A DNA stretch of 39,402 nucleotides from Bacteroidales bacterium (GTDB lineage Bacteria; Bacteroidota; Bacteroidia; Bacteroidales; UBA7960), in the NCBI GenBank assembly GCA_007129355.1, contig SKVR01000235.1, positions 1 to 39,402 on the forward strand, read 5' to 3'. Under the pieces are notes generated by a model. That model was not told the DNA's origin. It made no database searches and saw only the letters and a program-made list of their open reading frames with translations. Positions 1 to 39,402 of this stretch are shown piece by piece (position 1 is the stretch's first letter; every line of letters starts with the position of its first letter). The position numbers and the translations under genes are program-made.

Positions 1-803
1 GTACCATCAAACTCATATTTATCAATGACATTTATAACCTGACTGCCATTGTGATATTTATATTTTACAACCTGCTCGGCACCTTCAAGAGCAAATGGGA
101 AGATGTTCTTCAATAACACGGGCAAATGAGTTTCCGGCGGATAGCTTTCACTGAAGTTCCCAAAGCGTGCTACTGAACCGCCAAAGTTTTCATAATCCCC
201 GGCGGTAAGCTCATAACCTACATAAGGAATATTTTCAATAGTTTCCGACCAAATCCAGCTTTGACCATTAAATTGATAAATATCAAGGTTCATTATTGTT
301 TCTCCCGATTCAATAAAATTATATATGATGTTAATGGCATCTCCATCAATGGCACCAGGAAATTTAACACGTAAAAATGAAGGCAAGTGATAATTGGCAG
401 GATTATCTTCTGTAAATGCATTACCAACAATATTTACTCCATCTTCACCATAATCTTCATCTGTCATAACATATCCAAACCCAGCATCCCACCAATCGGG
501 GTGCAACAGGAAATGGTTGTAGGTGACTATAGCACTGCTTTCTTGCCGGAGTGTAACAAACCTTACTTTCAGAACATCAGGAATAAAATTCATAGCAGGA
601 AAAGTATCGCTGAATGCAAGGTATTGCTGAATAAAGCCACTAAAACGCGTATAATCAGCTTCCGCCAATGTGTATTCTACACCTTTATTGTAAGGCTTTT
701 GCATATCATCGAGAGTTTCATATAGTTCCTCGTTCGGGTCGCAGGCTGTAAAAAGTATGGCCAGCGGAACCACAACTGATAATATTTTTTTTAAAGTATT
801 CAT
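1..803 (-). CDS. Repeat-containing lipoprotein, C-terminus cut by window edge
   Basis: The reading frame is open from the ATG at 803 down to base 1 with no stop, so about 267 residues are visible and the C-terminus is missing. The protein starts with a short basic segment, a hydrophobic stretch and a lipobox-like LFTAC, so it is probably a lipoprotein. After the Cys it contains at least two copies of a roughly 90-100 residue unit. Each begins with a Y-x-L-x-x-x-D-Y motif (YTLAEADY, then YELTAGDY) and ends with a block of the form HLPxxLxxxFPxAxxG followed by a predicted beta strand. The gene lies 36 bp downstream of the TonB receptor on the same strand, so the two are probably co-transcribed. 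Its position resembles that of a SusD partner, but I see no SusD features. I do not recognise a characterised family. It may be a surface-exposed ligand-binding partner of the receptor; that role is inferred only from context. Confidence 0.8.
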   Translation of the reverse strand, partial: MNTLKKILSVVVPLAILFTACDPNEELYETLDDMQKPYNKGVEYTLAEADYTRFSGFIQQYLAFSDTFPAMNFIPDVLKVRFVTLRQESSAIVTYNHFLLHPDWWDAGFGYVMTDEDYGEDGVNIVGNAFTEDNPANYHLPSFLRVKFPGAIDGDAINIIYNFIESGETIMNLDIYQFNGQSWIWSETIENIPYVGYELTAGDYENFGGSVARFGNFSESYPPETHLPVLLKNIFPFALEGAEQVVKYKYHNGSQVINVIDKYEFDG

Positions 804-839
804 ATAATTGAGTTTTGCGATGTTTTCAAAATCAATGAA

Positions 840-3590
840 TTAAAATCTGACTCTAATGGAGGTTGTCCAGGAGCGGCCCCACCCATAAAATACCACTGCC
901 GTTTCAGGTAGCCCGTATATGGGGGCTTGAGTTTGAGGATCAAATCTTACTCCGTCAGTGGCATCTCTGATCACACTGGTATTAAACAGGTTATTGATAT
1001 TGGAAATTAAGGTTGCATCCAGGCCGGCAATTTTAAACCTGTATCGTAAATGAAGATCAACAAGCTGGTGCGATGGCATCTGCCATGAGTTCTGACCAAT
1101 TGATCTTGGATCACCACGATCTTCCACATTAAAATTAGCAAAGTTTCTGTCGAAATGATTAATATCAAATCCCAGTCTCACGTTTTGAAGAACCTCATAA
1201 TTGGCACCCAGAGCGGCAGTAGTTTGTGCTGAGTTACCCACTCTGAGACCTCCGGCATAAACTTCTACCACATCCTGAAGTTCTTGATTATCGTCATAAA
1301 TTTCTGCGATCAGGTCATCTTGCCACTTCCAGTCACCATAAGAGAACATACCCCTGATTTCAAGATCTTTGAGCGGACGTAGCGTAAAATCTATTTCAAG
1401 TCCCTGGTGTAATGCATCCAGGCCGGTAATATTGGCAATGAGTCCCTGACCCAGGTTTCTTACCAGAGCCTTGTCGAGCCATTCAGTGCGATATATGATA
1501 ACATTGGCTGCAGCAAAAGGAGAACGGTAACCATATCCTATTTCAGATGATAAAACCCTTTCATGGTTTACTTCAGCATTAATAACATTGGTAAATCCTA
1601 CAAAAGCAAACCTGAAAAAAGGTGCCCTTGTAAAGTAACCTGCATTGGCGAAAACATTATGGCTTTCTGAAATATTGTAATTGGCACCCCCCTTAATACT
1701 CCAGGCCAGAAAGTCAACCCAGTCTGATGTCTGCGGTTGCATGGCCTGCATATTCATAATGCGGTTGTATTCCAGCATGAAACTGTCATATGCTTCCTCA
1801 TTGCCTTGTGCCTGGGCAGTATTCGCCTGGTTGAGGTTATTATCTGCTTCTGATAGAAATCTGGCTCTGTGTGGTGAGTCATCATCAAAATACAGGAAAT
1901 AATCTGTGCGTCTATAGCTCGTATTGGAAAGTGTTGCTGAAATAAATGCCGAATAATCAGGAGTTACATATTCTGCCTGTGTAAAAGCCCCTGCCCAGCC
2001 TACTTCACCCAGATCATGATATCCGATTTTATCGCCTACTCCCAGCCGGGCATGGGGTTCTCTGTTAACATTTCTGGAAACCACCGTATCGGCTCTATAA
2101 AGAACATCCTGGTAGTGTGTTCCACCCAGCAAATGAGTAACCATCTGATAATGATACCCCCTGTAGTATCTGAGATCAATTCCACCTGTAAAGCGCAGAT
2201 CCTGAATTTCATGTTGCACAGTCGATAACAACCCATACCAGTCATGTTCATTCATGGCATTGCCAATAATTACATCAGAACCATTGGATAAGGTTTCATT
2301 ATGTCCAAGAGCATAATCAAAATCCAGTAACCCATCAGGTGTTAGCTTGGTTGCATCAGTAGGCAAACCTGTATTTCTGTCATACTGGTACCATGCAGAC
2401 TGTGTCCCCAGGGTTCTGCGGCCACCCCCGGAAGAAATGGAAGCATACAATGCAGTTGACAGGGTAGTGGAGGGGTTTATTGACCAGAAATGATTCAGCG
2501 ATAGCTGTGGCTTGTGATACTCATTGTGCGATGAATTGAAATACTGTCCGTTGAGTAAACCTCTGGATGGATTATAACGTATTCCTCTTTCATGTTCACG
2601 ATAAGTTTGCACCAGTTGACGTGGCCAGCGCTGATTGTGCCACTGGGGTGCGCCAAAGGCGGTAAAGCTGAGTATATGCTGATCATTAACCTTCTTTGAA
2701 GCATTCAAAAAATAAGACCAGCCATCGAACTCAGTTCCATCTACAAATCCATGCCCTGTTGTGCGGCCGCCAAGCGCGGTTATAGACCAGTCATTCTCCA
2801 TCATTCCAGTAGATAACGACAGAGATCTTCTTTCGTAGCCATCATGTCCGAAACCGTAAAAAGCAGTACCACCTTTTCTGGTATCGGTGGTCTGAGTTAC
2901 AATGTTTATGGTACCACCCACCGAACTTATGGCCAGCCTGGAAGCACCCAGTCCACGCTGAACCTGCATAGTCTGGGTTACGTCAGACAGTCCGGCCCAG
3001 TTTGACCAGTACACACGTCCGTTTTCCATGTCATTTACCGGCACACCATTGATCAAAACTCCGATGTTGTTAGAGTCGAACCCCCGTAAGTTGATACGTC
3101 CGTCACCAAATCCACCGCCATCCTTAGTAGCATAAACACTGGGAGTGGATTTCAGAATTTCAGGAAATTCCTGTGAACCTAATCGCTCACTAATTACTTC
3201 AGCGCTGATAGTAGAAATGGCCACAGGTGTTTCCCTGTCGCGGGCAATGGCTGATACTGCCACTACAAACTCCTGCAGAATGGATATCTCACTTCTCAGG
3301 GCTACATCTATAACATTGCGACTGCCATCTACTTCCACCTCTTTTTCTTCCATACCTACAAAAGTGAATACAAGCATCGAGCCCACAGAGGCCCTGATCT
3401 GGTAAAGCCCATTGATATCGGTTACAGTGCCTGTACTGGTGCCTTTAATCATTACATTTACCCCGGGCAGGGTTTGCTGATCAGTGACATCCCGAACTGT
3501 TCCCCGGATCTGCATTTCCTGGGCAAAAAGCTGACCGGTAATCACCAGAACTGTAAAAATCAAAAAACTCAGGTAGTTTTTCTTCTTCAT
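840..3590 (-). CDS. TonB-dependent outer-membrane receptor with carboxypeptidase-regulatory N-domain
   Basis: This 916-residue protein has a signal peptide (about residues 1-23, ending LFAQ). A carboxypeptidase-regulatory-like beta-sandwich follows at about 27-105 (IRGTVRDVTDQQTLPGVNV), then a plug domain at about 115-235 with the typical INLRGFDSNNIGVLINGVPV and VGGTINIVT motifs. The rest is a long beta-barrel ending in the outer-membrane signature RVRF with a terminal Phe. Such receptors import ligands across the outer membrane using TonB-ExbBD energy. The ligand cannot be read from the sequence. It lacks the features of a SusC/RagA glycan receptor and has no SusD gene beside it; its partner is the repeat lipoprotein 36 bp downstream. 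The ATG at 3590 is preceded by a good Bacteroidota promoter match at 3638-3668. Confidence 0.93.
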   Translation of the reverse strand: MKKKNYLSFLIFTVLVITGQLFAQEMQIRGTVRDVTDQQTLPGVNVMIKGTSTGTVTDINGLYQIRASVGSMLVFTFVGMEEKEVEVDGSRNVIDVALRSEISILQEFVVAVSAIARDRETPVAISTISAEVISERLGSQEFPEILKSTPSVYATKDGGGFGDGRINLRGFDSNNIGVLINGVPVNDMENGRVYWSNWAGLSDVTQTMQVQRGLGASRLAISSVGGTINIVTQTTDTRKGGTAFYGFGHDGYERRSLSLSTGMMENDWSITALGGRTTGHGFVDGTEFDGWSYFLNASKKVNDQHILSFTAFGAPQWHNQRWPRQLVQTYREHERGIRYNPSRGLLNGQYFNSSHNEYHKPQLSLNHFWSINPSTTLSTALYASISSGGGRRTLGTQSAWYQYDRNTGLPTDATKLTPDGLLDFDYALGHNETLSNGSDVIIGNAMNEHDWYGLLSTVQHEIQDLRFTGGIDLRYYRGYHYQMVTHLLGGTHYQDVLYRADTVVSRNVNREPHARLGVGDKIGYHDLGEVGWAGAFTQAEYVTPDYSAFISATLSNTSYRRTDYFLYFDDDSPHRARFLSEADNNLNQANTAQAQGNEEAYDSFMLEYNRIMNMQAMQPQTSDWVDFLAWSIKGGANYNISESHNVFANAGYFTRAPFFRFAFVGFTNVINAEVNHERVLSSEIGYGYRSPFAAANVIIYRTEWLDKALVRNLGQGLIANITGLDALHQGLEIDFTLRPLKDLEIRGMFSYGDWKWQDDLIAEIYDDNQELQDVVEVYAGGLRVGNSAQTTAALGANYEVLQNVRLGFDINHFDRNFANFNVEDRGDPRSIGQNSWQMPSHQLVDLHLRYRFKIAGLDATLISNINNLFNTSVIRDATDGVRFDPQTQAPIYGLPETAVVFYGWGRSWTTSIRVRF

Positions 3591-3637
3591 GTTGATTTGA
3601 TTTTTGGTTGAAAACTCTTAAATTATTAGCTATTTTG

Positions 3638-3668
3638 CAAATATAATTTCGAAAACTCCTCTAGCAAA
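3638..3668 (-). promoter_or_regulatory. Promoter for the TonB receptor
   Basis: On the minus strand an exact TAnnTTTG -7 element (TATATTTG, 3638-3645) is preceded, after a 19-nt spacer, by TTTG (3665-3668). This matches the Bacteroidota -33/-7 arrangement and lies about 48 bp upstream of the receptor ATG. Confidence 0.6.
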
Positions 3669-3860
3669 TTTTATATAAATCAAAGCTACAATAACTCTTA
3701 TAATATGCTAAGGGTTTTTGAGTTTTTTTTTACAATAGCGTTTTATTTTATTATTAAGAAAAATTAGTTTACTTAATTTTTGAGATAGGGCTTTTTCTGT
3801 TTGTCCCAAATCAAAAACAATTAGACCATTAAAAACAAAGCAAACATTAAATCTATAGAT

Positions 3861-3892
3861 AAAAAAAACCGGACTACAAATCAGTAATCCGG
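3861..3892 (-). terminator. Rho-independent terminator of clpC
   Basis: Read on the minus strand, CCGGATTAC and GTAGTCCGG form a 9-bp stem with one G-T wobble and a 6-nt loop, followed by eight T residues (3861-3868). It begins 34 bp after the clpC stop codon. Confidence 0.85.
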
Positions 3893-3925
3893 CTTTTAAT
3901 AATATTTCGATCTGCGAAGCAGGTG

Positions 3926-6475
3926 TTATTTAGAATCTGCCTTTTCCTTGTTTGTCTTTTTCGCTATTACGGTGATTTCGGTGTTTTCGCTGTCAAAATC
4001 CACGTGAATCTCATCGCCTTCTACAACCTTAGATCTGATGATCTCCTCGGCAAGAGGATCTTCCAGGTACTTCTGGATGGCTCTCTTAAGCGGACGCGCT
4101 CCAAAGGCTGAATCCCATCCTTTTTCTGCAATGTATTCTTTTGCAGCATCTGAAAGGATAACCTTGTAGCCCAGATCTTCAATGCGGGTGTAAAGCATGG
4201 CAAGCTCGATATCGATGATCTTGAAGATCGATTCCTTTTCAAGCGATTCAAATATAACAATATCGTCAACCCTGTTCAGAAATTCCGGGGCAAAAGATTT
4301 TTTCAGTGCATTTTCAATAACACTCTGCGCATATTCTTTGCTGCCTGACTTTTTGGCTCCTGTGTTAAAACCAACACCCATTCCAAAATCTTTCAGTTGA
4401 CGCGAACCAATGTTGGATGTCATGATGATAATGGTATTTTTAAAATCGATCCTTCTACCAAGGCTATCGGTAAGCTGGCCATCGTCAAGCATTTGCAACA
4501 ACAGGTGAAACACATCGGGGTGTGCCTTTTCAATCTCATCAAGAAGCAAAACAGAGTACGGTTTACGTCTGATCTTTTCGGTCAATTGTCCGCCTTCTTC
4601 ATATCCCACATAACCGGGAGGGGCACCAATAAGACGGCTTACCGCAAATTTTTCCATGTACTCACTCATATCGATGCGCACAATGGCATCATCTGAATCA
4701 AACAAGTGCTTTGAAAGCACCTTTGCCAGGTGGGTTTTACCCACACCTGTGGGTCCAAGAAAAATAAATGAACCAATAGGCTTAGCCGGGTCTTTTAATC
4801 CTGCACGATTACGGCGGATGGACTGAACTACCTTCATAATGGCGTCATTCTGTCCGATTACACTCTTTTCCAGATCAGCTTCCATACTTATAAGACGTTG
4901 GCTTTCATTCAGTGCAATTCGCTGAACCGGAACCCCCGTCATCATAGAAACCACTTCCGAAACATTCTGCTCAGTTACAGTTTCGCGATGCAGTTGCGAT
5001 TCTTCTTCCCACGCTCGTTTTTCTTTTTCCAGCAGATCAAGTAATTCACGTTCCTGGTCGCGGAATTTTGCTGCCTGCTCATATTTCTGACTTTTTATGG
5101 CACGGGTTTTTTCGTCGCGCACGGTATCAATCTTAGCCTCAATATTGATAATATTTTCGGGCACACGGATATTGGTAATGTGTACCCTAGAACCGGCTTC
5201 ATCAAGCGCGTCAATGGCCTTATCGGGCAAACACCTGTCGGTAACATACCTGCTGGTCAGGCTTACACAAGCCTTTAGAGCTTCAGGTGAATAAGTTACC
5301 AGGTGGTGGTCTTCATATTTCTTTTTGATGTTGTTGAGAATTTCGATAGTTTCATCAGCAGATGTGGGTTCAATAAGCACCTTCTGGAAGCGTCTTTCAA
5401 GAGCACCATCCTTTTCGATATGCTGCCGGTATTCGTCAAGGGTTGTAGCTCCGATGCACTGGATTTCACCCCTTGCCAGAGCGGGTTTAAACATGTTGGA
5501 TGCATCCAGCGATCCGCTGGCACCACCTGCACCTACAATGGTATGCAATTCATCAATAAAAAGAATAACATCAGGAGTTTTTTCCAGTTCGTTGAGAAGC
5601 GCTTTCATACGCTCTTCAAACTGGCCGCGGTATTTGGTACCGGCTACAAGTGATGCAATATCAAGTGTAACGATGCGCTTATTGAACAGTGCTCTGGAAA
5701 CTTTTCGCTGAACTATGCGCAGTGCCAGTCCTTCAGCAATAGCTGATTTGCCTACCCCGGGTTCACCAATAAGAATTGGGTTATTCTTTTTACGACGCGA
5801 CAGAATCTGTGCTATGCGCTCAAGCTCTTTTTCGCGGCCTACAACCGGGTCAAGACGGTCTTCCTCAGCAGCTTTGGTAAGGTCGCGACCAAAATTGTCA
5901 AGTACCGGAGTTTTAGATTTGTCGGAGTACTTCTTAAAACCACCTCCAAATCCACCACCTTCTGATGTTTCATCGTCTTCTGAGCCCTGCGAAAGTTCAC
6001 TGCGAGGATCCAAACCACTCAAATCAGATTCATCAGGGTTATTTTTCAGATGAAAAATCTCATCCTTGATGTTCTCATAATCCACGCCCTGTTGCAACAA
6101 TAAACGAGTGGCAAGATTTTCCTTGTCTTTTAGAATAGATAAAAGAAGATGTTCGGTACCAATAATGTCGCTATTGAAAACTTTGGCTTCGAGATAGGTG
6201 ATTTTAAGCACGCGCTCGGCCTGTTTTACCAGGGGAATATTATCTACACTACGGCTCTTTTTTGAATCCGTACGAATAGTTTTTTCAATGTGAGATTTGA
6301 TTTGAGAAAGATCAACACCCAGGTTGATCAGTATCTGAACGGCCAGGCCTTCACCTTCTCTGATAAGTCCGAGTAAGAGATGTTCTATACCTATATAGTC
6401 ATTTCCATTCCGAATTGCTTCCTCTCGACTATAGGTAATAACATCTTTGACTCTTGGAGAAAATTTCGCTTCCAT
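3926..6475 (-). CDS. clpC: ClpC AAA+ unfoldase subunit of the Clp protease
   Basis: This 849-residue Hsp100 protein unfolds protein substrates and threads them into ClpP. Two N-terminal Clp_N repeats occupy about residues 1-145. They are followed by an acidic, Gly/Ser-rich linker (about 148-182) and the first AAA+ module with Walker A GEPGVGKS (237-244) and a VILFIDELH Walker B. A middle region contains a UVR-like coiled coil ([18 protein letters not shown]), and the second AAA+ module has GPTGVGKT and [12 protein letters not shown], then the C-terminal D2-small domain. A VGF tripeptide after [14 protein letters not shown] sits where ClpC carries its ClpP-binding loop. The UVR motif and shorter middle domain separate it from ClpB. 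Length and motif order are normal. It is transcribed divergently from gyrA and ends at a clear terminator, so it is probably monocistronic. Confidence 0.96.
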
Positions 6476-6807
6476 AATGATTTGCGATAATATAAAGTGT
6501 TCTTAACTAAAATTCATTCAAAATTATATACAATATTAACTAAAACCGCTGAAAGTACAGCAATATTTATTCACAATAACTGTTACAAAACTTAATAACG
6601 TTTTTTTAAAGATTTGCAATGCACAAAAAACAAGTTGTTTGCGTAAAAAAACCATCATCATTTTTTATTAACAAAAAAAATGCCATTTTGTTAGCAAATT
6701 GCTGATATTGGAAGGTTAGACAGCATGAATATTCCATAAAAAAAATGTAATTTCGCGTCGTGTAATTCGACAACAAAAATGATGGAATAATACTAAGAAA
6801 ATTAAGT
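6476..6807. other. Divergent clpC/gyrA intergenic region
   Basis: This 332-bp AT-rich stretch separates two divergent genes and must hold both promoters. It contains the clpC -7 candidate, a perfect 8-bp inverted repeat (TAACAAAA at 6669-6676 and TTTTGTTA at 6686-6693), and one near-match to a plus-strand -7 element, TAATTTCG at 6748-6755, 52 bp before the gyrA ATG. I see no small gene or RNA gene. Confidence 0.5.
6519..6526 (-). promoter_or_regulatory. Candidate -7 element for clpC
   Basis: The minus strand carries TAATTTTG, an exact TAnnTTTG match 43 bp upstream of the clpC ATG. No convincing TTG lies at the expected -33 distance, so this rests on the -7 box alone. Confidence 0.35.
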
Positions 6808-9324
6808 ATGTCAGAAGAAAAAATAACCAAGGTTAATATAGAAGATCAGATGAAAAGTGCCTACATCGATTATGCGATGTCGGTAATAGTATCAAGGGCT
6901 TTGCCCGATGTACGCGATGGTTTAAAACCCGTACACCGCAGAGTACTTTTCGGAATGTCAGAACTAGGGACTTTAAGTAATCGACCTTATAAAAAATCAG
7001 CACGTATAGTAGGAGAGGTGTTGGGAAAATACCACCCCCACGGTGATACTTCAGTTTATGACGCAATGGTAAGGATGGCCCAGACATGGTCATTGCGGTA
7101 TCCGTTGATTGATGGCCAGGGAAACTTCGGTAGTATTGATGGAGACAGCCCCGCTGCCATGCGTTATACCGAAGCCCGCCTCAGAAAGGTCTCTGAAGAA
7201 ATGCTGGCCGATATTAATAAAGAAACCGTTGATTTTCAGTTAAATTTTGATGATACCATTGAAGAACCCACCGTTTTACCGGCAAAGGTTCCCAACCTGC
7301 TCATTAATGGCGCAAGCGGAATTGCAGTGGGTATGGCCACCAATATGCCTCCACATAACCTTACCGAAGTAGTAGATGGTACTGTTGCATACATTGATAA
7401 CCCCGAAATAACCATTGATGAGTTAATGAGCTTTATCAAAGGTCCTGATTTTCCTACTGGCGGATTGATTTACGGTTATGAAGGTGTGAAAGAAGCCTAT
7501 CATACAGGAAGAGGACGCGTTGTAATGCGAGGCGAAGCCACGTTTGAAGGGGAAGAAAACGGAAAACAGACCATAATTGTAACTTCTATTCCTTACCAGG
7601 TAAACAAGGCTGAAATGATCAGGAAAACAGCCGACCTGGTTAATGAGAAAAAAATTGAAGGAATTACCGATATCCGCGATGAATCAGACAGGAGCGGCTT
7701 ACGAATTGTTTATGAATTGCGAAGAGATGCAGTTCCAAATGTAGTTCTTAACCTGCTTTATCAACATACGGGATTGCAAACTGCCTTTAATGTAAACAAC
7801 ATTGCACTGGTAAATGGCAGGCCTATGTTGCTCAATCTCAAGGATATCATTAAGTATTTTGTTGAACACCGACATGAAGTAGTTACCCGCCGTACTGAAT
7901 TTGAACTTCGGGAAGCTGAAAAAAGAGCGCATATTCTTGAAGGGCTTATTATTGCATTAAATAATATTGATGATATAATCGAACTCATAAAAAAGAGTAA
8001 AACTCCTGAAGAAGCAAGAAACGGACTTATTGACACCTACAACCTGTCAGATGTGCAGGCAAGAGCCATTCTGGCCATGCAGCTGCAAAGACTAACAGGT
8101 ATGGAAATTGAAAAGATCAGGGAAGAATACAATGAGCTTCTCAAAAAGATAGAACACTTCAAAGCCATACTTGGAAGCCTTGAAATGCGTATGCAAATCA
8201 TTAAAGACGAACTGCTCGAGATTAAAGAGAAATTTGGTGATAAAACCCGCACTGAGATTGAGTATACCGCCAATGATTTTCGCATTGAAGATACCATTCC
8301 TGATGAAGATATGGTAATTACCATTTCTCATATGGGCTACATTAAAAGAACCAATCTTACCGAGTTCAGAACCCAGGCAAGGGGAGGAACCGGTTCAAAA
8401 GGCTCTACAACCAGAGATGAAGATTTTGTGGAATATTTGTTTCATGCCACAAACCATAACTACTTGATATTTTTCACAGAACAAGGTAAATGTTACTGGA
8501 AAAGGGTGTTTGAAATACCCGAAGGAACCAAGAGCAGCAAAGGAAGACCCATACAAAATATGATAAATATTCCGGCCGATGATAAAATCAAAGCTTTTAT
8601 TAAGGTAAAAGACCTTACTGACGAAGAGTATATTGAGAACAATTTCATAATCATGTGTACTAAAAAAGGTATAATTAAGAAAACATCACTTGAAGCTTAT
8701 TCACGTCCACGGGCCAACGGTATCATTGCCATAAACATTCGTCCGGGCGACGAGTTGCTGGAAGCCAATCTTACAAATGGTGAAAGTGAAATCCTGATAG
8801 CTGCTAAAAACGGTAAAGCCATACGTTTCCCGGAAAAGATAATTCGTCCCATGGGAAGAAGTGCTTCCGGCGTAAAGGGTATTACTCTGAAAGACCAAAA
8901 TGATGACGTTGTAAGTATGGTTTGTGTTAATGATCCTGAAAGTTCAATTCTCGTTGTATCGGAAAATGGTTATGGGAAAAAATCCTTCCTCAGCGAATAC
9001 CGGATTACCAACCGGGGCGGGAAAGGAGTGAAGACCATCAATGTTACTGAAAAAACCGGCAAGCTTATTGCAATGGTTAATGTCGGAGATGATGATGATC
9101 TTATGATCATCAATAAATCGGGCATTACCATTCGCCTGTCAGTTAACGGATTAAGAAATATGGGACGAGCAACGCAGGGAGTTAAACTAATAAATTTACG
9201 TAATGGAGATACCATTGCTGCAGTAGCAAAAGTTCAGGAAAAATCTGATGAAGATGAAATACTTGAAAACCCTGAAGATCTTCCTGAAAATACAGGTGAT
9301 GAGAATCTGGAGTCAAACGAGTAA
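6808..9324 (+). CDS. gyrA: DNA gyrase subunit A
   Basis: This 838-residue protein is the DNA-breaking subunit of gyrase. The N-terminal winged-helix domain contains the quinolone-resistance region ([10 protein letters not shown], residues 76-85) and the catalytic Tyr120 in [10 protein letters not shown]. The tower and coiled-coil regions follow. The C-terminal beta-pinwheel, from about residue 505, includes the GyrA-box-like NRGGKGVK (the supercoiling determinant that distinguishes GyrA from ParC) and related RGGTGSKG and GRATQGVK turns. The last roughly 28 residues are a very acidic tail. Position 81, equivalent to E. coli Ser83, is Thr, and Ser82 and Asp85 follow. The ATG at 6808 matches the expected conserved N-terminus. 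The gene is followed by 104 bp and an unrelated TPR gene with its own promoter. Confidence 0.96.
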
Positions 9325-9362
9325 CCTATATTTTTATTATATATATAATTGATGTGTGAATC

Positions 9363-9388
9363 GCAAATGTAAAATATGCTACATTTGC
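9363..9388. repeat. Perfect 9-bp inverted repeat over the TPR-gene promoter
   Basis: GCAAATGTA (9363-9371) and TACATTTGC (9380-9388) are exact reverse complements separated by 8 nt. The right arm contains an exact TAnnTTTG element. There is no T-run after it, so it looks more like an operator than a terminator. Confidence 0.6.
9380..9387 (+). promoter_or_regulatory. Candidate -7 element for the TPR gene
   Basis: TACATTTG matches TAnnTTTG exactly, 41 bp upstream of the ATG at 9429. The -33 element is not clear. Confidence 0.45.
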
Positions 9389-9428
9389 AAATACAACTAA
9401 GTTTACCAAAACATAAAATTTTAAACAA

Positions 9429-10658
9429 ATGAAAAAAATCGCATTATTATTGATACTGAGTATTTTTGCCGTGGAGATGGTAAATGCACAGAGAGGAGAA
9501 GTAAGAAGAGCCAACCGAAACCTTAACAGGGGAAATCTTGAAGAAGCACTTCAGCATGTTCAGAACGCCCTGGGGAATGAGTCTACTATGAGTGACCCTG
9601 AAACTCATATTCTTAATGCACAGATACTTATGGAAATTGCAGGTTCAGAAGATCCGCAACATGCCAATCTGGTAAATGAGCCCCTTATTGATGCTTTTGA
9701 ATCCATGAAGAAAGCCCAAGAACTGGATACTGATAACAATAATATTTTGGTTATTCAGCAGACCAACCTTATGCTATCGGAATATTTCTTCAATGCCGGA
9801 GCCATCAAGTATGGCGATAATAATTTTTCACAGGCCAGTAGCTATTTCATGTATTCTTATCAGGTAAGTGAAACTTTCGGCTCAACCGACACTGCAACTC
9901 TTTATAATGCAGGACTTGCAGCGGAAATTGCCGGAGAAACCGACAAAGCTTTTGATATTTATTTACAGGTAGCAGAGTTGGATTATGATCAGCCATTCCT
10001 TTACAGCTCACTTGCTAATATTAGCAATGCAAAGGAAGATGCTGATGCTGCTGTAGAATGGATAGGCAAAGGTCGCGAAAGATATCCTGATAACCTTGAT
10101 ATTATATTTGCCGAAGCCAACATTTATCTTACTACAGGTAATATTCCGGAAGCGAGAAGAGTTCTTGAAATCGCCATTGATCGCGACCCTGATAATCCCA
10201 ATCTGCATTATGCATTTGCTGTAAATTATGACCAGATGTCGAGAGATACATTGTTTACAGAGGACGAGAGAGAGTTTGCCTATCAGGAAGCAATCAAAGC
10301 TTACGAGAAAGCTATAGAACTAAAACCTGACTATTTCGATGCTTTCTATAACCTGGGTGCCATGTATTTTAATGAAGGTATTCGTCTTTTTGTGGAAGCT
10401 GAAAACGAACTGAGAGAAGATATGGATTTCAGAGCTTATGAAGAAAAAGAAAAAAAGATTAAGGAAGTTTGGCTCAATGCTCAGCCTTATCTAGAAGAAT
10501 CATTTGAAATGATTGATTCAGATGATCAAAATTTCGAAGTAGTTTTGCGTTCACTGCGTGAATTATATATGAGAACGGATCAGCAGGATAAACTTGAAGA
10601 AACTAACGAAATCTGGAAAGAAAGATTTGGAAGCCTGGAAGATGAAGAAGGATTTTAG
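9429..10658 (+). CDS. Secreted tetratricopeptide-repeat protein
   Basis: This 409-residue protein starts with a signal peptide (KKIALLLILSIFAVEMVNAQ), so it is exported, probably to the periplasm. The rest is almost entirely alpha-helical TPR units. Recognisable repeats include RRANRNLNRGNLEEALQHVQ near the start, a TLYNAGLAAEIAGETDKAF unit in the middle, and YEKAIELKPDYFDAFYNLGAMYFNEG near residue 300. The C-terminal about 60 residues are acidic helices. TPR proteins act as protein-binding scaffolds; no catalytic motif is visible and the partner is unknown. It is flanked by gyrA upstream with its own promoter and a convergent gene downstream, so it is probably transcribed alone. Confidence 0.85.
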   Translation: MKKIALLLILSIFAVEMVNAQRGEVRRANRNLNRGNLEEALQHVQNALGNESTMSDPETHILNAQILMEIAGSEDPQHANLVNEPLIDAFESMKKAQELDTDNNNILVIQQTNLMLSEYFFNAGAIKYGDNNFSQASSYFMYSYQVSETFGSTDTATLYNAGLAAEIAGETDKAFDIYLQVAELDYDQPFLYSSLANISNAKEDADAAVEWIGKGRERYPDNLDIIFAEANIYLTTGNIPEARRVLEIAIDRDPDNPNLHYAFAVNYDQMSRDTLFTEDEREFAYQEAIKAYEKAIELKPDYFDAFYNLGAMYFNEGIRLFVEAENELREDMDFRAYEEKEKKIKEVWLNAQPYLEESFEMIDSDDQNFEVVLRSLRELYMRTDQQDKLEETNEIWKERFGSLEDEEGF

Positions 10659-10682
10659 ATTCACCACTCTATAAAAATATGA

Positions 10683-10714
10683 AGTAGGGGCGCTCAATTT
10701 TGACTGCCCTTACT
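10683..10714 (+). terminator. Hairpin downstream of the TPR gene
   Basis: AGTAGGGGC (10683-10691) pairs with GCCCTTACT (10706-10714), 9 bp with one wobble, 24 bp after the stop codon. It is followed by only an AT-rich stretch, not a T-run, so it may terminate poorly or protect the 3' end. Confidence 0.45.
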
Positions 10715-10936
10715 TATAAATTTACTATTTAACATAATATAAATTATAGGACATTTTGCATGAAATCAGGATAGCTTTAGAACTTGAAGAATTATTCTTT
10801 ACGAATATTTTTGTGGCACACTTATATCCACCTGAGATTTGAATATTTAAAAGTTATTTGAACAGAAATGCGAATAACAAAAATTAAAGAGAAAGAAAAA
10901 CTAAATAACACTGCTGGAGCTAATAATTTGTAAAGA

Positions 10937-12124
10937 TTAATCATTTTGCTCGCCAATAACCATTATATAACCAATTTTATCGGTAATTATTCCATTTTCA
11001 AGAACTATAGTCACTTTTCCAAGATTAACAGGATGGTTATCGGAAACTTCATGCCGGTTTCCTCCGGCCTGGGCAACAAGTACATCTCCCACAAAAACTG
11101 CTTGCTCAATAAAATGATGAGAATGCCCACCTATGATAATATCAAGTTCCGGAAACTCTTCTGCCAGATTTGCATCATTTTGCAGACCAATATGTGTTAG
11201 TGCAACAAACACATCCGAATCATCTCTTAAAAACATAAATTCACCTGCAGTTTCCAGGATATCATTTTGCAAAATACCCTTACCTTCAACGCTTATAACT
11301 GCTAATCCCAATACATTAACATTGCGGCCTGTACTTGTTTTAAATTGAACAAATGGTTTAACTGCGGGGAAATGATCTGTGTAAATATCAATATTGGCAG
11401 CTATAAGTGGAAAATTTGCTTTTGAAAGTGCTTCAAGAGTATAGGTTTCGACATAATCAAACTCATGATTTCCGGGTGTCATAACATCGTATTCCAGTTG
11501 ATTCATAAGGTAAACCATCTGCTTTGCCCTATGGGCATACCATGCAGGATCATCTATTAAAGTGTCATTATCAATCCAGCGATGGGGATGTCTTACAAAA
11601 ATATCGCCTGCATCAAATAGGAATACATCATCATAAGAGTTACGGGTTTCCGAAATTTTTTCAGCAAGTTCTGCGGGTAAGTTAATGTCAAAATGGTGAT
11701 CATTGGTATGCAGAAAAACAATCTTTTCAGTTACAGGATAGCAGATAAATAAAGTATCTTTGAGCTTATCAGGATCAACAAACACCCTCCCAGCTCCTTT
11801 TTCACCTTTAATCTCAAGCACAAAGGCATTCTCTTCCGACCATTCAATACTAAAAATTTTTGCATTGCTATTTGAAGGAAGATCAATCAAAGTATATTTG
11901 AAATTTTCATCTTTATTCCATACTGTAACTTCCAGAACATCTGCATAAACAGTATCATCTGTTTGAATTTTACCGATAATATGTTTGCTGTCCGGCTGAT
12001 CATTTTTATAATCTGCATAAGAAAAATAAGTCGTGAGCAGAACAATACCAAGCAACATAAACAGCTTAAAAGGTAAATTTCGGATGGTTTTGTATATCGA
12101 TTTTTGAAAGTTTATATAAATCAT
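10937..12124 (-). CDS. Exported 5'-nucleotidase-like metallophosphoesterase
   Basis: This 395-residue protein has an N-terminal hydrophobic export segment (about residues 18-38). A domain of about 90 residues with no clear match follows. From about residue 130 it is a calcineurin-like phosphoesterase of the UshA/5'-nucleotidase type, with all dimetal motifs present: FLHTNDHHFD, DAGDIF, TPGNHEFDY, VALTHIGLQND and IIGGHSHH. It ends soon after the last motif, so it lacks the C-terminal substrate-specificity domain of UshA-type 5'-nucleotidases. It probably hydrolyses phosphoesters in the periplasm or at the cell surface, but the substrate cannot be assigned. It lies 55 bp downstream of a His-rich lipoprotein on the same strand, suggesting a two-gene operon. 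Confidence 0.85.
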   Translation of the reverse strand: MIYINFQKSIYKTIRNLPFKLFMLLGIVLLTTYFSYADYKNDQPDSKHIIGKIQTDDTVYADVLEVTVWNKDENFKYTLIDLPSNSNAKIFSIEWSEENAFVLEIKGEKGAGRVFVDPDKLKDTLFICYPVTEKIVFLHTNDHHFDINLPAELAEKISETRNSYDDVFLFDAGDIFVRHPHRWIDNDTLIDDPAWYAHRAKQMVYLMNQLEYDVMTPGNHEFDYVETYTLEALSKANFPLIAANIDIYTDHFPAVKPFVQFKTSTGRNVNVLGLAVISVEGKGILQNDILETAGEFMFLRDDSDVFVALTHIGLQNDANLAEEFPELDIIIGGHSHHFIEQAVFVGDVLVAQAGGNRHEVSDNHPVNLGKVTIVLENGIITDKIGYIMVIGEQND

Positions 12125-12179
12125 TTGTTTTCAGATTGATTTTTTTCTCATTCAATTATCTGAACGAAAAAAAAAATTG

Positions 12180-12776
12180 TCAGATGGGGTTTGTAATGTC
12201 AAAAACAATTTCAAAACGTTTTTCACCATCCCGATCAAGACGGTATGAAAATGTGGTAAAGTCTTCGTCAATGGATACGGTCCATAAATTTCCACCCCCA
12301 TCCTCAATAACTCCGGCAGAATATTCATCCGCAGGAAAGTATTGGGTAAATGCAGTTCCATTGTTATCAGCATACCCACCGTACATAGAGCCTTCTTCAT
12401 GTGTACCATCGTCATGCAGATGCTGGTGGCGAAATCGCAACTGCCCATCTTCGGCAAGGAACATCCAGGTGCGCGAATGATCGTCATCCACATGAAACGG
12501 TATATGAATATGGTCATCTTCACAAACCGTAACATACATGATCATTTCTTTGTCTGACCAACTTTCACCATGATGACTGCGGTAAATCTGATCTCCTTTA
12601 TATGATTGTCCGCAGAGACTTGCCAGGTTATTGAAAAAAGCCTGGTGTGTTTCTGACTCAAAAAGTCCGGGTGGTGATTCAGTAAAATCTTCTGCCGGTT
12701 GCGTGCGAGGTCCACAGTTTATGAGCCCAAATAGCAGAAAAGGCAATATAAACAATAGTGAAATCTTCCGTATCAT
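12180..12776 (-). CDS. His-rich lipoprotein of unknown function
   Basis: This 198-residue protein begins with a hydrophobic segment ending in LINC, a slightly atypical lipobox, so it is probably lipid-anchored. The mature part is mostly beta-strand. It has a striking cluster of His and Asp residues around positions 90-125 (DDHIHIPFHVDDDHSR and RFRHQHLHDD), which could bind divalent metal. I do not recognise a characterised family. The ATG at 12776 gives the lipoprotein signal directly. The gene precedes the phosphoesterase by 55 bp on the same strand, so a linked role is plausible but unproven. A near-match to a -7 element (TATATTCG on the minus strand) lies upstream. Confidence 0.75.
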   Translation of the reverse strand: MIRKISLLFILPFLLFGLINCGPRTQPAEDFTESPPGLFESETHQAFFNNLASLCGQSYKGDQIYRSHHGESWSDKEMIMYVTVCEDDHIHIPFHVDDDHSRTWMFLAEDGQLRFRHQHLHDDGTHEEGSMYGGYADNNGTAFTQYFPADEYSAGVIEDGGGNLWTVSIDEDFTTFSYRLDRDGEKRFEIVFDITNPI

Positions 12777-12848
12777 CGTTCTGGTTTTATGTGAAAAAAT
12801 TAGTTTAACAAGCGAATATAGTAATTCTGGTCATAGTTTGCTATAAAA

Positions 12849-12880
12849 TTGGCAATATCCTGCAGAGTTTACTAATTTTG
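12849..12880 (+). promoter_or_regulatory. Distal candidate promoter of the bat operon
   Basis: TTG (12849-12851) is followed after 21 nt by TAATTTTG (12873-12880), an exact TAnnTTTG. It would give a 5' leader of about 260 nt before moxR. Confidence 0.35.
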
Positions 12881-13050
12881 CAACTTATCAAAGGAAATTA
12901 GCTGGCCGGTATTAAAGCACTGGAAAGGTTTACAACATATACAGGTGATGCCATTTTTAAAGACTCCCCTACCCTTTTTATACTCATAAATGATGTATGT
13001 TTATCATTTATCAATCCTTTTAGCAATATTTCACTTAATTTTTTTAACCT

Positions 13051-13070
13051 AAATATTAACAAATATTAAC
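13051..13070. repeat. Tandem 10-bp direct repeat upstream of moxR
   Basis: The decamer AAATATTAAC occurs twice with no gap. The copies are one helical turn apart, on the same DNA face, 33 bp upstream of the proximal -7 element. Confidence 0.6.
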
Positions 13071-13102
13071 TATAAAAAAGTCACTTTAGACTTACCAAAA
13101 CC

Positions 13103-13110
13103 TATTTTTG
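13103..13110 (+). promoter_or_regulatory. Proximal -7 element of the bat operon
   Basis: TATTTTTG matches TAnnTTTG exactly and lies 33 bp upstream of the moxR ATG. No clear -33 element accompanies it. Confidence 0.45.
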
Positions 13111-13143
13111 CAGCACAATTTTAAAATATAATTCATTTGCATT

Positions 13144-14127
13144 ATGAATATAAAAGAATTAAATGAACGGATTCAGCAGGAAAGTGCATTTGTGGACATC
13201 CTAACCATGGAAATGAGAAAAGTCATTGTTGGCCAGAAAGGTATGGTAGACAGGCTTTTAATCGGTTTACTTGCCGATGGACATGTTTTACTGGAGGGTG
13301 TGCCCGGACTGGCAAAAACTCTTGCCATTAAATCACTGGCCAATTCTATCAAGGCAAAGTTTTCAAGGATACAATTTACACCCGACCTTTTGCCTGCCGA
13401 CCTTATAGGTACCATGATCTATTCGCAGCGTTCCGAGGAATTCCTGGTTAAGAAAGGACCGATTTTCGCCAATTTCATTCTGGCAGATGAAATTAACCGT
13501 GCACCTGCAAAAGTGCAAAGTGCCCTGCTGGAAGCCATGCAGGAACGCCAGGTAACCATCGGTGATCAAACTTTTCCCCTTGATGAGCCCTTCCTGGTGC
13601 TGGCCACTGAAAATCCCCTGGAACAGGAAGGCACCTATCCCCTCCCTGAAGCACAGGTTGACCGTTTTATGCTAAAAGTTATGATTGGTTATCCCGAAAA
13701 GGAAGAAGAAAAACTCATTATCAGGCAGAATGTGAGCGGTGTATTTCCTACAACATCCCCTGTGCTTAATACTCGCGATATCATTAAAGCGCGCCAGGTG
13801 GTCAGGGATGTATATCTTGACGAGAAAATTGAAAATTATATTACCGATATAGTTTTTGCCACTCGCTATCCAAAAGAATACGGAATGGATAAAATGGAAC
13901 ATCTTATCAGCTATGGTGGTTCGCCGCGGGCCAGTATTAACCTGGCGCTGGCATCCAAGGCTTATGCTTTTATTAAGCGTCGCGGCTATGTAATTCCCGA
14001 AGATGTGAGAGCCATTTGTCCTGATGTACTCAGACACCGAATTGGACTTACTTATGAAGCAGAAGCCGAAAACATTACATCTGAAGATATTATCAACGAT
14101 ATTTTGAATACTGTTGAAGTTCCCTAG
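13144..14127 (+). CDS. moxR: MoxR-family AAA+ ATPase
   Basis: This 327-residue cytoplasmic AAA+ protein has a Walker A motif GVPGLAKT (52-59), Walker B FILADEI (111-117), the family signature NRAPAKVQSALLEAMQERQV, sensor 1 (LATENPLEQEGTYPLPEAQ) and the C-terminal lid domain. MoxR ATPases act as chaperones with von Willebrand A (VWA) domain partners, maturing or activating protein complexes. Here it heads an eight-gene plus-strand cluster with a DUF58 protein and BatA to BatE. It ends 5 bp before the next gene, so translation is probably coupled. Confidence 0.95.
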   Translation: MNIKELNERIQQESAFVDILTMEMRKVIVGQKGMVDRLLIGLLADGHVLLEGVPGLAKTLAIKSLANSIKAKFSRIQFTPDLLPADLIGTMIYSQRSEEFLVKKGPIFANFILADEINRAPAKVQSALLEAMQERQVTIGDQTFPLDEPFLVLATENPLEQEGTYPLPEAQVDRFMLKVMIGYPEKEEEKLIIRQNVSGVFPTTSPVLNTRDIIKARQVVRDVYLDEKIENYITDIVFATRYPKEYGMDKMEHLISYGGSPRASINLALASKAYAFIKRRGYVIPEDVRAICPDVLRHRIGLTYEAEAENITSEDIINDILNTVEVP

Positions 14128-14132
14128 GCCCT

Positions 14133-15002
14133 ATGGAAACCAAAGAACTGATAAAAAAGGTACGTAAGATTGAGATCAAAACACGTGGAATCTCCAACCA
14201 GGTTTTTGCCGGAAGCTACCAGAGTGCTTTTAAAGGGCGTGGCATGGCTTTCACTGAAGTGCGCGAATATCAGTTTGGCGATGACATAAGGTCTATTGAC
14301 TGGAACGTAACGGCACGCTTCAATCATCCTTATGTTAAGGTATTTGAGGAAGAACGCGAGCTTACCGTAATGCTTCTCATTGATGTGAGCGGCTCTAATG
14401 AATTCGGAACCCGCAGGCTGCTCAAAGAAGAAATGATTACCGAAATTGCAGCGGTACTGGCCTTTTCAGCCATCAATAATAATGATAAGGTGGGTGTGAT
14501 ATTTTTCAGCAGTATCATTGAGAAATTTATTCCACCCAAAAAAGGCTCCACACATATCCTGAGAATTATTCGTGAATTGCTCGATTTCAAACCGGAACAA
14601 AAGGGAACAGATATCTCCGGTGCGTTAAAGTATATGCGAAATGTGATTAAAAAGAAATCAGTAGCATTTCTTATATCAGATATGCAGGACGCTGGTTTTG
14701 AAGATGCATTATCTATAGTAAGTAAGAAACATGACCTGGTTGGTATAAGGGTAATTGATACGCTGGAGAAGGAAATTCCTTCTGTAGGTTTGATACGTAT
14801 GCGCGATGCAGAAAGCGGACAAATGATCTGGGCTGATACTTCCAGCCATAGCTTTAGGGAAAACCTGAAGAGCTGGCATGTTCAACAAGAGATGTTTCTC
14901 AAGAATGCATTCACAAGGGCTTCAGTTGACTTGACAACGATCAGCACGGATCAGGACTATGTGCCGCCGCTGATTGCGCTTTTTAAACGAAGGATAAATT
15001 AA
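14133..15002 (+). CDS. DUF58 protein with VWA-like fold
   Basis: This 289-residue soluble protein shows the DUF58 signature AFTEVREYQFGDDIRSIDWN (about 39-58). It is followed by a VWA-type metal site LIDVSGS (Asp84, Ser86, Ser88). Family members are encoded beside MoxR ATPases and are thought to be their partners in the membrane-associated Bat assembly. No membrane segment is visible. The gene begins 5 bp after moxR and lies in the middle of the cluster. Confidence 0.9.
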   Translation: METKELIKKVRKIEIKTRGISNQVFAGSYQSAFKGRGMAFTEVREYQFGDDIRSIDWNVTARFNHPYVKVFEEERELTVMLLIDVSGSNEFGTRRLLKEEMITEIAAVLAFSAINNNDKVGVIFFSSIIEKFIPPKKGSTHILRIIRELLDFKPEQKGTDISGALKYMRNVIKKKSVAFLISDMQDAGFEDALSIVSKKHDLVGIRVIDTLEKEIPSVGLIRMRDAESGQMIWADTSSHSFRENLKSWHVQQEMFLKNAFTRASVDLTTISTDQDYVPPLIALFKRRIN

Positions 15003-15052
15003 AGAAACTACAATGTTGTTGATTATTTTACAGGAATAAACTTAATCTGATA

Positions 15053-16024
15053 ATGATAAAACCCATTAAAAATATATTTCTGTTATTTCTGATAGCTTAT
15101 TTATTTGGTAATACTGTAAAAGCTCAACAAATAAATAACAGTATCGAGCCATCAAGGATTCTTATGGGAGAACCAGTAGTATTGACTTTTGTTATTGAGT
15201 TTCCGGATAGTTTAAGACTAGAGATGCCTGTTTTTAATGAGCAAATCACCCCGAAGATAGAAATTCTTCATTACGGAAAAACCGATACCTTGCAGCCAGA
15301 TGATAGGAACAAAATCAAAATTCAGCGAATTATACGCATCACTTCCTGGGAAGAAGGATTCCACCCCGTAGAACCATTCTCTTTCAGGTTTATTGCTGCT
15401 AATGATACCATAATTGCAGAGAGCGAACCATTGTTACTTGAAGTAGAGCCGTTCCTGATTGATGAACACACCGATCTTAGGGATATTAAAACTGTAATGG
15501 CAGCGCCTGTTAATTTTAGGGAAGTTTTACCCTGGTTACTTATTCTAATTGCTATTGCTGCTTTTGCATATGCGTTATTTTACTACCTGAAACGGAGAAA
15601 GCCCAAAATCTCTCCTGTAACTATTTGGGAAAAACCTGATATTCCAGCACATATTGCTGCCATCAGCAGCCTGGAAAAACTTAAAGCTCAGAAGCTTTGG
15701 CAGCAGGGTAAAATAAAACAATATCACAGTGAGTTAACAGATATATTAAGGCATTATATTGCCAAAAGGTTTGCAATCAATGCCATGGAAATGACAAGTG
15801 TAGAGATCATGTCTGCATTTACAGGCAAGCCTGATGATAAGAGAACAGAAGAAATATTGTGGAATTGCCTTCAAATTGCTGACCTGGTAAAATTTGCCAA
15901 ACATATTCCGGAATCAAATGAAAACGAGATTTCTATGGAAGCTGCTTTTGAATTTGTAAATCTTACAAGATTCAGAGAAGAACCAAAAGAATCAAAAGTG
16001 AGTAAAGTAGAAAATGATTACTGA
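15053..16024 (+). CDS. BatD/DUF4381-like membrane protein
   Basis: This 323-residue protein has a signal peptide (about 1-25). A periplasmic beta-sandwich follows at about 30-135, resembling the N-terminal domain of BatD (IEPSRILMGEPVVLTFVIEF). One transmembrane helix (159-179) leads to a basic stop-transfer segment and a helical cytoplasmic domain. The cytoplasmic segment (ISSLEKLKAQKLWQQGKIKQ, then YHSELTDILRHYIAKRF) resembles DUF4381, which occupies this same slot between DUF58 and VWA genes in other bacteria. It probably anchors or regulates the MoxR-Bat assembly. The family assignment rests on pattern and context, so it is less certain than its neighbours. Confidence 0.8.
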   Translation: MIKPIKNIFLLFLIAYLFGNTVKAQQINNSIEPSRILMGEPVVLTFVIEFPDSLRLEMPVFNEQITPKIEILHYGKTDTLQPDDRNKIKIQRIIRITSWEEGFHPVEPFSFRFIAANDTIIAESEPLLLEVEPFLIDEHTDLRDIKTVMAAPVNFREVLPWLLILIAIAAFAYALFYYLKRRKPKISPVTIWEKPDIPAHIAAISSLEKLKAQKLWQQGKIKQYHSELTDILRHYIAKRFAINAMEMTSVEIMSAFTGKPDDKRTEEILWNCLQIADLVKFAKHIPESNENEISMEAAFEFVNLTRFREEPKESKVSKVENDY

Positions 16025-16060
16025 ATTATTTAATATGAAACGATAATCACCAAACTAACG

Positions 16061-17056
16061 ATGTTTACCGAAATAACATTTGCATATAAACCTTTTCTTT
16101 ATTTCCTGCTGGTAATACCATTGCTGGTGGTATATTATATCTGGCGCGGGAAATATCTGTATTCAGAAATGCAGTATTCGCATTCAGGATTTATCCGAAA
16201 TGTAAAGAAAAGTTTCAGGTTGTATTTACTGCATCTACCTTTTTTTTTAAGAATGCTTGTACTTGCATTAATTATTATTGCTCTTGCAAGACCGCAATCT
16301 ACTTCACGCACACAGGATATTACCATAGAGGGAATTGATATTGTGGTGGCACTTGATATTTCCGGGTCCATGCTTGCTGAAGATTTTAAACCCAATCGTA
16401 TGGAAGCAGCCAAGGAAACGGCCATTGAATTTGTAAATATGCGTCCGGGCGATCGCATTGGGCTTACCATTTTCAGCGGAGAGAGCTTTACCATGGTGCC
16501 CCTGACCACCGATCATGAATTACTCAAAGATATGTTGCGCACCGTTCACACCGGAATGGTTGAAGACGGCACAGCCATAGGCGATGGGCTTGCAATTGCC
16601 ATTAACAGGCTTAGGGAAAGCAATGCCATAAGTAAAGTAATCATTCTACTTACTGATGGTATTAACAATACCGGGGTAATCGATCCGCTTACAGCAGCAG
16701 AAATTGCTGAAATATACAACATAAGGGTTTATACTGTCGGAGTTGGAAGTTCAGGGCCTGTACCCTACCCTTTTCAAACTCCTTTTGGTGTTCAGTATCG
16801 TGATGTTGAAATCCCAGTTGATGAACCCTTGCTACAGGAAATGTCTGAAATGACAGGTGGATTATATTTCTGGGCCGATAACCAGGCTGCTCTCTCAGAA
16901 ATATATAAAGAAATAGATCAATTGGAAAGATCCAAAATTGATGTAATTGAGTTTGCACGCAAAAGTGATGAATATTTACCTCTCGTTTTGCTGGCACTAT
17001 TGCTTGCAGGACTGGAATTTATGCTAAGAAATACCTGGCTTAAGGTTACCACATAA
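16061..17056 (+). CDS. batA: BatA, VWA-domain membrane protein
   Basis: This 331-residue protein has two N-terminal transmembrane helices (about 10-26 and 60-77) and a VWA domain with an intact metal-ion-dependent adhesion site: VALDISGS (Asp99, Ser101, Ser103), the Thr in EDGTAIGDG, and LLTDGINN. A C-terminal transmembrane helix lies at about 308-325. In Bacteroides the Bat proteins were described through aerotolerance phenotypes, and they are thought to form a membrane complex with MoxR. BatA and the next gene product, BatB, are paralogues sharing SMLAEDxxPNRM after the metal site, so they arose by duplication. Confidence 0.92.
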   Translation: MFTEITFAYKPFLYFLLVIPLLVVYYIWRGKYLYSEMQYSHSGFIRNVKKSFRLYLLHLPFFLRMLVLALIIIALARPQSTSRTQDITIEGIDIVVALDISGSMLAEDFKPNRMEAAKETAIEFVNMRPGDRIGLTIFSGESFTMVPLTTDHELLKDMLRTVHTGMVEDGTAIGDGLAIAINRLRESNAISKVIILLTDGINNTGVIDPLTAAEIAEIYNIRVYTVGVGSSGPVPYPFQTPFGVQYRDVEIPVDEPLLQEMSEMTGGLYFWADNQAALSEIYKEIDQLERSKIDVIEFARKSDEYLPLVLLALLLAGLEFMLRNTWLKVTT

Positions 17057-17086
17057 AGGTTTTTTATTTAAAGTTAATATTAAGGT

Positions 17087-18127
17087 ATGGATATCTTAAG
17101 ATTTGAAAATCAGGAATATTTTATTCTTTTTACTATACTACCTATATTACTTTTGGTTTTTATTTTTGCGCTTTATATTCGCAAAAAAAGAATTCAAAAA
17201 CTGGGTAACTGGCAGGTGCTGGAACGCATGATGCCTATGCGCTCATCTGCACGTCCCTGGCTCAGGTTTACCTTGTTTTTACTGGCATTTACATCACTCA
17301 TAATGGCAGCTGTAAATCCGCAGATAGGCTTTAAAACCGAAGAAGCCAAAAGCAAAGGAATTGATATTGTTCTTGCCCTCGATGTCAGCCGCAGTATGCT
17401 TGCCGAAGATATTCGCCCAAATCGCATGGATCGAGCCAAAATGGCCGTTTCAAGGCTGATTGACCGGCTGGACAATGACCGGGTAAGTCTGGTGGTCTTT
17501 GCAGGTTCTGCTGTAACGCAAGTTCCCATGACATCAGATCATGATGCAGCAAAAATGATTCTGCGTACTGTAAATACAAATACAGTGCAGGTGCAGGGTA
17601 CAGCTATTGGAAGAGCCCTGGAAAGAAGTATTGCTTCCTTTTCCGGGCAAGATGAAAGAAGCAGGGTAATCATTCTTGTTTCCGACGGAGAAAACCACCA
17701 GGATGATCCCATACCCGGAGCAAGGAGAGCTGCAGAACAAGGTATTATTATTCATACTGTAGGTATTGGTACCCCACAGGGTGCGCCCATACCGGTTTAT
17801 CGCAGCGGTCAATTGAGCGGTTTTCTGAGAGATCATGAAGGAAATACTGTGGTTAGCCGCTTTGATGAACCCATGCTGATAAGTATTGCCCATACAGCCG
17901 GTGGAATTTTTCAAACAGGTACCGGCCCCGATTTGGGCTTAAATAAAATTCTTGATGAAATACGTAAAATGGAGCAGCAGGAGTATGAAACCATCAGATT
18001 TTCTGAATATGAAAGCAGGTTTCACTATTTTATTGCCCTTGCTCTTATATTTTTTGTTCTGGAACTTATAATTTTTGAAAGGAAAAATAAGTGGCTCAAC
18101 AAAATAAAACTATTTGATGTTACGTGA
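17087..18127 (+). CDS. batB: BatB, VWA-domain membrane protein
   Basis: This 346-residue paralogue of BatA has the same topology: N-terminal helices at about 11-30 and 60-76, a VWA domain and a C-terminal helix near 313-331. Its metal site reads LALDVSRS (Asp99, Ser101, Ser103), which keeps the DxSxS pattern although Arg replaces Gly. GTAIGRALE and VSDGENHQDD supply the other metal-site loops. It lies 30 bp after batA in the same operon. It probably pairs with BatA in the membrane; this is inferred from family context. Confidence 0.92.
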   Translation: MDILRFENQEYFILFTILPILLLVFIFALYIRKKRIQKLGNWQVLERMMPMRSSARPWLRFTLFLLAFTSLIMAAVNPQIGFKTEEAKSKGIDIVLALDVSRSMLAEDIRPNRMDRAKMAVSRLIDRLDNDRVSLVVFAGSAVTQVPMTSDHDAAKMILRTVNTNTVQVQGTAIGRALERSIASFSGQDERSRVIILVSDGENHQDDPIPGARRAAEQGIIIHTVGIGTPQGAPIPVYRSGQLSGFLRDHEGNTVVSRFDEPMLISIAHTAGGIFQTGTGPDLGLNKILDEIRKMEQQEYETIRFSEYESRFHYFIALALIFFVLELIIFERKNKWLNKIKLFDVT

Positions 18128-18198
18128 TTTGTTTATGAAATTGGGAAATATATCCCGGGTATTCTTTTGTTGAATTTCAAAACTGAATTCTGAATCCT

Positions 18199-18885
18199 AT
18201 GAAGTGTTTAACCATCATCCTGTTTTTATTTAACTTTACAGTTTTGCAAGCATTTGCACAATATGTAAATCCGGATGTGAGACGTGGAAACCGCGAATAC
18301 AAGACGGAGAATTTTACCGAAGCGGAAATGAATTATCGCAAAGCTCTGGAAGAAGATCCGCAGAGCCTTAAAGCACTTTACAACCTTGCCAATGCATTGT
18401 ATAAACAAGGTAGATATGATGAGGCCGCCAACATTCTTGACGGGATTTCTAATATTAATATTTCAGATAACCGCCGGGCTGATGTATACCATAATCTCGG
18501 CAATGCCAGACTTAGTAACCAGCAAATCCAGGAAGGAATTGAAGCCTATAAGAATTCGCTGCGCTTGAGACCAGATGACAACGATACACGGCATAATCTT
18601 GCCAAGGCGATGCAACTGTTGCAGGAACAGGAACAACAGCAGGATCAGGATCAGGATGGTGATGATGACCAGCAGCAGGATGACCAGCAGCAACAACCAG
18701 AGGATGGTGACGATGAGCAGCAGGATGAACAACAACAAGAGCCTCAGCCACGCCCTGATCAGATTTCACCGGAGGATGCTCAAAGAATTTTGGATGCTTT
18801 AAACCAGCAGGAACAGGAAATACAAGAAAAGATTGATCGGGAAGAAAGACAAAGAAGGCCGGAAAGGCCTCTCAGAGAATGGTAA
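18199..18885 (+). CDS. batC: BatC, exported TPR protein with Gln/Asp-rich tail
   Basis: This 228-residue protein has a signal peptide (about 1-20, ending AFAQ) and three TPR-like units between about residues 28 and 135 (including EEDPQSLKALYNLANALYKQ). A low-complexity tract of Gln, Asp and Glu follows (about 143-184), then a charged helical tail. Its position between batB and batD, with this size and TPR content, identifies it as BatC. Its end overlaps the start of batD by 7 bp, which suggests translational coupling. Confidence 0.85.
   Translation: MKCLTIILFLFNFTVLQAFAQYVNPDVRRGNREYKTENFTEAEMNYRKALEEDPQSLKALYNLANALYKQGRYDEAANILDGISNINISDNRRADVYHNLGNARLSNQQIQEGIEAYKNSLRLRPDDNDTRHNLAKAMQLLQEQEQQQDQDQDGDDDQQQDDQQQQPEDGDDEQQDEQQQEPQPRPDQISPEDAQRILDALNQQEQEIQEKIDREERQRRPERPLREW
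18625..18750 (+). repeat. Low-complexity Gln/Asp-coding tract within batC
   Basis: This segment is built from CAG, CAA, GAT and GAC codons in irregular short repeats. It encodes about 42 residues, nearly all Q, D or E. Such tracts can change length by slippage without shifting frame only when whole codons are gained or lost. Confidence 0.75.
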
Positions 18886-20735
18886 ATTATAAAAGACCTA
18901 TGCAAAGGATTTTTTTGATATCAGCAATAATGTGGCTGTCAACAGCCTGGGCAACTGCCGATGATATTGAATTTACAGCCTCTGCACCTGCCAACGTGTC
19001 GGTAGGTGAAAGGTTTCGCATTACTTTTCAGGTGAATGCACAGCCTACAGACTTTTCGGCTCCTGATTTTGATGGGCTTCGTGTGCTATCGGGTCCCAGC
19101 CAGTCATCAAGCACATCTATGCAAGTTATCAATGGTCAAATGACACAAACCGTATCTGTATCATATACCTACATTCTTGAGGCTACCCGCGAAGGCAGAT
19201 TCACAATTCAGCCTGCAACTGCGCGGATTGACGGAACGTTGCAAAGATCTAATGATGTAACAATTAATGTGGGAGCAGCAACCACTCCCCCTCCATCTGC
19301 ATCACCCGACCAATCTGCCGCACAGCAAGACCCACAGGCTTCAGCACAGGACCTCTTTGTACGGGCCACTGCCAGCACTCTGAGTCCATTCCAGGGTGAG
19401 CAGGTTATAATTACCTACGAAATCCTGACCCGAGTGGGTATTAGTCAGTACTCCATTGATAAATTGCCTTCATACCGTGGTTTCTGGTCAGAAAACCTTA
19501 CCCAGCCCGGCCAGCCTCAGACACGCACACAGGTCATTAACGGTGAGACATATAGAGTTGCAGAAATCCGAAGAGTGGCACTTTTTGCCCAGAGAAGCGG
19601 AGAAATTACAGTAGAACCTATTGAGGTTAATATGGTTGTTAACCTTCCCGGTGACAGAAGAAGACAGAGTCTTTTTGATGAATTTTTCGGTGACTCACCT
19701 TTTGGTCAAAGAACTATCAGGCAAACCGTGAAATCCAATATACTTACTTTGAATGTAAAACCTTTACCTGTGCAAAATCGCCCCGTGGCTTTTACCGGAA
19801 TGGTAGGAACTGGTTTTGATGTAACTGCAAATATTTCTGCCACAGAACTTAATCCCAATGATGCAGCTAATCTGCGTGTTACAATTTCCGGTAATGGTAA
19901 TCTGCGTATGCTTGAAAAACCTGATTTCAATTTTCCAACAAACCTTGAGGTATTCGATCCCAATATTTCCGACAATATCAGAAATACGGTTTCAGGTATT
20001 GCAGGTTCCAGAAGCTTTGATTATCTGATGATTCCACGCACAGGCGGAGAGTTTGTAATACCACCATTTAACTTTGTTTATTTTGATCCTGCCCGCAATC
20101 AATATATCAGCCGGAATACACCGGAATTTGTTTTAAAGGTTGAAGGTGATCCCAGTCAACCAGGGACAGTACCGGGCAGTATTAGCCAGGAAAATATAAG
20201 ACTTCTGGGAACGGATATCAGATATATTCATTCCGGTCCCATAACCTTGTTTAATAAAGGCACTGTGTTTTATGGCAGCAGATTGTTTCAGATTCTGGTA
20301 CTTGCACCCTTTACTCTATTCCTGTTTTTCGTAATATACTGGCGTAATCATATCAAACTGCAGAGCAACCAGCAGCTTCTACGCAATAAAAAGGCCGAAA
20401 AACTGGCCCGCAAAAGACTGAAAAAAGCCAAAACATTCCTTGATAAAAAGCAGGAGAATGAATTTTATGATGAGATATTCAGGGCTTTATGGGGATACCT
20501 GTCAGACAAGCTCAGCATACCGGTTTCTATCCTTAACAAAGAAACGGTAGCAGGTGCTTTCAAATCACAAAAAGTACCGCAGGAGCTTTCTGAAAGCTTT
20601 ATCAATACTCTTAAGGATACCGAGTTTGCACGTTTTGCCCCGGGAGAGAAAGAGGACCGCATGGCCGAAATTTACAATAAAGCACTGCAAACTATTGTAA
20701 CCATAGAAAAGGACTTACGCAGCAAAAAGAAATAG
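18879..20735 (+). CDS. batD: BatD, aerotolerance membrane protein
   Basis: This 618-residue protein has a signal peptide, a large periplasmic region of repeated beta-sandwich domains beginning IEFTASAPANVSVGERFRIT, a transmembrane helix near residues 467-485 (ILVLAPFTLFLFFVIYW) and a basic cytoplasmic helical domain. The order matches BatD. Two starts are possible: the ATG at 18879, overlapping batC, and one at 18900 (MQRIFLIS), which gives a more compact signal peptide. I cannot choose between them from sequence alone. The periplasmic part is rich in Gln, Ser and Pro around residues 130-155. Confidence 0.9.
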   Translation: MVNYKRPMQRIFLISAIMWLSTAWATADDIEFTASAPANVSVGERFRITFQVNAQPTDFSAPDFDGLRVLSGPSQSSSTSMQVINGQMTQTVSVSYTYILEATREGRFTIQPATARIDGTLQRSNDVTINVGAATTPPPSASPDQSAAQQDPQASAQDLFVRATASTLSPFQGEQVIITYEILTRVGISQYSIDKLPSYRGFWSENLTQPGQPQTRTQVINGETYRVAEIRRVALFAQRSGEITVEPIEVNMVVNLPGDRRRQSLFDEFFGDSPFGQRTIRQTVKSNILTLNVKPLPVQNRPVAFTGMVGTGFDVTANISATELNPNDAANLRVTISGNGNLRMLEKPDFNFPTNLEVFDPNISDNIRNTVSGIAGSRSFDYLMIPRTGGEFVIPPFNFVYFDPARNQYISRNTPEFVLKVEGDPSQPGTVPGSISQENIRLLGTDIRYIHSGPITLFNKGTVFYGSRLFQILVLAPFTLFLFFVIYWRNHIKLQSNQQLLRNKKAEKLARKRLKKAKTFLDKKQENEFYDEIFRALWGYLSDKLSIPVSILNKETVAGAFKSQKVPQELSESFINTLKDTEFARFAPGEKEDRMAEIYNKALQTIVTIEKDLRSKKK

Positions 20736-20741
20736 AAAAAC

Positions 20742-21494
20742 ATGAGAAGACTGGTGATTTTGATATTTATTCTTGGGAGTTTCTCTGTTTTTTCCCAAAA
20801 TCCGGATGATCTGACCAAGGAAGCCAATGAAGCTTATTCCAGAAGTGAATATTCACACGCTATTGAACTTTATGAACAGGTACTTGCGCTTGACCTTGAA
20901 GCACCTGAGCTGTATTACAATCTGGGTAATGCATACTTTAAAAACAACCTTATCGGAAGAGCCGTTCTAAATTATGAACGTGCCATCAGACTTGATCCAT
21001 CCAACGAAAATATCATCCATAACCTAAATGTTGCCCGAAGCAGGCTTATTGACAAGGTTGAACAACGTCCCCTTTTGTTTTATGAGACATGGTGGCGAAA
21101 TACATACATGCTGCAATCGGCATCAGGCTGGGGCATTACAGCAGTTATAATTCTGTTTTTCTTTCTTTCGGTAACTTCCGTTTATTTATTTTCCCGTACC
21201 AGGGGTGTGAAAATGACAGCATTTTATACAGGTATTTTCTTATTGTTACTTACAGGTTTGTCATTCATTTTTGCACAAAAGCAATACAACAGGCTTTCTG
21301 CCGAGAATGAAGCTATCATCATGAGTCCAAGGGTTTCTGCTAAAAGTTCTCCATCTCAGCAAAGCCCCGACCTTTTTCTTGTGCATGAAGGAACAAGGGT
21401 ATATATACGAAACAGTATTGGCGAATGGGTTGAGATCGGACTTACAGATGGCAACGTAGGTTGGATAAAAAAAGAAACACTCGAAGTGATTTAG
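20742..21494 (+). CDS. batE: BatE, TPR and SH3-domain membrane protein
   Basis: This 250-residue protein has a signal peptide (ending SVFSQ) and two TPR units (about residues 24-100, with LYYNLGNAYFKNNLIGRAVL). Two closely spaced transmembrane helices follow (about 130-150 and 160-178). The C-terminal bacterial SH3-like domain (about 185-250) ends DGNVGWIKKETLEVI. This combination is typical of BatE, the last gene of the bat cluster. It starts 6 bp after batD. The next gene begins 63 bp later and encodes an unrelated transporter, so the operon may end here, although I see no strong terminator. Confidence 0.88.
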   Translation: MRRLVILIFILGSFSVFSQNPDDLTKEANEAYSRSEYSHAIELYEQVLALDLEAPELYYNLGNAYFKNNLIGRAVLNYERAIRLDPSNENIIHNLNVARSRLIDKVEQRPLLFYETWWRNTYMLQSASGWGITAVIILFFFLSVTSVYLFSRTRGVKMTAFYTGIFLLLLTGLSFIFAQKQYNRLSAENEAIIMSPRVSAKSSPSQQSPDLFLVHEGTRVYIRNSIGEWVEIGLTDGNVGWIKKETLEVI

Positions 21495-21557
21495 TTTTCA
21501 GATTAGCGGAAATATTGTTTATTTTAGATTTTCGTTTTGAAATAAGATCACTCTGCT

Positions 21558-23078
21558 ATGGAAGATGTTCAATCCTTTGTTTTGCATGTTGACAATTACG
21601 CTTTGAGCGCTTTCATAGGTTATTTGATACTGATCCTTCTGGTAGGTGTGCTTGCAGCGCGTTTTTCATCACAAGGGATCAGTAATTTTTTTATTGGCGG
21701 TCGTAAAATGAGTATGCTGGTGGTTGCTTTTTCTGCAGTAGTAAGCGGAAGAAGTGCCTGGTTGTTGCTGGGTTTTACCGGAATGGCTTATACCATGGGG
21801 TTATCAGCCTTATGGGCTGCAGCCGGATATATCATTGCAGAATTTTTTTTATTCTTCTATTATGCTCCTCGTATAAGAAGATTCAGTGAAAACCGTGATT
21901 GTATAACTATCCCTGATTTCTTTGAAGAACGATTCGGAGACAAATCAGGCACTATCAGAACAGTTGTTGCCATTATCATTATAATCTTTATGCTGGCATA
22001 CGTTTCAGCCCAATTTGTTGCTGGGGGTAAAACCTTCAGCGCCAGCTTCCAGATGACACAAACCCAGGGACTTTTGCTTACTGCCATAATCATTCTTTTT
22101 TATACCGTAGTAGGTGGTTTTCTGGCAGTAAGTATTACTGATACCATACAGGGATTTATCATGATCATTGCCCTGGTTGTATTACCAATTATTGGCATTA
22201 TGCACATTGGCGGTTTCGGAGCCTTTTATGAGCAGGCTTCTGCCATACCTTATTCAGGAGGAAGTTTTACGGGTGCTTTTGCACTCTCCGCCGGCGCGCT
22301 GATAGGTTTTTTGGGAATCGGACTGGGATCAGTCGGTAACCCGCACATCATAGCACGTTATATGTCAATTAAAAACCCATCACGTCTGAAAATGACTGCA
22401 ATCGTGGGTACATCGGCCAATATCCTCATGGCATCGGGTGCATTGCTTACCGGTATGGTTGGGCGAATTTATTTTCCTGATGTAACCCTGCTGCCCGCCG
22501 GCGATCCGGAAAATCTTTACCCTACCCTGGCCAGCGATCATCTCCACCCCATTATGTTTGGTGTGGTCATTGCATCTATTTTTGCTGCAATTATGTCAAC
22601 AGCCGACTCCCAGCTTCTGGTCGCAGCTTCTGCTCTGGTGAGGGATATTTATGAAAAGATAATATACAGAGAAAAAGAAATTAGCCAGCAGAGGCTTGTA
22701 TGGATCAGCCGCTGGTTTGTTGTACTTCTGGTAATTGCAGCCCTTTTGCTTGGTTTTGTGGCCGAGCAGCTTGTTTTCTGGCTTGTGCTGTTTGCATGGG
22801 CGGGTTTGGGCGCTGCATTTGGCCCAACGTCCATACTTGCTTTATATTGGCGAGGTGTTACAAAGGTGGGAGTAATTTCCGGAATTATTACAGGAGCCCT
22901 TACCGTTATTATCTGGAACAGGGTTGATTATCTGAAAGATATGATTTACGAACTGGTTCCTGCATTTGCCCTTGCTTTTCTGGTAACATGGTTGGTGAGC
23001 CTTCACACAAAAAAAGCTGAAAACAACGATGAAATTTTTAATCAAATTATTAACCATAATCAAAAACGAGAATTATGA
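21558..23078 (+). CDS. PutP-like sodium/solute symporter
   Basis: This 506-residue, strongly hydrophobic protein has about 13 transmembrane helices and belongs to the SSS family. Features shared with the PutP branch are SGRSAWLLLGFTGMAYTMG in the second helix region and FAAIMSTADSQLLVAASAL near residue 345. The latter carries the Ser/Thr residues of the Na+ site and is followed by VRDIY. It imports a solute with Na+; proline or another amino acid is likely, but the substrate is not provable from sequence. Its stop codon overlaps the ATG of the next gene (ATGA, 23075-23078), so the two are co-translated. Confidence 0.9.
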   Translation: MEDVQSFVLHVDNYALSAFIGYLILILLVGVLAARFSSQGISNFFIGGRKMSMLVVAFSAVVSGRSAWLLLGFTGMAYTMGLSALWAAAGYIIAEFFLFFYYAPRIRRFSENRDCITIPDFFEERFGDKSGTIRTVVAIIIIIFMLAYVSAQFVAGGKTFSASFQMTQTQGLLLTAIIILFYTVVGGFLAVSITDTIQGFIMIIALVVLPIIGIMHIGGFGAFYEQASAIPYSGGSFTGAFALSAGALIGFLGIGLGSVGNPHIIARYMSIKNPSRLKMTAIVGTSANILMASGALLTGMVGRIYFPDVTLLPAGDPENLYPTLASDHLHPIMFGVVIASIFAAIMSTADSQLLVAASALVRDIYEKIIYREKEISQQRLVWISRWFVVLLVIAALLLGFVAEQLVFWLVLFAWAGLGAAFGPTSILALYWRGVTKVGVISGIITGALTVIIWNRVDYLKDMIYELVPAFALAFLVTWLVSLHTKKAENNDEIFNQIINHNQKREL

Positions 23079-24178
23079 AAAAAATCTGGATTATATTAAT
23101 GGCTTTAGCAGTTTTTGCCTGTAAGCCTGCACCAAAAGAATCTTTTACAATTACCGGAACAGTTCAAGGTCTTGATGAAGGTAAAGTATATCTTCAGGAC
23201 AGGATTGACGGATTGATGGTGAATATTGATTCTGCTGAGATAAGTAACGGGATATTTCAACTGACTGGAGAGTTAGAACATCCTGAACTGTTTTATCTTA
23301 ATATTGATGGTGTAGCGAGCCGGCTTGCCATATTCGTTGAGAATTCTCCTATGGAAGTATTTGTGGATGCTGAAAGTCCATCTCAATTTACCGTAACAGG
23401 TTCAAGAGCACACGATATTTTCAAAGGGCTTGATGAAGTAACTGTACCTTTTGATGAAAGAATCAGATTTGATCAGCAGGAAGTCCAGCAGGCTGTAAGG
23501 GAAGATAATGATATTTTAGCTGATCAATTGAGAGAAAGATCTGCAGAAACAGAGAGACTCAGAAGAGAAGCCATCATTGATTATGTGGGTCAATTTCCGG
23601 AGCATCCTGCAGCTGTTTATATTGCCATTCGTCAATTAAGCCATGGTCTGGACCATGAAGAACTCGGTAAGATACTTTCTGTTTTCAGCCCGGAACTTCA
23701 GGGTTCAAGATATTATGACGATCTTCAGAAAAGAGTTGTTGATCTGGAAAGGGTTGCCATTGGCAATCCCGCTCCTGACTTTACGCTGGAAGATGTTGAT
23801 GGAAATGATATTTCTTTGTCAGACTTTGAAGGACGGTATGTCCTTTTGAGTTTCTGGGCTTCCTGGTGTCCTTACTGCCGTGTTGAGAATCCTAATCTGG
23901 TAAAAGCCTATGAAGAACTGGCATCTGATGATTTTGAAATCCTGGGAATTTCGCTGGACAGAAATCGCGATGCATGGCTTAAGGGCATTGAAGAAGATGG
24001 TTTGAAATGGCCGCAACTCAGTGATCTTGAAGGTTGGCGAAGCGGACCTGCTGGATTATACGTAGTGCGAAGTATACCTCAGAATGTACTTGTGGGTCCT
24101 GATGGAACAATTATTGCCAGGAATTTAAAATACAGTGAATTACAGGAGTTAATTCCAAGATTACTTCAGCCCGTATAG
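23075..24178 (+). CDS. TlpA-type thiol-disulfide oxidoreductase lipoprotein with DUF4369 domain
   Basis: This 367-residue protein begins with a lipobox LAVFAC (Cys16), so it is membrane-anchored outside the cytoplasm. An N-terminal beta-rich DUF4369 domain (about 22-120, starting FTITGTVQGLDEGKVYLQDR) is joined by a charged helical linker to a thioredoxin-fold AhpC/TSA-like domain. The active site is FWASWCPYC with Cys265 and Cys268, and the cis-Pro follows in RSIPQNVLV. Such proteins reduce or exchange disulfides in exported proteins. It overlaps the upstream symporter gene by 4 bp. Confidence 0.9.
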   Translation: MKKIWIILMALAVFACKPAPKESFTITGTVQGLDEGKVYLQDRIDGLMVNIDSAEISNGIFQLTGELEHPELFYLNIDGVASRLAIFVENSPMEVFVDAESPSQFTVTGSRAHDIFKGLDEVTVPFDERIRFDQQEVQQAVREDNDILADQLRERSAETERLRREAIIDYVGQFPEHPAAVYIAIRQLSHGLDHEELGKILSVFSPELQGSRYYDDLQKRVVDLERVAIGNPAPDFTLEDVDGNDISLSDFEGRYVLLSFWASWCPYCRVENPNLVKAYEELASDDFEILGISLDRNRDAWLKGIEEDGLKWPQLSDLEGWRSGPAGLYVVRSIPQNVLVGPDGTIIARNLKYSELQELIPRLLQPV

Positions 24179-24201
24179 TGCGCTTGCCTGACTGAAGAAT
24201 T

Positions 24202-25431
24202 TCAGAAAGAATACCTTGCCATCAAAATAATATGATTGTTGATGGCCGGATCCATGGATGCCGAGGGTTTGCCATAAGCGTCAAACTCTTCGGCATACAC
24301 GGCACTATAAAAGGAGTACTCCACACCAAAACTCAGATTGTTGGAATAATAAATTAGCCTTGGAGATATGCGAAACAAGTAGTGTAAATCATCGTATCGC
24401 GCCAAACCCGGTATGGGAATAAACAAGTCTTTGGCTCCCAGGTTTTCGGTGTAACCGGCAAAAATCCCCCATTGTAAAATCTTATTACTAGATTCTATAT
24501 CTGTCCATAAGGATAAAGTCCTGAGGTTCGTATAGTCGTAATCACCGTCCCAGTCAAAGTCTTCGGGAGTTCCCCTGGCGCCATAGCCGCCAATCATTAC
24601 AAAATGACTAAGATTTTCACCATATATTCCTTCCAGTTTTAAAGTGAACTTCTCATTTTTGAGCCTTGAAAATGCCTGAAGATTATAAGCACCAACATTT
24701 TTACTTGTTGCTTCTCCCCCATTCGTTATATCCCTGGGCGACAAAAACTTATACCCTGCAGTTACTCCAAAAAGAAAATCAGATGCATTTCCGAAACGCA
24801 ATTGTAAAACCGATTCGGGCAAACCCGACTCCCGTTGCTGGTCATTGGGGCCTGCGCTGCTATGATAGCCATGTACAAGAAAAGAAACTGATGCAGAAAT
24901 ATCAGGATTCAAATCTTGTGTTACACGAAGTTGTGGTGAACGGTTTAACGGATGAAAAGGAACTGCTGCAGCAAATGAAATGGTATTTGGGAAGCAGTCC
25001 AGCACAAATGCCGGGTGAAAGGTATTTCCAAGAAGGAGTTCGGTTGTCTCCCAGTTCATGCGAATAAAAGCCTGGCGGAGCCTTAACATCCTTACCAGAT
25101 CCTGCCGCGTACCAAAAAAATCTGCTTCAATCCTTCCCGTAGTTTTCGCACCCAATGCATCCGGACCTTTTACATCCATCCCTACACGGGAATGGACTGA
25201 GAGCATATTAAACTTAGTTCTTTTGTTGATGTCATTGCCATGAATATCAAATTCAGGCCGTTTGGGGAAGAGATAAAGCTCACCGTCCCTGGTGTCAAGT
25301 GAACGATATGTGTCGTATATTATTTCGTAACTGATATAACCATAAGGTTTGATTTGAATAGGATTTTCATCTGCAATTGCCAATGATTTCCACAACAGGA
25401 ATATCAGTATTAAGACAGGTAACTTACTCAT
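24202..25431 (-). CDS. Outer-membrane beta-barrel (porin-like) protein
   Basis: This 409-residue protein has a signal peptide (ending AIAD) and then alternating amphipathic strands typical of a beta-barrel (for example YGYISYEIIYDTYRSL). It finishes with a strand ending ARYSF, whose terminal Phe is the outer-membrane assembly signal. No plug or other domain is visible. The substrate is unknown; a porin or channel role is the most that can be said. It converges with the TlpA gene, only 23 bp between stop codons. A -7 element lies upstream (25455-25462). Confidence 0.75.
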   Translation of the reverse strand: MSKLPVLILIFLLWKSLAIADENPIQIKPYGYISYEIIYDTYRSLDTRDGELYLFPKRPEFDIHGNDINKRTKFNMLSVHSRVGMDVKGPDALGAKTTGRIEADFFGTRQDLVRMLRLRQAFIRMNWETTELLLGNTFHPAFVLDCFPNTISFAAAVPFHPLNRSPQLRVTQDLNPDISASVSFLVHGYHSSAGPNDQQRESGLPESVLQLRFGNASDFLFGVTAGYKFLSPRDITNGGEATSKNVGAYNLQAFSRLKNEKFTLKLEGIYGENLSHFVMIGGYGARGTPEDFDWDGDYDYTNLRTLSLWTDIESSNKILQWGIFAGYTENLGAKDLFIPIPGLARYDDLHYLFRISPRLIYYSNNLSFGVEYSFYSAVYAEEFDAYGKPSASMDPAINNHIILMARYSF

Positions 25432-25454
25432 AACGATAGCTGCGATTTAAGCGG

Positions 25455-25462
25455 CAAAGGTA
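25455..25462 (-). promoter_or_regulatory. Candidate -7 element for the beta-barrel gene
   Basis: The minus strand reads TACCTTTG, an exact TAnnTTTG match 23 bp upstream of the ATG at 25431. There is no clear -33 element. Confidence 0.4.
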
Positions 25463-25488
25463 TATAATTTAGGGCAAGCTGTTATATA

Positions 25489-25514
25489 AAAAAGCCCGTC
25501 AATGCGGGCTTTTT
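25489..25514 (-). terminator. Rho-independent terminator of the CpxP/Spy-like gene
   Basis: AAAAAGCCCG (25489-25498) and CGGGCTTTTT (25505-25514) form a perfect 10-bp stem with a 6-nt loop. On the minus strand the stem runs into a T-run directly after the gene at 25547, and it separates that gene from the beta-barrel gene. Confidence 0.9.
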
Positions 25515-25546
25515 CTTAAAGCAATAACTAATGAAGGAAATAGATA

Positions 25547-26047
25547 CTACCTTCTCCTTCCACGGGGATCAGTATCCTGGAAACGTCCCTGGCCGCGGCC
25601 TGCATCGCCTCTTCGGGTGTTTCTCTGTTCAAAGCGCGGGCGGTTACCAGTGCGGCTGTCAAAGTAAACTCTCTGATCAGGTGTAAGAACTTCTCTGATG
25701 CTTTGGTGATGAGCAGTATTGGCCTTCATATGTTCGGCTCTGAGACTGGCCATTTGATCAATAACCCGATCAATTTCTGCCATGTTGGGATTTTCAGCCA
25801 ACCTCAATGATCTTTGGCGGGCTCTGAGTTCATCCATCTGTGCGCGATGTGCGGTGGTCTGGTTAATGCGCTCGGTTCGGAATGCCTTAATTTTTGCTTC
25901 CTGTTCCTTTGTTAGTTCCGGAATGTTCAGACATGCTCCTGCACCATCCTGATTGCCACGTGGCCCTCTTTGGCCAAATGCATCAATATTCAGTGCAAAA
26001 AACAGAACCAGTGCAATTGCTAAAAAATTTCTTGCTTTCATAATCAT
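25547..26047 (-). CDS. CpxP/Spy-like periplasmic protein (LTXXQ family)
   Basis: This protein of about 166 residues is exported (hydrophobic segment FLAIALVLFFALNIDAFGQ). It is then helical, with two LTxxQ motifs (LTKEQEAKI and LTPDQRVYF) framing Arg-, Glu- and Met-rich helices. It ends in a very basic Arg/Gly-rich tail (about the last 35 residues). CpxP/Spy proteins sense or chaperone misfolded envelope proteins, and some bind metals. The frame extends one codon further to a TTG at 26050, but an ATG at 26047 or 26041 (MKAR) is a more likely start. A one-mismatch -7 box (AACCTTTG, 26102-26109, minus strand) lies about 55 bp upstream. The gene ends at a strong terminator. Confidence 0.8.
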   Translation of the reverse strand: MIMKARNFLAIALVLFFALNIDAFGQRGPRGNQDGAGACLNIPELTKEQEAKIKAFRTERINQTTAHRAQMDELRARQRSLRLAENPNMAEIDRVIDQMASLRAEHMKANTAHHQSIREVLTPDQRVYFDSRTGNRPRFEQRNTRRGDAGRGQGRFQDTDPRGRRR

Positions 26048-26255
26048 CAAAATTTAAAGGGTTTATTAATATGATTTTGGTACTTTGATGAAAAAAAAGC
26101 GCAAAGGTTTAAAAGGGGATGTAAATTTTTTGGGAATTATTAAACTGGCTTAATGCAAAAAGTTCAATAAGTGAAAATAGATTGTATCAATAGTGCTGAC
26201 AAAAATGCTCCGGAGTTCTGAACCCCTGGAGATTTTGCAACAGGTATTAATGATA

Positions 26256-26666
26256 TTAATAGGGTTCTTTAATAAACTTTTCCAGGGTTTGACCTTCAAA
26301 ATAGGATTTAAACTGGTCGGTAACACTTTTTACCATTCCTCCCAACAAACATTTATCGAAAGGACATATTTTCCGGTCTAAGGGACATTCCGGTGTTTCA
26401 ATCTTACCTTCTATTGCCTGATATACGTCAAGAATGGTTATTTCAGAAGGATGTACATTAAGTACAAAGCCGCCACTGGGTCCGCGAACGGATTTCAGGT
26501 AGTTATATTTTACCAGTTGTTGCAACACCTTTGCAAGGTGATTTCGTGATGCTCCCATTTCCTGGGAGAGTATATTTACATTGATATGAGTATCAGATTT
26601 TGCTATGAGTACCATAGCATGTATAGCCAGAGACGCAGCTTCAGATAAATGAACAATTTTAGCCAT
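26256..26666 (-). CDS. Rrf2-family regulator with three-cysteine Fe-S motif
   Basis: This 136-residue winged-helix protein has the Rrf2 DNA-binding region with MGASRNHLAKVLQQLVKYNYL (38-58) and RGPSGGFVL (61-69). The ligand region carries Cys94, Cys101 and Cys106 (C-x6-C-x4-C), the spacing type that holds an Fe-S cluster in IscR and NsrR relatives. It is the last gene of the hydG transcription unit, 53 bp after the second TM1266-like gene. It may tune hydrogenase maturation to Fe-S status, NO or O2; target and ligand are not shown by the sequence. Confidence 0.9.
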   Translation of the reverse strand: MAKIVHLSEAASLAIHAMVLIAKSDTHINVNILSQEMGASRNHLAKVLQQLVKYNYLKSVRGPSGGFVLNVHPSEITILDVYQAIEGKIETPECPLDRKICPFDKCLLGGMVKSVTDQFKSYFEGQTLEKFIKEPY

Positions 26667-26719
26667 TGCAGTTGAATAAGATATAAAATAAATTAGATTT
26701 TATTAATGTGTTAACCCTT

Positions 26720-26971
26720 TTAAAAAGTCATTTTCCGGACTGCAACCCCATCCATAGTAAGGAGTTCATTTTCGAGTCGTCCGCACTCTTCCATATCTCC
26801 CATAAGTTCAAGGATAATAAGACCAGCTTCACCGGCTTCAGGAATATCCAGTTCATTTAATCCAAGGCGTGTTTTAATACTACACCCGTATTTGGTAAAA
26901 ATTTCCTGCAAACGGGTTGCATGCTTTTCCTTTTCTTTTACCATTACACCTAAAATCACGAGTTGATCCAT
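26720..26971 (-). CDS. TM1266-family putative hydrogenase-system regulator, copy 2
   Basis: This 83-residue protein has an ACT-like beta-alpha-beta pattern: VILGVMVKEKEKHATRLQEI, then KYGCSIKTRLGLNEL, then a GLIILELMGD strand and a final VAVRKMTF strand. It matches the TM1266 family of small proteins found beside [FeFe]-hydrogenase maturation genes and proposed to be regulators. It is a clear paralogue of the next gene upstream (86 residues); both share IxTRLGxxEL. It has a Cys at position 30 in KYGCS that the paralogue lacks. The gap to its paralogue is 41 bp. Confidence 0.85.
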   Translation of the reverse strand: MDQLVILGVMVKEKEKHATRLQEIFTKYGCSIKTRLGLNELDIPEAGEAGLIILELMGDMEECGRLENELLTMDGVAVRKMTF

Positions 26972-27012
26972 GATAATTTGATTAAGTTTATTAATCTTTT
27001 TATTTAAAATGT

Positions 27013-27273
27013 TCAGGAGTTTTTAAATTTCATGATTTGAACTTCTACTCCACCAATATCTTCCAGCTCCTTCTGGAGCTTATCCCAAATGGTTTGATCG
27101 CCCTGTAGAACTAAAAGTATTGTGCCTACCCTGCTGCATACATCTCTTGAAAGTTCATGAAATCCGAGTCTTGTCCGGATGGCTGCTGCATATTTGCTGA
27201 GTACTTCCTGGGTTTTACCGGCTTCTTTTATACGGTCGTAAACCATGATTCCCATTATTCTTGACTGATGCAT
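27013..27273 (-). CDS. TM1266-family putative hydrogenase-system regulator, copy 1
   Basis: This 86-residue protein has the same fold pattern as its downstream neighbour: SRIMGIMVYDRIKEAGKTQE, KYAAAIRTRLGFHEL, a GTILLVLQGD strand and VEVQIMKFKNS. The TM1266 family is restricted largely to organisms with [FeFe]-hydrogenases and sits beside hydE, hydF or hydG. No DNA-binding domain is visible, so it may act through a partner or bind a small ligand or metal. It lies 34 bp after hydG. Confidence 0.85.
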   Translation of the reverse strand: MHQSRIMGIMVYDRIKEAGKTQEVLSKYAAAIRTRLGFHELSRDVCSRVGTILLVLQGDQTIWDKLQKELEDIGGVEVQIMKFKNS

Positions 27274-27307
27274 ACCCGAAATATTTTGTGAATATTATCT
27301 ATTATTT

Positions 27308-28735
27308 TTAAAAGTAAAGGTCACGTTTACCATCTTTCACAAGGTTGACTTTTTCCCTGAGCTTTTCAACATTTTGATGATTTGAAAGATCGGCTATTTT
27401 CTCATCAATGAGCTTATAACCTTTTTCTTTGGTATCCTGAGGAGCATAATCTTCAAGGTATTCTGCCAGGGTGAGCAAAGCGTTGGGGGAGCAAAATCTT
27501 TTAATAAAACCTGGTACTGAAAATTCCATAAAATGCTCGCCGGTGCGGCCCAGCCTGTAACATGCGGTGCAAAATGATGGTATATAACCGGTTTTGATAA
27601 GTTCATCCATTATTTCATTCAGCGAACGGTTGTCATTAATCTGAAACTGCTTCATGGTAAGGTCCTGGGTATCTTTTTTGGCTTTGCTGTATCCACCCAG
27701 TTCCAGGTTGGTACCACCATCAATCTGTGAAACTCCGAAACGTAAAACCTGGTCGCGTATTTCCTTTGGTTCACGAGCTGTTAGGATCATGCCGGTATAG
27801 GGCACTGCCAATCTTAAAACAGACACCAGCCTGACAAACTCGTCGTCCTTTACCAGGTGTGCTTTATCGATATTAAGTGAAAGTGCATTTTGTATCCTTG
27901 GAAAGCTTATGGTGTGCGGTCCCACTTTATAAACAGCTTCAAAGTGATTGACATGGCGCACCAGTCCCAGGACTTCAAATCTCCAGTCATATAGTCCAAA
28001 TAAAGCACCGATTCCCACGTCATCAATCCCTGCTTCCTGTGCACGGTCAAGAGCAGTAAGACGCCAGTCGTAATTTCTTTTAACACCGCCAAGGTGCACT
28101 TTAGCATATGTAGGTTCGTGATAGGTTTCCTGGAAAATCTGGAATGTGCCGATGCCTGAATCCTTTATGGTACGAAAACCATTGATATCAAATGGTGCAG
28201 CATTGATATTGACACGACGGATTTCGCCATTGTCATGCTTTACACCATAAACAATATTTACAGTTTCGGCAATAAACTCAGCTGAATATTTGGGATGTTC
28301 ACCATAAACAAGAATGAGCCGTTTGTGCCCCTGATCAATAAGAGCTGTAGATTCGTTGATAAGTTCTTCCTTGCTGAGGGTAATTCGCTTCATACCCTTG
28401 TTTTCGGCTCTGAATCCGCAATACTGGCAATTATTAATGCACAGATCTCCTACATAAAGGGGTGCAAAAAGCACAATACGCTCACCATAAACCTTTTCCT
28501 TAAGTGTACGGGCTCCTTCTTTGATTTCTTCAATAAGGTCAGGTTCTTCGGCGTTCAAAAGAATGGCTGTTTCTTCGAGAGATAGCCGTTTTTTATCCAG
28601 TGATGCTTTAATGATTTCTCTCACCCTATGTTTATCGCCTTTGGAGTAGTTGATGAAATTCCAGATTTCATCAGGATCAATGAATGGCTTCATTCTTTGA
28701 TCCTTAATGCTGTAATTTTCAGGGTGGTATATCAT
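27308..28735 (-). CDS. hydG: [FeFe]-hydrogenase H-cluster maturase HydG
   Basis: This 475-residue radical-SAM enzyme cleaves tyrosine to supply CO and CN ligands for the H-cluster. The radical-SAM cluster motif is CINNCQYC (Cys99, Cys103, Cys106). The C-terminal motif SFCTACYRLG with Cys389 and Cys392, then Cys415 after exactly 22 residues (CX2CX22C), is diagnostic of HydG and separates it from ThiH and HydE. I chose the ATG at 28735 (MIYHPENYS). The frame extends upstream to a TTG at 28792, but that would lie inside the promoter and add residues not typical of HydG. It heads a unit with the two TM1266-like genes and the Rrf2 gene. No hydE or hydF is present in the window. Confidence 0.95.
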   Translation of the reverse strand: MIYHPENYSIKDQRMKPFIDPDEIWNFINYSKGDKHRVREIIKASLDKKRLSLEETAILLNAEEPDLIEEIKEGARTLKEKVYGERIVLFAPLYVGDLCINNCQYCGFRAENKGMKRITLSKEELINESTALIDQGHKRLILVYGEHPKYSAEFIAETVNIVYGVKHDNGEIRRVNINAAPFDINGFRTIKDSGIGTFQIFQETYHEPTYAKVHLGGVKRNYDWRLTALDRAQEAGIDDVGIGALFGLYDWRFEVLGLVRHVNHFEAVYKVGPHTISFPRIQNALSLNIDKAHLVKDDEFVRLVSVLRLAVPYTGMILTAREPKEIRDQVLRFGVSQIDGGTNLELGGYSKAKKDTQDLTMKQFQINDNRSLNEIMDELIKTGYIPSFCTACYRLGRTGEHFMEFSVPGFIKRFCSPNALLTLAEYLEDYAPQDTKEKGYKLIDEKIADLSNHQNVEKLREKVNLVKDGKRDLYF

Positions 28736-28763
28736 GGTAATCCTTATTTCGGTGATTATGGTA

Positions 28764-28793
28764 CAAAAATACGGAAATTTTAAGCAAAGCAAA
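28764..28793 (-). promoter_or_regulatory. Promoter of hydG
   Basis: On the minus strand TTTG (28790-28793) is followed after 18 nt by TATTTTTG (28764-28771), an exact TAnnTTTG, 28 bp upstream of the ATG. It separates the hydG unit from the hydCBA unit. Confidence 0.55.
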
Positions 28794-28887
28794 AAACTTT
28801 TTCAACAGATTGCCTTATTATTTCAATCTCTCAGAACATTTTTCATGAGGATTATCGTAGTTTTTTTATCAAAATCTGTATTCTGAA

Positions 28888-29688
28888 TTACACTTTCTGT
28901 CTAATCTGTTCAATTGCTACTTTTAATCCATCATAAGCCAGAAAAATATTCTCCGGAAGGCTTTGTTCTATTTTATGGTGTAGTCCTATAAAATGACTTA
29001 AATGAGTAATATAGGCTTTACGGGGGTTAACTTCCTTAATGATTTCGATTGCTTCATCAAGGGAAAAATGTGAAATATGTTTTGATTTCCTTAAAGCATT
29101 AATAACCAGAACATCGGAGCCCATTATTTTTTGCTTTTCTTTTTCAGAAATATAATTGGCATCTGTTACGTAACTAAAATTTCCGATACGAAAACCAAAA
29201 ACTTTAAGTTTGTGATGCATAACCTCAATTGGAATTATTTCAATATTGTTTACGCTGAATTTTTCATTATTAATAAAATGAAAGTCGAGCTGTGGTGCAC
29301 CGAAGAAACGTTTTTCGGTAAAAATATAGGGAAACTCTCTCCTTATGGAGTTCATCACATCTTCACTGGCATATACATCAACCGTTTTATTTAATACGTA
29401 GTTGAAAGCCCTGACATCATCTAATCCTGCAATATGATCGCGGTGGCCATGAGTAAAAATGATGGCAGAAATATCTTCCACCTTTTCGCGTATCATCTGG
29501 TATCTGAAATCGGGGCCACAATCAATAATGTAGTTATGACCGTTTATTATTACCATAACCGAAGTGCGTAACCGGTGATCACGCCTGTCGTTGCTTTTGC
29601 AAACATCACAGTCGCAAGCAACAACCGGAACACCGGTTGAAGTACCTGTTCCCAGAAAAACCACTTGTATAGAATTATTTTCGGTCAT
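28888..29688 (-). CDS. PhnP-like metallo-beta-lactamase-fold hydrolase
   Basis: This 266-residue protein has the metal-binding motif FTHGHRDHI (78-86) and the start GTGTSTGVP. A Cys cluster CDCDVC (25-30) is followed by RDHRLRTS, the arrangement seen in PhnP-type phosphodiesterases with a structural Zn. The other metal ligands follow in the C-terminal half (VMHHKLKVFGF, YVTDANY, ITHLSH). The reaction is likely phosphodiester hydrolysis; the substrate is unknown. I chose the ATG at 29688 (MTENNS). The frame extends upstream into ribF, but the added residues are low-quality. It lies 25 bp after ribF and is the last gene of the hydC unit. Confidence 0.85.
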   Translation of the reverse strand: MTENNSIQVVFLGTGTSTGVPVVACDCDVCKSNDRRDHRLRTSVMVIINGHNYIIDCGPDFRYQMIREKVEDISAIIFTHGHRDHIAGLDDVRAFNYVLNKTVDVYASEDVMNSIRREFPYIFTEKRFFGAPQLDFHFINNEKFSVNNIEIIPIEVMHHKLKVFGFRIGNFSYVTDANYISEKEKQKIMGSDVLVINALRKSKHISHFSLDEAIEIIKEVNPRKAYITHLSHFIGLHHKIEQSLPENIFLAYDGLKVAIEQIRQKV

Positions 29689-29713
29689 GATGTAATTGAT
29701 AACAACTTTTCGT

Positions 29714-30634
29714 TCAATACAATAATTCGTCAACGTCTTCCCTTGCGTCTTCCAGTTCCCTGTTATCGATTTGCCCGTCAAGGAAAGCTTCTGTTCCTTT
29801 AATTTTCTTATAGAAATAGACTGTAACCTTAACTCCATCAAGCAAAACATTATCGTACAAGAGGGTTGTGTCAACAAATCTTTGCCCCTGGTCATTTTCA
29901 CATATTACAGTCATTGATTTCAAATATTCATCGCTGCAGATAGTATTGGTGGCATAAACCCCAGGGGGTGGAATCAGCTTTTCTTCTTCAGGAATAGTTA
30001 TCCTGAAAAAATTATGGTTTTTAATTCCTTTTAAACCGGGTGAATCGCTGAACCTTCCTCTTATAATGTATTGATGATCAAGATAGGCATTTGCTCTCAT
30101 GATATTTCCTTCCAGAAGCGCTTTTCGAATTTTAGTAGAACTTACTATTTCATTTTCAATATCCTGCAGAGGAATATCCTCCACCCTGAAACCCATTTCC
30201 TGACTTAATTTATAGAGATACGAGAAATCACCTGAACGATTATGTCCGAAATGGTGATTCTGCCCCACAATGATAACCTTTGTCTTAAGCTGTTCTATGA
30301 GAATATCGGTAATGAAATCGTGCGATGTGGTTTTAGAAAACTCTTTTGAAAATGGAATGATAACAAGGTTATCCAGACCTGTTTTTGATAATAGCTTGAC
30401 TTTTTCTTCCTGTGAGTTAATAAGTTTAAGATCTTTCTGCTCCGGATACAAAACCTTACGGGGGTGCGGATGAAATGTAACCAATGTAGATTCACCGCTT
30501 ATTTCATCGGCAATCTGTTTTAACCTTTCAATTATAACTTTATGCCCAACGTGCACGCCATCAAAGGAGCCGGTAGTTACAACTGTATTTTTTACCTTTT
30601 CACTGGCTTCACGTGCATCATGAAAAACTCTCAT
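29714..30634 (-). CDS. ribF: RibF-like FAD synthetase with degenerate flavokinase domain
   Basis: This 306-residue protein has the length of bifunctional RibF (riboflavin kinase and FMN adenylyltransferase). The N-terminal adenylyltransferase half is intact: TTGSFDGVHVGH (20-31), FHPHPRKVL, GQNHHFGHNRSGD (124-136) and VSSTKIR (164-170). In the C-terminal half the usual GxGRxLGFPTAN nucleotide-binding motif is not recognisable (RGRFSDSPGLKGIKNHNFF, 192-210). The catalytic-strand motif EVHLLDF is also replaced, around 252-262, while PPPGVYA and the final QIDNRELEDAR are kept. It therefore probably makes FAD from FMN but may not phosphorylate riboflavin. It sits 28 bp after rex and 25 bp before the PhnP-like gene. 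Confidence 0.88.
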   Translation of the reverse strand: MRVFHDAREASEKVKNTVVTTGSFDGVHVGHKVIIERLKQIADEISGESTLVTFHPHPRKVLYPEQKDLKLINSQEEKVKLLSKTGLDNLVIIPFSKEFSKTTSHDFITDILIEQLKTKVIIVGQNHHFGHNRSGDFSYLYKLSQEMGFRVEDIPLQDIENEIVSSTKIRKALLEGNIMRANAYLDHQYIIRGRFSDSPGLKGIKNHNFFRITIPEEEKLIPPPGVYATNTICSDEYLKSMTVICENDQGQRFVDTTLLYDNVLLDGVKVTVYFYKKIKGTEAFLDGQIDNRELEDAREDVDELLY

Positions 30635-30662
30635 TGTATAAGTTTTTAATTTCTTACTAAAT

Positions 30663-31313
30663 TTATGCCTGATCCTGCATATCCTGTTTTACAAAGAAAG
30701 CAAGTTTTTCAAGCGAGGTAACAATATCATACTCTTCCAGAAATACGCCTTCAGGTACTGATAAAGGAACTGATGTATAATTCAGAATCCCCTTTATTCC
30801 TGCATCAAGCAGCATTTTAGCTACATCGTAGGTGGCTTCGGGAGCCACTGTTAGTATAGCTATTTTTATGTTTTCAGCCGGAAGCACTTCCTTGAGTTGA
30901 TTTACATGATGACAAGGAACTCCGGCAATAATACGATTGGCTTTTTGCGTATCATTATCAAAAGCAGCTACTATGGAAAGACGTTCTCTTTTTCCTGTAA
31001 AGTAGCTGGTGATGGCTCTTCCCAGGTTTCCCATACCCACTATTGCAACTTTCTGTGGTTCTTTACTATCAATGATTTTACCAATAAGGCTGATAAGGTC
31101 TTTTATCAAATACCCCTTACTCTGGCTACCTGAATATCCGATAAGCATTAAATCGCGTCTTACCTGCACGGGGGTAAGGTTCATCATACGGGCTAGTTCA
31201 TGTGAGTAAACGTTGGTTTTGCCTTCATGTATGCTATTGTAAAGAATTCTTCTATACTGACTGAGGCGTTCAATGGTTTTGCCCGGTAAATCTTTACTGT
31301 TTTTTAGGTCCAT
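30663..31313 (-). CDS. rex: Redox-sensing transcriptional repressor Rex
   Basis: This 216-residue protein has an N-terminal winged-helix domain (about 1-80, ending LTPVQVRRDLMLIG) and a Rossmann domain with VAIVGMGNLGRA (GxGxxG at 93-98). It ends with a helix that swaps between subunits in the family. Rex binds its operator when NADH is low and lets go when NADH rises, so it links fermentation and hydrogen genes to the NADH/NAD+ ratio. It is encoded within the hydrogenase operon, 28 bp after the receiver-kinase gene. A matching operator lies just upstream of hydC (39138-39155), so it probably controls its own operon. Confidence 0.95.
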   Translation of the reverse strand: MDLKNSKDLPGKTIERLSQYRRILYNSIHEGKTNVYSHELARMMNLTPVQVRRDLMLIGYSGSQSKGYLIKDLISLIGKIIDSKEPQKVAIVGMGNLGRAITSYFTGKRERLSIVAAFDNDTQKANRIIAGVPCHHVNQLKEVLPAENIKIAILTVAPEATYDVAKMLLDAGIKGILNYTSVPLSVPEGVFLEEYDIVTSLEKLAFFVKQDMQDQA

Positions 31314-31341
31314 CTTCTTATTTAAGAATAAAGTATTTAAA

Positions 31342-32463
31342 CTATGTTAAAGGAAATCTTATGGTAAAAGTGCTTCCCTGGCCCGGCTTACTTTCAACCT
31401 GAATTTTTGCATTATATAGGTCTGCTATCTTTTTAACGATTGATAGCCCCAGTCCGGTGCCACTTATATGTTTTGTTTCTTCACTTTTAATTCGCACAAA
31501 ATCTTCAAAAAGCTTGTCAATATCTTTTTTCTCCATTCCTATTCCTGTGTCACTTACACTTAGAAAAACTTCATTTTTTTCTTTCTTAAGTATAAGGTCA
31601 ATCCTGCCACTTTGTTTATTGTATTTTACCGCATTAGATAGAAGGTTATTCAGAATAATTTCAAGTTCCTGCCGATCAGCTTTTAACGTAATTTTATCAT
31701 TGCAATTCAAATGGATATCAATATCTTTCTGAATACAAAGAGGTTGCATGAGATCAATGGATTGTTGTGCAATTTCGCGCAGAAAAATGGGTTTTATGTT
31801 TCGTTGTTTTTTGCCTGACTCTATTTTTGTAAAATCCAGCAGATCCATAATAAGATTTCTCATATCCTGCACACGTGCCAGCGACCTTTGCACCATCTCC
31901 ATATAGTCATCGACATTATCACCCATTTTTTTGATTTCCATAAGCCTGAGATAACCCTCTATAGCGTTGATGGGTGATTTGAGCTCATGCGACAGGACCG
32001 AAAGAAACTGAAACCGTATGTGTTTACCCTCTACCTGTAATTTTTGGGTCATCCGGCGCAGAAAGAGTTGCTTGGCAATATTTTCAAGACAATTTCGCAA
32101 TTCCTTGGGGGTAAAAGGTTTGGGAACAAAATCATATGCACCGCTTTTGGTTGCTTTAACAGCGAGATCAAGCGATGCATAGGATGTAATCATAACTACG
32201 ATGACATCTATGCCCTGGTTGTTAATATATTCAAGGACTTCAACACCTTGTATTCCCGGAAGCTTATTATCGAGCAAAACAATATCAAACAAATAGTTGT
32301 CGATGAGTTCAATAGCTTCTTCGCCTGTTGCGGCTTCCAGCACATCAAACTCAAAGTCTTCATCCATAAAAGGATAACTTACCGTGAAACTCTCCAGAAT
32401 ACGTTTAATTCCACTGCGTATTCCCGGTTCGTCGTCTACTACCAGCAGGTTCAGTTTTCCCAT
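31342..32463 (-). CDS. Receiver-histidine kinase hybrid
   Basis: This 373-residue cytoplasmic protein carries its receiver domain at the N-terminus (about 1-125: Asp10, Asp11, phospho-acceptor Asp65, Lys115). A short coiled coil leads to a HisKA domain with His159 in SVLSHELKSPINA, then a HATPase domain with LNNLLSNAVKYN, SDTGIGM and GTGLGLSIVKK. There are no transmembrane segments and no other sensor domain. The order suggests it is switched by phosphorylation of its own receiver, perhaps from the H-cluster kinase two genes upstream, and then passes phosphate on to another regulator. It starts 3 bp after the single-domain receiver gene. Confidence 0.9.
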   Translation of the reverse strand: MGKLNLLVVDDEPGIRSGIKRILESFTVSYPFMDEDFEFDVLEAATGEEAIELIDNYLFDIVLLDNKLPGIQGVEVLEYINNQGIDVIVVMITSYASLDLAVKATKSGAYDFVPKPFTPKELRNCLENIAKQLFLRRMTQKLQVEGKHIRFQFLSVLSHELKSPINAIEGYLRLMEIKKMGDNVDDYMEMVQRSLARVQDMRNLIMDLLDFTKIESGKKQRNIKPIFLREIAQQSIDLMQPLCIQKDIDIHLNCNDKITLKADRQELEIILNNLLSNAVKYNKQSGRIDLILKKEKNEVFLSVSDTGIGMEKKDIDKLFEDFVRIKSEETKHISGTGLGLSIVKKIADLYNAKIQVESKPGQGSTFTIRFPLT

Positions 32464-32466
32464 TAC

Positions 32467-32865
32467 TTATATTTTCAGCAGCTTATTGATTTCTTTATGA
32501 AGCTGATCATTCCTTATTCCTTTATCAAGAAACAGATCGGCCTTGATCCATTGCCGGTCTTCTTCCGATTCTACGTCGAAAAGCAAACCCGTTTCTGATG
32601 TAACAGCCGATGCAATGATTATAGGAACATCAGGATATTTGTTTTTGATAATATGACACAATATGAATCCTGTATCCTGATTTTCCATCATGAGATCCAG
32701 GATAGCAAGATCAGGTTTCAGTTTATCAATAATATTTTCAGCTTCCTGCTGGGTTTGAGCTGCAATTACTTCAAAACCCATATCTTCAAGCGCTATGGTA
32801 AGCTGAAATAAATAATCGGTATCATCATCAACCAACAGAATCTTCTTTTTTTCAATTTTAAGCAT
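32467..32865 (-). CDS. Single-domain response regulator
   Basis: This 132-residue protein is a receiver domain only. It has the acidic pocket VDDD (13-15), the phospho-acceptor Asp57 in LAILDLMM and the conserved Lys115 in FLDKGI. No DNA-binding or enzymatic output domain follows. It lies between two kinases, 24 bp after the H-cluster kinase gene and 3 bp before the receiver-kinase gene. It may shuttle phosphate between them; this is inferred from order only. Confidence 0.9.
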   Translation of the reverse strand: MLKIEKKKILLVDDDTDYLFQLTIALEDMGFEVIAAQTQQEAENIIDKLKPDLAILDLMMENQDTGFILCHIIKNKYPDVPIIIASAVTSETGLLFDVESEEDRQWIKADLFLDKGIRNDQLHKEINKLLKI

Positions 32866-32889
32866 AGCTCTTTTGTTTTGTGTCAGTCA

Positions 32890-34920
32890 TCAATTTGCTT
32901 TTACTTCTTCTGTAACTCCGGGCAAACTTACAAAGAAACTGGTACCCAGGGGGCCTTTTTCGGGGTTATCATTTGAATCAACCTTGATATTTCCCTTGTG
33001 CATTTTAACAATACCGTAAATGATTGGCAATCCTAGTCCGGTTCCCTTTCCATCCTCCTTTGTGGTAAAGAAGGGTTCAAACATCCGCTCCAAATTTTCG
33101 GGCGAAATACCCGTACCTGTATCTTTTATGGTAAATATCAACCCTTCCGGGTTACTGTTATCGTCTTCAACTTTTATATTCAACTCACCACCTTCCGGCA
33201 TTGCATCTATTGCATTTTTTGCCAGATTTGAAAACACCTGTACCATCTGATCATGATCGCAGGCAATTTCCTGTTGCAAGCTATTTATTTCAATTTTAAG
33301 GTCGATATCGGGAGGCATTACTATAGCTTTGAGGCTGTTTTTAATCAGCTTCCGGATTTTAACCTCTTCAATATTTACTTTGCTTTTTCTTGCAAAGTTA
33401 AGCAATCCTCCTACTATCTTTTTGCAACGATCGGCTTGATCAACAATCAGCTTAAGATCTTTATAGAAAGGAGAATCAGGTTCCATATCATCCAGTAAAA
33501 GATGGGCATACATAATTACTATTCCCAGCGGATTATTTACCTCATGTGCAATTCCAGCTGCAAGTTGCCCCATAGATGCAAGCTTTTCTGATTGTTTGAG
33601 TGCAGCCTGGGTTGAAGCCAGTTTTTCGTTGGAAACATCGAGCTCAGAAATGTATTTATGCAGTTTATCAATGGTATAAGGCAAACACATTTCGGTTTCA
33701 GCTATACCCTTTAAAATGGCTATTGCATGTTCGTGGCATGTATCATAACCGCATGCTGTACAGTTCAATTCATCATCCTGACTTGTAATTCCAAGCTTTT
33801 CTTTTACTTTATTGATTTGTTCTTTTGTAAAATCAGACGGATAGCGCTGATCATCGGCAATAAAGTACCTGTCAAGTTTAATCCCTGAGAATTTTTCCTT
33901 ATTTTTTAGCCATTCGGTTTGATCCAGCCTGTCAAACTGGCGCTTGGCAAAGTTGCTGATATTTTTTCTTTTCAGGAAGAACTGGTGCCTGTTACTCATT
34001 CCGGGTCCGTTTAGGCAGCCATTGCAGCATAAAAGGTCGAATAATTTGGCTTCAAGGTAACCCTCTTCGAATTCCTTCAGAACTTCAGTGATGTTATGGC
34101 GACCTTCTGCTACAACAATTTCACCACTGAGAAAATCTTCTTCAAGGTCAACTGTTTGAAGCATGCCACCACTTATTGGGAATACAGAGCCTTTGCCGGC
34201 AATGGGTTGGTCAAATTCTGAAGGTTCAACTTTATCAGGAGTAATCTTCTTTTCATCAAACATTCTGCGCATTTCAATGAAAGAGATCACCTCATAAACC
34301 AAATCCTTAAACTGACCCAGCATAGCTTCACCTTTTTTGGCTATGCATGGCCCGATAAAAACAATTTTCAAATCTTTCCCATGCATCTCGTGCAAAACTT
34401 TAGCGGTGGCAATCATAGGAGAGACAATCGGAGCAAGAGATTTTATGATTTGGGGATGATGTTTCTCTACATAAGTTACAATAGCAGGGCAACTGGTTGA
34501 TATATAAGTTTGTTTCTGATCCTTTTGCAGAAGTTCTTTAAATTTATCTGCAACAAGCTCGGCACCAAAAGCCACTTCATTCACATAATCGAATCCGAGA
34601 GCTCTTATCATACCCACAAGAATCTGGTAATCTGAAATATCAATAAATTCTCCGGCTACACTAGGTGCAATGATGGCAGCAACTTTATCCTCGCTGTTTA
34701 TCAGTTTCTTAACCCTGTCAATTGAAAAGGAAAACATTTTTGCATCCCTGTTGCATACTTTCACGCAGTTACCGCAGGCAATACAACGTTCAGTAATGAT
34801 CTCAGCCTGTCCGTTCATGATCCTGATTGCCTTGGCAGGGCATTCTCTTACACAGGTATAGCAAACCTTGCAACGATCTTTTACCGTGTAAATGAACTGA
34901 TTTTTTGGTGTTTGTATCAT
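32890..34920 (-). CDS. hydS: H-cluster hydrogenase-like domain fused to a histidine kinase (HydS-type sensor)
   Basis: This 676-residue soluble protein has five parts. Two [4Fe-4S] ferredoxin motifs come first (Cys17, 20, 23, 27 and Cys46, 49, 52, 56). An [FeFe]-hydrogenase-like domain follows (about 78-310) with all H-cluster Cys positions: STSCPAI (Cys144), IGPCIAKKGE (Cys192) and CCNGC (Cys298, Cys302). An Fe-S domain carries CTACGYDTC and Cys412 (about 387-412). A coiled coil leads to a HisKA domain with His459 in GIAHEVNNP, and a HATPase domain ends the protein (FTIKDTGTGIS, GTGLGLPI). The residue before Cys144 is Ser, where catalytic hydrogenases have the proton-relay Cys, which suggests sensing rather than turnover. 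It resembles the histidine-kinase-linked sensory group of [FeFe]-hydrogenases. It lies 58 bp after hydA. Confidence 0.92.
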   Translation of the reverse strand: MIQTPKNQFIYTVKDRCKVCYTCVRECPAKAIRIMNGQAEIITERCIACGNCVKVCNRDAKMFSFSIDRVKKLINSEDKVAAIIAPSVAGEFIDISDYQILVGMIRALGFDYVNEVAFGAELVADKFKELLQKDQKQTYISTSCPAIVTYVEKHHPQIIKSLAPIVSPMIATAKVLHEMHGKDLKIVFIGPCIAKKGEAMLGQFKDLVYEVISFIEMRRMFDEKKITPDKVEPSEFDQPIAGKGSVFPISGGMLQTVDLEEDFLSGEIVVAEGRHNITEVLKEFEEGYLEAKLFDLLCCNGCLNGPGMSNRHQFFLKRKNISNFAKRQFDRLDQTEWLKNKEKFSGIKLDRYFIADDQRYPSDFTKEQINKVKEKLGITSQDDELNCTACGYDTCHEHAIAILKGIAETEMCLPYTIDKLHKYISELDVSNEKLASTQAALKQSEKLASMGQLAAGIAHEVNNPLGIVIMYAHLLLDDMEPDSPFYKDLKLIVDQADRCKKIVGGLLNFARKSKVNIEEVKIRKLIKNSLKAIVMPPDIDLKIEINSLQQEIACDHDQMVQVFSNLAKNAIDAMPEGGELNIKVEDDNSNPEGLIFTIKDTGTGISPENLERMFEPFFTTKEDGKGTGLGLPIIYGIVKMHKGNIKVDSNDNPEKGPLGTSFFVSLPGVTEEVKAN

Positions 34921-34978
34921 AACTGACGCGCCTTCTAATAACCAGATATTCTGTAATTAATATAAAAAGTTTAAGCTG

Positions 34979-36697
34979 CTACTTCAATACATCTCTTTTC
35001 TTAAAATGGGTATGCAAACGGCTAAGATTTTCTTTGCTGTCATATTTCGATTTGACAAATTCAATCATTTGGATATTTTCTGCTGAATTCCTTATCTTGG
35101 TATTCTTTTCAAGTTCCTGACTAATTTTTTTCCTTGTGCGATGTTTGTCCTGAAAATAAAATATAGGTTGTCCACCCCCACCGGCACAACCACCCTGACA
35201 AGCCATAATTTCAACAAAATGTATATCGTTGCGTTTTTCAGCCTTCAGCAAGTCTAAATACTTCTGAGCTTCAGCAATACCGCTAACCCAGGCAAATCCA
35301 AATTCCTGTTTGCCAATTTTAATTTTCACTTCCTTTTTGCTGCCCGGATTTTTAGGTGGAGTGAACTTAAAACCTGTTTTTCTGTCGCCATTAATTATTT
35401 GATTTAACTGTAATGCAATGGCCTCGGCTTTTCCACCTGTATATGACATCTGGTAACCGGCAGCAGATGAAATATTAAACGGGCTGTCGGGTTGGGCAGG
35501 CTCCAGTCGTGTAATGTTTATTCCATAACTGCGTAACATTTTTATAAACTCCCTGACAGTAAGAGTTGCATCGATTTCTGATACACCTTTCCTGGTATTT
35601 TCTTCCCGTGATGCTTCAAACTTATTGGCTACACATGCCATGAGTGATACAGTATACAGCTGTCTGGATTCATTATCTGCTTCAGCATTCCCTTCATTCT
35701 TAACCAGGTAACCCATTAATTGCTGAGGAGATTTGGCTATTGATATATCAGTAATTATTTCAGGAGAAAACTCCTCGGCATATTTTATCCAGGCCGGGCA
35801 ACAGGATGACAGCATGGGAGTAACAAGCTTTCTAGTGGATCTCTCAATCAATAGTTTAGCCTCCAGATAAACATTCAAGTCATTGGCCCACCCCTGGTCA
35901 TAAACTTTACGGAAACCCATAGTTCGCAGAGCTGAAATAATATAACCTGCCGGTTGATCGGAAGTCTTAATATTAAAATGATCGGCCACTGAAGCTACAA
36001 AAGCCGGAGATAGAAATGCAACAGGATACTTCTTTGTACTTTCAATGGCTGTTTGAACTTTTTCTATATGAGAAATATCTACCAGAGCACCTGTGGGACA
36101 AACCATTATACATTGTCCGCAATTTATACAACTTGATATATTGAGTCCCTTGTTAAATGCAGAGTTAACGGTAGTTTTATTGCCTCTTGAGATAAATTCT
36201 ATGGCGGTTACCAGTTGCACTTCTTCACATATCCTTACACAACGGTTGCACAAAATACATTTGGCAGGATCGCGGTAAACTGATGGGCTGGAATGATCGC
36301 GTTTTTCTGTTTTTTTATGGCTGAAATATTTTCTTTCCTTAATATTCATTTCCTCTGCCAGCCATTGAAGCTCACAATTTCCGTTTCTTTCACAGTAAAG
36401 ACAATCATCAGGATGATTCGAAAGAAGCATTTCAACCAAAGATTTCTTTGCCTTATTTACCCTTGTGGAGTTGGTTTTTACAACCATGCCGGGTTCAACC
36501 GGATAGGCACATGAGGTTACAAGGTCTCTTTTACCTTCCACTTCCACCACACAAAGCCGACATGCGCCAGATGGTGTAAATCCGGGCATATAGCATAGAG
36601 TTGGAATTTTTATACCATTTCTGCGCAAGGTATTAAGCAGTATTTCACCTTCCTGAACCTCTATGGGTGTATTATTTACTTGAATGGTAAAGCTCAT
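34979..36697 (-). CDS. hydA: [FeFe]-hydrogenase catalytic subunit HydA
   Basis: This 572-residue protein is the H2-activating subunit of a trimeric HydABC-type enzyme. Its N-terminal [2Fe-2S] domain has Cys35, 46, 49 and 63. A His-ligated cluster uses His95, Cys99, 102 and 108, and two [4Fe-4S] clusters use Cys147, 150, 153, 157 and Cys190, 193, 196, 200. The H-domain shows SSCCPAW (Cys299, Cys300), SLMACVANKFEASR (Cys355) and EIMACQGGCAGGGGQP (Cys500, Cys504). The second motif departs from the usual MPCxxKKxE: Ala354 replaces Pro and Asn358 replaces Lys. Leu282 replaces the proton-path Glu. I chose the ATG at 36697 (MSFTIQVNN), 13 bp after hydB; the frame is open upstream, but those residues overlap hydB. 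Confidence 0.94.
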   Translation of the reverse strand: MSFTIQVNNTPIEVQEGEILLNTLRRNGIKIPTLCYMPGFTPSGACRLCVVEVEGKRDLVTSCAYPVEPGMVVKTNSTRVNKAKKSLVEMLLSNHPDDCLYCERNGNCELQWLAEEMNIKERKYFSHKKTEKRDHSSPSVYRDPAKCILCNRCVRICEEVQLVTAIEFISRGNKTTVNSAFNKGLNISSCINCGQCIMVCPTGALVDISHIEKVQTAIESTKKYPVAFLSPAFVASVADHFNIKTSDQPAGYIISALRTMGFRKVYDQGWANDLNVYLEAKLLIERSTRKLVTPMLSSCCPAWIKYAEEFSPEIITDISIAKSPQQLMGYLVKNEGNAEADNESRQLYTVSLMACVANKFEASREENTRKGVSEIDATLTVREFIKMLRSYGINITRLEPAQPDSPFNISSAAGYQMSYTGGKAEAIALQLNQIINGDRKTGFKFTPPKNPGSKKEVKIKIGKQEFGFAWVSGIAEAQKYLDLLKAEKRNDIHFVEIMACQGGCAGGGGQPIFYFQDKHRTRKKISQELEKNTKIRNSAENIQMIEFVKSKYDSKENLSRLHTHFKKRDVLK

Positions 36698-36710
36698 ATT
36701 TTTCGTTAAT

Positions 36711-38660
36711 TTATTCAACCAGAACTGCATTGAACTTACATACTTCAAAGCATGCATTGCAGGCAATACATTTATCCTGTACTATGAAATGAGGTTGTCT
36801 TGGTGTTCCGATAATAGCATCAACCGGGCATTTTTTATAGCAGGCTGTGCAACCCGTGCACAGGTCAACATCAATGGTATAGGTTTTCAGATCGCGACAA
36901 ACCCCTGCAGGGCATTTACGCTCAAATACGTGTGCATCAAATTCTGGTTTAAAATTAGCCAGTGTATTCAAAATAGCATTGGGTGCTGATTTTCCAAGGG
37001 CACAAAGACTGGTATCTTTCATTACATCTGCCATGCCTTTAAGCTGCATAATCCCTTTAAACCGCTCCAGGGTTTGAAATGAGTTTTCTTTCTCGGGTTT
37101 TCTGGTGGCGGTTTCAATAATTTCAAGCATCCTGGCTGTTCCCTCCCTGCATGGAATGCATTTACCACAACTCTCATTTTTAAAAAACCGTGTAAAAAAC
37201 TTAGCCAGATCAAGCATGCAGGAATTTTTGTCTACCACTACACAAGCTCCGCTTCCCAGTGCTGAACCAATTTCTTTTAAGGCGTCAAAATCAACAATAG
37301 TATCGAGTGTTTTTTCCGTTATGTAGCTTCCGCTATTAATTCCCAGGATTATTGCTTTAAACTCCTGTTCATCTTTTATACCCCCTCCGATTTTACCTAC
37401 AATTTCCCTGAAACTCATACCCATTTCCACTTCAATGGTTCCGTAGTTCTTAACTTTACCACTTAGGCTAAATAATTTAGTTCCCTTGCTGGTTTCGTTT
37501 CCAATCCCTTTAAACCACTCAGGACCGTTTTTCATGATCAAGGGTACATTTATCAAGGTTTCCAGGTTATTTACGATGGTAGGCTTGTTCCAGAGCCCTT
37601 TGATGGCTGGAAAAGGTGGTTTGGAAACAGGCATAGCACGTTTTCCTTCTATGCTGTTGTTAAGTGCTGTTTCTTCACCGCAAACAAATGCTCTGGCACC
37701 TTCTTTTACTGCAATATCAATATTTACACCTGAGTCAAAAATATTATGCCCTAAAATACCATATTCTTCGGCTTCTTTTAGTGCCATTTTTATTCTTTCA
37801 ATAGCCAACGGAAATTCGCGACGTGTAAAAATAAATGCTTTGGAAGCCCCGATGGCATATGATGCTATAAGCAAAGCTTCAATGAGTCTGTGCGGGTCAC
37901 TTTCCATGATTACACGATTCATATAGCTGCCCGGATCACTCTCCACGGCATTGCAAACAAAATACTTCTGATCGCTAACGGCATTAAGGGAAATTTTCCA
38001 CTTTTTGCCAGCAATATAGGCACCACCGCCCCTGCCGGCAAGCATACTTTCTTCCACAATATCGCAAACCTGGGCCGGTGTATACTGAGTTATGGTATCA
38101 GAAAAAGCCTGATAACCGCCCCGGGCAATATATTCAGAAATAGACACAGGATCAATGATGCCGCAATTTGACATCAGCATCTTTTTCTGGGGTTTATTAA
38201 AATCAAGTTCATCAAGAAACGGAGCATCATCCCATGGCTGATGAATAGCGCTGCGATATTGCCCTAATACGAGTTCTGTTGGAACATGATTATTCAGGAT
38301 TTCATCCAGAAACACAGGCACCATATCGTACTTTACATTTTTAAAAGAGATTCTTGCTTTTCCGGGCATCTGCACATCGACCAGAGGCTCAGCTGTGCAA
38401 TAACCAACGCAACCACCCTTTACAAGATCAGCATCAAAATGAGTATCTTCAAGGTAGGAAGCAATAGCATCATAGGTTTTTGCGGCACCGGCTGCAATAC
38501 CACAGGTTCCAGTACCAACATATATTAAGGGTCTGGTAATTCTTTCGTGGCCAATATACGACAATTGTTTAGCAACATCACTGTCATTTCTGCGATCAGG
38601 ATTGCGCAAAACCTTATGTATTAAAAACTCCTTTACAGAGTTAGGATCATTGCTCTTCAT
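36711..38660 (-). CDS. hydB: HydB, NuoF-like flavoprotein subunit of the hydrogenase
   Basis: This 649-residue protein has an N-terminal thioredoxin-like [2Fe-2S] domain (Cys53, Cys84, Cys88). The NuoF core with FMN and NAD(H) sites spans about 170-480. The ESCGKCIPC cluster motif (Cys498, 501, 504, with Cys553) follows, and two C-terminal [4Fe-4S] motifs end the protein (Cys601, 604, 607, 611 and Cys631, 634, 637, 641). It should pass electrons between NAD(H) and HydA. Several glycine-rich nucleotide loops differ from NuoF: AGRGGGAYIAGKKW (for RGGAGFPTGxKW), CNAVESDPG (for NADExxPG) and ILGINSGSY (for GGPSGG). GEETALNNSIEG and KPPFPA are kept. It overlaps hydC by 14 bp in another frame. Confidence 0.93.
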   Translation of the reverse strand: MKSNDPNSVKEFLIHKVLRNPDRRNDSDVAKQLSYIGHERITRPLIYVGTGTCGIAAGAAKTYDAIASYLEDTHFDADLVKGGCVGYCTAEPLVDVQMPGKARISFKNVKYDMVPVFLDEILNNHVPTELVLGQYRSAIHQPWDDAPFLDELDFNKPQKKMLMSNCGIIDPVSISEYIARGGYQAFSDTITQYTPAQVCDIVEESMLAGRGGGAYIAGKKWKISLNAVSDQKYFVCNAVESDPGSYMNRVIMESDPHRLIEALLIASYAIGASKAFIFTRREFPLAIERIKMALKEAEEYGILGHNIFDSGVNIDIAVKEGARAFVCGEETALNNSIEGKRAMPVSKPPFPAIKGLWNKPTIVNNLETLINVPLIMKNGPEWFKGIGNETSKGTKLFSLSGKVKNYGTIEVEMGMSFREIVGKIGGGIKDEQEFKAIILGINSGSYITEKTLDTIVDFDALKEIGSALGSGACVVVDKNSCMLDLAKFFTRFFKNESCGKCIPCREGTARMLEIIETATRKPEKENSFQTLERFKGIMQLKGMADVMKDTSLCALGKSAPNAILNTLANFKPEFDAHVFERKCPAGVCRDLKTYTIDVDLCTGCTACYKKCPVDAIIGTPRQPHFIVQDKCIACNACFEVCKFNAVLVE

Positions 38661-39129
38661 AGATTGAAATATGATTTTCCCTGAAATGTTTCAGAATGTC
38701 TTTTAAGGAATCTGGAGTAAGCTGAGTAAAATACTCGCCATTGATCTCAATAAGTGGAGCTAGTCCGCAAGCTCCAATACAGGATACAACTTCAAGGCTG
38801 AACAGACCATTCTTGTCAGTTTCACCGTTACTAATCTTGAGCTGTTTTTTAAGTTCGGATAAAATATGAAATGAACCGGCCACATGGCAGCCAGTTCCAT
38901 GACAAAGTCTTATGTGAAATTTGCCCTTGGGTCCGAAACAGAAATTATCATAAAAGGTAGCAACCCCATAAATCTTATTGACAGAAATATCAAGGTACTT
39001 TCCAACCTCAATGATCAACTCTTCAGACAAAAAGCCAAACTGATCCTGAATTTTATGCAAAAGGGGTATGAGGTCATCCCTTTGTTTGTTGGGGAAACTA
39101 TCAAAAATGGAACTTAATTTTGTGTCCAT
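38647..39129 (-). CDS. hydC: HydC, NuoE-like [2Fe-2S] subunit of the hydrogenase
   Basis: This 160-residue protein matches NuoE and the small subunit of HydABC enzymes. A helical N-terminal part is followed by a thioredoxin-like fold with one [2Fe-2S] cluster. The ligands are Cys76 and Cys81 in LCHGTGC, and Cys117 and Cys121 in SCIGAC. The family motif GVATFYDNFCFGPKGK precedes them. It is the first gene of the hydrogenase operon; its end overlaps hydB by 14 bp, which suggests coupled translation and matched subunit amounts. The ATG at 39129 lies 8 bp downstream of a Rex-operator match. Confidence 0.95.
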   Translation of the reverse strand: MDTKLSSIFDSFPNKQRDDLIPLLHKIQDQFGFLSEELIIEVGKYLDISVNKIYGVATFYDNFCFGPKGKFHIRLCHGTGCHVAGSFHILSELKKQLKISNGETDKNGLFSLEVVSCIGACGLAPLIEINGEYFTQLTPDSLKDILKHFRENHISIYEEQ

Positions 39130-39137
39130 AGTTTTGG

Positions 39138-39155
39138 CTGCTAATTTTTTAACAA
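39138..39155 (-). promoter_or_regulatory. Rex operator upstream of hydC
   Basis: The site reads CTGCTAATTTTTTAACAA on the plus strand. It matches the clostridial Rex consensus TTGTTAAnnnnTTAACAA at 12 of 14 defined positions, with one half-site perfect. It ends 8 bp before the hydC start codon, and rex is in the same operon. Confidence 0.6.
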
Positions 39156-39238
39156 TAATAGGAACAAATCAGGTAAATAAAAAAAAAATTATGAGTTTTT
39201 AAGCATAACCCAATTTGCGGTACTTTTTATTCCTCGTA

Positions 39239-39246
39239 CAAATGTA
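39239..39246 (-). promoter_or_regulatory. Candidate -7 element for the hydCBA operon
   Basis: The minus strand reads TACATTTG, an exact TAnnTTTG, about 110 bp upstream of hydC. The Rex site would then lie in the leader and act as a roadblock. The -33 element is not clear. Confidence 0.4.
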
Positions 39247-39345
39247 GACAAAATTGCTGATTATTTTTACCTTAACTCGCATACAATCAGCACTAAATGC
39301 TTAATGTTATTTAGATTAAATATGAAGAAAGAATTTACAGTAAAG

Positions 39346-39363
39346 ATGTTAGCAAATTAACCT
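39346..39363. promoter_or_regulatory. Second Rex-operator-like site
   Basis: ATGTTAGCAAATTAACCT matches the Rex consensus at 10 of 14 defined positions, including the core TGTTA and TTAAC of both half-sites. It lies 20 bp upstream of a plus-strand -7 element. Confidence 0.35.
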
Positions 39364-39383
39364 CTTATATCGCTACAAATCTC

Positions 39384-39391
39384 TATTTTTG
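39384..39391 (+). promoter_or_regulatory. Candidate divergent promoter at the right edge
   Basis: TATTTTTG is an exact TAnnTTTG on the plus strand, pointing to a gene beyond the window. The Rex-like site covers where its -33 element would be. Confidence 0.35.
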
Positions 39392-39402
39392 TCCTTTAAA
39401 TA

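Follow-up and report, generated by a model that had tools for sequence, protein, structure and literature searches.

This locus raises the question of what a protein that joins a hydrogenase-type H-domain to a histidine kinase does when its gene lies directly behind those of a hydrogenase. The window, i.e., the whole 39,402-nt stretch of DNA that was analysed, is one entire contig (C23) of the assembly. The gene occupies positions 32890..34920 of the minus strand, as do all the window features given below at their own positions, and is a single ATG-initiated ORF of 676 aa. Pfam placed two 4Fe-4S ferredoxin motifs at aa 11-59 (34744..34890; Fer4_10/Fer4_9, with the Fer4_10 match at aa 11-56 and the cysteines C17/20/23/27 and C46/49/52/56), the Fe_hyd_lg_C H-domain at aa 79-306 (34003..34686; 3.1e-49; Cys 144, 192, 299, and 302), an FeS domain of the form Cx2Cx4Cx16C at aa 385-414 (33679..33768; PF04060, 4.6e-8), a HisKA domain with the phospho-acceptor H459 at aa 450-512 (33385..33573; 7.8e-13), and HATPase_c at aa 555-667 (32920..33258; 4.5e-25). 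The phospho-acceptor His and the N, G1, and G2 boxes of a HisKA sensor kinase were all found in the protein. A first-pass annotation, made from the letters and the ORF list, had read two ferredoxin motifs, an H-domain, an FeS domain, and a full kinase in one chain, and the ORF scan and Pfam bore this out. It had also proposed a domain search for Fe_hyd_lg_C, FeS, HisKA, and HATPase_c, and all four matched. No PAS match was obtained in the window protein at E<=0.01 (Pfam); a PAS domain was therefore rejected.

The sensor kinase gene follows hydC (38647..39129; NuoE-like) and hydB (36711..38660; NuoF-like, 649 aa), both recognised by profile matches, and then hydA, the group A catalytic subunit (34979..36697 from a putative start codon; the longest ORF extends to 36766), from which it is separated by 58 nt. 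Downstream, after a gap of 24 nt, are a response regulator of 132 aa with a receiver domain only (32467..32865; PF00072), a REC-HisKA-HATPase protein of 373 aa (31342..32463; Pfam), and the Rex redox (NADH/NAD+) repressor (30663..31313; NCBIfam Rex above cut-off). The position right after hydCBA and the absence of PAS thus agree with the first-pass annotation. Rex is followed by the conserved neighbour ribF, encoding FAD synthetase/riboflavin kinase (29714..30634; PF06574, PF01687), a metallo-beta-lactamase-fold protein, and the H-cluster maturase hydG (27308..28792; TIGR03955 above cut-off), which is given here as the longest ORF and starts approximately 19 aa later in most relatives. The conserved block ends with an Rrf2-family regulator (26256..26666; PF02082, 1e-26). 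Between hydG and this regulator lie two tandem CPF_0552/TM1266-like small proteins (26720..27273; NF052672, 85.3 bits each against a cut-off of 85), relatives of which were called in 16/80 and 13/80 of the loci described below. Since HydE and HydF are encoded elsewhere in the genome, alongside the HydG of the window, this organism is presumably able to make H-clusters.

The distribution of the protein was then considered. In genomes of the same family, 33/35 had an orthologue spanning the chain completely or for the most part (search rows read by eye); four of these were split between two contigs, an in-frame stop was reported for two, and the genomes without an orthologue were G020 and G029. 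Such orthologues were found in 5/24 other genomes of the same order. Overall, 59/59 related genomes gave a match in the search, many of these matches being to the kinase only. A phylum-wide draw of 148 genomes gave 16 with a match at E<=1e-60, namely nine full-length, one split over two ORFs, and six to the kinase part only. A relative was encoded by at least 541 of the 591 candidate stretches from a named genome collection, and the best 80 of the 541 were kept. The query was the H-domain and FeS part alone (aa 1-440), so the kinase was not selected for. The best 80 came from Bacteroidetes, Planctomycetes, Hydrogenedentes, Marinimicrobia, Lentisphaerae, Caldisericia, Acidobacteria, Myxococcales, and others, nearly all of them MAGs; the closest among the matches listed, from which very near records may have been excluded, was 91% identical and belonged to the Bacteroidales MAG isolate CSSed162cmA_513. 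An accidental fusion or an assembly artefact was rejected, because orthologues of similar length in a similar gene order occur in many genomes.

The first-pass annotation had presented the PAS-less single-chain fusion as unusual, and this part of it did not hold. Among the 81 proteins scanned (the window protein and the best 80 of 541), Fe_hyd_lg_C, FeS, and HisKA were present in 81/81, HATPase_c in 79/81, and Fer4 in 80/81, with L056, L065, and L074 being cut at the C-terminus, and no member had a PAS match at E<=0.01. The PAS-less single-chain fusion is the rule in the family. The wider alignment held 100 kinase, 46 HydS, and 91 HydA rows, which correspond to 96, 44, and 87 distinct sequences as some contigs are duplicated across two sources. 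All eight ferredoxin cysteines were present in 99 of the 100 kinase rows, the remaining one lacking the N-terminus (L096 is split and entered the alignment without it). The four FeS-domain cysteines and H459 were each found in 100/100, and the N, G1, and G2 boxes in 97-98/100, the remainder being gaps.

We next turn to the H-site. The positions C300, C355, K358, E361, C499, and C503 (CpI numbering), which we take to be ligand and pocket positions of the H-cluster, C300 among them as a cluster ligand, have equivalents that are invariant in 96/96 distinct kinase rows; likewise, the four H-domain cysteines and the K358 and E361 equivalents are invariant in 81/81 rows of the family alignment (the window protein and one row per named locus). 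MAFFT and BLAST alignments both paired C299 of the sensor kinase with CpI C499. The neighbouring C298 was rejected as the counterpart, since this column held C in 86, A in 10, S in 3, and L in 1 of the 100 rows while C299 was invariant. The first-pass annotation had counted all four cluster Cys positions; four cysteines are indeed there, but the last pair, in the L3 loop, is CxxC and not CxxxC. The CxxC pair was seen in 96/96 distinct kinase rows, in the distant kinase fusions L137, L138, and L141, and in most companion HydS rows (see below) that keep both L3 cysteines, and it is one residue shorter than the CxxxC found in 85/85 distinct HydA rows with Cys in the second column, in the HydS of Ruminococcus albus and Monoglobus, and in group B and group-D-like sequences. 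Since the loop is one residue short, binding of an H-cluster is not assured. At the position of CpI C299 the kinase rows had D, S, T, P, A, or N, and Cys in none. The M353 equivalent was always Gly, as in Thermotoga maritima HydS, and that of M497 always Leu, as in TamHydS (C299, M353, and M497 in CpI numbering after the accessible text of PMC10055695). The window protein thus has Ser, Gly, Leu, and CxxC at C299, M353, M497, and L3, which are not the residues of a group A catalytic enzyme.

In many Bacteroidota relatives, a divergent operon accompanies the kinase operon and encodes a small 2Fe-2S protein, a Fer4-H-FeS protein with a weakly PAS-like tail (the companion HydS), and a SpoIIE phosphatase. 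In the genome of the window, this operon lies on another contig (L017, G000:C34, 525-3912). Its HydS is degenerate, with FYNKGC at L3 and Ala at the K358 equivalent, and its tail matched PAS_8 at E 0.018. The K358 equivalent was lost in 43/44 distinct companion/HydS rows; only L112, which falls outside the companion clade, keeps it. The first L3 Cys was kept in 20/44 distinct HydS rows and lost in 24/44, one of these being an alignment gap. R. albus HydS is flanked by the same kinds of genes as the companion HydS and is collinear with it to near the C-terminus at 25% identity. Because the companion HydS rows have lost H-site residues, it seems to be the kinase fusion that has stayed intact as a hydrogenase-type sensor. 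The K358 and E361 equivalents and the four cysteines look to be under selection in the kinase family, since they are invariant in 96/96 kinase rows while 43/44 distinct companion/HydS rows have lost the K358 equivalent. No report on K358 mutants was found in the literature searched.

The same residues bear on whether H2 would be sensed at all. The protein could be a pure redox sensor, in which the H-domain plays a structural part or, given the CxxC loop, holds only a [4Fe-4S] cluster, with the kinase using Fe-S clusters to read ferredoxin or the cellular redox state instead of H2. The constant CxxC of the kinase rows and of L137, L138, and L141, the conserved Fer4 and FeS cysteines, and the loss of the K358 equivalent and the first L3 Cys in companion/HydS rows, by which the lineage tolerates the loss of H-site residues, are all in line with such a sensor. 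However, a bare 4Fe-4S site does not obviously need the invariant K358 and E361 equivalents and the four H-domain cysteines, and the maturases HydE, HydF, and HydG are present (in the one genome examined for all three). We therefore consider a pure redox sensor unlikely, although it is the rival to be taken most seriously. The protein could also sense oxygen or Fe-S damage and close the operon down once its clusters break. It has several predicted Fe-S sites, and sites of these kinds are usually oxygen-labile; nevertheless, this would leave the kept [2Fe]-pocket residues unexplained, and we regard it as improbable.

The H-domain was placed by a tree of 80 sequences chosen from 237 family rows and 40 further H-domain matches, in which the group B and D labels were assigned from products, neighbours, and similarity; the plasmid match L121 had no H-domain ORF and was dropped. 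The group A, B, and D-like rows formed separate clades. The first-pass annotation had made its reading depend on an H-domain of the sensory group, and this is where it was found: the kinase fusions share a clade of 59 rows with the HydS of R. albus and Monoglobus and with further SpoIIE-linked sensors, at a UFBoot of 89, below 95, and an SH-aLRT of 95. Within it, a 41-row clade (99/97) comprises the main kinase family and 17 companion HydS rows, which are supported among themselves at 100/100. The companion clade was drawn inside the kinase family, yet the AU test does not reject a single kinase clade (p 0.412), so that nesting was not taken as certain and the companions may be either nested in the kinases or sister to them. 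As L137, L138, and L141 lie outside the 41-row clade, the kinase fusions as a whole may not form one clade. Membership of group A or D was rejected by the tree and the motifs; the three group-D-like rows, TamHydS not being among them, form their own long branch (100/100), to which the protein does not belong. With a sensory-group H-domain by the tree and a chain that also contains HisKA and HATPase_c, the sensor kinase appears to be of the kind that HydDB names group C1, in a tree that does not separate C1 from C2 and C3. Apart from this, four H-domain proteins of 607-1261 aa (L127, L128, L129, and L136) share a long branch (100/100), a first motif Q-P-C with Pro before Cys, and an extra Cys before L3, and are possibly another sensor class.

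The surroundings of the sensor kinase were compared in the 80 named loci, where the gene calls are ORF scans that miss genes under longer frames (e.g., the L030 regulator, which was called in the twin L041). HydA is immediately upstream in 69/80, or in 73/80 if one regulator in between is allowed, and this closeness speaks against the pure redox sensor. As for the other loci, four sensor kinases start within 210 nt of a contig edge, the nearest upstream gene called in L073 and L112 is Rex, and L113 has no hydrogenase gene called within 3.9 kb. The receiver-only regulator comes next downstream in 69/80 and the REC-kinase directly next in five, while five loci end at a contig edge within 310 nt downstream; neither was called in L112 in 9.3 kb downstream. 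The order regulator, then REC-kinase was seen in 64/80. In L044 and L045, rex comes after the regulator, and no REC-kinase was called between them. Gene order was largely preserved across 19 mapped loci. The regulator has an invariant receiver Asp (D57, together with K115, in 74/74 rows), and the Asp and His of the REC-kinase do not vary either (D65 and H159 in 67/67). The distant Bacteroidota L137, L138, and L141 have the cassette hydCBA, sensor kinase, response regulator, and REC-kinase, the last being longer (492-493 aa); a second hydCBA-like set follows closely behind it in L138 and L141.

No DNA-binding response regulator common to the cassette was found in the 80 named loci. Among unassigned ORFs of at least 110 aa, 8/80 loci had a regulator of the LuxR/NarL type (Pfam GerE), and two of the scanned 166-aa regulators from upstream are receiver-only. 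This, together with the tight placement after hydA, would suit a protein that serves HydABC as an extra catalytic or regulatory subunit, with a kinase that targets the hydrogenase complex and not a regulator. However, the proton-transfer Cys299 of group A is missing from all kinase rows, and HisKA/HATPase together with two receiver-domain neighbours that have an invariant Asp indicate His-Asp signalling. We consider an extra subunit very improbable.

A palindrome resembling a Rex operator lies at 39138..39155, 8 nt before the hydC start codon. For scoring, a TTGTTA-N6-TAACAA-like consensus, which we take to represent the Rex motif, was fixed beforehand, and a first-order Markov model served as the null. 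The sample comprised 82 regions upstream of hydC (42 + 24 + 16), a few duplicate contigs included. Scores of 9-10 out of 10 key positions were reached in 34/42 loci with rex downstream (2.3 expected), in 5/24 without rex in view (0.8 expected), and in 0/16 with rex upstream (0.2 expected). The window palindrome scored 8/10, a level often reached by shuffled sequences, and is located where the nearest relatives carry theirs. The TTGTTA-N6-TAACAA-like palindrome upstream of hydC agrees with the Rex motif applied to T. saccharolyticum, in which a site is likewise predicted for hfsABCD, according to the accessible part of PMC5886521. The transcription of the operon is probably set in parallel by Rex, i.e., by NADH/NAD+.

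A structure model built by AF2 from the 81-row alignment had a mean pLDDT of 85 and a pTM of 0.64. In a comparison with the PDB, which probes mainly aa 4-358 so that missing kinase matches carry no meaning, aa 3-356 matched CbA5H (8zqd_A; Z 42.5, rmsd 2.3, 346 aligned) and aa 4-357 matched CpI (4xdc_A; Z 39.0, rmsd 2.8, 350 aligned). A predicted helix of aa 413-478, which bears H459, begins immediately behind C412, the last cysteine of the FeS domain; as the pLDDT is 44-60 in aa 411-460, an unbroken helix is weakly supported there.

On balance, we lean towards a soluble single-chain H2 or redox sensor kinase with an FeS-capped helix wired into a phosphorelay, the sensing of H2 being putative. 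In such a sensor, the H-domain would carry an H-cluster tuned for detection and not for turnover. Its redox state would respond to H2, or to reduced ferredoxin acting by way of the N-terminal clusters, and an electron or a conformational signal would pass to the Cx2Cx4Cx16C cluster. The FeS domain would cap the helix of aa 413-478 leading to H459, and would thereby stand in for the PAS domain that other HydS proteins have. A change in autophosphorylation would follow, phosphate would be passed to the receiver-only regulator and/or the REC-HisKA-HATPase protein, and the phosphorelay would adjust the hydrogenase. Weighing against this reading are the shortened L3 loop, the low pLDDT of aa 411-460, the lack of a DNA-binding response regulator common to the cassette, the UFBoot below 95 for the sensory clade, and the exceptional loci L073, L112, and L113 (no hydA called nearby), L112 again (no regulator), and L044 and L045 (no REC-kinase). 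The first-pass annotation had proposed a soluble sensor that reports on the enzyme encoded beside it. The intact kinase motifs, the hydABC operon, and a genome with HydG, HydE, and HydF uphold this in part, together with the sensory placement of the H-domain; the architecture that it had presented as unusual is the rule in the family.

The linkage itself has been named before. HydDB, in the portion consulted, describes group C1 as "histidine kinase-linked (putative)" with an undetermined role, and, like its members, the window protein joins an H-domain of predicted sensory function to a histidine kinase (PMC5037454). In Hydrogenedentota, a 2024 study reports in its accessible passages that 21/53 C1 genes lie beside group A3 hydrogenases, that HATPase_c was found in the C1 proteins but is absent from the best HydDB C1 match, and that the P1-P3 motifs were "hardly" found (PMC11406978). 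The window protein differs in having a full HisKA-HATPase in one chain and a CxxC L3, which is absent from the C1 descriptions in those passages. The short loop may explain why the motifs were hardly found there. L113, a locus that by its title comes from the example genome of that study and may or may not be among the 53, has S-C-P, G-P-C-I-A-K-K, and A-C-Q-G-C. In Cloacimonadota, by the description at hand, a C1 gene adjoins a separate kinase gene. ING2E5A_0849 of Petrimonas mucosa, compared by description, is likewise a Bacteroidales [FeFe] group C1 protein near hnd genes (passages of PMC7768429).

Other sensors resemble the window protein over part of its length. R. albus HydS (WP_013483411.1, L117) has the same two Fer4, H-domain, and FeS arrangement, with 33% identity over 412 aligned positions and rex nearby; in contrast, it has a PAS-like C-terminus, a separate SpoIIE phosphatase, a CxxxC L3, and no kinase, and is SpoIIE-linked and C3-like by the wording of HydDB. 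The T. maritima HydS (M2f, group C), compared by description, shares two Fer4 motifs, the H-domain, FeS, and M353->G (PMC10055695, PMC8163306), but has PAS, C299->A, and M497->S, with no kinase mentioned in the parts of these sources consulted. Compared with such M2f or PAS-type, C3-like HydS proteins, the window kinase has no PAS after FeS and no adjacent SpoIIE. TamHydS of Thermoanaerobacter mathranii (M2e, group D) also lacks PAS and is encoded near bifurcating hydrogenase and histidine kinase-like ATPase genes, but there the kinase-like ATPase is a separate gene, as far as the available description goes (PMC8163306).

A dedicated search of the open-access literature for fused FeFe sensor kinases found no paper. 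In the open-access literature covered, which includes few subscription papers, neither the PAS-less single-chain family as such nor the CxxC loop nor the phosphorelay cassette was found to be described; the C1 linkage is known from HydDB, and these three features are apparently undescribed in the sources covered. It is conceivable, though doubtful, that the kinase family is a distinct class of H2 sensor in which the redox change of a modified CxxC H-cluster site is passed by the FeS domain directly to the kinase helix without PAS, next to a twin of the same H-domain lineage that lacks the H-site and shares an operon with SpoIIE. If so, one locus would hold a live and a "blind" hydrogenase-like sensor, with a His kinase and a Ser/Thr phosphatase as their outputs. 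According to passages of PMC8924675, the sensory role of group C [FeFe]-hydrogenases continues to be termed putative, as direct physiological evidence for it is scarce. In the characterised examples described in the sources consulted, the H-domain protein and the output are separate proteins. Here, an H-domain and a complete kinase are in one soluble chain with the likely receivers encoded adjacently, which makes the question of H2 sensing testable in one tube. The CxxC L3 loop is a natural test of how far the cradle of the H-cluster can vary, and this widespread, little-studied family could help to show how hydrogenase-like sensors pass on their signal.

Some observations concern the catalytic subunits. 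In the HydA of the window (34979-36697), the CpI K358 equivalent is Asn, which is uncommon for a catalytic subunit; in the 87 distinct HydA rows of the relatives it is Lys in 64, Asn in 10, and Met in 10. The loci flagged for a non-typical residue at this position were L018-L024, L033, L037, L044, L045, and L050. Another group A [FeFe]-hydrogenase, whose neighbours are HydC- and HydB-like, is encoded in the same genome (L139, G000:C190 18000-24726). The position of CpI C300 is Ser in 19/87 distinct HydA rows, giving a TSCSP-type motif as in the HydA1 chain of 7q4v.
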